Source: Acidobacteriota bacterium
GTDB lineage: Bacteria > Acidobacteriota > UBA890 > WLXD01
Assembly (NCBI GenBank): GCA_029263335.1
Contig: JAJCXS010000097.1
Location: forward strand, 1-40,562
DNA: 40,562 nt
Direction: 5' to 3'
In this document: in pieces, positions 1 through 40,562 of the stretch
Position numbering within the stretch: the stretch's first letter is position 1
Layout of the letters: every line of letters begins with the position of its first letter
Notes under the pieces: generated by a model
Told to the model about the DNA's origin: nothing
What the model saw: the letters and a program-made list of their open reading frames with translations, nothing else
Database searches by the model: none
Made by a program: the position numbers and the translations under genes

Positions 1-447
1 GGCCTCGAGCAGCGCGGCCTGCGTCTTGGGGGGGGTGCGATTGATCTCGTCGGCCAGTACGACGTTGGCGAAGACCGGCCCACGCTGGAACACCAGCTTG
101 CGGCGGCCGGTGTCAGGATCTTCCTGCACGAGATCCGTACCCGTGATGTCGGACGGCATCAGGTCCGGTGTGAACTGGATGCGCGAGAAGTCCAGGTGCA
201 GCACCTCGGCAATGGTCTGGATCAGCAGGGTCTTGGCCAGCCCGGGCACACCGGTGATGATGCTGTTGCCACCAACCATGAGCGACATCAGCACATGTTC
301 AACGACGTCCTCCTGACCGATGATCCGCTTGCGTGTTTGCTCCAGGATGGCAACGCGGGAGGCGCGTAGCCGCTCGGCAAGTTCGATGTCGTCCGCTTCG
401 TGCAGGCCGTCAGGCTCCTGTACCTGGTCGTCGTTGAGTTCAGCCAT
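1..447 (-). CDS. MoxR-family AAA+ ATPase (C-terminus cut off by the window edge)
   Basis: The first 149 residues of a MoxR-type AAA+ ATPase read from 447 down to base 1 without a stop. MoxR ATPases act as chaperones that insert cofactors or mature complexes, usually together with von Willebrand factor A (vWA) proteins. Visible motifs are a Walker A GVPGLAKT at residues 66-73 (the MoxR variant of the P-loop), a Walker B VVLADE at 129-134 followed by the MoxR-typical INRTPPKTQAALLEA, and an upstream RIIGQ segment. The start is supported by AAAGGA five bases upstream of ATG. The gene lies 56 bp downstream of a DUF4159 gene on the same strand and is probably the last gene of that operon seen here. 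In related clusters a DUF58/vWA gene often follows MoxR, but that would lie outside the window. The family assignment is very secure; the substrate is unknown. Confidence 0.95.
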   Translation of the reverse strand, partial: MAELNDDQVQEPDGLHEADDIELAERLRASRVAILEQTRKRIIGQEDVVEHVLMSLMVGGNSIITGVPGLAKTLLIQTIAEVLHLDFSRIQFTPDLMPSDITGTDLVQEDPDTGRRKLVFQRGPVFANVVLADEINRTPPKTQAALLEA

Positions 448-503
448 CGTTGTCCTTTCGTTGTCATCACGCGGGGAATCGCAACCGGGCCGGCTCCGCT
501 GAT

Positions 504-1346
504 TCAGTGGAACATCGAATACATGACGTAGTTGACGCCCAGCTTGAAGGCATCGTTGGAGAGGTCGATCAGCACGTAAGGGTTGTCTGCGAACTCCCAA
601 AACTCGCCGATATCGTTGTCGAAATTGGCAATCATCATCAAACGCTTGGTCGGGTCGTTGTCTTCGAACAGCGCGAAGTAGCGCGGCGGCCCTCCTCCCT
701 GGAAACGGTACTGGCCGCCGCCGAAGGTGAGGTCGTCGATCTCGAAGAAGGCATGGAAGATCGGATGGTCCGCGAAGATCTCGATGAAGCGATTCTCCGG
801 CATCACCTTGGCCATCTCGGCCTCGAAGTTGTACCAATGCCATCCGGTAAAGTCGTCGACGACCACGAACCCGCCCTTGAGCATGTACTCGCGCAGGTTG
901 GTCGCCTCCGTATCGGAGAGTTCGAGGAAGCCCACCTCGCACATGTACGCCCAGGGATAGCGGAACAGCTCCGGATCATCGAGCGTCACGATGTTGCTGC
1001 CCTCCTGCTGGGTTTCCACGCCGGTAACGGCACCGAGGATCTCGGCCAGTCGGCGATCGGCCCGCGGGTAGTCGTGGTTCCACTTCAGATCGAGACCCCA
1101 GGCGTAGCGGCCACCGCTCCAGGTCGTCGGATTGAAGCGCACGCGGGCAAACGTGAAACGCCCGTCGTAGGCCACGTTCTCGTAGTCGACATCAGGCGCC
1201 GGTCCGCTATTGGCCCAGCCCCGCGAACGCCCGCGCTGAGGTTCCGTCCCGCCAGCTCCAGCGAACGCAACCGCCGTCGCGAGCACCACACCAGCGGCCG
1301 TGACCGCCAACGCCGCCCCTGCCATTCGCCAACGTGGTTGGATCAT
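504..1346 (-). CDS. Secreted DUF4159 domain protein (copy 2 of the operon)
   Basis: This 280-residue protein has an N-terminal signal/anchor (hydrophobic about residues 9-30, ending in AFAGAGG). Its DUF4159 domain spans about 55-275, with characteristic segments DYPRADRRL, LDDPELFRYPWAY, LKGGFVVVDDF and ADHPIFHAFFEID, and a terminal NYVMYSMFH. DUF4159 has a class I glutamine-amidotransferase-like fold; no catalytic Cys elbow is evident, and the biochemical role of the family is unknown. The ATG overlaps the TGA of the upstream TPR gene (ATGA), indicating translational coupling, and MoxR follows 56 bp downstream. A second DUF4159 protein (7325-8158) opens the same operon; the two share the DYP(R/K)ADR, DPEL.RYP, GGF..(V/I)DDF and DHPIFH.F blocks but are clearly diverged. 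The family call is confident; the function is not known. Confidence 0.9.
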   Translation of the reverse strand: MIQPRWRMAGAALAVTAAGVVLATAVAFAGAGGTEPQRGRSRGWANSGPAPDVDYENVAYDGRFTFARVRFNPTTWSGGRYAWGLDLKWNHDYPRADRRLAEILGAVTGVETQQEGSNIVTLDDPELFRYPWAYMCEVGFLELSDTEATNLREYMLKGGFVVVDDFTGWHWYNFEAEMAKVMPENRFIEIFADHPIFHAFFEIDDLTFGGGQYRFQGGGPPRYFALFEDNDPTKRLMMIANFDNDIGEFWEFADNPYVLIDLSNDAFKLGVNYVMYSMFH

Positions 1347-4006
1347 GTCTCGCTCCGACGTGCACGCAGTTCAAGCAGCAATTCCTGGGCTGCCTCGTAG
1401 GAGGGGGCGATCTCGAGCGCGAACAGTACTGCGCGGCGCGCTGCCGTCACATCGCCAGCGCCCATCTGCGCGCGAGCAAGCTCATAGTAGGCCGCGGCTC
1501 GATCGACCGGGTCAAGTCCGAGCAGCGCCCGCCGCGCGCGGACAACCGCCGGCCAGTTGCCGGCAACCTCATGCAGTCGGGCCGCCTTGTCGAGTTCATC
1601 AGGAAGGTCGAGATCGATATAGAAAGCCGTTTCGAGCACCGCCGCGGCGCCCTCGGGTGAGCCGACCTCCTCGAGCAGTCCCGCCAGCCACAGCCTCGCC
1701 TGCAGTTGCTTGTCGGTAAGGGTCACGAGCGTGCTCAGCTCGTCAATGGCGGCGGCGAGGTCACCACGTTCAACGTGCGCGCGGGCCAGGTACAGGTACG
1801 GGCTATCCGGGCCGGCGTGACCCGGGAACAATCGCTTGGCGCGCCGCAGATAAGGTTCGGCCTGGTCCAGCTGTCCGGCATCCGCCAGCTCGATGCCCGC
1901 TTGTAGATGGGCAACGAAGTCTTCGGGATCGGCATCGGCGCGTTCTCGCGCCGACCCGACGTCGACCGGTGTTGCCGCGGCCGGCTGCTCGCCTTCAGGC
2001 GCCCGTTCCAGGTGCGCGGCCAGCGCCGCCATGGGACCGGCGAAGCGGGTTCTTACATAGGTGTCGAAACGCTCGTCGAACTCGGACATCTCCCAGGCGA
2101 GCACGGCGGCCACCGCCTCGGCATCCGTCGCGCCCCCTGCGTACTCGCGCAGCAGCTGCGGAATTACGGCGAAGCCGAACTGCTCGTCGAGGAACTCGAA
2201 CACCAAGGAGCCCTGGACATAGGAATGACTAATGTGTTGCGGGTAGCGCGGGCGGAAGAAGCCCTCGTTGATCCGGCTGACGGGCAACATGTCGCCACGC
2301 AGATAGGCCAGCAGGAAGCCCGGATCGACGTGCTCGCCCCATCCCGGCCTGGCGCGATGTTCCTCGTACACCGACAGCCCTTCAGTGAACCAGCGCGGGA
2401 CGCGGCTTTCGCTGACCCCCATGGCGATCACGTGGGCGATCTCATGCCAGAGCGTGGCGCCCCAGTTGAACTCGCTCATGCCCGACACGCCCGGCGCATC
2501 GACGGCGATCACCGGCCCAAAGGCCACGCCAAGGGCGCCGAGACCGGCAAGTCCGACGGTCCGTACGGAAAAATCAGCGTGACGTTCGAACACCTCCACA
2601 CGCACACGGTCGGGCGGTTCATAGCCATACTTCGCGGTCAGCTCCGCCCAGGCCTCCTCGGCTACGGCGCCCAAGTAGGGCCCCAGCAGGTCGGCTCGGT
2701 CGGCGCGCATGAAGAGTTCGAAATTCGCGGTGCGCACGTTCCGGTAGCCGGGGAACGTGTCGAGTAAATCGAGCGTGTTCTTGTACCAGACGTTGAACGG
2801 ATCGCCCGCGAACGCTCGCTCCAGACTCTCCCTTCCGGCTTCGATTTCGCCTACACGGAGCTGGTTGAGCCCGAGAGTTCCCCAGGCCTCCCAAGCGCGG
2901 GGATCGGATTCGACCGCCTGCAACGACAGTTCCACCGCCTCGCCATAGAGACGGTTCTGCGCCGCCTGCTCGGAAACGGTCTCGAGAAAGGCGGCAGATC
3001 GCGGGTTGATGGCCGCCGCGGTTGCACGCGACGCAGCGAACGCGTCCTGGTCGCGCTCCAGATACTGGGCGGCGGCGAGTACCGCCAGCGCCTGCATCGA
3101 TCCGGGATTGACCTCCAACGCCTGCCTGGCATCGTGAGTCGCCTCCTCCCGGTTCCCGGTTGCCAGCAGCATGGTCGCTCGCTGGACCCAGGCGGCAACG
3201 GAGCGCGGGTTCAGCTCGAGTGCCCGCTCGGTGCGAGCGAGAGCATCGGCAGAACCCTCGAACTGCAGCCGTCTTGCCTCGGCAACGTGCGTGCGGGCCC
3301 ACTGATCGTCCAGTCGCAGCGCCTCACCGATCAACCCCGCGGCCTCGGTGGAGTCGTACTTGTCGAGGAACAGCTCGCCCAGGCCCAACCTGGGTTCGGG
3401 ATCGCCAGGCGACATCTCGATCGCTCTGTCGTAGGCACGAACGGCGTCATGAAACAGCTGCGGATCGTCGATCCCCAGGTAAGTGCAGGCGCGCGCTACG
3501 GCCATCATGTCGGCGGCGCTCGTAGCCTCTCCGTCGTTGTAGACATCGATGAACGACTCGAAACGCTCCATTGCCTGACGACGCGCACCACGCTCGAAGT
3601 CGACGATGGCCAGGTTGAGCCTTGCCGTCAGCCGATCCGTCGCCCCGGCGGCCACTGCTGCCTCGAAGCGACGCCGCGCTCCCGCGACATCGCCGGTGGC
3701 GTAGAGCGCCTCACCCAGCTTGTTGAAGATCTCAGGGGCGTCGGCTGGCGCCGCGACAACGTACTCTTCGCCGACCTCCATCGCGCGGTCGTACCGCCCG
3801 AGCCGCATGTACGCCGCCAGCAGGCCGCGCATGTCTTCGCCCGTGGCGATGTCGCGGCGATACAGCGCTTCCCACGTCTGGATCGCCTCTTCGTACCGGC
3901 CCGACCACAGCGCGGTTCTCGCTTCGTCCGACTGCGCTCGCACGATCGCCGACGGCACCATCAGGGCAAGGGTCAGAACGCCGATTACCATGATCCGCCG
4001 CGTCAT
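1343..4006 (-). CDS. Secreted TPR protein with embedded gluzincin (MA-type) metallopeptidase domain
   Basis: This 887-residue protein has a signal peptide (about residues 1-24, ending IVRAQS). Tetratricopeptide repeats fill about residues 28-410: alternating A/G/Y/A helix-pair spacing, e.g. SGRYEEAIQTWEALY and YDRAMEVGEEYV. A metallopeptidase-like domain follows (about 425-670) with HEIAH at 521-525 and a downstream WFTEGLSVYEE glutamate, the HEXXH...E layout of gluzincins. More TPRs run from about 700 to 885. Its ATG overlaps the TGA of the caspase-like gene (ATGA), with GGGAG eight bases upstream, and its own stop overlaps the second DUF4159 start, so it sits in a coupled block. All zinc-ligand positions appear intact, so it may be an active periplasmic or envelope protease presenting or processing the operon's partners. 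The TPRs probably mediate protein-protein contacts; the substrate is unknown. Confidence 0.87.
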   Translation of the reverse strand: MTRRIMVIGVLTLALMVPSAIVRAQSDEARTALWSGRYEEAIQTWEALYRRDIATGEDMRGLLAAYMRLGRYDRAMEVGEEYVVAAPADAPEIFNKLGEALYATGDVAGARRRFEAAVAAGATDRLTARLNLAIVDFERGARRQAMERFESFIDVYNDGEATSAADMMAVARACTYLGIDDPQLFHDAVRAYDRAIEMSPGDPEPRLGLGELFLDKYDSTEAAGLIGEALRLDDQWARTHVAEARRLQFEGSADALARTERALELNPRSVAAWVQRATMLLATGNREEATHDARQALEVNPGSMQALAVLAAAQYLERDQDAFAASRATAAAINPRSAAFLETVSEQAAQNRLYGEAVELSLQAVESDPRAWEAWGTLGLNQLRVGEIEAGRESLERAFAGDPFNVWYKNTLDLLDTFPGYRNVRTANFELFMRADRADLLGPYLGAVAEEAWAELTAKYGYEPPDRVRVEVFERHADFSVRTVGLAGLGALGVAFGPVIAVDAPGVSGMSEFNWGATLWHEIAHVIAMGVSESRVPRWFTEGLSVYEEHRARPGWGEHVDPGFLLAYLRGDMLPVSRINEGFFRPRYPQHISHSYVQGSLVFEFLDEQFGFAVIPQLLREYAGGATDAEAVAAVLAWEMSEFDERFDTYVRTRFAGPMAALAAHLERAPEGEQPAAATPVDVGSARERADADPEDFVAHLQAGIELADAGQLDQAEPYLRRAKRLFPGHAGPDSPYLYLARAHVERGDLAAAIDELSTLVTLTDKQLQARLWLAGLLEEVGSPEGAAAVLETAFYIDLDLPDELDKAARLHEVAGNWPAVVRARRALLGLDPVDRAAAYYELARAQMGAGDVTAARRAVLFALEIAPSYEAAQELLLELRARRSET

Positions 4007-5013
4007 TGCGACGGCTCCCTGGCGCGGATGGCCGCGTCGGTCTCGGCGATGCGCACCAACAGTTCCTCAAGCTGTGCCAGATATTCGTCTTCCTCCAGCG
4101 AGTCCTTGTCGGCGCGCAGCTCATCGAGCGCAACCTGCAGCGTGGCTCGTTGCGCCAGCAACTCCTGTAACACGAGGTCCTGCTCGTCATCAGCGGTTCG
4201 TGTGGCGGTGCCACCCAGCGTCATCCGGCTCGCAAGCTCGCCGTCGCCGGCATCCGCCAGCGGCGCGCGCGACGCCTCGGAGTCGCCGTTGTCATCGAGC
4301 ATTGCGTGTTCGGGCTGCAGTCGGCCAGCGTCCTCGTAGAAGCGCGCCACTTCGCGCGAGGCATACTCGAAAGCTTCGGCCAGCGAGATACGCTCGTCCT
4401 TGTCCAGGTCTGCCGCGTCGTCGGCGAACGCCTCGACGAAGAACTCGCCGAAGCGTGGCTCCTCGCGCTCGCGAAGGTTGGCGGTGGCAGTGATCACCAC
4501 GCGCCCCGGCGCCGCCAACTCGAGAAAGCCCCCCGACGTGCTCGTGGTGTTCACGAAGCCGACACGTCGACCCTCGAGCAGCTGGAGGTAGGAGGCGAAG
4601 TCGGCGGGGCCCAGGTCCGGGCCGAGAATATTGAAACGGCCCGCAGGTTGCTGCGCGCTGCCATGGCCGAGCAGTACGACCAGCACCAGGTCGCCGTCAC
4701 CGCTGCCGGCGGCGATCCGCTCGAATGCCGCGCCAATACCGTCGCTGTCGGCGCGCGCCGTTGCTCCTGCCACCTCGGCCGGCCGCTCGGCGAGGTAGAT
4801 CACCTGCGCCGCGTCGATGCCGTACCGCGACGTCGCCGCCGTCATCAGCGCCTGCGCCCGGCCGTCGAATGTCGCGCGATGCTCGGCGTCGCCCCCGACG
4901 CCACAGATCACCAGCAGCCACGGCGTGCCGTTCGGGACGACCTCGACAGGCTGCGACGCGACGGCGGGCGCCCCCGCCAGCACAGCCGCCAGCACGCCAG
5001 CCACGAGCGTCAT
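4003..5013 (-). CDS. Secreted caspase/legumain (C13)-like protein with Cys nucleophile apparently replaced
   Basis: This 336-residue protein starts at the ATG that overlaps the stop of the vWA gene (ATGA). GGAGG five bases upstream supports this start over the in-frame ATG at 5043. A signal peptide (about residues 1-20) precedes a caspase-like Rossmann domain: LLVICGVGGD near the N-terminus, LLGHGSA with the catalytic-type His at about 117, then VNTTSTSGGF where C13/caspase proteins carry ..CxSGg... Here the cysteine position holds Ser (about residue 158). A D-x-D-rich segment, ADLDKDERISLAEAFEYA, resembles an EF-hand-like loop, and the C-terminal 60 residues form a probable coiled coil rich in Glu/Leu. 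The fold call rests on the HG and SGG motifs and order of elements. It is probably not a cysteine peptidase; it could be a serine variant or a non-catalytic scaffold. Confidence 0.72.
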   Translation of the reverse strand: MTLVAGVLAAVLAGAPAVASQPVEVVPNGTPWLLVICGVGGDAEHRATFDGRAQALMTAATSRYGIDAAQVIYLAERPAEVAGATARADSDGIGAAFERIAAGSGDGDLVLVVLLGHGSAQQPAGRFNILGPDLGPADFASYLQLLEGRRVGFVNTTSTSGGFLELAAPGRVVITATANLREREEPRFGEFFVEAFADDAADLDKDERISLAEAFEYASREVARFYEDAGRLQPEHAMLDDNGDSEASRAPLADAGDGELASRMTLGGTATRTADDEQDLVLQELLAQRATLQVALDELRADKDSLEEDEYLAQLEELLVRIAETDAAIRAREPSQ

Positions 5014-7325
5014 GCCAGCCTCCGCCACTTGCGCAGGGTCCACTCGGTGCCGATCATGCCGATGAAGACGAAGAAGAAGATCGGCATGTCCCAGAGATCA
5101 AGAACCTCGGTGACTGTCGTTCCGCCATCGGTAAAGGCGATGTCGCCAGCAAGTTCGTCCAGGTTGGCGGCGGTGTAGAAGCGTCCACTGGTCTCCTCGG
5201 CGACCCGCGTCAACAGCTCGCGGTTCATTTCCGCCCCGAAGAACTCCTGCGTCAGTTCCGTCGCCTGCCCGGTCGCCACATCCTGGCCCAGGGGGCCCTC
5301 GCGCCCCTCCGCGACCACGCTGACGGTGTAGAAGCCGTCGGCCTCGGCCACAAACGACGCCGCGTAGCGACCATCAACGTCGACGGTCCAGGCGAGGTCG
5401 AGCGCCTCCACCTCTCCGTCCGGTCCGGTAACCAGTGCGCGAACCTGCGCGTCGTTGACCGCCAGATAGGTATCGTCGAAGACATCGGTCAACACGGCCA
5501 CCGTTTCGCCCGGGGCGAAGCGCTCGCGCCCGAGTCGCGCTCGGACCTGGCCGGAAACGTCCGCCACCAGCCAACGGAGCATTTGCTGCCAGAAGGTCTC
5601 GTGCGTCATGTCCTCCAGCGGCACGTCGCCGTGCATCTGCCATTGCCATGTATCGGCTACGGTGAGCGCGATCGACTTGCCGGCACCATAACGCTGGTAG
5701 GCCAAGACGGCCTGAGCCTCCTCGAGCCCTTCGGCGTTGCCATCGAGAAGCGAGGCTGCGCCGGGCTTGATTCGGGTGACGCGGTTCACCGCCAGCAACG
5801 GCGGCATGGTCTCCCAGCGTGCCGCGCTCTCCTCGGCGCTCGCGCCGAACTGCACCACCGGGTGGGAGCGGCCAAACAACGTCGGCACGACATCTACCTC
5901 CGCGTACCAGGGCTCGGCCGCTGGTCGCGGAGCTTCGATCACGACTGGCAATGCCTCAGCCACCGGCGTCCCGGCGTAGCCACCTTCCGCAAAGGCGTGC
6001 CGACCGCCGAGCGCGAGCAGGCCCCCGCCTCGCTGCGACACGAAGTCGGCGATCATCTGCAGCTGGTCGCGCGTGAAGAAGTCTGCCTCGACGCTGCCCA
6101 GCACCAGGGCGCTGTAGCGATACAGCTCCTCGCGCGTCTTGGGGAACCCGCCGAACAGCTCGTGCTCACCGCCAAACTCTTCGACCGGATCGACGATGAG
6201 GCTCTGGAACTTGTTGGGGGCTGAACGCACAAGGGTCGCCAGGGCGATATTGCCGTCCTCGTGCAGGGCCCGCCGGATGAACGCCACTTCGTGACGAGGT
6301 TCGCCCTCGAAGTAGAGAATGCGAGCCTGCTCATCGCGCACGGTCACGAGCGTTTCGAGTGCGTTGTTCTGTCGCACCATCTCGCCTTCGGCAACCTCGA
6401 TGCGAAAGGTCAGAATGCGCGGGCCCGGATCCTCGGCCACGAAGGTGGCGCGCACCACCGTGCTTTCCCCGGCGCGCGGCAGGGTCACTTCGACCGTGCT
6501 CACGATCCGGCCGCCGTCCTCGACCAGCAACTCCACGGTCTCGCCTTCGTAACCGCGCTGTCGGACGACCACGTCGGCGGCCACGGCAGAGTTCTGCATC
6601 ACCTCGTTCGGTGCCTCGACACGCGTAATCTCGATGTCGCGGGCGAACTCCTCGCGGCCAACGCCGACCACGAACACCGGCACTTTGGCGTCGCGCAGGC
6701 CGTTGAGCGTTTCGGTGAGTCCGCTGCTGTCGTTGTCGGCACCGTCACTCAGCAGAACCAGACCCGATAGCGGTACCCCTCCCAGTTCCTGTCGGCCCGC
6801 CTCGAGCGCACGCCCGACGTTGGTGCGCAGCCCCTCGAAACGAAGCTCTTCGAGGCCTTCGAGCCGGCGCGTCGCGTCTGAAAACGAGAACAGGCGCAGG
6901 CGAAACCTCTCTTCGAGCTGCCCGAACAACCCCGAACCGCCAGGGTCCAGCCAGGCGCTTACCTGCTCGGCGCGCGTCTGAGCACCGCCCTCGGCCACGC
7001 GCATGCTGCGGGAGTCGTCGACCAGCACGCCGACGAAGTTCTGCTGCGGCACGGCGGTCGCTACGACCAACGAGGGGCGCAGCAACACGAAGCAGCCGAG
7101 CGCCACGACAGCTGCCCTCAGCACCGCCAGAGCGAGTCGGCTCCTCGGCGTGCTGCGGCCGCCGATCGCGCGGTACTGGCGAACGATCGGCACGGCAAGG
7201 GCCAACAGGAGGCCGGCGGCCACCATCGAACCCGCCGTTGCCGCCAGAACCACCTCGCCTCTGGCAAACACAAAGGGCTTGTACTTGAAGAGGAACTCAA
7301 AGAGCGATTCGAGGACCGGCGGCAT
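5010..7325 (-). CDS. Membrane-anchored vWA / glutamine-amidotransferase-like protein (BatA-like)
   Basis: This 771-residue inner-membrane protein has two transmembrane helices near the N-terminus (about residues 23-45 and 62-85). A vWA domain follows with a full MIDAS metal site: D103-x-S105-x-S107 in VDDSRSM, a later GLRTNVG threonine, and LLSDGADN. Next come a beta-sandwich region and a GATase1-like domain (about 300-500, starting ILYFEGEPRHEVAF), then a second beta-rich region. One helix lies at the very C-terminus (MPIFFFVFIGMIG) before a basic tail. This is the arrangement of vWA proteins encoded with MoxR ATPases and DUF4159. The start at 7325 shares one base with the TGA of the upstream DUF4159 gene (TGATG); an in-frame ATG at 7415 would lie inside that gene. 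Probable partner of the MoxR ATPase, with most of its mass in the periplasm. Confidence 0.88.
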   Translation of the reverse strand: MPPVLESLFEFLFKYKPFVFARGEVVLAATAGSMVAAGLLLALAVPIVRQYRAIGGRSTPRSRLALAVLRAAVVALGCFVLLRPSLVVATAVPQQNFVGVLVDDSRSMRVAEGGAQTRAEQVSAWLDPGGSGLFGQLEERFRLRLFSFSDATRRLEGLEELRFEGLRTNVGRALEAGRQELGGVPLSGLVLLSDGADNDSSGLTETLNGLRDAKVPVFVVGVGREEFARDIEITRVEAPNEVMQNSAVAADVVVRQRGYEGETVELLVEDGGRIVSTVEVTLPRAGESTVVRATFVAEDPGPRILTFRIEVAEGEMVRQNNALETLVTVRDEQARILYFEGEPRHEVAFIRRALHEDGNIALATLVRSAPNKFQSLIVDPVEEFGGEHELFGGFPKTREELYRYSALVLGSVEADFFTRDQLQMIADFVSQRGGGLLALGGRHAFAEGGYAGTPVAEALPVVIEAPRPAAEPWYAEVDVVPTLFGRSHPVVQFGASAEESAARWETMPPLLAVNRVTRIKPGAASLLDGNAEGLEEAQAVLAYQRYGAGKSIALTVADTWQWQMHGDVPLEDMTHETFWQQMLRWLVADVSGQVRARLGRERFAPGETVAVLTDVFDDTYLAVNDAQVRALVTGPDGEVEALDLAWTVDVDGRYAASFVAEADGFYTVSVVAEGREGPLGQDVATGQATELTQEFFGAEMNRELLTRVAEETSGRFYTAANLDELAGDIAFTDGGTTVTEVLDLWDMPIFFFVFIGMIGTEWTLRKWRRLA

Positions 7326-8158
7326 CAGTGGCTCATCGAGTAGAGGACGGCATTCACCGCCAACTGGTAGGCGAAATTGGAGTACTGCAGCGGATAGTAG
7401 GGGTTGTCCACCCATTCCCAGGCGTCGCCGAGATCAGTATTCCAGTTGATCAGTACGAGCAGTCGTCCGTCGTCGTCAAAGATCGCGCGTACGTAAGGTA
7501 CGTAACCATCCTGTTCCCAGGTGGGTCCACCCTGCACGATCCGCACGCTGGGAACCTGTTCGATGTGGTCGATGTCATAGAAGCTGTGGAAGATCGGGTG
7601 ATCGAGCGCCAGGTCGACGATCCGATGTTCGGGCAGCACGCGGGCGATTTCGATCTCGAAGTTGCGCCATTCGTAGCTGCCCCAGAAGTCGTCGATGAAT
7701 AGAAACCCGCCAGCCAGCAAATAACGACGCAGGGCATCGACCTCCTCGGGCCGCATGCTCATGTAACCGACCTCGAGCGCGTAGAGAAACGGATATCGGG
7801 ATAGCTCCGGATCGGTAATCGGGATGGCGTTATCGCCCTGGAAGGCGTCGATGTTCGTGAGCCGCCGCAGGCCGAAAACAAACTGGCGATCGGCCTTGGG
7901 ATAGTCGATCGCCCAGGTGCCTCCGCCTCGATACCCGCCCGTGCTCGTGTACATCGCGCGCGTGAAGTAGAACTCGTGCGGCGTCGAGTCTCGCGCGACG
8001 AGAGAGCCGCCCCGATCGAGCGCGCGGCGCACATCACCCAGTTGGGCCGGCGCGGCCCCAAAGGTAGCCGCGCTCGTAGCGACCGCGTGGGCGCCGCCAG
8101 CGAGGGCGAGCGCAGCGCAGCCAGTCGCGCTAAACCGCGCGAGCCATCCCTTCTTCAC
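7325..8158 (-). CDS. Secreted DUF4159 domain protein (copy 1, first gene of the operon)
   Basis: This protein has 277 residues if translated from the GTG at 8158, preferred because GGAAGG lies four bases upstream and because it gives a clean signal peptide (VKKGWLARFSATGCAALALA, then GGAHA). In-frame ATGs at 8248 and 8209 would add a hydrophilic extension. The DUF4159 domain carries IDYPKADRQF, ITDPELSRYPFLYALEVGY, LAGGFLFIDDFWG, LDHPIFHSFYDIDH and a terminal NAVLYSMSH. Most of the protein aligns by eye with the other DUF4159 protein of the operon. It is the promoter-proximal gene and shares one base with the vWA gene that follows. The family has no assigned biochemical role; location is expected to be periplasmic. 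Confidence 0.87.
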   Translation of the reverse strand: MKKGWLARFSATGCAALALAGGAHAVATSAATFGAAPAQLGDVRRALDRGGSLVARDSTPHEFYFTRAMYTSTGGYRGGGTWAIDYPKADRQFVFGLRRLTNIDAFQGDNAIPITDPELSRYPFLYALEVGYMSMRPEEVDALRRYLLAGGFLFIDDFWGSYEWRNFEIEIARVLPEHRIVDLALDHPIFHSFYDIDHIEQVPSVRIVQGGPTWEQDGYVPYVRAIFDDDGRLLVLINWNTDLGDAWEWVDNPYYPLQYSNFAYQLAVNAVLYSMSH

Positions 8159-8282
8159 GGAGCCTTCCCGGGGAGGGTCGCGATACGCTCGGACGCTGAC
8201 GCAGGTCATGCCCTGCGGTCCGACGAGAATCCCGTCCAGCGCCCCCACGATCGAGTCAATTACATATTCAGACTAACAGTTT

Positions 8283-8311
8283 TTGACCCCCGTCTGCCGG
8301 GTAGTTATTCT
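8283..8311 (+). promoter_or_regulatory. Candidate sigma-70 promoter for the desaturase gene
   Basis: TTGACC at 8283-8288 (5 of 6 to TTGACA) and TATTCT at 8306-8311 (4 of 6 to TATAAT) are separated by exactly 17 bases. It lies in the 246-bp divergent region between the DUF4159 operon and the desaturase, about 94 bases before the desaturase ATG. The region is AT-richer than its surroundings. No comparably good promoter was seen for the opposite strand. Confidence 0.45.
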
Positions 8312-8404
8312 CAATGGAACCTGGCTGCGGCTACCGTCGCGCCGCCCCCCCACGACAGCTCGCAACCGCGTTGCCGCTTCTGTCCGCGGCCTACGAGACG
8401 ACCT

Positions 8405-9262
8405 ATGAAAGCCACCTCCGGTGACTCCCTCGCCCATCCTCGCTTCGCCTGGAGGCACGTCGACTGGCTCCCGTTTACGGCGATCGCCCTGCTGCACGTG
8501 GCGTGTCTGGGGGCACCTTTCTTCTTCACGTGGGGAGCGTTGGGTGTCGCGATCTTCCTGTGGTGGGCAGCAGGAGGGCTCGGAGTCTGTCTCTGCTATC
8601 ACCGCCTGCTAACACACCGCAGCTTCAAGACCCCCAAGTTCTTCGAGTACTTTCTGACGGCCCTGGGCTGCCTGAATCTGCAAGGCGGGCCCATCAAGTG
8701 GGTCGGCACGCACCGGATTCACCACAAAGAATCGGACACCGAGCTGGATCCGCATTCCCCCAAGCACGGCTTCGACTGGGCCCACGTGCTGTGGGCCGTG
8801 ATCCACGATCCGCAAGGTAGAAACCTGCGCGACTACGCGCCCGACCTGCAGCGCGATCGAGTCATGGTCTGGCTCGACCAGTACTTCTGGATCCCGCAGG
8901 TAGCTGTCGGGGTCGCGCTGTACCTTCTCGGCGGATGGCCCTGGCTCATCTGGGGAGTGGCGGTACGAACGGTGTTCACCTATCACGCGACGTGGTTTGT
9001 GAACTCGGCGAGCCACACCTGGGGATACCGCAACTTCGACACCTCCGAGCTGTCCCGCAATCTCTGGTGGGTGTCACTCCTGGCCTTCGGCGAGGGCTGG
9101 CACAACAACCACCATGCCTATCCCCGTTCGGCGGCGCATGGTCTGCGATGGCACGAGATCGACCTGACCTACCTCACGATCATGGCCTTGTCCCGGGTTG
9201 GCCTCGCACGCGACGTCTACGTCCCCGCCGAAGCGAGGGAGAAGGCTCGACCGGCGGCCTAG
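8405..9262 (+). CDS. Membrane fatty-acid desaturase (acyl-CoA/acyl-lipid delta-9 type)
   Basis: This 285-residue integral membrane di-iron enzyme is expected to introduce a cis double bond into acyl chains. All three histidine boxes are present: HRLLTH (in CYHRLLTHRSF), HRIHH (in THRIHHKESD) and HNNHH (in GEGWHNNHHAYP). Hydrophobic helices surround them (about residues 20-60 and 160-190). The NSASHTWGYRNF motif is typical of bacterial stearoyl-CoA-desaturase-like proteins. The start at 8405 gives the usual N-terminus (MKATSGD...DWLPFTAIALLH); the Shine-Dalgarno is weak, and in-frame sequence upstream lacks desaturase-like features. It stands alone, divergent from the MoxR operon and convergent with the dehalogenase-like gene 59 bp downstream. 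The likely role is membrane fluidity control. Confidence 0.93.
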   Translation: MKATSGDSLAHPRFAWRHVDWLPFTAIALLHVACLGAPFFFTWGALGVAIFLWWAAGGLGVCLCYHRLLTHRSFKTPKFFEYFLTALGCLNLQGGPIKWVGTHRIHHKESDTELDPHSPKHGFDWAHVLWAVIHDPQGRNLRDYAPDLQRDRVMVWLDQYFWIPQVAVGVALYLLGGWPWLIWGVAVRTVFTYHATWFVNSASHTWGYRNFDTSELSRNLWWVSLLAFGEGWHNNHHAYPRSAAHGLRWHEIDLTYLTIMALSRVGLARDVYVPAEAREKARPAA

Positions 9263-9321
9263 CAGGAGCCCATCAAGGTACCGGCGTGTCCGCCGTGGCC
9301 TTCCGTTTCCGGCAGCATGGG

Positions 9322-10518
9322 CTAGTTACCCTTCCACCACGAAGACGCGGTGCGCCGCCGCCCACCGCCCAGGGCGCGATCGAGCCACAGGGCAACTCGG
9401 CGCAGCGGGGATCCGGCCAGGCGTCGCCACGCTGTGAACAACCAGCCCGGCCAGCCCTTGTTGTAGGGGCAAACACGAATGCAGATCGAGCAATCGCTGT
9501 TCTGTCTCTCCCAGAAGCCGAAGCACTTCTCAGCGTCGACGGTCCACTTCTTCACCCCGACGATGTTGGACCGGTTGTAGGTCACGTCGCTCGGGTCTCC
9601 GGCGGGAATCGCGCCGACGGGACACTCCCGCACGCACAGGTTGCACTGGTCGCAGAACTCGCGCACACCGAAACTCCGAGGAGCATCCAGGGTCATCGGC
9701 AGGTCGGTGAAGATCTTCCCGAAGCGCACGCGGGGCCCGAACTCTGGCGTGATGACCAGCCCCAGCTTGCCGTACTCGCCAAGCCCGGCCTTGATCGCCA
9801 ACGGGATCGCCAACGCGGTGTCGTTGAGGTTGGGAACCGCCTGGTAGCCGAGGTTACGAATGTACTGGGAGAGCGCCAACAGGGTCAGCGTATCCTCCGA
9901 GTACCCCCATCCCGTCGCCGTGCCGCTCAAGGCCGACGGCACCGTCGCGATGAGGCCGTGATCCATGGCCTTGGCAACGACGATGACGTGCGACAGCCCC
10001 CCGGGTTGCTCGTTCGGTTTGGGACTCTCCCGGACACGGCTGTACTTGTGGCTGTATAGCCACCGCTCGTCGTAGTCGGTAATGCCGACAAGATCGGCGC
10101 CGAACAGCTTCGCCACCCGCTTGATCTCGGTCGCTGCCGCTGCCGGCGACTCGAACTCCGCCTGCTCGGCAGGTGCGTCGCGAAGCGCGGTGAGCTCGTC
10201 GAGATAGCCCTCGCGCCGATCCTCCTCTTCCCGCCTTTCGGCAAAGACGTCGGTCACGTGCCACGAGGCGTTACGGAGCGCGTAGTCACGTTGGGTGAAA
10301 CCGTCGACCGTTCGCCAATTCGCCAGCACGTCACGGTAGGTCGCATAGAAGCGATCCGTCGATTCGGAGCGAATCTCTGGATCCCAGAACGACCGGCAGA
10401 AGATATCGTCGCGCTGGCTGAACCGCTCGAAGGTCGGCTGCACCTCGAAACTGGCTGCCGTTCCCAAGCCGAGTGACGCCTCGTCGGGACGCTCGGGTAA
10501 ACGTGAGCGATCGGGCAT
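9322..10518 (-). CDS. Cytoplasmic reductive-dehalogenase-like corrinoid/iron-sulfur protein (no TAT signal)
   Basis: This 398-residue protein has the catalytic core of the RdhA family, related to epoxyqueuosine reductase. It carries the GWGYSEDTLTLLALSQYIR segment (Tyr206 at the position of the conserved RdhA tyrosine), LGYQAVPNLNDTALAIPLAI, AGLGEYGKLGLVITPEFGPR, then two iron-sulfur motifs: C289-x2-C292-x2-C295-x3-C299-P and C332 ... C343-x2-C346-x3-C350-P. All eight cysteines are present, so two [4Fe-4S] clusters are expected, with a corrinoid bound by the preceding domain. It lacks a twin-arginine leader, and no RdhB anchor gene is nearby, so it is unlikely to be a respiratory dehalogenase. 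It follows the DUF885-like gene by 15 bp and is probably co-transcribed. Substrate unknown; cobamide dependence and halide chemistry are inferred from the family only. Confidence 0.83.
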   Translation of the reverse strand: MPDRSRLPERPDEASLGLGTAASFEVQPTFERFSQRDDIFCRSFWDPEIRSESTDRFYATYRDVLANWRTVDGFTQRDYALRNASWHVTDVFAERREEEDRREGYLDELTALRDAPAEQAEFESPAAAATEIKRVAKLFGADLVGITDYDERWLYSHKYSRVRESPKPNEQPGGLSHVIVVAKAMDHGLIATVPSALSGTATGWGYSEDTLTLLALSQYIRNLGYQAVPNLNDTALAIPLAIKAGLGEYGKLGLVITPEFGPRVRFGKIFTDLPMTLDAPRSFGVREFCDQCNLCVRECPVGAIPAGDPSDVTYNRSNIVGVKKWTVDAEKCFGFWERQNSDCSICIRVCPYNKGWPGWLFTAWRRLAGSPLRRVALWLDRALGGGRRRTASSWWKGN

Positions 10519-10533
10519 CAGCGAACTCCGGAC

Positions 10534-12240
10534 CTAGTTGCGTCTCGCGGGGGCGTTGCCTGTCAGTTCCCACCGCACCATCGAGACCGGAATCACGCCG
10601 ACGGCAGCAAACTCGTCCATGAAACGCTTGATCGAAAAATCGTCGCCGAGTTGGATGGCACGCTCCGCGAGGAGCTGTTCGATCTCGATCTTGCCCATCA
10701 CGTAGCTGATGCCGTATCCCGGCTGGGTCAGGTAGAAGTGCTCCTCGCCGTTGATCGTCGCGCCATCGGCAGGCAACCATCCGCGAGGCGTCCACCGGGA
10801 GGCGAACTCCACCGCCTCCTGATGAGTCCATTCGTTGCCGTGCTGCATGAGCCCCCCGATCGCTCGCGCGGCCCGCTGCGCCAGCAGAATCCAGATCAGC
10901 TCGCGCGAGCGCGGCCGGTCGTCGAACGCTCCCGCGTGCATCATCATCTCCTCGAAGCCGGTAGCCATCCCCTCGGACCGACCGTCATAGATGTTGTACA
11001 GCGCCGGGGTGCGGCGGATCGGGCTCTCGTGCGGTTCGTACTTCATGCGCGCCAGATCGAACCAGTGGTAGCCGTGCGTGCGCATGACCTCGCCATCGCG
11101 ATACCCGACCTCGGAGAAGAAACCGCGGAGCCCATCCTCCCGCTGCGGCGGCGAGAAACTCCCGAGGCGCTCTCGTAGCGCCTGGTCCATGTAGTCGCGC
11201 AGGCTCATGACTTCCTCTTCGTCGAGAAACTCCATGAACCCGTCCACGCCGGCGTGATGCCCGGCGTCGTGTTCTTCGGCGTTCTGGTAGCGCGACAATT
11301 CAGGGAGATCGCGATTGCGATTCTCTTCGAGACGCAGGGAGGCGTTCGCTCGCCAGAGCTCACGCTTCATCATCGTGAGCGCCTCCTCCCACGTATAGGG
11401 CACGAGATGGACGTTCTGCAGGTACCAGCTGTAGTTGTCCTTGCCCACACCGGACAGCCCGTTCTTGTACTGGACCTGGCTCTCGACCCAATCGGCGAAC
11501 TGGTCGGTCGCAACGACGGCCTCGCCCAGTGCGCTATCGAGCGCGTCGCTGGCGCCGGAGACCTCCTCCCGATACGCGGCCAATTCGCGGCTTTGGCGGC
11601 GAATCGAGCCGACGCCCAAACGCCACAGGTCGCGCCCGGGGCCGATGAGATTATCGCGGGCCTGCTCCAGAAGGGCCGGGATAATGGCAAATCGCTCGGC
11701 CAACTCGGCTGCATCGCCCTCGGAGAGGGGGTAGTCGTACTCCCAGGTGTCGATCCAGGTGTGGATCACCGGCCCCTCGTGCGCCGGCACGTCCGACTGC
11801 GACGTAAACATCATCACGTAGAAGGCCGGATTGTTGGCCCACGGCTTGCGCACCCGATGATCGAAGTCGAGCCCGTTCATCTCGGCACGCACCAGTTGCC
11901 AATCGATCTGCTGCGGCAACGGCCACTCCGCGACATCGATCGCTTCGAGCCTGGACAGATACCCGGGAAGGGCCTGCCGCTGTTGGGCCATTGCCTCGGC
12001 CGAGTAGTCGGGCACTCCATTGACCAGGGCCGGTGCCTCGAACTCACGCCAGTCCTCGAACAGCGCCACGAGTGCCGCATAGTCGTCGATCGGAGTCGCG
12101 CCCGTGGATGCCCCCGGGGAAAGCACAAGGGCCGCGACAGCGAAGGCGGCCATCAATCTTCCCCGGGCCATGGTGCGCACTGCGCTCGATGCGCCACACG
12201 ATACGGTCAGCTCACGGCGCGAGGTCTTCTCAAATGACAT
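10534..12240 (-). CDS. Secreted DUF885-like protein, metal motif degenerate
   Basis: This 568-residue protein starts at the ATG at 12240 (GGAG six bases upstream); an internal ATG at 12171 would give a shorter, cleaner signal peptide (MARGRLMAAFAVAALVLSPG). DUF885 features include the mid-region LGVGSIRRQSRELAAYREEV, DNYSWYLQNVHLVPYTWEEAL, and a C-terminal block YLTQPGYGISYVMGKIEIEQLL ... GVIPVSMVRWEL that matches the family ending. DUF885 proteins are peptidase-like, and their usual HE..PGH metal motif should precede an EG.A.Y.E segment. Here the equivalent stretch reads PHESPIRR (His about 404) before EGMATGFEEMMMH, so the second histidine is missing. An unrelated EEHDAGHH cluster lies earlier. 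It may be non-catalytic or use other ligands. It is followed 15 bp later by the dehalogenase-like gene. Confidence 0.78.
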   Translation of the reverse strand: MSFEKTSRRELTVSCGASSAVRTMARGRLMAAFAVAALVLSPGASTGATPIDDYAALVALFEDWREFEAPALVNGVPDYSAEAMAQQRQALPGYLSRLEAIDVAEWPLPQQIDWQLVRAEMNGLDFDHRVRKPWANNPAFYVMMFTSQSDVPAHEGPVIHTWIDTWEYDYPLSEGDAAELAERFAIIPALLEQARDNLIGPGRDLWRLGVGSIRRQSRELAAYREEVSGASDALDSALGEAVVATDQFADWVESQVQYKNGLSGVGKDNYSWYLQNVHLVPYTWEEALTMMKRELWRANASLRLEENRNRDLPELSRYQNAEEHDAGHHAGVDGFMEFLDEEEVMSLRDYMDQALRERLGSFSPPQREDGLRGFFSEVGYRDGEVMRTHGYHWFDLARMKYEPHESPIRRTPALYNIYDGRSEGMATGFEEMMMHAGAFDDRPRSRELIWILLAQRAARAIGGLMQHGNEWTHQEAVEFASRWTPRGWLPADGATINGEEHFYLTQPGYGISYVMGKIEIEQLLAERAIQLGDDFSIKRFMDEFAAVGVIPVSMVRWELTGNAPARRN

Positions 12241-12517
12241 CGACAACTCCAATCGGGCTTGGATTTCGGGGTATTGGTCCACTGCCGAGGCCATGGGTGA
12301 ACCACGCGCCGTGCGCCGCCCTGGCGACGCACGTCACGGCCGCACTGTAGACGATTGCCACGCCAGTGCCCAGGAGCCGAAGATCAACTTGTTGAAACCG
12401 AATGCGGACTTCCAGCGTCCAATCTAACAACGAGGCGCGGCTGGACGGAGTCAGGCAATCTACGGTCGGCGCCGCCGAGCAAACCCGGCTGCCGCACCAG
12501 CCGTCTGAGGAACACGC

Positions 12518-15022
12518 ATGAGCACCCTGAAGATCGCCTTTCGCACGCTGACCAAGACGCCGTTCGTGACCACGGTGGCGATTCTGTCGCTTGCCCTGGG
12601 CATTGGGGCCAATGCCGCGATCTACTCGCTGTTCGACCAGATGCTGCTGCAGGCCCTCCCGGTGAGAGAACCGAACACGTTGGTCAACCTGGCCAACCCG
12701 GGCCCGAAGCCGGGCTCTACCTCGTGCACCGGGGCGGGCGGGTGCGATGAAGTCTTCAGCTACCCGATGTTCCGGGATCTGGAAGCCGCGCCCACAGGGT
12801 TCTCCGGCATCGCCGCTCACGTGACCTTCGGCGCCAACCTGGCTCGCGACGGCCAAACCGTGAGCGCCACCGGCATGCTGGTGTCAGGCTCGTACTTTCC
12901 GCTACTTGGCGTACAGCCCGCACTCGGCCGACTTCTCGGACCCGAGGACGACCGGAACATCGGCGAAGGATTCGTCGCCGTGCTCAGCCATGACTACTGG
13001 CAGAACCGGCTGGGTGGCGATCCGAGCGTTCTGAACGGATCCATCATCATCAACGGTCAGCCGCTGACCATCGTTGGCGTAGCAGCACAAGGGTTCCAGG
13101 GCACGACGCTCGGGTCTCGGCCCGATGTGTTCGTGCCGATCACCATGCGCACGGTGCTGCAGCCCACTTGGGAGGGCTTCGAGCGCAGAACGAGCTATTG
13201 GGCCTATCTGTTCGCCCGGCTCCAGCCAGATGTCACGCTCGATCAGGCGAGCCTCGAGTTGAACGGCGTCTACACCGCGATCATCAACGACGTCGAAGCT
13301 GAACTGCAGTCGGGGATGAGCGACCCCACCATGGAGCGCTTTCGTGCCAGGGAGTTGATCTTCGAACCGGGAGTGCGCGGGCAAAGCTCGATGCACGCCG
13401 AGGTAGAGACTCCCCTCATCCTGCTGTTCGCCATCACCGGCACCGTGCTGCTCATCGCCTGCGCCAACGTCGCCAACCTGCTACTAGCCCGCGGTGCCCA
13501 GCGGGCGCAGGAAATGGCGGTTCGTGGCGCGCTCGGCGCCAATCGAGTCCATCTGTTCCGACAACTTATCGCCGAGTCGCTCCTCCTGGCGGTGCTTGGC
13601 GGAGTGGCGAGCCTGGCCGTTGCACGCTGGACGTTGGCCGGCATAGGCGCCGCCCTGCCAGCCGAAACGGCCGGGTCTATCGCGCTCGGCCTCAGCCCGG
13701 CAGTGGTTGGGTTCTCTTTTGCGGTGTCCTTGCTCACCGGGCTGGTGTTCGGTCTCTACCCCGCCTTGCACGCGACGCGCTCGGACCTCGCGGCCGTGCT
13801 GCGCTCGACCTCTGGACAACCATCCGGATCCCGAGACGCCGTGCGATTCCGCAGCACGATGGTGATCGCCCAGCTGGCGCTATCCACGGCGCTGCTGGTT
13901 GCCGCGGGTCTGTTCATCAAGAGCCTGATCAACGTCACCCAGGTCGACCTTGGTCTCGACAGCGCCAACCTGGTGCAGTTCACCGTTTCGCCCGAACTCA
14001 ACGGCTACCAGCCGGTGGAAACGAAAGCGCTGTTCGCGCAGGCAGAGGAAGCGCTAGCCGCACTGCCCGGCGTGACCGGCGTCAGCACCGGCATGGTGCC
14101 CATCCTCGGAGGTAGCAGCTGGGGCAACAGCGTGTCGGTGGAAGGGTTCGAATCGGGGCCGGATATCGATTCGAACGCTCGCCTCAACACGATTGGTCCC
14201 GGCTACTTCAGCACGCTCGGCATCCCGCTGATCTCGGGCCGTGAGTTCAACACCGAGGACACGCTCGATGCGCCGCAGGTAGCGATCATCAATGCCGCGT
14301 TCGCCGAGAAGTTCGGCCTCGACGCGTCGCGCGCGGTGGGCAAACGCATGTCGGACGGCGGCAGCGGCGTCGACGACCTCGATATCGAGATCATCGGCGT
14401 GATTCAAAATGCCAAGTACTCCCAGGTGAAGCAGGCCGTGCCCCCGATGTACTTCACTGCCTACCGGCAGAGCGAAGACATCGGAGGAATCACCTTCTAC
14501 GCGCGCACGGCGGGCGATCCCGATCAGGTTCTGCGAACGGTCCCGACGGTCATCGAGCGCCTCGACCCGAACCTACCCGTCGAAGAGCTGAAAACGCTGG
14601 CGATCCAGGTCCGCGAGAACGTCGTCCTGGACCGAATCATCGGCATGCTGTCGTCGGCGTTCGCCACCCTGGCAACGCTGCTCGCGGCGATCGGCCTGTA
14701 CGGCGTGCTCGCCTATACCGTGGCCCAGCGCACACGGGAGATCGGAGTGCGCATGGCGCTGGGTGCGAACGCCGGCAACGTCCGAAAACTCGTGCTCAGG
14801 CAACTGGGAGGCATGGCAGTCGTCGGGGCCGGCATCGGACTCGTCGCAGCGGTCGCGCTGGGCCGCGCCGCGGAATCGTTGCTGTTCGAGCTCAAGGGAA
14901 CTGATCCGGTGGTGGTGGTGCTTTCCCTTGTCGCCCTTGGGTTCGTCGCCCTACTTGCCGGTTACATCCCGGCGCGTCGCGCGTCGCGCATCGACCCGAT
15001 GCAGGCGCTGCGCTACGAGTGA
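12518..15022 (+). CDS. MacB/FtsX-type ABC transporter permease, ADOP family
   Basis: This 834-residue permease has the double MacB_PCD/FtsX architecture of 'acidobacterial duplicated orphan permeases'. There is an N-terminal helix (TTVAILSLALGIGANAAIY), a first periplasmic core domain (to about 285), three helices (ILLFAITGTVLLIACANVAN ... VVGFSFAVSLLTGLVFGLYPA), then the repeat: helix at about 443-465, second periplasmic domain, and three C-terminal helices ending AGYIPARRASRIDPMQALRYE. Signature strings ALGIGANAAIYS and REIGVRMALGANAGNVRKLV are family-typical. GAGGA lies about five bases before the ATG. No ATPase gene adjoins, which is normal for this family; a MacB-like ATPase elsewhere may be shared. 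The 277 bp between this gene and the divergent DUF885-like gene show no convincing promoter or RNA. Its stop overlaps the end of the convergent glycosidase-like gene by 10 bp. Confidence 0.93.
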   Translation: MSTLKIAFRTLTKTPFVTTVAILSLALGIGANAAIYSLFDQMLLQALPVREPNTLVNLANPGPKPGSTSCTGAGGCDEVFSYPMFRDLEAAPTGFSGIAAHVTFGANLARDGQTVSATGMLVSGSYFPLLGVQPALGRLLGPEDDRNIGEGFVAVLSHDYWQNRLGGDPSVLNGSIIINGQPLTIVGVAAQGFQGTTLGSRPDVFVPITMRTVLQPTWEGFERRTSYWAYLFARLQPDVTLDQASLELNGVYTAIINDVEAELQSGMSDPTMERFRARELIFEPGVRGQSSMHAEVETPLILLFAITGTVLLIACANVANLLLARGAQRAQEMAVRGALGANRVHLFRQLIAESLLLAVLGGVASLAVARWTLAGIGAALPAETAGSIALGLSPAVVGFSFAVSLLTGLVFGLYPALHATRSDLAAVLRSTSGQPSGSRDAVRFRSTMVIAQLALSTALLVAAGLFIKSLINVTQVDLGLDSANLVQFTVSPELNGYQPVETKALFAQAEEALAALPGVTGVSTGMVPILGGSSWGNSVSVEGFESGPDIDSNARLNTIGPGYFSTLGIPLISGREFNTEDTLDAPQVAIINAAFAEKFGLDASRAVGKRMSDGGSGVDDLDIEIIGVIQNAKYSQVKQAVPPMYFTAYRQSEDIGGITFYARTAGDPDQVLRTVPTVIERLDPNLPVEELKTLAIQVRENVVLDRIIGMLSSAFATLATLLAAIGLYGVLAYTVAQRTREIGVRMALGANAGNVRKLVLRQLGGMAVVGAGIGLVAAVALGRAAESLLFELKGTDPVVVVLSLVALGFVALLAGYIPARRASRIDPMQALRYE

Positions 15023-16533
15023 GTGCAGGCGGCCGGTACGCCAACCTTCAGCATCTCCCCGGAGGCCACCGCGAGCTCCACGTAGCTCTCGACGCCACCC
15101 CAGTCGGTGGATCGCGAGCTGGCAGCGACCGGCAGGCTTTCGCCGGCCCGCAAGACCTGCAGGCAATCGTGCGCACCCGAAAAGGCCGGGCGCCACTGCA
15201 GCGCTTCCGGCCCGCTGTTGGTGAGCGCTGTCCAGCGGCCGTCTACCGTCGCGTCGTGGCGCACGGTCACCATCCCGTCGAGAAGCGGCAGGTCGGCCAC
15301 CTCGATCCACTCGAGGGCACCCGGAAGCTGCGGCACCGTCTCGACCACGCCCTGTGACGCCAGCGGCCTCACCCCCACGAGGTGGTGCACGATGGTTCCG
15401 ACGGCCGTGAACGGGTTCTCCGGGTACGTGCGCCGCTCCAGGTTCGGATCGAGTTGGGTCATCAGCGCCTCGAAGGCTCGCTCGACCCGACCGTTCTTGT
15501 AGTAGACCTCGGCCATATAGGAGCTGAGCTCCACATTGCCGGCATCGGGTAACCCCTCGACGACCTGTCGCCGCCGCGCACCAGATCGGACGATGCCGAA
15601 GTACAAGGGGTAGATCTGCGCCAGCGCCTGACTCGAAGGATCGAAACTGCCATCCTGCACGACGGCGGTGTAGAAGCGACCGGTTGCCGGGTTCCACCAG
15701 TCGTCGTTGTAGACACGCTGTAGACGCGCCGCCTCGACGGCGAACCTCGCAGCCTCGACGCTCCTGCCGCTGGCGCGAAGCAGCGCGGCGTAGGACCTGT
15801 TCGCCGCGTACTGGGCGGCCACCAGGTCGGCGCCGGTGAGCGCCTTCGGCCCTCCGCCTTCCCAATACGTAGGAATGCCGCGGAAGCCATTCGCTTCCGG
15901 ACTCTCCATCAGACCGTCGCCGTTGGCGTCCCAGGCTTCAACGTAGCTGGTCAGACTGCGACGGTAGAAGGTCTCGAAGGCGGGCTCTTCAACATAGGCG
16001 CGATTTCCCGTCCACTCGAAGGCTCGCCATGCGGCGTCGACAACGTCGAAATTGGCGGGCAGGTTGTACCAGAAGTCCTCGTCGCTGCGGTAATCGACCG
16101 GCGCCGGACGGTCGTGACGGTCGATCTCCCAGTAGCTGGTCCACTGGCGGCTAGCCGCGATGTTGGTCGCGAACTTCCGCAACATGTTCTCGGTATGTTC
16201 GCTCAGCCCCAGGGCGAGACCACCGTGTACCTGATGGGATACGTCGCGCATGCAGAAGGCTTCGCGGCCGGGCAGTGCTGCCTCGTACCACTTGCCCACC
16301 GGGTCTCCTTCGAAGGCATATCCCAGCGCGGTGGCTTTCGCCCACGCGAAACCGTCGTTCAACGCCGTCAGATTCGATGCCAGGCTCACCGTTCCGGCCG
16401 GCGCACCCTGTGACAGTCCGGAGGCCGAAGCCTGCGCCGCAAGCACGCAGAGGACCAGCGCACCGCGTCGCCGCCATCGCGCCGGGCGCACCCTCCGCGG
16501 GCGGCCCGGCATCGTGACCCGTTGTCCGATCAT
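15013..16533 (-). CDS. Secreted six-hairpin glycosidase-like protein
   Basis: This 506-residue protein starts at 16533 with GGGAGG four bases upstream. A long basic n-region (RPRRVRPARWRRRG) precedes the hydrophobic signal segment ALVLCVLAAQASASG. The mature part has the pattern of an (alpha/alpha)6-barrel glycosidase: GREAFCMRDVSHQVHGGLALGL, DFWYNLPANFDVVDAAW, VEAWDANGDGLMESP, IPTYWEGGG and YNDDWWNPATGRFYTAVVQ are typical of barrels of the GH63/GH15/GH78-like clan. The last about 110 residues look like a beta-sandwich cap. The exact GH family cannot be fixed by eye, and the acid/base residues were not identified. It is the last gene of yaaA-aminotransferase-glycosidase (12-bp gap to the aminotransferase). 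Its stop codon lies inside the 3' end of the opposing permease gene. Confidence 0.72.
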   Translation of the reverse strand: MIGQRVTMPGRPRRVRPARWRRRGALVLCVLAAQASASGLSQGAPAGTVSLASNLTALNDGFAWAKATALGYAFEGDPVGKWYEAALPGREAFCMRDVSHQVHGGLALGLSEHTENMLRKFATNIAASRQWTSYWEIDRHDRPAPVDYRSDEDFWYNLPANFDVVDAAWRAFEWTGNRAYVEEPAFETFYRRSLTSYVEAWDANGDGLMESPEANGFRGIPTYWEGGGPKALTGADLVAAQYAANRSYAALLRASGRSVEAARFAVEAARLQRVYNDDWWNPATGRFYTAVVQDGSFDPSSQALAQIYPLYFGIVRSGARRRQVVEGLPDAGNVELSSYMAEVYYKNGRVERAFEALMTQLDPNLERRTYPENPFTAVGTIVHHLVGVRPLASQGVVETVPQLPGALEWIEVADLPLLDGMVTVRHDATVDGRWTALTNSGPEALQWRPAFSGAHDCLQVLRAGESLPVAASSRSTDWGGVESYVELAVASGEMLKVGVPAACTHS

Positions 16534-16545
16534 GACGCCTCCCGC

Positions 16546-17826
16546 CTAACCGTTGAGAGCCCCTGCAAGGATGTCCATGTCCTGAGGCGTGTTGTAGATC
16601 GCCGGTGATATCCGCAGTCGCGGGCGCTGCCGCATGGGTGCGCGGGCGCCATCGCCTCCCGGCGAGGGGCCACTGCCGACCGCGATCTTGGCCTCGCGTA
16701 GCCGCTCGGACACCCCGTCAGGGTCACTGACTAGGAACGTCACGATGGGCGAGTCATCGGTCTGGGGCGATAGGCAGGGGAATCGCTGCGCATCGATCTG
16801 GTCGAGCAGTCGCCGGTTCAGCGCTACCGAGTGAGCCTGCAGATTCTCGACGCCGATTCTTTCGATCAGGCGCAGGCCTTCGCGCAAGGCAGCGTAACCA
16901 AGGTACCCCACATGGCCGGGCTGATAGCGCCTGGCATCCTGCCTCGGGGCCGAGGCGGCCACCTCCTCGACCTCGGGGTCCATGTCGTCCATCCAGGGCT
17001 CGTAGTTGGCCCACGTACGACCAGGGAAGAGACGGTCCTCGAGAACCGTTCCCTGCAGTTCTTCGCGCACATACAGGTAGCCCGCGCCATGTGGGCCGAA
17101 CAGCCACTTGTAGCCATTCCCTGCAGCGAAGTCGATCCCCATCTCGCGCACATCGATCGGGACGATACCCGCCGCCTGGATTACGTCCGCATAGACGTAG
17201 GCGCCGTGCGCGTGGGCGATGTCCGCCAGTTCACGGATCGGCTCGATGTGGCCGTTGATGTTCGACACCAGGGTGACCGCCACGAGCGCCGTGTCTTCGT
17301 CAATCGCCGCACGCATAGCGTCGAGATCCGTCCGCCAGTCGACCGTCGGCACGATGCGCACATCCACACCGCGTCGCCGCAACCCGATCAGGTGCCGCAA
17401 CGAACCGCCAAAATGGAGGTCGTTCGTTACCACGTTGCCCCCCGCTCTCAGCGCCGGGAGTCCGTCCAGGACGATCTGCTCGCCAGCCTTGGTGCAGTGA
17501 ACGAAGGCTATCTCGCTGGTGCGAGCGCCCAGGAGCCGCGCCAGTGCCTCGCGCGCCTCCTCGTGCCGGGCCCGCTCCACACGCCCGCGATCATCGCCCG
17601 GGCCGAGTCGCCAGTACTCCTCGTACTGATGCAGCCCGGCCGCAGCGAAATCACCAAGGGGCGTTCCGGCCGCGGCGCCGAGGTATATGTCGCGCTCGAG
17701 TCGCGGGAACAGGTCGCGAAACTCGTCGCCACTCTGTCCCATCGCGAACTTCGACAACGGCTCGGGGTGCCAGGCGGCCGCTGCCACGCTACCTGTACCC
17801 GAGGCGAGAAACTCGCGACGGTTCAT
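16546..17826 (-). CDS. TAT-exported PLP-dependent aminotransferase, class V
   Basis: This 426-residue fold-type I PLP enzyme belongs to the cysteine desulfurase/isopenicillin-N-epimerase group. The N-terminus MNRREFLASGTGSVAAAAW is a textbook twin-arginine leader, so the folded, cofactor-loaded enzyme should be exported. Visible motifs are the Schiff-base lysine in NGYKWLFGPHGAGYLYV (K240), the aspartate/gln pair in YVYADVIQAAG, AFVHCTKAGEQIV, and the C-terminal PRLRISPAIYNT (arginine binding the substrate carboxylate). Its ATG overlaps the yaaA stop (ATGA), and a glycosidase-like gene follows 12 bp later. The absence of the Cys-loop typical of NifS/IscS argues against a housekeeping cysteine desulfurase. 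An epimerase, racemase or lyase acting on an amino acid is possible; the substrate is unknown. Confidence 0.88.
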   Translation of the reverse strand: MNRREFLASGTGSVAAAAWHPEPLSKFAMGQSGDEFRDLFPRLERDIYLGAAAGTPLGDFAAAGLHQYEEYWRLGPGDDRGRVERARHEEAREALARLLGARTSEIAFVHCTKAGEQIVLDGLPALRAGGNVVTNDLHFGGSLRHLIGLRRRGVDVRIVPTVDWRTDLDAMRAAIDEDTALVAVTLVSNINGHIEPIRELADIAHAHGAYVYADVIQAAGIVPIDVREMGIDFAAGNGYKWLFGPHGAGYLYVREELQGTVLEDRLFPGRTWANYEPWMDDMDPEVEEVAASAPRQDARRYQPGHVGYLGYAALREGLRLIERIGVENLQAHSVALNRRLLDQIDAQRFPCLSPQTDDSPIVTFLVSDPDGVSERLREAKIAVGSGPSPGGDGARAPMRQRPRLRISPAIYNTPQDMDILAGALNG

Positions 17827-18611
17827 GGTCCTGTCTCCCAGTGCTGCTCGCGAGCGAACAGCATCGTCTGGTCGTCCGAGAGATCGGGCCGGTACGTGTA
17901 CCCCTCCTCACCGAAGTCCTTGATGCCCGCCGGAGAATCGACGCGATTCCGAATGATGAACCGCACCATCAGCCCCCGCGCCCGTTTGGCCGAGAAGCTG
18001 ATAGTACGCAGCTGTCCCTCGCGGTTCTCCTTGAACTGCGCGGTCACCAGCGGCGGCACCAGATCGGCCTTCTTGACGCCTTTGAAGTATTCGTTCGAGG
18101 CGAGGTTGAGAACGGCTTTGGCCGGCCGCTCGGCGTGTTCGGCATTGAGTGCATCGGTGATCCGGCTGCCCCAGAACTCGTAGAGATTCTTGCCGCGCGG
18201 GTTAGCCAGCCGTGTCCCCATCTCCAGTCGATATGCCTGGATCAGGTCGAGCGGTCTCAGGATGCCGTAGAAACCGGACAGGATCCGGAGGCGCCGCTGG
18301 CTCCATTTCAGGTCACGCTTGCCGAGGCTGAGCGCGTCGAGCCCGCGGTACGCGTCGCCCTGGAATGCCAGAACGGCCGGCTTGGAGTTGTCTGGCGTGA
18401 ACGGCATCTCCATTCCGCGAAAACGCTCGTGCGTCAGCTCCGCAAGCGCCTGGCTGATTCCCATCAGTTTGCGCAACTGCGCCACACTGAGCTTGCGGCA
18501 GCTGGCGAGCAACACGCTGACGTCCTCCTCGAAACGGGGCGACGTCGTCGGCAGGCCGTTGGCATCGAAGTCGAAGTTCAGAGTCTTGGCCGGCGATAGC
18601 AAGGTCAGCAC
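17823..18611 (-). CDS. yaaA: YaaA family peroxide-stress protein (DUF328/UPF0246)
   Basis: This 262-residue cytoplasmic protein has normal length for the family. In E. coli YaaA lowers the intracellular free iron pool during H2O2 stress and binds DNA. Family signatures are the N-terminal MLTLLSPAKTLNFD, LMGISQALAELTHERF, AVLAFQGDAYRGLDA, LRILSGFYGILRPLDLIQAYRLEMGT, NLASNEYFKG, and the C-terminal KRARGLMVRFIIRNR. The methionine at 18611 begins the conserved N-terminus exactly. Its stop overlaps the aminotransferase start (ATGA), an unusual pairing because yaaA is normally a stand-alone gene. The upstream 112-bp divergent region carries the TATAAT-containing palindrome at 18668-18694, which could influence both directions. 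Confidence 0.96.
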   Translation of the reverse strand: MLTLLSPAKTLNFDFDANGLPTTSPRFEEDVSVLLASCRKLSVAQLRKLMGISQALAELTHERFRGMEMPFTPDNSKPAVLAFQGDAYRGLDALSLGKRDLKWSQRRLRILSGFYGILRPLDLIQAYRLEMGTRLANPRGKNLYEFWGSRITDALNAEHAERPAKAVLNLASNEYFKGVKKADLVPPLVTAQFKENREGQLRTISFSAKRARGLMVRFIIRNRVDSPAGIKDFGEEGYTYRPDLSDDQTMLFAREQHWETGP

Positions 18612-18667
18612 AGTGCGCTCCGGTGCAGGTTCGTGTGGCTACTCGCGCTTCGATTCAGCGTATCAAA

Positions 18668-18694
18668 GGGCGCCGCGACCTATAATCGGCGCCC
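18668..18694. promoter_or_regulatory. Perfect 8-bp inverted repeat enclosing a TATAAT box
   Basis: GGGCGCCG (18668-18675) and CGGCGCCC (18687-18694) are perfect inverted arms separated by 11 bases that end in TATAAT (18681-18686), an exact -10 hexamer for the plus strand. No good -35 was found at 16-18 bp, so an activator or weak-35 promoter is possible. The site lies between divergent yaaA (start 18611) and the BNR propeller gene (start 18724). The layout suits an operator overlapping a promoter; a DNA hairpin or coincidence in GC-rich sequence is the alternative. Confidence 0.45.
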
Positions 18695-18723
18695 ACCATC
18701 TAGATTCTACGGAGTTGCATGCC

Positions 18724-21700
18724 ATGGCCCGTCGCGCTCTCGTGTTGATCCCGCTGCTCTTCTCGCTGATCGCCGCGGCGCCACAGGATACGGGGGTGGA
18801 GCCCGACCGCTACCAGGAGCTGAGGTATCGCTCCATCGGGCCCTTCCGCGCCAGCCGGACAGTCGGCGGGGTTGGCATTCCGTCGCAACCCAACGTCTTC
18901 TACATCGGCGTGAACAACGGCGGTGTCTGGAAGACAGACGATTATGGCCGCACCTGGAATCCCATCTTCGACAGCGCGCCCACCGGGTCCGTGGGCGACG
19001 TGGCCGTGTCTCCGTCCCACCCCGAGATCATCTATGTCGGCACCGGCGAGGGGCTTCACCGCCCCGACCTGGCCGTCGGTGATGGCATCTTCAAATCCAC
19101 CGACGGGGGCGACAGCTGGCGCCACATCGGCCTGCCCGACGTGCAGCAGGTAGCCCGTCTCGTGGTGCACCCCACGAATCCCGACATCGTGTTCGTCGCG
19201 GGACTCGGGCACCCCTACGGACCCAACGAGGAACGCGGCGTCTTTCGCACCCGCGACGGTGGCAGCACCTGGGAGAAGGTGCTCTACATCGACCACAACA
19301 CCGGGGCCATGCAGGTCGAGTTCGATCCCAACAACCCCGAGGTCCTTTTCGCGGACATGTGGGAACACCGCGAAGGCCCCTGGGAGAACGCGCGCTTCGC
19401 CGGCCCCAACAGCGGCTTGTACAAGTCCACCGATGGCGGCGATACCTGGCGCCAGATCACCACGGGATTGCCCAGCGCGGACGATGGCCTGGGGAGGGTT
19501 GGGGTTGCCTTCGCAGCCAGCGACCCGCGCCGCATGTATGCCGCTGTCGACGCAGGCGCCGAGAGCGGCGTCTACCGCAGCGAGGATGCCGGCGAGAGCT
19601 GGGCACGCGTATCGGTAGATCGTCGTGTCTTCGGCCGCGGTGGTGATTTCGCCGAACTGAAGGTGCACCCGCGCAATAAGGACGTGATCTTCGCCGGCAA
19701 CGTGGCTTCCTATCGTTCGGACGACGGCGGGCACAGTTGGACGTCGATCAAGGGAGCACCCGGCGGCGACGACTATCACCGCATCTGGATCAACCCCGAC
19801 CACCCCGAGATCATGCTCTTCGTTGCCGACCAGGGCGCGGTGGTGACCGTCAACGGCGGCCGAACCTGGAGCTCCTGGTACAACCAGCCAACGGCGCAGC
19901 TGTATCACGTAGCCACTGACAACCAGTTCCCGTACTGGGTCTACGGTGGGCAGCAGGAGTCGGGCGCGATCGGAACCGCCAGCCGTGGCAATGGCGGACA
20001 GATTTCCTTCCGCGATTGGGTGGGCATCGGCGCCGACGAGTATGCCTATGTAGCCCCGGATCCGCGCGATCCCGACATCGTCTACGGCGGCCGCGTCGTG
20101 CGCTTCAACAAGCGCACCGGCCAGACCCAGAATGTTGCCCCCGAAACGCTGCGCTCGGGCGACTACCGTTTCGTCCGCACCATGCCGCTCCTGTTCCACC
20201 CCGCCGACCCCTCCATGCTGCTGTTCGCCACCAACATGCTCTGGAAGACCACGAGCGGCGGTGACGAGTGGGAGGTAATCAGCCCCGACCTGTCGAACCC
20301 GCGCCCCGACGTGCCCGAGAGCATCGGCGACTTCCGTACCGTGGAGATGGAAACGATGCCGCGCCGCGGCGTCATCTATGCCGTCGGCCCCTCGCCCGTC
20401 GAAAGCGACACGATCTGGGCAGGCACGGACGACGGGCTGGTGCACGTGACCCGCGATGGAGGCAACACCTGGGCCGATGTCACGCCGCCGGAACTGCGTG
20501 CCTGGGACAAGGTTTCGCAGATCGACGCCGGCCACTTCGACGCGAACACGGCCTACGTGGCAATCAACGCGATCCGCAGCGATGACATGCGGCCCCATGT
20601 GTACCGAACCCACGACGGCGGTGCCACCTGGCAACACATCACGAGCGGCATGCAGGAAATGGGACCGGTCAACGTTGTGCGCGAGGACCCGCGGCAGCCC
20701 GGGCTGCTGTTCGCGGGCACGGAACGCGAGGTCTACTTCTCGGTGGACGACGGGAATTCCTGGCAGTCGCTGCGGCAGAACATGCCGGCCACCTCGATCC
20801 GAGACCTGGTCGTGCACGAGAGCGACCTGGTGATCGGCACTCACGGCCGCTCGATATGGATTCTCGACGGCATCGCCCCACTACGTCAGATGGCGGCGAC
20901 CGCGGCGATCGCGACCCCCTATCTGTACGCTCCGGACCGCGCCACGCGAGTGCGCTGGAACATGTTCTCCGACACTCCGTTACCGCCCGAGGAGCCGGCT
21001 GGCGAGAATCCGCCCGACGGCGCGATTCTCGACTATTACCTCCCGAACAACGCCAGCGCGGTCGCCCTCGAGATTCTCAACGCGGACGGCCGCACCGTTG
21101 CTCGATTCTCGAGTGACGATCCGGCCGAGCAGATCGACCCGACAACGATGGCTTACCCGACCTACTGGGTCCGGCCACCGCAGGCCGTATCGGTGGCGAG
21201 GGGCCACCATCGCTTCGTCTGGGACATGCGCTACACGGCACCGCCCGGTGCGCGGCGAAGCCACTCGATCGCCGCGGTGCTGGGCAGGACACCCAGCGGT
21301 CCGCACGGTCCCTTCGCAGCGCCCGGTACGTATACCGTGCGACTCATCGTCGACGGTGCGGCACGCGATCAGGCCCTGCAGGTGAGGCTCGACCCCCGAG
21401 TGAAGATCAGCGACCAGGACCTGGCGCTGCAGACCGAGTATTCGATGCTCGCGTACGACCGCTATCTCGACCTGCAGCGGCTGCGCGACGAGGTCGACGC
21501 AATGCTCGAAGCGGAAGGGCTCGCCACAGACCGCCGCGACGAGTTGAGACAGATACGCGGAGCGGGGGCTCCCGGGAACCCGGACATCACCTACGGCAGC
21601 ATTACCGCCGTTCCTGCCGACCGTGAAACGATCGTCGGCCTGCAGGGCAAGTTGCTGTTCGCCTTGAACGTTCTGCAAAGCGCTGACGCCCGGCCGACCA

Positions 21701-21777
21701 CCCAAGCGATGCACGCGGTACGAGTGCTAGTCGAGTCGGCAGACAGCCTCGAAGCACGGCTGCAGGTACTTCAATAG
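18724..21777 (+). CDS. Large secreted BNR/sortilin (VPS10)-like beta-propeller protein
   Basis: This 1017-residue protein starts at 18724 (GGAG nine bases upstream), where a clear signal peptide begins (MARRALVLIPLLFSLIAAAP); in-frame sequence further upstream belongs to the intergenic region and yaaA antisense. About ten Asp-box repeats of the S/T-x-D-x-G-x-x-W type lie between residues about 70 and 680 (KTDDYGRTW, KSTDGGDSW, RTRDGGSTW, KSTDGGDTW, RSEDAGESW, RSDDGGHSW, VTRDGGNTW, RTHDGGATW, SVDDGNSW). This implies one or two large propellers like the VPS10/sortilin domain; homologues are often labelled 'glycosyl hydrolase'. Residues about 700-1017 form a non-propeller C-terminal part with HGRSIWILDGIAPLRQ and an FVWDMRYTAPPGARR segment. 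Glycosidase activity is not supported; ligand or glycan binding is more cautious. Its end is 21 bp from the convergent lipoprotein gene. Confidence 0.9.
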   Translation: MARRALVLIPLLFSLIAAAPQDTGVEPDRYQELRYRSIGPFRASRTVGGVGIPSQPNVFYIGVNNGGVWKTDDYGRTWNPIFDSAPTGSVGDVAVSPSHPEIIYVGTGEGLHRPDLAVGDGIFKSTDGGDSWRHIGLPDVQQVARLVVHPTNPDIVFVAGLGHPYGPNEERGVFRTRDGGSTWEKVLYIDHNTGAMQVEFDPNNPEVLFADMWEHREGPWENARFAGPNSGLYKSTDGGDTWRQITTGLPSADDGLGRVGVAFAASDPRRMYAAVDAGAESGVYRSEDAGESWARVSVDRRVFGRGGDFAELKVHPRNKDVIFAGNVASYRSDDGGHSWTSIKGAPGGDDYHRIWINPDHPEIMLFVADQGAVVTVNGGRTWSSWYNQPTAQLYHVATDNQFPYWVYGGQQESGAIGTASRGNGGQISFRDWVGIGADEYAYVAPDPRDPDIVYGGRVVRFNKRTGQTQNVAPETLRSGDYRFVRTMPLLFHPADPSMLLFATNMLWKTTSGGDEWEVISPDLSNPRPDVPESIGDFRTVEMETMPRRGVIYAVGPSPVESDTIWAGTDDGLVHVTRDGGNTWADVTPPELRAWDKVSQIDAGHFDANTAYVAINAIRSDDMRPHVYRTHDGGATWQHITSGMQEMGPVNVVREDPRQPGLLFAGTEREVYFSVDDGNSWQSLRQNMPATSIRDLVVHESDLVIGTHGRSIWILDGIAPLRQMAATAAIATPYLYAPDRATRVRWNMFSDTPLPPEEPAGENPPDGAILDYYLPNNASAVALEILNADGRTVARFSSDDPAEQIDPTTMAYPTYWVRPPQAVSVARGHHRFVWDMRYTAPPGARRSHSIAAVLGRTPSGPHGPFAAPGTYTVRLIVDGAARDQALQVRLDPRVKISDQDLALQTEYSMLAYDRYLDLQRLRDEVDAMLEAEGLATDRRDELRQIRGAGAPGNPDITYGSITAVPADRETIVGLQGKLLFALNVLQSADARPTTQAMHAVRVLVESADSLEARLQVLQ

Positions 21778-21798
21778 GAGCACCGCAAAGCTAGAGAC

Positions 21799-22296
21799 CT
21801 ACTCGAGCGTCACCGTCACGTCGATGTGATTGGTGTGATGCCCGTCGTGGTCCATCCCGAAGAACTCGTAGTGATACTGGCCAGGCCCCATGCCCTGGCC
21901 GTTGCACGCGTATTGAAACTGCACATCCTCGAAGCAGTAGATGCCGTCGCCAGCATGTTGATCGCCGTGGGTGCCGTCGTCATACAAGCGGAACTCCCCG
22001 GTGCCACCCATCATTCCGTGTGGCCGCCGGTAACGTACCCGCACGTTCTGCCCGCGGGCGGGCCCTCCTGGGCCCATTAGGGTCGCCTCGAAGCGGATCG
22101 GAGACCCGTCCCCATGCCCGACTCCCATGGTGGTGCCGTTGATGGTCTCCCCGAACAACATCATGCGCGCCTGGGTAAGACGCATCTGCTCCATGTTGGG
22201 AGATGTCGGTGAGGAGGAACAGCCAATCACACCCGCCGCCAACATCAGGATGCCCGCGCACCCCAAGGCGGTCCGCACTCGCCAATCGGTAAACAT
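21799..22296 (-). CDS. Lipoprotein with choice-of-anchor X-like calcium-type domain
   Basis: This 165-residue protein starts at 22296 (GGAG eight bases upstream). The signal peptide ends in a lipobox (GVIGC, Cys about residue 26), so it is probably a lipid-anchored outer- or inner-membrane protein. The mature domain of about 100 residues is a beta-sandwich with a Gly/His/Asp-rich loop, LYDDGTHGDQHAGDGIY, matching the 'D-G-x-x-G-D-x-x-A-G-D-G-x-Y' signature of choice-of-anchor X-type domains, followed by HYEFFGMDHDGHHTNHIDV. The Asp and His clusters suggest metal binding. It is transcribed divergently from the PQQ-propeller gene (139-bp gap). Function unknown; it may interact with extracellular partners. 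Confidence 0.82.
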   Translation of the reverse strand: MFTDWRVRTALGCAGILMLAAGVIGCSSSPTSPNMEQMRLTQARMMLFGETINGTTMGVGHGDGSPIRFEATLMGPGGPARGQNVRVRYRRPHGMMGGTGEFRLYDDGTHGDQHAGDGIYCFEDVQFQYACNGQGMGPGQYHYEFFGMDHDGHHTNHIDVTVTLE

Positions 22297-22360
22297 GCTC
22301 GTGTCTCCGAAGAGAGGGGCCCCTGAATCGGACCCTCTAATCGTATTTTGCCGAGATGAC

Positions 22361-22374
22361 GCCTGCAAGCAGGC
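22361..22374. repeat. Short perfect palindrome in the lipoprotein/PQQ divergent region
   Basis: GCCTGC (22361-22366) and GCAGGC (22369-22374) are inverted arms around AA. Transcription regulators often use such dyads, but a 6-bp arm is easily met by chance in GC-rich DNA. It lies upstream of both divergent genes, next to a TATGAT at 22389-22394 on the plus strand. Low confidence as an operator. Confidence 0.25.
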
Positions 22375-22435
22375 TTCTGCAGGCCACGTATGATTGCCGC
22401 CCACGAATTGCATCCCCGACCCGGAGTCTCCCGAC

Positions 22436-23899
22436 ATGGCCTCGAGCAAGCCACAACGAACGAAACTTGTGCTGGCAATCGCGGCCCTGGCCGCGACATC
22501 TATGGCGGCGTCGGGCATCGCCGTGGAAGCAGGCGACGAGGCACCGGTGAATTGGCCGCAGTTTCGTGGCCCCCAAGGTATGCCGGTCAGCAACAACCCC
22601 GACTTGCCGACGAGCTGGTCGACCACTGAGAACGTGGAGTGGGTCGCCGATGTGCCGGGCGTGGGCTGGTCGTCGCCGATCGTCTGGGATGGCGTCGTGT
22701 ACGTCACCGCGGCGAGCAGCGAGGGCGAGATGAAACCGCCATCGCTGGGCGTGGATTTCTCCAACGAGTACGTCGCCGAGATGGCCGAGGAGGGGCTCAG
22801 TAACGAGGAGATCGAACGCCGCATCACGGCACGCGATACCGAACTCCCCGATGAGGTGTCGCTGAACTTCCGACTGTTCGCCTTCGATCTCGAAACTGGC
22901 AGTCCGCGGTGGGATCGGGAAGTGCACCGGGGCGCTCCGCCCGTCGGACGTCACCGCAAGAACAGCTACATGTCGGAGACGCCGGTCACCGATGGCGAGG
23001 CACTGTACGTGTACATCGCGCACCTGGGCCTGTACGCCTATGACCTCGCCGGCGAACAGCTCTGGTCCACTCCCCTCGACGCTCACCCGGTCTATCTCGA
23101 CTTTGGAGGCGGTGCCTCGCCGGCGATACATGGCGATCGCGTGTTCGTGCTCAATGACAGTGAAGAGGGCAGCTTCATCGCCGCCTTCGACAAGCACACC
23201 GGCGAACAGCTGTGGATGACCGCGCGTGAGGGGCTCGGCGACGACAGGCTCCACTCGGGCTGGTCATCCCCCTATATCTGGGAGAACGAGATTCGCACGG
23301 AGATCGTTACCGTCGGACCGCTGGTGGCGATCAGTTACGACCTCGACGGCCACGAACTCTGGCGCATGAACGGCCAGGGAATGATGGTCTGCCAGACTCC
23401 CTTCGCGTGGGACGGGCACCTCTACCTGAGTTCGGGAGCCAAGGGGCGCAGCGACACTCCACTGACCGCCATCCGCCCCGGCGCGAGCGGCGACATCACG
23501 CTCGGCGAGATGGAACAAAGTAGTGCCGATGTGCTCTGGTTCGACCGCACCGGCGGCGGCACATACCTGCCGACACCGGTTCTCTACGACGCTGGCGTTT
23601 ACGTGCTCACCGACAAGGGCATCTTCTCGCGCCACGACGCCAAGACGGGAGAGCGCACGTACCAGACCCGCATCCACGCCACCGCCCGCAACTTCACTTC
23701 CTCACCCTGGGCGTACAACGGCCGCGTCTTCGCGATCAACGAGGAGGGCGACACCTTCGTCATGAAGGCCGGCGAGGAGTTCGAGTTCGTGGGCATCAAC
23801 AGTCTCGACGAGTTCGTGCAGGCGAGTCCCGCGATCTCGGGCGACCGGCTGTTGCTGCGCACGCAGAGCAAGCTCTATTCGATTCGCAACGGTGGCTAG
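22436..23899 (+). CDS. Secreted PQQ-like (BamB-type) beta-propeller protein
   Basis: This 487-residue protein starts at 22436 (GGAG nine bases upstream); an upstream in-frame ATG at 22394 gives a non-signal extension. Signal peptide about residues 1-30 (KLVLAIAALAATSMAASG). The mature N-terminus WPQFRGPQGMPVSNNPDLPTSW, followed by GVGWSSPIVWDGVVYVTAA, is the classic opening of PQQ_2 propeller proteins. Repeated strands include LFAFDLETGSPRWDREV, LYAYDLAGEQLW, FIAAFDKHTGEQLWM and ISYDLDGHELWRM, each a blade ending in aromatic W. It probably has seven or eight blades. No catalytic dehydrogenase or haem motif is visible, so it is a binding or scaffold propeller, not a PQQ alcohol dehydrogenase. 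It is divergent from the lipoprotein gene and convergent with the GNAT gene (26-bp gap). Confidence 0.9.
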   Translation: MASSKPQRTKLVLAIAALAATSMAASGIAVEAGDEAPVNWPQFRGPQGMPVSNNPDLPTSWSTTENVEWVADVPGVGWSSPIVWDGVVYVTAASSEGEMKPPSLGVDFSNEYVAEMAEEGLSNEEIERRITARDTELPDEVSLNFRLFAFDLETGSPRWDREVHRGAPPVGRHRKNSYMSETPVTDGEALYVYIAHLGLYAYDLAGEQLWSTPLDAHPVYLDFGGGASPAIHGDRVFVLNDSEEGSFIAAFDKHTGEQLWMTAREGLGDDRLHSGWSSPYIWENEIRTEIVTVGPLVAISYDLDGHELWRMNGQGMMVCQTPFAWDGHLYLSSGAKGRSDTPLTAIRPGASGDITLGEMEQSSADVLWFDRTGGGTYLPTPVLYDAGVYVLTDKGIFSRHDAKTGERTYQTRIHATARNFTSSPWAYNGRVFAINEEGDTFVMKAGEEFEFVGINSLDEFVQASPAISGDRLLLRTQSKLYSIRNGG

Positions 23900-23925
23900 C
23901 GCCGGGCGGCGCTGAGCCTGCACCA

Positions 23926-24564
23926 TCACGCTTGCATGCGGTCGGGGCGGAACAAGCCCCAGGTCTCGAGGGCCTCGTTCAGCCTCACGTGGCCCACGAT
24001 CTCGTAGCCGAAGTGCTGATACAGCGACACGTTCGCGGGGAACTCCGTCGTCAGCGAAACCCCTTCGGACTCGGGGTGCGCCGTGGAGCGCGCGTGCGCG
24101 TCCTCGAGTAGAGGCCGAGCCAGACCCTGGCCGAGGTGCGGGCTCGCGACGCCGATCATGCTCACATGGAAGTTGGGACGGTCGACGTCGACCGCATTGG
24201 CCGCATCGGCGTACGCGCGATAACGGCAACGGGCGTCGCCGCCGAGGCGCTCCCAGGTCTTCGCCGCCACCGTATCGAGCTCGGCTGCCTGGGTGGCGGC
24301 ACCCGGGCGGGTTATCGCCTTGCTGCCGGGCCGGACCAGCGTGGCGCACGCCACCGCCTGTCCCTCTCTCTCCAGAGCCACCATCGGGTCATCGCGCAGC
24401 ACCCTGCCCATGACGAAGAAGGTGATCAGATCGCGCAAGCGCTCGGCGTAGTCCGTCGAAGGGCCCAGCACGTAGCGCATCACCGGGTACTCGGCAAACG
24501 CATCGCAGAAGATCGTCACGGCTTCGTCGACCGTGGCGGGGCGTAGCAGCGCGGGCTTCGTCAT
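23926..24564 (-). CDS. GNAT-family N-acetyltransferase
   Basis: This 212-residue protein starts at the ATG overlapping the stop of the M28 peptidase (ATGA at 24561-24564). GNAT fold elements are the N-terminal helix pair ATVDEAVTIFCDAFAEYPVMRYVLG, the acetyl-CoA-binding motif A region VSMIGVASPHLGQGLARPLLEDAHARS (the GQGLARPL P-loop-like turn), and motif B LYQHFGYEIVGHV. The insertion between strands is longer than in the smallest GNATs. The context, coupled behind a membrane peptidase, suggests modification of amino acids or peptides, but the substrate is not predictable. Cytoplasmic, with no signal peptide. Confidence 0.88.
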   Translation of the reverse strand: MTKPALLRPATVDEAVTIFCDAFAEYPVMRYVLGPSTDYAERLRDLITFFVMGRVLRDDPMVALEREGQAVACATLVRPGSKAITRPGAATQAAELDTVAAKTWERLGGDARCRYRAYADAANAVDVDRPNFHVSMIGVASPHLGQGLARPLLEDAHARSTAHPESEGVSLTTEFPANVSLYQHFGYEIVGHVRLNEALETWGLFRPDRMQA

Positions 24565-26858
24565 GGTGCGAAGGCTACCGTACGCTGCACGACCGTGACG
24601 TCGAATCCGCGGCTCATGGTGTCGGCTGGCCGCGGCTCGAACCGCGACGGCAAGCCCGGACTCACCGTCCGCACGCGCAGAGTAACGACTTCCCCTGCGG
24701 GCACGGTCATCCGTAGCGTCATGCCCTCGGGCGGCGCGCCCATGAGGGTCAGCATTCGCGTCGGCCCCGGTGCGGTGCCGGCGCGAAGATCCATGGGCCA
24801 ACGCTCGTTCAAGATGAACCGCTCGATGGTCGCGCCTCCCGGCATCGCCTCGACGATCGTCTGGTAAGTCCCGGGCTGCACGTCAACACGCAGCTCCAGC
24901 ATCCGGCTCTCGTCCACTGTGACATCCGAGACCATGGTCACGAGAGGACCGGGCAACGCCTGCGCCTGAGCGCGGCGCAACAGAAAAGTGCGCGTGCCGA
25001 AGCCGAAGTTGGTGAGCTGTTCGCGCACCGGATCGTCACCTAGCGCCTGCATCGTCCAGTCGTCTACGCGGGGGTCCCGACTCGCCCAGTAGGCTTCCCC
25101 CGTATCGAGATCGGCAACGTAGGTAACCTGATTGGGCCGTTTCCGGACGACATCATATTCGGGGCTCACCGCGGCCCACGTCAGGCTGGCCACCGTGAGC
25201 AGCAGACAACCAGCGGGCACACGCCAGCCCCAGGCGCGCAGCATGGTCGCAACCTGCGGTGTGAGGAGAACAAGAACAAGTCCCAGCAACCCGACGCTCA
25301 CGGGCACGAAGCGCATGGTCATGGTGACCTCGAGCCACTCCACCCACGGCAACGCCAGCAACAAGGCGGGCGCGGCGGCGATCGCCAGGGCCAGCCCGCT
25401 CCACCAACGGCCGGACTCGCCTCGCAGTACCAGCAACAGCGCGACCACCCCGCCCAGTGAGGACCATGAGAACAGATAGCTCACCCCGGGTGCGTAGACG
25501 CCGCTGGCGACGCCCGCCAAAGACCACAGCACCAACGGCGCCGTCGCTAGCTCCGCGTTGGTCGCCCAGCGCCGAAACAGCCACGTTGTCGCCGTCATGA
25601 TCGTGGCGGCACCAGCGCAGAAGGCCAGCAGGTACGGCGTACTGTCGTAGAACAGACGATACGAGTCCCAAACCGCCGACTCGCTCACGAACTCCAGGCC
25701 GCTCCAGCCCATACGGGCCGCCAACACCGCGCCGCCAACGGCGATCGCCGCGCTCGCCAGGCCCAGCAGAACTCGCAGAGCACGCAGGCCGCCGCGCGCC
25801 AACTCGTACGCGACGAGACCGTTGACCAGTACCGCCACCAACAGCGCCAGCGGCAGAGCCCAGCTCGCGCGGTAGTGGGCGAACGCGAGAGAGCCGACGT
25901 TAAAATAGGTCCGCTCTGGCGCCTCGAGATCGCCCAGGTCGACATCGCCAAACGCCGCGGACAGTCCCAGCAGATAGGAGCCGTGGTGCTGCAAACTGGC
26001 CGGGCTCTGGGTCTCGATGTTGTCGAGCGGCGTGTGGTAGTGCGACAGGCCCCGCACATACCCGAAGTCCATGCCCGCGACGCCCGACCCTTTGAACACC
26101 GTCAGGTCGGTACCGTTCGGCAGCCGCTCGTAGACCTCCTGCATGACCGTATTAGCCATCGGATACGGTGCCGACGCGGCCAGCGCCGGGATCAGTTTCC
26201 CGTTGGGGCCGATCGTCTGGAACATGTAACTGGCTCCATACGAGCCGCGAGCTTCGACGTTCAGGACCAGGGCCACGTCGTCGAACCAGGGATGCTCGTC
26301 GACGAACGCCGCGGCACCGAGCAGGCCGGGCTCCTCTGCGTCGGTGATGAGAACGATCACATCGTTCTGCATCGCTCCGCGCTCCCCGAGCGCTCGCACC
26401 GTTTCCAGGATCGCGGCCACTCCGGCGCCATCGTCGCTTGCGCCAAACGAATCAACGACGGAATCGTAGTGGGCCAGCAGCAGAATCGCCCCGGTCGAGG
26501 CGGTCCCCGGAACGCGCGCCATGACGTTGTACACGTCGGCCGCGTAGTTCGTCGCAAAGGGCGAGATCGCCGTCGTGTGCTGCACCTGAGGTTGCAGCCC
26601 CATTCCCCGCAAGGCCTCGATCAAATAGGCCCGCACGTCGGCGTGAGCGACAGACCCCACCGGGTGCGGCGCGCGGGCAATCGCGGCCAGGTGCCCACGA
26701 GCACGCTCGGCGGAGAACTCGGTGGCCGCGGCGCTCGCGGAAACAGGCGCGGGGGCACGATCCGCCCGCATCCCGATGATCGCGAAAAAGACCATCGCGG
26801 CAACCAGCGACACCGCGACACTCCGTTCCATCGACCCAGCAACTATCGGCGCATCCAT
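24561..26858 (-). CDS. Multi-pass membrane M28 zinc aminopeptidase (ERMP1-like architecture)
   Basis: This 765-residue protein starts at 26858, five bases after GGGAG (an ATG at 26870 is the alternative). A signal-anchor helix (about residues 13-30) is followed by an M28 catalytic domain (about 50-335). Zinc-ligand motifs are LLAHYDSV (H130), ASDDGAG (D142) and LITDAEEPGLLG (catalytic/ligand Glu about 175-176), then a later LNVEARGSYG and LSHYHTPLDN. About eight transmembrane helices follow (about residues 355-590), then a soluble C-terminal tail of about 175 residues with beta strands. This peptidase-plus-membrane-domain layout resembles eukaryotic ERMP1/Fxna and yeast vacuolar Pff1. Likely a periplasmic-facing aminopeptidase. 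It is followed by a translationally coupled GNAT gene and is divergent from the penicillin acylase gene (165-bp gap). Confidence 0.91.
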   Translation of the reverse strand: MDAPIVAGSMERSVAVSLVAAMVFFAIIGMRADRAPAPVSASAAATEFSAERARGHLAAIARAPHPVGSVAHADVRAYLIEALRGMGLQPQVQHTTAISPFATNYAADVYNVMARVPGTASTGAILLLAHYDSVVDSFGASDDGAGVAAILETVRALGERGAMQNDVIVLITDAEEPGLLGAAAFVDEHPWFDDVALVLNVEARGSYGASYMFQTIGPNGKLIPALAASAPYPMANTVMQEVYERLPNGTDLTVFKGSGVAGMDFGYVRGLSHYHTPLDNIETQSPASLQHHGSYLLGLSAAFGDVDLGDLEAPERTYFNVGSLAFAHYRASWALPLALLVAVLVNGLVAYELARGGLRALRVLLGLASAAIAVGGAVLAARMGWSGLEFVSESAVWDSYRLFYDSTPYLLAFCAGAATIMTATTWLFRRWATNAELATAPLVLWSLAGVASGVYAPGVSYLFSWSSLGGVVALLLVLRGESGRWWSGLALAIAAAPALLLALPWVEWLEVTMTMRFVPVSVGLLGLVLVLLTPQVATMLRAWGWRVPAGCLLLTVASLTWAAVSPEYDVVRKRPNQVTYVADLDTGEAYWASRDPRVDDWTMQALGDDPVREQLTNFGFGTRTFLLRRAQAQALPGPLVTMVSDVTVDESRMLELRVDVQPGTYQTIVEAMPGGATIERFILNERWPMDLRAGTAPGPTRMLTLMGAPPEGMTLRMTVPAGEVVTLRVRTVSPGLPSRFEPRPADTMSRGFDVTVVQRTVAFAP

Positions 26859-27023
26859 ACCGGCTCCCATGACTCGCTCACGTCAAGACGAACGACCGTC
26901 CAAGGCGAGGTTCCGCAGACTTTCTCGGCGGGCTGTCAGACGGTACCGCGCCAGCGTAGTCTTTGGGACCGCGCCGGTATGATCGCCTTGCCCACCTGCT
27001 CTCTCTAGCTCAGGTAAGTCCAG

Positions 27024-29240
27024 ATGAAGAGACTACTTCTTGCCCTCGTCCTGGTATCAACGTGCGTTGGCTGCGCTGCCCCACCAGCGGCTAATCCAGA
27101 GGCCCAGGCATGGGAGGAGCGCGCAGCGGGAGTCACGATCGTACGCGACGACTGGGGCATTCCCCATGTCTACGGCGCCACCGACGCCGATGCCGTGTTC
27201 GGCATGATCTATGCCCAGGCCGAGGACGACTTCAACCGCATCGAGGTGAACTTCCTCAATGCCATGGGACGGCTGGCGGAAGCCGAGGGTGAGGCTGAGA
27301 TCTATCGCGACCTGCGCATGAAGCTCTTCATCGATCCTGAGCAGATGCGGGCGCTATACCAGGACAGCCCCGAGTGGCTCAGAGCTCTCATGGACGCCTG
27401 GGCAGACGGGCTCAACTACTTCCTGCACACCCACCCAGAGGTCCTGCCCCGCGTCATCACACGTTTCGAACCCTGGATGGCACTGACCTTCAGCGAGGGC
27501 AGCATCGGCGGCGACATCGAGCGCGTCTCGTTGTCCAATCTCGAGACTTTCTACGGGGCAGGCGAGACGGATCTGGCGCACCTCGCGGACCCGGCCCCTC
27601 ACGATTCAGACACGGCGCGCGCCGCGCTCCACCCCGACCTCGCCGAGCCGAGCGGATCGAACGGATTCGCCATCGCGCCCGCCAACACCGCCGGCGGCAA
27701 CGCGCTGCTGCTGATCAACCCGCACACGTCGTTCTACTTCCGCTCCGAACTCCATATGGTCAGCGAGGAAGGCCTCAACGCGTACGGGGCCGTCACCTGG
27801 GGGCAATTCTTCGTCTACCAGGGGTTCAACGAAACTGCCGGCTGGATGCATACGTCCACGGGGGCGGACGCTATCGACGAGTACTACTACGACGTTGACG
27901 CGCGCGACGACGGCATCTACTACCCCTACGGCGAGGAGGAACGCCGGCTTGAGGAATCTGTGATTGCGGTGCCCTACCGCGACGGCGATCAGATGCTCGA
28001 ACGCGAGTTCACGATCTACCGCAGCCACCACGGTCCGATCATCCGCGGCGAGGGTGACCGTTGGACTTCCGTCAAGCTCATGGAGGAACCGGTCAAGGCC
28101 CTCACGCAGTCCTACACTCGTACCAAGGCAGCCAACTACGACCAGTTCAAGCAGACGATGGAACTGCACACGAACTCGTCCAACAACACGGTGTTCGCCG
28201 ACGCCGATGGCAACATCGCGTACTTCCACGCCAACTTCGTGCCGCTTCGAGACGACCGTTTCGACTGGTCCGCACCGGTGACAGGCATGGACCCGGCCAC
28301 CGAGTGGCAGGGCCTCCTGTCGGTCGACGACTCCCCTAACGGGCTCAACCCACCCGGCGGCTGGATCCAGAACACCAACAACTGGCCGTACTCGATGAGC
28401 GGTCCGAGCAGCCCGCGACAGGCTGACTATGCTCCCTACGTGGACCGATACGGCGAGAACCCTCGCGGCCTGCACGCCATCCGCGTTCTCGATGGCGTCA
28501 CCGATTTCACCCTCGAGAGCCTGCGCGACGCCGCCTATGACAGCTACCTGATCGCCTTCGAGACGCTACTGCCGGCATTGCTGAACTCCTACGACGCGAC
28601 GCCCGATTCCGAGCCCCTCAAAGGCAGCCTCGCCGAGCAGATCGAGATTCTGCGCGACTGGGACTACCGCTTTGCGGTGGATTCGGTGCCAACCGCACTG
28701 GCCGTCTTCTGGGGTCGCAACCTGATGGCGAGCGCCGCCCCCCAGGCGCGCGCTTCGGGAGTCTCGGTGTACGACTACATGGCCAATGAGTCGACTCCCC
28801 AGCAGCACCTGGCGTCGCTGGCGGCGGCGTCGGAGAAGCTGGTCGAGGATTTTGGTGACTGGCGGACGCCCTGGGGCGAGATCAATCGCTTTCAACGCCT
28901 GACCGGAGATATCGTGCAGCCGTTCGATGACGCCTCCCGCAGCATCCCGGTGAGCTTCACCTCGGCGCGCTGGGGGTCGCTCGCGGCGTACGGCCAGCGC
29001 ACCTTCAACGACACCAAGAAGATCTACGGCACGCGCGGCAACAGCTTCGTCGCAGTGATCGAGTTCGGCGAACGTCTGCGTGCCCTGGCGGTGACGGCCG
29101 GCGGCCTCAGTAGCAACCCTGCCTCGCCGCACTTCAATGACCAGGCCGAACGCTACTCAACCGGCGACCTGCGCCCGGTGCACTTCTACCGCGAGGATGT
29201 AGACGCCGCCGCAGAACACAGCTACCACCCCGGTCAGTAG
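27024..29240 (+). CDS. Penicillin acylase-family Ntn hydrolase, probable lipoprotein
   Basis: This 738-residue precursor is expected to hydrolyse an amide bond of an acylated substrate (beta-lactam side chain, acyl-homoserine lactone, acyl-peptide or similar) and to self-cleave into alpha and beta chains. The N-terminal signal MKRLLLALVLVSTCVGCAAPP contains two Cys in a lipoprotein-like context, although the lipobox is not ideal. The alpha region opens with VTIVRDDWGIPHVYGATDADAVFGMIYAQAEDDF, a family hallmark. The beta chain should start at Ser212 in PSGSNGFAIAP, the Ntn nucleophile followed by Asn as usual. Asn/Thr-rich segments further on (NNTVFADADGNIAY, NNWPYSM) fit the family. A start with AGGTAAG upstream and a 5-bp gap to the sulfotransferase suggest it heads a four-gene cassette. 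Confidence 0.93.
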   Translation: MKRLLLALVLVSTCVGCAAPPAANPEAQAWEERAAGVTIVRDDWGIPHVYGATDADAVFGMIYAQAEDDFNRIEVNFLNAMGRLAEAEGEAEIYRDLRMKLFIDPEQMRALYQDSPEWLRALMDAWADGLNYFLHTHPEVLPRVITRFEPWMALTFSEGSIGGDIERVSLSNLETFYGAGETDLAHLADPAPHDSDTARAALHPDLAEPSGSNGFAIAPANTAGGNALLLINPHTSFYFRSELHMVSEEGLNAYGAVTWGQFFVYQGFNETAGWMHTSTGADAIDEYYYDVDARDDGIYYPYGEEERRLEESVIAVPYRDGDQMLEREFTIYRSHHGPIIRGEGDRWTSVKLMEEPVKALTQSYTRTKAANYDQFKQTMELHTNSSNNTVFADADGNIAYFHANFVPLRDDRFDWSAPVTGMDPATEWQGLLSVDDSPNGLNPPGGWIQNTNNWPYSMSGPSSPRQADYAPYVDRYGENPRGLHAIRVLDGVTDFTLESLRDAAYDSYLIAFETLLPALLNSYDATPDSEPLKGSLAEQIEILRDWDYRFAVDSVPTALAVFWGRNLMASAAPQARASGVSVYDYMANESTPQQHLASLAAASEKLVEDFGDWRTPWGEINRFQRLTGDIVQPFDDASRSIPVSFTSARWGSLAAYGQRTFNDTKKIYGTRGNSFVAVIEFGERLRALAVTAGGLSSNPASPHFNDQAERYSTGDLRPVHFYREDVDAAAEHSYHPGQ

Positions 29241-29245
29241 CCAAG

Positions 29246-30070
29246 ATGGACGCGGTGATGATCTGTGGAGCCGGACACTCCGGATCCACCCTGCTGGGGC
29301 TGCTCCTCGACAGCCACTCGCGGTGTTTCTACATGGGCGAGGGCGGCAAGGTCCGCTACCTCGGCGACGAGCGTAAGGCCCTGCGCAAACGCGCCTGCAA
29401 GATCTGCGGCGATCGTTGCGAGGTCTGGTCACGCTTCCAATGGAACGAAGCCAACGCGCTGTATCCGCAGGTGGCCGACCATGTCGGGGCATCGGTGATC
29501 GTCGACTCGACTAAGAACGTGGCCTGGCTTCGCGAGCGAATCGACGAAGCGCAGCGCGCCGGTGTAACTCTCCACCTGTTGATGCTGTTGCGCGACGGGC
29601 GCGCGGTCATGAACTCGCGCTTTCGCAAGTACCCCGAGCGCGATGCAGAAACCCAGATCCGCGCGTGGATGACACAGATCGAGGCCACACGATCTCTCTT
29701 CGACACGTTCACGGGCAACAAGTCGCTCATTCGCTACGAGCAACTCGCGACTCAGCCCGAGAACGTGATGACCCAGCTGTGCCGCTCGCTAGGACTCCGA
29801 TTCGAACCCGCCATGATTTGCTTCGACCAGTTCGCGCACCACCCGCTGGGTGGCAACAACGGCACCCAGTACCTGGCGACGCGGGCCCGTGACGGGCGGC
29901 CGGGCGGCACCACGGTGTCGGTCGGCGAGCGGTCCCGCGGGTACTATCAGCGGCATCCTGCCGGGATTCAGCTGGATCTACGGTGGCAACAAGAGCTGGA
30001 CGAAGAGCACCGTGCGCTGTTTGATCGCGTGGCGGGCGATTTCAATGAACCCATCGCCTGGGAGGGCTAG
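29246..30070 (+). CDS. PAPS-dependent sulfotransferase with a CxxC-x3-C cluster
   Basis: This 274-residue cytoplasmic sulfotransferase begins 5 bp after the penicillin acylase stop. The 5'-phosphosulfate-binding loop is at the N-terminus (ICGAGHSGSTLLGLLLDSH, about residues 6-24), and the 3'-phosphate-binding motif is LLRDGRAVMNSRFRKYP (about residues 113-129). It also contains CKICGDRCEVW (about 51-61), a zinc-ribbon-like knuckle not normally needed for sulfotransferase activity. The C-terminal GGTTVSVGERSRGYYQRHP is rich in basic residues. It would transfer sulfate from PAPS to a hydroxyl or amine on a metabolite, lipid or glycan. It overlaps the following GTG start by one base. The acceptor is unknown; the domain call is firm. 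Confidence 0.9.
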   Translation: MDAVMICGAGHSGSTLLGLLLDSHSRCFYMGEGGKVRYLGDERKALRKRACKICGDRCEVWSRFQWNEANALYPQVADHVGASVIVDSTKNVAWLRERIDEAQRAGVTLHLLMLLRDGRAVMNSRFRKYPERDAETQIRAWMTQIEATRSLFDTFTGNKSLIRYEQLATQPENVMTQLCRSLGLRFEPAMICFDQFAHHPLGGNNGTQYLATRARDGRPGGTTVSVGERSRGYYQRHPAGIQLDLRWQQELDEEHRALFDRVAGDFNEPIAWEG

Positions 30071-31488
30071 TGGCGAAGGTAGACCTCGTATTCCGGCAGG
30101 TGGATGAGCGCACGCGCCAAGTGGCGCTCGACCTCGCGATCCGTCGTATACGGCCAGACGACGTTCACGTGATCGACGACGTTCGCCCATTCACCGAGTG
30201 CATCCGGCAGATGCTCCGCATTGAGCATCAATGCGACTACGTCGTTTATGTCGATGCCGACTGCCTGATTCTCGAGGACCTGCGGGAGTTCATCGACAAC
30301 TGCCAGGCCGCCTACGTCGACTCGTACGTGAGCGACAGGTTTCGGGGGCGCGTCCATTGCGGCGTGCACATCACACGCGCCGATCTAGTGCGCCGGATGG
30401 CGGAGGTCGAAGTTCCTCCCGACGACCTGAAGTTCGTGCTGCGACCGGAGTCGCGAGTTCGTAACCTGGCGATGAAACCGCTGCGCATGAGCAAGCAGTT
30501 CCGCAACTTCGACATCCTTCACGATCACTTCCAGTTCTATCGACACATTTTCATGAAGTACGCGCTGCGCGAGCTTCGCAGTCGTACGCCAAAGCAGCTG
30601 AAGCGATTGAGCGCCGCCGCTCGCCAGTGGCCGGAAATAGAAGGTGAGGCTGCCGACTTCGTCGTGGCGCGTCACGCACTGGAGTACGCACGCGAGCATG
30701 TTCCCAAGACCGCCGGCGCAAGCGAGACCCACAGCTTCATCGAGTCGCTACCACAGCGTGCCGCGACGGAGATAGAGCATCTCGGACTTCGCGAGAAGGA
30801 GCCCTTCACCGAGGCCGCGCTCGATTCCTGGCTCGGCAACAACGCGGATCGCGTGTGCTACGGGGGCAGCAAGGCCAAACCGAAGATCTTCGGTATCGGG
30901 ATGAGCCGAACGGGGACACGCAGCCTGACCGCAGCCCTCCAGGTCCTGGGCTTTGACACCGTGCACTACCCGATCGACGAGGATACGTTCGGCGAGCTGG
31001 CCCATGGGCAATACGACCTGACCATCCTCAAGAACCACGATGGGCTCACGGACATCACGACCGTCCCCTATTACCAGCAGTTCGACCGGGCCTACCCGCA
31101 CAGCAAGTTCATCCTCACCGTTCGTGACCGCGAGTCCTGGCTGCGATCGTGCCAGACACATTGGTTCAATCGGCCGGCACTGAAAGCCGGCGTGGACTAC
31201 GAACAACAGGTGCACTTCAACATGCGCCAACTGCTCCGCGCCGCTGTCTACGGCTGCTACAACTTCGTGCCGGAACGGTTCAGTTGGGCCTACGACCAGC
31301 ACGTGCGCAACGTGCTCGAGTACTTCAAGGACCGCCCGGACGACCTGCTCGTTCTAGATATCTGCGGTGGCGAGGGGTTCGAGAAGCTGGCGCCGTTTCT
31401 TGATCGACCCGTTCCGACCGAGCCGGTGCCGCACAAGGGGGCGGTACTCTCCAAGAAAATGGCGGCAGCAAGAGCGTCCGCCACGTAG
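30070..31488 (+). CDS. Fusion: glycosyltransferase-like (DxD) domain plus sulfotransferase domain
   Basis: This 472-residue protein starts with GTG at 30070, sharing one base with the preceding TAG (TAGTG). The N-terminal half (about 1-175) contains YVVYVDADCLILEDL with a D62-x-D64 motif (D-x-D as in GT-A metal sites), then GRVHCGVHITR; it resembles a small GT-A transferase core but is short, so this half is tentative. Residues about 180-265 are helical linker. The C-terminal half (about 270-455) is a clear sulfotransferase-like P-loop fold: KIFGIGMSRTGTRSLTAALQVLGF (5'-PSB, about 273-290) and ILTVRDRESWLRSCQTHW (3'-PB, about 349-365), then LVLDICGGEGFEKLAPFL. It could link a sugar and then sulfate it, or act on an anchored intermediate. 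The fusion, rather than either half, is the unusual point. Confidence 0.78.
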   Translation: MAKVDLVFRQVDERTRQVALDLAIRRIRPDDVHVIDDVRPFTECIRQMLRIEHQCDYVVYVDADCLILEDLREFIDNCQAAYVDSYVSDRFRGRVHCGVHITRADLVRRMAEVEVPPDDLKFVLRPESRVRNLAMKPLRMSKQFRNFDILHDHFQFYRHIFMKYALRELRSRTPKQLKRLSAAARQWPEIEGEAADFVVARHALEYAREHVPKTAGASETHSFIESLPQRAATEIEHLGLREKEPFTEAALDSWLGNNADRVCYGGSKAKPKIFGIGMSRTGTRSLTAALQVLGFDTVHYPIDEDTFGELAHGQYDLTILKNHDGLTDITTVPYYQQFDRAYPHSKFILTVRDRESWLRSCQTHWFNRPALKAGVDYEQQVHFNMRQLLRAAVYGCYNFVPERFSWAYDQHVRNVLEYFKDRPDDLLVLDICGGEGFEKLAPFLDRPVPTEPVPHKGAVLSKKMAAARASAT

Positions 31489-31530
31489 CGAGGCGAGGCG
31501 GTGGCACCGTGCCGCCCCGGGGGCTTGGAC

Positions 31531-33360
31531 ATGAGCACGGCAGGGACAGACCGGCGCGGCGTCGACACGCCCACCCTGCGTCAGGTTTTGCGGTTTGGCG
31601 CCAAGACGCTGCAACTAGTCTGGGGCACCAACCGTCGCCTCACCGCGGCCGTAGGCATCATTACGCTAGCGGTCGCTCTGCTGCCAGCTCTGGCTACCTA
31701 CCTGAGCAAGTTGATCGTCGACGGCGTGCTCGATGCGGTCGCGAGCGGCCTCCCTGCAGACCGCACGGCCGTGATCATGTGGGTGGCTGCCGAGGCCGTC
31801 GTGCTGACCTCTCTACTAGGGTCACGGCGCGTACTGCGGCTGACCAAGAGCCTCCTGCACGCCGAGCTGGGCTATGGCGTGAGTCGCGCCATCCTCGATA
31901 AGTCGCTGGCATTGGAACTCCACCAGCTCGAGGACCCCGCGATTCAACAGAAGATCCTGTTGGCTCGACAGCACGCGACGAGCCGACCGTTCGGGTTGGT
32001 GAACCGTCTGTTTGAACAACTCCAGTATTCGCTGACCCTCGTCGCGTTCGGGGCCCTGTTGTGGACTTTTTCGCCGCTCGCCGTACTCCTGGTCATCGTC
32101 GGCGGGCTGCCGCTCTTTGTCGGTGAGGTGCGATTCTCCGGTCGCGTGTTCCGCTTCTACACCGGGCGAACACCAGAGATGCGCGAGCGCTCGTACCTCG
32201 AGAGCCTCATGACGAGCGACGCGGCCGCTGTCGAACGCCTGCACTACGGAGCTGGCCCAGAGATCCGTCGCCGATACACCGCGCTGTTCGGCAAGCTGTA
32301 CGACGAGGATCGCCGGCTGCAGACGCGTCGCGCCGGAGCAGCACTCGGCCTCAGCACGCTCTCGTCGGTCGTCTTCTTCGCGACCAAGGCATGGATCGTC
32401 TGGGAGGCCATGCTGGCCGCGATCACACTCGGCCAGATGACGATGTTCGTCGGCCTCGTGAAGCAGGGGCAAGGGGCCGTCACCTCGCTGCTCACCTCGG
32501 CGGGCGGCATGTACGAAGACCTCCTGTACGTGTCGAATCTGTACGAGTTCCTGGAGATTCCGGAAAGCCGTCGACCGGGTACCTCCACCCAAGGCACGGG
32601 CCCTGGCGACGGCATTCGGCTGGAGGGCGTTTCCTTCACCTATCCCGCCGGCAGCCGGCCGGCGCTGGACGACGTGACGCTGCACATCGCTCCCGGTTCG
32701 AGCATCGGGATTGTCGGTGCGAACGGCTCGGGCAAGACGACACTGGTCAGACTGGTCGCTGGTCTGTACCGGCCGGATAGCGGCCGAATCCTCCTGGACG
32801 GCCTCGACATCGAGCAATGGGACCGTGGTGCCCTGCGCGCGCGGATGGCGGTGATGTTCCAACCGTTCACGCGCTACAAGATGACCGCGGGAGAGAACGT
32901 CGCCATGGGTGACGGATTACGAGACTCCGACGAAAGTCGCCTGTGGCGAGCGGCCGAGCATGGCCTTGCTGCCGACCTCATCCGCGAACTCCCCGCCGGC
33001 CTTGGCACCCGCCTGTCGCGTCGCTTCCTGGATGGACGTGAGCTCTCCGGCGGGCAATGGCAACGGCTCGCGCTCGCCCGCACGTTCATGCGCGAAGGCA
33101 GCGACATCCTCATCCTCGACGAACCCACCTCCGCCATGGATGCGGCGGCCGAGGCCGAACTCATGGCAGCAACTCGAAAGGCGTCGCCCGCACAGACCAC
33201 GATCCTCATCAGCCATCGCCTCGCCAACCTACGCCAGGCCGATCGGATCCTCGTTCTCGAGCAAGGTCGCGTTGTCGAGCAGGGCTCGCACGACGAACTG
33301 GTCGACTCCCGCGGAGCCTATCAACGGCTGTTCGCGCTGCAGGCCGAGCCGTACCAGTAG
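31531..33360 (+). CDS. ABC exporter (fused membrane and ATPase domains)
   Basis: This 609-residue half-transporter starts at ATG 31531 (a GTG at 31501 in the same frame is also possible). Residues about 20-310 form the six-helix exporter domain (AVGIITLAVALLPALATYLSKLIVDGVL, AVIMWVAAEAVVLTSLL, LTLVAFGALLWTFSPLAVLLVIVGGLPLFV). The nucleotide-binding domain (about 365-605) has Walker A GANGSGKTT (about 396-404), signature ELSGGQWQRLALARTFM (about 503-519), Walker B DILILDEPTSAMD, and H-loop ISHRLANL. No peptidase or toxin-exporter leader-cleavage domain is present. It lies 42 bp (13 bp from the GTG) after the fusion sulfotransferase gene and is probably co-transcribed, so it may export the sulfated product or a lipid-linked intermediate. 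The substrate is unknown. Confidence 0.94.
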   Translation: MSTAGTDRRGVDTPTLRQVLRFGAKTLQLVWGTNRRLTAAVGIITLAVALLPALATYLSKLIVDGVLDAVASGLPADRTAVIMWVAAEAVVLTSLLGSRRVLRLTKSLLHAELGYGVSRAILDKSLALELHQLEDPAIQQKILLARQHATSRPFGLVNRLFEQLQYSLTLVAFGALLWTFSPLAVLLVIVGGLPLFVGEVRFSGRVFRFYTGRTPEMRERSYLESLMTSDAAAVERLHYGAGPEIRRRYTALFGKLYDEDRRLQTRRAGAALGLSTLSSVVFFATKAWIVWEAMLAAITLGQMTMFVGLVKQGQGAVTSLLTSAGGMYEDLLYVSNLYEFLEIPESRRPGTSTQGTGPGDGIRLEGVSFTYPAGSRPALDDVTLHIAPGSSIGIVGANGSGKTTLVRLVAGLYRPDSGRILLDGLDIEQWDRGALRARMAVMFQPFTRYKMTAGENVAMGDGLRDSDESRLWRAAEHGLAADLIRELPAGLGTRLSRRFLDGRELSGGQWQRLALARTFMREGSDILILDEPTSAMDAAAEAELMAATRKASPAQTTILISHRLANLRQADRILVLEQGRVVEQGSHDELVDSRGAYQRLFALQAEPYQ

Positions 33361-33427
33361 ATCGGCCGCCCAGGAAGCCGTCCCACAGCTCGCCTCTGGC
33401 CTAGATAACCGCTGTGCGGAATAGGCT

Positions 33428-33455
33428 TTGGGCCGGGCACCTGACTCGCTATTCT
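33428..33455 (+). promoter_or_regulatory. Weak promoter candidate upstream of the hybrid kinase
   Basis: TTGGGC (33428-33433) and TATTCT (33450-33455) are separated by 16 bases, 3 of 6 and 4 of 6 matches to sigma-70 hexamers. It sits in the only sizeable gap (151 bp) between the ABC exporter and the kinase, about 56 bases before the kinase ATG. No terminator was recognised in the gap, so read-through from the cassette is also possible. Confidence 0.25.
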
Positions 33456-33511
33456 CGGAGAAAGGAGCGCGAGGGCCGGCTAATTAGGGGTGTTCGGGGG
33501 AACTCACATAC

Positions 33512-36109
33512 ATGCGTGCACAAGAAGGCAAGCGATCGCTCGAAACGGAAAGCGCGGAGACCGACCGGCCGGGCGCCCGCATTCCCTCTCGCGAGTCGAT
33601 CGAACGCGAGCTCGACCTAGTCCATCGAGCCATCGACCACCACGCGATCGTGGCTACAACGGACCTACGCGGCAGGATCACCGAGGTCAACGACAAGTTC
33701 TGTGAGATCACCGGGTACTCGCGTGACGAGCTTCTCGGACAGAGCCACCGGATCATCAACTCCGGGCATCATCCCAAGTCGTTCTTCGCCGACATGTGGC
33801 GGACCATTGCCTCCGGGCAGGTGTGGACCGGCGAGATCTGCAACCGCGCCAAAGATGGTTCGTTGTATTGGGTTCAGTCAACAGTCGTTCCCGTCGCCAA
33901 CGAATCCGGGCAGCTCGACCGATACATCGCGTTACGCACCGACATCAGCTCTCGAATACAGGCCGAGGACAAGGCGCAACGACGGGCTCGCATGGCCGAG
34001 ATGCTGCAGAAAGTCTCCGAAATGGCCACCGAAACCGAGTCATTCGACGACGCCCTCAAGATGTGCCTCGATGCAGTCTGCACACTAACGGGTTGGCCCG
34101 TTGGCCACGTCTACATACCGGACGAGGCTGGTACGGAACTCGTCACTACGGGTATTTGGCACCTCGACGCAGGCGACCGGTACGAGCGCTTCCGGGTCGT
34201 CACGAAGCAAACAGCGTTCGCGCGCGAGGAGGGCCTTCCGGGTCGGATATGGGCAAGTGGCGATCCCGCCTGGATCGTCGACGTGTTCGACGATGGCAAC
34301 TTCCCTCGCGCCGACGTATGTCGCGAGATCGAGGTGCGCGGCGCGTTCGGCTTCCCCGTGAGCGTCCAGGGTAGGACCGTTGCTGTTCTCGAGTTCTTCA
34401 CAGCTGAACGCGCAACACGCGACGAGGAGTTACTCCGTTTCCTGGCGGTCCTGAGTGCCCAGCTCACGCGCGTGTTCGAACGCCAGCAGGCGGCCCGACA
34501 TCTGAAGTCCGCGAGGCGCGATGCCGAAGCCGCCAATCGCGCCAAGAGCGCTTTCCTGGCCAACATGAGCCACGAAATCCGCACGCCAATGAACGGCGTC
34601 CTCGGTATGGCGCAGGTCCTCCTCGATACGGACCTGACTGCGGAACAGCGCGAGGGTGTCGAAATCGTCCTCGCCTCCGGCGACGCCCTGCTGAGCATCC
34701 TCAACGACATACTGGATTTCTCCAAGCTCGAGGCAGGCAAGCTCGAGATCACCTCCACGCCTTTCGACCTGCCCCAGCTGATCAACCAGGTCGCCAAGCT
34801 CATGGCGCAGACGGCCAACGACAAGGGGCTCGAACTCCTCGTCCGCTATGCACCCGAGACTCCCCGCGCCTTTGTCGGCGATGGTGCCCGCATCCGCCAG
34901 GTGATGCTCAACCTGGTGGGCAACGCAATCAAGTTCACCGCCAGTGGCCATGTGCTGATCGAGGTCAGCGCCAGCCCCGACGAGTCCTCGCCCCCACGCA
35001 TCAGCGTAGCCGTGCACGACACCGGTATCGGATTGACCCCCGAACAGAGGGAACGCCTGTTCCAGCCGTTCGTACAGGCTGATGCGTCCACCACTCGTAA
35101 GTTCGGTGGAACCGGGCTGGGCCTGGCCATCTCGAAACAACTGGTCGGGCTGATGGGCGGCGAGATCGGCGTCGAGAGCGCGTTTGGCGAGGGAGCCGTG
35201 TTCCGCTTCGAAATCCCACTCGAGCCCACGCCGGCGATCACGGCGCAGCCGCTCGACATGGATCTCACCGGTTTGCGTGTACTGGTGGTCGACGACAACG
35301 AGATCAATCGCCATGTACTGAAGGAGCTGCTCACCTGCCACGACATTGCCGTCGACAACGTGGACAGCGGCGCCGAGGCCCTCGAGCGGCTGCAAGAGTC
35401 CGCGACCGCGGGCCGTCCGTACGATCTCGCCATCATCGACCACCAGATGCCCGAGATGGACGGCATGGCCCTTGGCCGAGCGATCCGGGCCGATGAACAG
35501 TTCACCGACACGGTGACGATCATGTTGACGTCGAGCGGGCTTGGATTCGCGGCCGATGAGTGCAAGAAGGCGGGCTTCGCCGAGTGGCTGACAAAGCCAG
35601 TCTTCGCCGACCGCCTGTTGGACACGATCGTGCGCTCACTGGCGTCCTCTGGGCGCGTGCGACCAGCTGCCCGGGTCGACGAGCCCGGCCAGGATGAGGT
35701 CACTACGGCCGCACCCACGGCAATCTGTCGCGTTCTGCTCGCCGAAGACCAGCCGGTGAACCAGCTCGTGGCCGCCAAGTTGCTGCGCAAGCAAGGGTGC
35801 GTTGTCGAGGTTGCCGGCGACGGACAGGAAGCTGTCGAGATGTGGTCGCGCGGCGGCTACGATTTGATCTTCATGGACTGCGAGATGCCCGTGCTCGACG
35901 GCTACGAGGCGGCCAAGGAAATCCGTCGCCGGGAAGCTGGAAGGGCGCACATTCCGATCATCGCGCTCACCGCGCACGCGCTCGAGGGAGCCCGGGAAGC
36001 ATGCCTGGAGGCAGGCATGGACGACCATCTCCCCAAGCCGGTCAAGCGCGCAGCTCTTGGCGCAGCGGTAGACCGCTGGCACGCACGAGACCTGGCCGCG
36101 ACGGCCTGA
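33512..36109 (+). CDS. Soluble PAS-GAF hybrid histidine kinase with two receiver domains
   Basis: This 865-residue protein has no transmembrane helix, so it senses cytoplasmic signals. Domain order by motif: PAS (about 30-145: [21 protein letters not shown] ... [11 protein letters not shown]), GAF (about 160-320: [20 protein letters not shown] ... [11 protein letters not shown]), HisKA with phospho-acceptor H354 in [10 protein letters not shown], and HATPase with N-box [10 protein letters not shown]1 HDTGIGL and G2 [10 protein letters not shown]. Two receivers follow: REC1 (about 590-710, D643 in [12 protein letters not shown]) and REC2 (about 745-860, D789 in [13 protein letters not shown]). 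No Hpt or DNA-binding output is encoded here, so phosphorelay partners must lie elsewhere. The start ATG has a weak Shine-Dalgarno. It ends 6 bp from the convergent M28 gene. Location after the sulfotransferase/exporter cassette may be coincidental. Confidence 0.95.
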
Positions 36110-36115
36110 GTCGGC

Positions 36116-37804
36116 CTACCGCGTGTCCCCGTCCGCCGCCCGACTGGCATCCCGCGTTGCTCGAAACTCCGTTCCCTCGTTCCAATTGGGCCAGTCGGAC
36201 GCTGTGGCTGCAGCCTCTCCGACCAAGTAGTACAGCTGGACATCAGCGACGGCACCGCTGAGGTCCCAGGTCGAATCGAACTCGTCGGTCGGCATGTGGT
36301 AACGCTCGGCGAGGTACTGGTCGTTCTTCGCCTGACCCCACTCCGCGCCGTGCTCTACATGGTCGATCCCCGCCGCCGGGTAGATCATCGGCACACCTTC
36401 CTTGGCGAGTTCGAAGTGATCCGAGCGGTAGTAGTAACCCTTCTCAGGCTCCGGGTCGGGATCGATGCGTCGACCTTGACCCGCCGCAGCTGCTTCCAGC
36501 ACCCAGTCCAGCTCGGACAGGCCGTAGCCGGTAACGACGAGCTCGCGGGTCGGTCCGAAATTGCTGAGGCCGTCCATGTTGAGCCCTGCCACGGTCTGCG
36601 CGAGCGGGAAGACCGGGTTGGCGGCGTAATGCGCCGAGCCAAGAAGACCCTGCTCTTCTGCCGTCACCGCTAGGAAGACGATCGAACGCCGTGGCCGTTC
36701 CGGCAGAGTGGCAAACGCCTCAGCCAGCTCCAGCAGCGCCGCGGTCCCGGACGCGTTGTCGAGCGCGCCGTTGTAGATGCCGTCTTCCCCTGCGGCGACG
36801 AGCTCCGGGTCGGTGCCGAAGTGGTCCCAATGAGCCATGTAGATGAAGTACTCATCTGCGGCCTCGGTGCCCGGAAGCAGGCCGATCACGTTCTTGGAGT
36901 CCGAGAAACGCAATGTGTTGTCAACGGAGGTCGTCAACGACAGTCCCATGTCGACCGCGCGAAAGTCTGCCGTGGCAGCGAGAGTGTGCAGGGCGGCGAA
37001 GTCCATCCCCGCGCGTTCGAACAGCTCGAGTGTCATGGCCTCGCTGATCCACGCTTCGATCGCCAGGTGGTCGGCGTTCCCGTCGGCGCTCTGGAGGTTG
37101 AACTGAGGACCTGTCCAGCTGTTGCGGACGGTGTCCCACCCGTAGGCGGCGGGAGCCGTCTGATGGATGATCAGCGCCGCCGCGGCGCCCTGGCGAGCCG
37201 CTTCCTCGTACTTGTAGGTCCAGCGTCCGTAGTACGTCATGGCGTTGCCCGTGAACAGCTCGGGATCCTGGGTCGCGTAGCCCGGATCGTTCACCAGGAT
37301 CAACACGGTCTTGCCGGTGACATCGGCGCCCGCGTAGTCGTCACGACCGTACTCGGGCGCGACGATACCGTAGCCGACGAACACCATGTCACTGTCCTCC
37401 ACCCCCGCCTGCTCCACGACGCGAGTGGTCCAGGTGACGAAGTCGTCGGCGTATGTGAAGGCCATTGGGTCGCCGACGCCCGAGACCACGAGGCTGGCGC
37501 CAGAATCGGCGGTGATATCGACCAGCGGAACATCCTGGAAGTAGCTGTCCCCGTTGCCGGGCTCCAGCCCCAGCCGCTGGAACTCGGCCTCGATATAGTT
37601 CGTTGTGAGCACCTCGCCCGGCGACGACGGTCCGCGTCCGCCGAACTCGTCCGACGCCAGCGTCCCGAGATGCTCGGCAATCTCGGCCTCGGTGATCGAG
37701 TCCATGCCACCACCCTCGCGGCCGTTTCCTGCAGGCGCGGGAGTGCCGTCGCAAGCGCCCAGCATCAGCAACGAACCAACGGCCAGGGCGAACAGTTTCT
37801 TCAT
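36116..37804 (-). CDS. M28 zinc peptidase lipoprotein with PA-domain insert
   Basis: This 562-residue protein starts at 37804 (GAGG five bases upstream); an in-frame ATG far upstream (37942) would extend into the M2 gene and lacks support. The signal peptide ends in a lipobox (MLGACDG), so the protein is lipid-anchored. After a low-complexity Gly/Pro spacer comes the M28 fold: MAHWDHFG (zinc ligand H325), GALDNASGTAALLEL (Asp ligand), VTAEEQGLLGS (catalytic Glu/Glu), then LNMDGLSNFG and YYRSDHFELAKEGVP. A PA-type insert (about 120-290, MVFVGYGIVAPEYGRDDY and KTVLILVNDPG) sits before the second half of the catalytic site. Probably an aminopeptidase on the cell surface or in the periplasm. It faces the divergent M2 peptidase (85-bp gap) and is convergent with the histidine kinase. 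Confidence 0.94.
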   Translation of the reverse strand: MKKLFALAVGSLLMLGACDGTPAPAGNGREGGGMDSITEAEIAEHLGTLASDEFGGRGPSSPGEVLTTNYIEAEFQRLGLEPGNGDSYFQDVPLVDITADSGASLVVSGVGDPMAFTYADDFVTWTTRVVEQAGVEDSDMVFVGYGIVAPEYGRDDYAGADVTGKTVLILVNDPGYATQDPELFTGNAMTYYGRWTYKYEEAARQGAAAALIIHQTAPAAYGWDTVRNSWTGPQFNLQSADGNADHLAIEAWISEAMTLELFERAGMDFAALHTLAATADFRAVDMGLSLTTSVDNTLRFSDSKNVIGLLPGTEAADEYFIYMAHWDHFGTDPELVAAGEDGIYNGALDNASGTAALLELAEAFATLPERPRRSIVFLAVTAEEQGLLGSAHYAANPVFPLAQTVAGLNMDGLSNFGPTRELVVTGYGLSELDWVLEAAAAGQGRRIDPDPEPEKGYYYRSDHFELAKEGVPMIYPAAGIDHVEHGAEWGQAKNDQYLAERYHMPTDEFDSTWDLSGAVADVQLYYLVGEAAATASDWPNWNEGTEFRATRDASRAADGDTR

Positions 37805-37889
37805 TAGATCCTCGATGTTCTCCGACGGTGAGCGAATGCCTGCAACAGGGTATCCTGACGGCACGCGATGACTGGACCAAGGAGCCCTG

Positions 37890-39689
37890 ATGAAGATCCG
37901 CACCGCCCTTGTCTGTACCGCCACGCTCCTCCTGCTCGGCACCGCTTCGGCTCAAGCGCCGGCACCGCATTCCGACGATCCCGACGCATTCGTCGCGGCG
38001 GCAGAGGCAGAGCTCGACGCGCTCTTGCGAGCGCAGGCGAACGCCGACTGGATCGCCGCGAATTTCATCACCTACGACTCCCAGAAAATAGCGGCGGCCG
38101 CGCAGGAGCTGATCACCGCCAAGGCCATCGAGCTAGCTAAGGGCGCGGCCCGCTTCGACGGTATGGATGTATCGCCGGCCACCGCCCGCAAGCTCGAGTT
38201 CCTCAAACTCGCGCTCCCGGTGCCGGCCCCCGAGGACACCGCGCTGATCGCCGAGCTGGCTGCGAAATCGAACTCCCTCACCGGCGCCTACGGCAGCCAC
38301 CAGTACTGCAATGAGGACGGCGAATGCCTGGCCGAGCCGGAAATGGTCAACGTCATGGCCACCAGCAGAGACCCCGGCGAACTACTCGAAATATGGAAGG
38401 GCTGGCGCGAAATGGGCCCGCCGATGCGTGAGGACTACGTTCGCGTCATGGAGATTGCCAACGCCGGCGCAAAGGAACTCGGGTTCGACGACCTCGGCGG
38501 CATGTGGCGCTCGAACTACGACATGGAACCGGATGCCTTCGCGGCCGAGGCCGAGCGACTGCTGACCCAGATTCAGCCTCTGTACCAGGCCCTCCAGTGT
38601 CATGTGCGCGCCAAGCTGAACGAGTTCTACGGCTCGAGCGTCGTGCCCGTGGATGGTCCGATTCCGGCTCACTTGCTCGGCAACATGTGGGCTCAGAGCT
38701 GGCTCAATGTCTCCGACCTGGTCGCCCCCGAGAGCTCGGGGCCGGCCTACGATCTAGGCACCAGCTTGCGCGCTGCGGGATCTGATTCTCGCGACATGGT
38801 GCGAACCGGAGAGACGTTCTTCACGTCGCTCGGCTTCGATCCGCTGCCCGAAACGTTCTGGGAGCGTTCGCTGTTTACCAAGCCCCGCGATCGTGATGTG
38901 GTCTGCCACGCCAGTGCCTGGGACATGGGAGACGGCGAAGACTACCGCATCAAGATGTGTATCGAGCCGACCGCCGAGATGTTCGAGACGATCCACCATG
39001 AGCTCGGGCACAACTTCTACCAGCGCGCCTACCGCGACCAGCCGCCGCTGTTCCGCGGCGGCGCCAACCCCGGCTTCCACGAGGCCATCGGCGACGCCAT
39101 TTCCTTGTCAATCACACCCGACTATCTCGCCCAGATCGGACTGATGGACAGCGTCCCCGAGGAGTCCGACGACGTCGGGCTGCTGCTGGACATGGCACTG
39201 GACCGGGTCGCCGCCCTACCCTGGACCTACCTGGTGGACCAGTGGCGCTGGGGCATCTCCAGTGGAGCCACGCCTCCTGAGTCGATGAACGAATCCTGGT
39301 GGGAGCTGCGCGAAAAGTACCAGGGGGTAGGCCCCCCAGAGGCACGCGGTGACTCGTTCTTCGACCCGGGCGCCAAATACCATGTGCCCGCGATGGTGTC
39401 CTACACGCGATACTTCATCGCCCGCATCCTGCAGTTCCAGTTCTACCGGGCACTGTGCGACGCCGCCGGCTACGAAGGCCCCTTGCACCGCTGTTCATTC
39501 TTCGGCAGCGAGGAAGCCGGTGCGCGGCTCAACGCCATGCTCGAAATGGGATCCAGCCGCCCGTGGCCGGATGCGCTGGAGAGCCTGACCGGCACCCGGA
39601 CGATGGATGCCACGGCGATCAACGACTACTTCGCCCCGCTCCAGGTCTGGCTCGACGAACAGAACGCCGAGCGCCTGTGCGGCTGGTAG
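37890..39689 (+). CDS. Secreted M2 peptidase (ACE-like peptidyl-dipeptidase)
   Basis: This 599-residue protein is close to the usual length of bacterial M2 enzymes. AAGGAG lies five bases before the ATG, and a signal peptide runs to about residue 21 (LLLLGTASA). The zinc site is IHHELGHNFYQ (H370, E371, H374) with the third ligand E398 in GFHEAIGDA, a 24-residue spacing typical of gluzincins. Other ACE features are FFTSLGFDPLPETFWERSLFTKP, VCHASAWDMGD, HYQ-like NFYQRAYRDQPPLFRGGANPGFHE, and the C-terminal KWDPAARG-equivalent MLEMGSSRPWPDALESLTG. The family removes C-terminal dipeptides from oligopeptides in the periplasm, which fits the other exported peptidases of this region. Its gene is divergent from the M28 lipoprotein gene, with 85 bp between start codons. 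Confidence 0.96.
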   Translation: MKIRTALVCTATLLLLGTASAQAPAPHSDDPDAFVAAAEAELDALLRAQANADWIAANFITYDSQKIAAAAQELITAKAIELAKGAARFDGMDVSPATARKLEFLKLALPVPAPEDTALIAELAAKSNSLTGAYGSHQYCNEDGECLAEPEMVNVMATSRDPGELLEIWKGWREMGPPMREDYVRVMEIANAGAKELGFDDLGGMWRSNYDMEPDAFAAEAERLLTQIQPLYQALQCHVRAKLNEFYGSSVVPVDGPIPAHLLGNMWAQSWLNVSDLVAPESSGPAYDLGTSLRAAGSDSRDMVRTGETFFTSLGFDPLPETFWERSLFTKPRDRDVVCHASAWDMGDGEDYRIKMCIEPTAEMFETIHHELGHNFYQRAYRDQPPLFRGGANPGFHEAIGDAISLSITPDYLAQIGLMDSVPEESDDVGLLLDMALDRVAALPWTYLVDQWRWGISSGATPPESMNESWWELREKYQGVGPPEARGDSFFDPGAKYHVPAMVSYTRYFIARILQFQFYRALCDAAGYEGPLHRCSFFGSEEAGARLNAMLEMGSSRPWPDALESLTGTRTMDATAINDYFAPLQVWLDEQNAERLCGW

Positions 39690-39814
39690 CCCGGGGACCC
39701 GCTCGTTGAACGTTCGGGGCTGACCTGTGATGGCGTCGCCCAATACCCCGGCCGGCTAGATCTTCGCCTCGGGGCTCGGAGTCTGCATCTCCTCGCGCTT
39801 GATATACGAGGACG

Positions 39815-39832
39815 TTCGTAGTTACCTACGAA
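39815..39832. repeat. Perfect 7-bp inverted repeat with 4-nt loop
   Basis: TTCGTAG (39815-39821) and CTACGAA (39826-39832) pair perfectly around TTAC. It lies in the 198-bp gap between the M2 peptidase and the next gene, 55 bases before its ATG, and is not followed by a run of T, so it is not a standard intrinsic terminator. An operator or a 5'-UTR hairpin is possible. The rest of this gap shows only short GC palindromes (e.g. GAACGTTC at 39708-39715) and no small gene. Confidence 0.4.
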
Positions 39833-39887
39833 GACCATCGTACGTGCGTCTGTAAGAGCCTTCCGCCAATTCCCCAGACAAGCAGCC

Positions 39888-40562
39888 ATGAGTACACCGA
39901 GAACTTTTCCGATCTTCACCGCGACGCCGGCTCGCCCGCCAGCCCCTCGCAGCCCCCGTGTCCTGGCCCTCGGCATGCTCCTTGTGCTCGGCATCGCCGG
40001 TGGCGCCGCCGGCCAGGAACACCCCGTGCCTCCCCTGCCCCATGACGCGCCGGTCATGCTGGTCGGAGACCCTGGATTCAGGCCCGAGCGGCTGGAACCC
40101 TTCACGGCCACGTTCGCGATGGGGCCGATGGGCAAATCGGGTCCGATGGCGTTCGGTGAGCGTGTGGATGCCCGCGCGCATCAGACCCTGTCACTGGAAC
40201 GAACCACGCGGGACGGCCGGGCAGTGCTCATCCGGCATTTCACCACTCGCCGGCCGGATGGTGCACAGATGGGAACTGGGCAGATCACACTCGACGCCGA
40301 GACGCTGCTGCCGCTCGCTTCACAGATCACTCAGGGCGGCACGACCCGATCCTTCGACTACGACTGGACGGCGTTCGTGGTGACTCAGTCTCCTGCTCCG
40401 GCCGATGATTCGATCCCGGCTCGGGAGCTCACCGACCTGCGCGTGTTGGAGGCCGGAGTCCATGACATCTGGATGGCCGCCCTGCCACTGCGCGAAGGAT
40501 TCTCCGCACGCATCCCGGTGATGATGGCCGGCGGCGGCGGCAAGTATTGGGCGGTTCCTCGT
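39888..40562 (+). CDS. Secreted protein of unknown function (3' end outside the window)
   Basis: 225 codons read from ATG 39888 to the last base without a stop. A proline-rich n-region precedes a signal segment (VLALGMLLVLGIAGGAAGQ, about residues 25-43), and the mature part begins EHPVPPLPHDAPVML. The visible segment is beta-rich (HQTLSLERTTRDGRAVLIRH, LIRHFTTRRPDGAQMGTGQITLDAETLLPLASQI, RSFDYDWTAF), reminiscent of periplasmic lipid-binding or DUF3108/DUF6134-like barrels, but no diagnostic motif was recognised. An internal ATG at residue 30 could be the true start. The Shine-Dalgarno is weak. I do not assign a function. Confidence 0.7.
   Translation, partial: MSTPRTFPIFTATPARPPAPRSPRVLALGMLLVLGIAGGAAGQEHPVPPLPHDAPVMLVGDPGFRPERLEPFTATFAMGPMGKSGPMAFGERVDARAHQTLSLERTTRDGRAVLIRHFTTRRPDGAQMGTGQITLDAETLLPLASQITQGGTTRSFDYDWTAFVVTQSPAPADDSIPARELTDLRVLEAGVHDIWMAALPLREGFSARIPVMMAGGGGKYWAVPR

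Follow-up and report, generated by a model that had tools for sequence, protein, structure and literature searches.

What would a bacterium do with a reductive dehalogenase homologue (RdhA) that has no evident route to the membrane? The question is raised by a gene in a 40,562-nucleotide stretch of contig JAJCXS010000097.1 from an Acidobacteriota bacterium, the whole of which is referred to here as the window. An earlier note, made from the sequence alone, had described an RdhA of catabolic or cytoplasmic type that retains the conserved blocks of the family, lacks a twin-arginine (TAT) leader and an adjacent rdhB, and is paired with a DUF885-like secreted protein. We propose, with a probability of roughly 70%, that its product is an active dehalogenase like T7RdhA, one that is cytoplasmic, soluble, and cobamide dependent and that serves catabolism or detoxification.

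The gene is a single ORF with an ATG start that codes for 398 amino acids (Table 1). Its product passes TIGR02486, the NCBIfam model for reductive dehalogenases, with 164.1 bits against a cut-off of 160.35. The Pfam Dehalogenase model PF13486 is narrowly missed (22.9 bits against 24.3, with profile positions 207-306 matched); therefore, membership in that family is not claimed, and the filing of the protein rests on TIGR02486, the tree, and individual residues. Three Pfam Fe-S models (Fer4_7, Fer4_16, and Fer4) score above their cut-offs, and no reductase domain was found in the Pfam scan of the 398 residues. Both RdhA Fe-S motifs, CxxCxxCxxxCP and CxxCxxxCP, are found (C289-C299 and C332/C343-C350), and the eight Fe-S cysteines (289, 292, 295, 299, 332, 343, 346, and 350) are accompanied by an extra one, C41. 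Together with the Tyr206 region and the AGLGEYG...ITPEFGPR block, which are also found, these cysteines bear out the inventory given in the earlier note. Alignments of 10, 26, and 24 rows show no variation at the eight cysteines or at Y206, N232, R265, and W336. Moreover, the gene is under purifying selection, as evidenced by a comparison with the RdhA of a sister in the same genus (locus L016), in which dN is 0.15 and dS is 1.50 (dN/dS about 0.1) and 195 of the 307 base differences fall at third positions; therefore, the gene is maintained.

Table 1. Positions, within the window, of the RdhA gene, its conserved residues, and the adjacent DUF885 gene
Feature	Position	Strand	Evidence
RdhA homologue, single-domain, TAT-less, T7RdhA-like, 398 aa	9322..10518	-	TIGR02486, PDB matches to PceA, tree, T7RdhA residue fingerprint
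Second Fe-S motif C332-x10-C343-x2-C346-x3-C350-P	9466..9525	-	Invariant in three alignments
First Fe-S motif CDQCNLCVRECP, C289, C292, C295, C299	9619..9654	-	Invariant in three alignments
R265, PceA Arg305 equivalent; NpRdhA has Lys	9724..9726	-	Alignment, 66/66 clade rows
N232, PceA Asn272 equivalent	9823..9825	-	Alignment, 66/66 clade rows
Y206, PceA Tyr246 equivalent	9901..9903	-	Alignment, T7RdhA Y213, 66/66 clade rows
R82, T7RdhA R89 (docked-substrate contact)	10273..10275	-	Arg in 66/66 clade rows
DUF885 protein, hydrophobic N-terminus by eye, probably secreted	10534..12294	-	PF05960 95.4 bits

Searches of solved structures place the protein nearest to respiratory enzymes. With the single sequence as the query, the best matches were 8q4h (2.5e-50) and PceA (4uqu, 4.4e-49), followed by NpRdhA (6.2e-30) and QueG (5.6e-8), and a ten-row profile, in which two of the ten rows were RdhA from outside the clade described below, returned PceA (8.1e-83), 8q4h (1.8e-82), NpRdhA (3.3e-44), and QueG (1.9e-16). 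With e-values of this order and the dN/dS ratio against the sister, the RdhA match is no chance likeness. An AlphaFold2 model built from a 24-row alignment reached medium confidence (pLDDT 64, pTM 0.71); Foldseek ranked 8q4h first, and with VIA-align 2 this structure had a Z score of 23.8, compared with roughly 22 for PceA, 20 for NpRdhA, 12 for QueG, and 6.5 for human MMACHC. The model supports an RdhA fold, and the geometry of the pocket lies beyond its reach. The corrinoid pocket, whose loss the earlier note had named as a refutation, was judged by residues and not by geometry, and the active-site and Fe-S residues are kept. The window protein, PceA of Sulfurospirillum multivorans, and 8q4h have in common the fold, the eight cysteines, and equivalents of Tyr246, Asn272, Arg305, and Trp376; W336 aligns with the last of these in the profile-search alignment, in which the chain numbering matches the published PceA numbering. 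Active-site roles in PceA, including that of Tyr246 as the proposed proton donor, are given in the accessible part of PMC5500849. Unlike PceA and 8q4h, the window protein has neither a TAT leader nor an RdhB.

Phylogenetic analysis drew on a contig scan for relatives that yielded 49 loci, using search patterns that favour close ones. A quick tree of 103 rows and a careful tree of 83 rows, from both of which repeats and rows ending before window residue 340 were excluded, agree on the clade to which the protein belongs; for the 83-row tree, 27 near-duplicate rows were removed and the L052 family contributed seven further rows. In that tree, the window protein sits within a 43-row clade supported at 100/100, together with T7-like rows from Acidimicrobiia. 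QueG (13 rows) splits off at 100/100, and the five NpRdhA-type references form a group of their own at 100/100, which is united with transmembrane-type rows at 98/93. The clade falls weakly on the respiratory side of RdhA, with support of 88/68 for its grouping with respiratory RdhA in the 83-row tree and a basal order that is unresolved in the 103-row tree.

By record titles, among which some names of metagenome-assembled genomes are possibly wrong, the clade spans Acidobacteriota, Gemmatimonadota, Binatota, Actinomycetota, and Pseudomonadota. Many of the record names among the scanned loci are ones that we take to be sponge derived; no enrichment in sponges is claimed. RdhA profile matches at 1e-40 occur in 52 of 297 Acidobacteriota genomes, with up to six candidates scored per genome, and clade members, read from scores of at least 572.9 bits, occur in 17 of the 297. 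The next score below these 17 genomes, 522.1 bits, belongs to a paralogue that is 36% identical to the window protein. One acidobacterial genome (G046, with loci L136 and L141) has eight RdhA matches, one of them a clade member, which by eye adjoins genes resembling those of tripartite tricarboxylate transporters; another (G252) has at least six matches at 1e-40. In a literature search made mostly outside subscription journals, we recognised no paper on the window protein or on a TAT-less RdhA of these acidobacteria, and the one acidobacterial RdhA listed in the accessible part of PMC6797604 is of the transmembrane type.

The absence of an export signal, as the earlier note had it, holds for the gene and for its clade. 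The stop-to-stop frame is only 403 amino acids long, with five codons before the ATG, and therefore has room for no twin-arginine leader. RR pairs occur at residues 95, 101, 365, 373, and 387, none of which is N-terminal, and the most hydrophobic 19-mer reaches only 1.3 on the Kyte-Doolittle scale. Across the clade, up to 90 in-frame residues ahead of the F40 column were tested for an RRxF motif and a hydrophobic 17-mer. The clade lacks a leader and an anchor, with an RRxF/TAT motif in 0/66 rows and a hydrophobic 17-mer in 0/66. The corresponding counts are 7/12 and 0/12 for the TAT/respiratory group, in which some rows are truncated N-terminally, and 0/10 and 10/10 for the transmembrane group. 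No RdhB-like ORF, defined as 45-170 amino acids with at least two hydrophobic segments, touches about 5.3-14.5 kb of the window, so the statement that rdhB is missing next door also proved correct. Lacking both a leader and an anchor, the protein would not act as a terminal reductase of respiration.

NpRdhA and other fused catabolic enzymes (Comamonas pBHB, Nitratireductor, Ruegeria, and Jannaschia) are described as TAT-less in the accessible parts of PMC6797604 and PMC6737245. These enzymes and the window protein have in common the cobamide/Fe-S core and a presumed nonrespiratory role. However, the fused proteins are about 700-1070 amino acids long, compared with 398 for the window protein, and form a separate clade at 100/100; an NpRdhA-type reading is ruled out by length, by domains (there is no fused reductase), and by tree placement. 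The earlier assignment to a catabolic or cytoplasmic type is therefore kept in part: a cytoplasmic catabolic role is the best inference, and the NpRdhA type does not apply. Another comparison is offered by the putative reductive dehalogenases of Asgard archaea, which, according to the accessible part of PMC6737245, have no TAT signal, keep Tyr, Arg, and Asn, and have PceA as their nearest characterised enzyme. By this published description they are like the window protein in all three respects; the thorarchaeotal enzymes, by the same description, are set apart from it by an extra N-terminal Fe-S domain.

The closest counterpart is T7RdhA. When expressed in Escherichia coli, T7RdhA binds a corrinoid and two Fe-S clusters (PMC10008544, Guo et al. 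2023, accessible part), and the same text names residues near the cofactors and the docked substrate. Used as a fingerprint, eleven of these residues match the window protein at 10 of 11 positions at a single offset of -7, whereas no more than 3 agree at the other offsets tried between -12 and +12. T7RdhA residues F47, F64, Y65, Y68, R89, W93, Y213, K258, F340, and W343 are matched, and the one mismatch is L252 in place of T7RdhA H259. Alone among the scanned loci, L169 matches the fingerprint at 11/11 with an ATG exactly at T7RdhA residue 1; this best T7 candidate, with 56% identity to the window protein, is likewise a member of the 100/100 clade. On the strength of the 10/11 fingerprint and of a clade-mate with 11/11, the window protein is therefore filed as T7RdhA-like. 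The place of T7RdhA within the clade is read from fingerprint and relatives, not from its own sequence, so the filing of the window protein with T7RdhA and A6RdhA is best taken as a probable one. These two come from Acidimicrobiaceae, which belong to a different phylum from that of the window. As for their activity, the accessible part of a review (PMC11022551) discusses T7RdhA and A6RdhA as PFAS defluorinating without direct proof and notes no empirical evidence for such a role of T7RdhA.

The host genome, with 310 contigs that total 4.07 Mb and a completeness of 92.7%, contains two cobalamin riboswitches, four PF02310 (B12-binding) hits, three of which are above the cut-off, and three COX1 (haem-copper oxidase) hits; therefore, the host probably uses B12 and probably respires oxygen. 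The link to cobamides that the earlier note had raised thus finds backing in the riboswitches and B12-binding hits. Oxidases are present in 7/7 Acidobacteriota genomes tested. No second RdhA was found in this genome, at its completeness of 92.7%.

For the window protein itself, we infer cobamide binding, location, catalysis, electron donor, and substrate along the following lines. The folded RdhA would enclose two [4Fe-4S] clusters and a cobamide, and a low-potential cytoplasmic donor, putatively a ferredoxin or flavodoxin, would pass electrons through the clusters to generate Co(I). The cobamide could then strip the halogen from a small organohalide, with Y206 giving the proton and R265 and N232 shaping the site. 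The dehalogenated product would enter ordinary catabolism, or the step itself might be one of detoxification. Y206, N232, and R265 are kept in 10/10 and 24/24 rows of two alignments and in all 66 clade rows of a third, which has 94 rows (66 from the clade and 28 from other RdhA).

A further residue bears on the substrate. At position R82, arginine is found in 66/66 clade rows and in only one of the 28 other RdhA rows, and among the positions examined for an amino-acid substrate, R82 stayed clade specific by these counts. In the plasmid-borne Sulfurospirillum SP relative of PceA, this position is occupied by Glu, which would correspond to Glu92 of the upper cavity of PceA. The conserved R82 weakly suggests that the substrate is an anion, for instance a halogenated carboxylate or phenolate. 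D342 was considered as a pocket residue peculiar to the clade that might fit a halogenated amino acid, and it is ruled out because it also occurs in 10/10 transmembrane-type rows and 4/18 others. We know of no demonstrated substrate for the clade. Tentatively, and with the odds rather against it, one might go further and regard the clade as a third RdhA class, neither exported and respiratory nor fused and catabolic, in which a soluble, stand-alone cobamide enzyme across five phyla uses R82 to clamp an anionic natural organohalide (a carboxylate, amino acid, or phenolate). If true, aerobic environmental and host-associated bacteria would dehalogenate natural products intracellularly; several of the hosts can respire oxygen.

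The RdhA scaffold might instead have been kept by a corrinoid Fe-S reductase that acts on a nonhalogenated substrate, in the manner of QueG or of MMACHC-like B12 processing. The core fold is common to QueG and MMACHC, the clade has no known substrate, and no separate QueG was found in the genome of the window. QueG, the epoxyqueuosine reductase, has a distant core fold and Fe-S motifs in common with the window protein. Nevertheless, the protein scores 52.2 bits with the QueG model TIGR00276, for which the cut-off is 200, and falls outside QueG at 100/100; the placement inside QueG that the earlier note had named as a refutation is not what the tree shows. In addition, the dehalogenase Tyr, Asn, and Arg are kept in 66/66 clade rows, and sister genome G001 has a QueG above the cut-off as well as an RdhA of the clade. 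No QueG above the cut-off was found in the host genome (G000), although the two congeneric genomes G001 and G002 each have one; the missing copy may reflect incompleteness of the assembly. As the main reading, QueG and B12 processing are ruled out by scores, tree, and residues, and we regard any such activity of the window protein as unlikely.

The DUF885 gene lies 15 bp upstream of RdhA on the same strand, and the earlier note had taken the two as a pair. One could imagine a functional unit in which the secreted hydrolase frees a metabolite, such as a halogenated amino acid, that is then dehalogenated in the cytoplasm, and DUF885 of the same subfamily does occur near clade members at 12 of 50 loci (the window plus 49, many on short contigs) in three arrangements, with aminotransferases, an M20 peptidase, and sodium symporters recurring as neighbours. 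The first arrangement is that of the window and its sister L016; in the second, at L031, DUF885 lies about 3.7 kb downstream. In the third, found at nine loci of a related Gemmatimonadota gene order, the genes run ABC exporter, RdhA, DUF885, aminotransferase, and TonB receptor, with variants (two opposite-strand calls precede RdhA in L034, L047 lacks a called aminotransferase, and RdhA is uncalled in L026 and L039). Because 9 of the 12 linked loci have this one related order, they are not independent. Moreover, a predicted opposite-strand gene separates RdhA from DUF885 in L016, where the DUF885 protein is 76% identical to that of the window (56-59% in the linked loci beyond the sister). The DUF885 cluster was not seen at 38 of the 50 loci, some of them on short contigs. 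Of 60 relatives, 11 have DUF885 matches, and 6 of these 11 (G003, G004, G005, G007, G015, and G058), some of whose genomes are incomplete, have no RdhA match at 1e-20. DUF885 is thus set aside as a fixed partner, being nonoperonic in the sister and present in relatives in which no RdhA was found; the pairing is therefore at most a loose association, and a dedicated functional pair seems improbable to us.

Elsewhere, the neighbours of clade members include a class III aminotransferase with a TPP enzyme, a sodium-solute symporter with an M20 peptidase, and a PQQ dehydrogenase. At the T7-like locus L170, genes for a P450, an acyl-CoA dehydrogenase, an enoyl-CoA hydratase, and a SnoaL-like protein lie upstream of RdhA, and L176, on the contig of L169, resembles L170 by eye. 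At L172, RdhA lies between a Cys/Met-metabolism PLP enzyme with a CoA-binding protein and a PhyH dioxygenase with a UGSC protein. The gene order at the Ilumatobacteraceae loci L172, L173, and L175 (about 2.3-12 kb) is alike by eye, with families searched in L172 only and no CoA-binding gene called in L175. Genes at the loci were called by a simple GC3-based script, which missed RdhA itself in L026, L031, L039, L055, L064, L133, L135, and L140. No clade-wide conserved operon was found; the gene order differs among Gemmatimonadota, Palauibacter-like, Thermoanaerobaculia, Binatota, and Acidimicrobiia loci. Neighbours are partly catabolic looking yet inconstant; therefore, the neighbourhood does not name the substrate. 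In the window, no gene for an electron donor or an organohalide pathway was seen beside RdhA.

That the protein is a respiratory RdhA serving organohalide respiration, reaching the membrane through some pathway or partner that is not recognised, is very unlikely: although its nearest solved structures are respiratory enzymes and the tree weakly joins the clade to respiratory RdhA (88/68), a TAT motif or hydrophobic leader is found in 0/66 clade rows, an RdhB-like ORF is absent near the gene, and the host genome, at 92.7% completeness, has three COX1 hits and one RdhA.

Enzymes of the kind proposed here, soluble cytoplasmic dehalogenases, are already in print as T7RdhA and A6RdhA, and the group is widespread and little studied. 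What is new is an acidobacterial member, the absence of a leader or anchor in 66/66 clade rows, and the clade-specific arginine. The broad, conserved clade, the oxidase-bearing hosts, and the varied, partly catabolic neighbourhoods suggest that its natural job is the turnover of natural organohalides. Moreover, the clade supplies many orthologues from which an expressible enzyme might be picked to settle the substrate.

Other genes of the window deserve mention in their own right. Two proteins encoded on the minus strand at 504-1346 and 7325-8248 are, by eye, alike and of the DUF4159 type, and lie in the same region as VWA- and GATase-like genes; the Pfam scan, which covered the second, matched it to PF13709. 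A class V aminotransferase at 16546-17826 has, by eye, a TAT-like start (MNRREFLASG), and at L027, L056, and L057, genes of its cluster lie close to RdhA genes of the clade.
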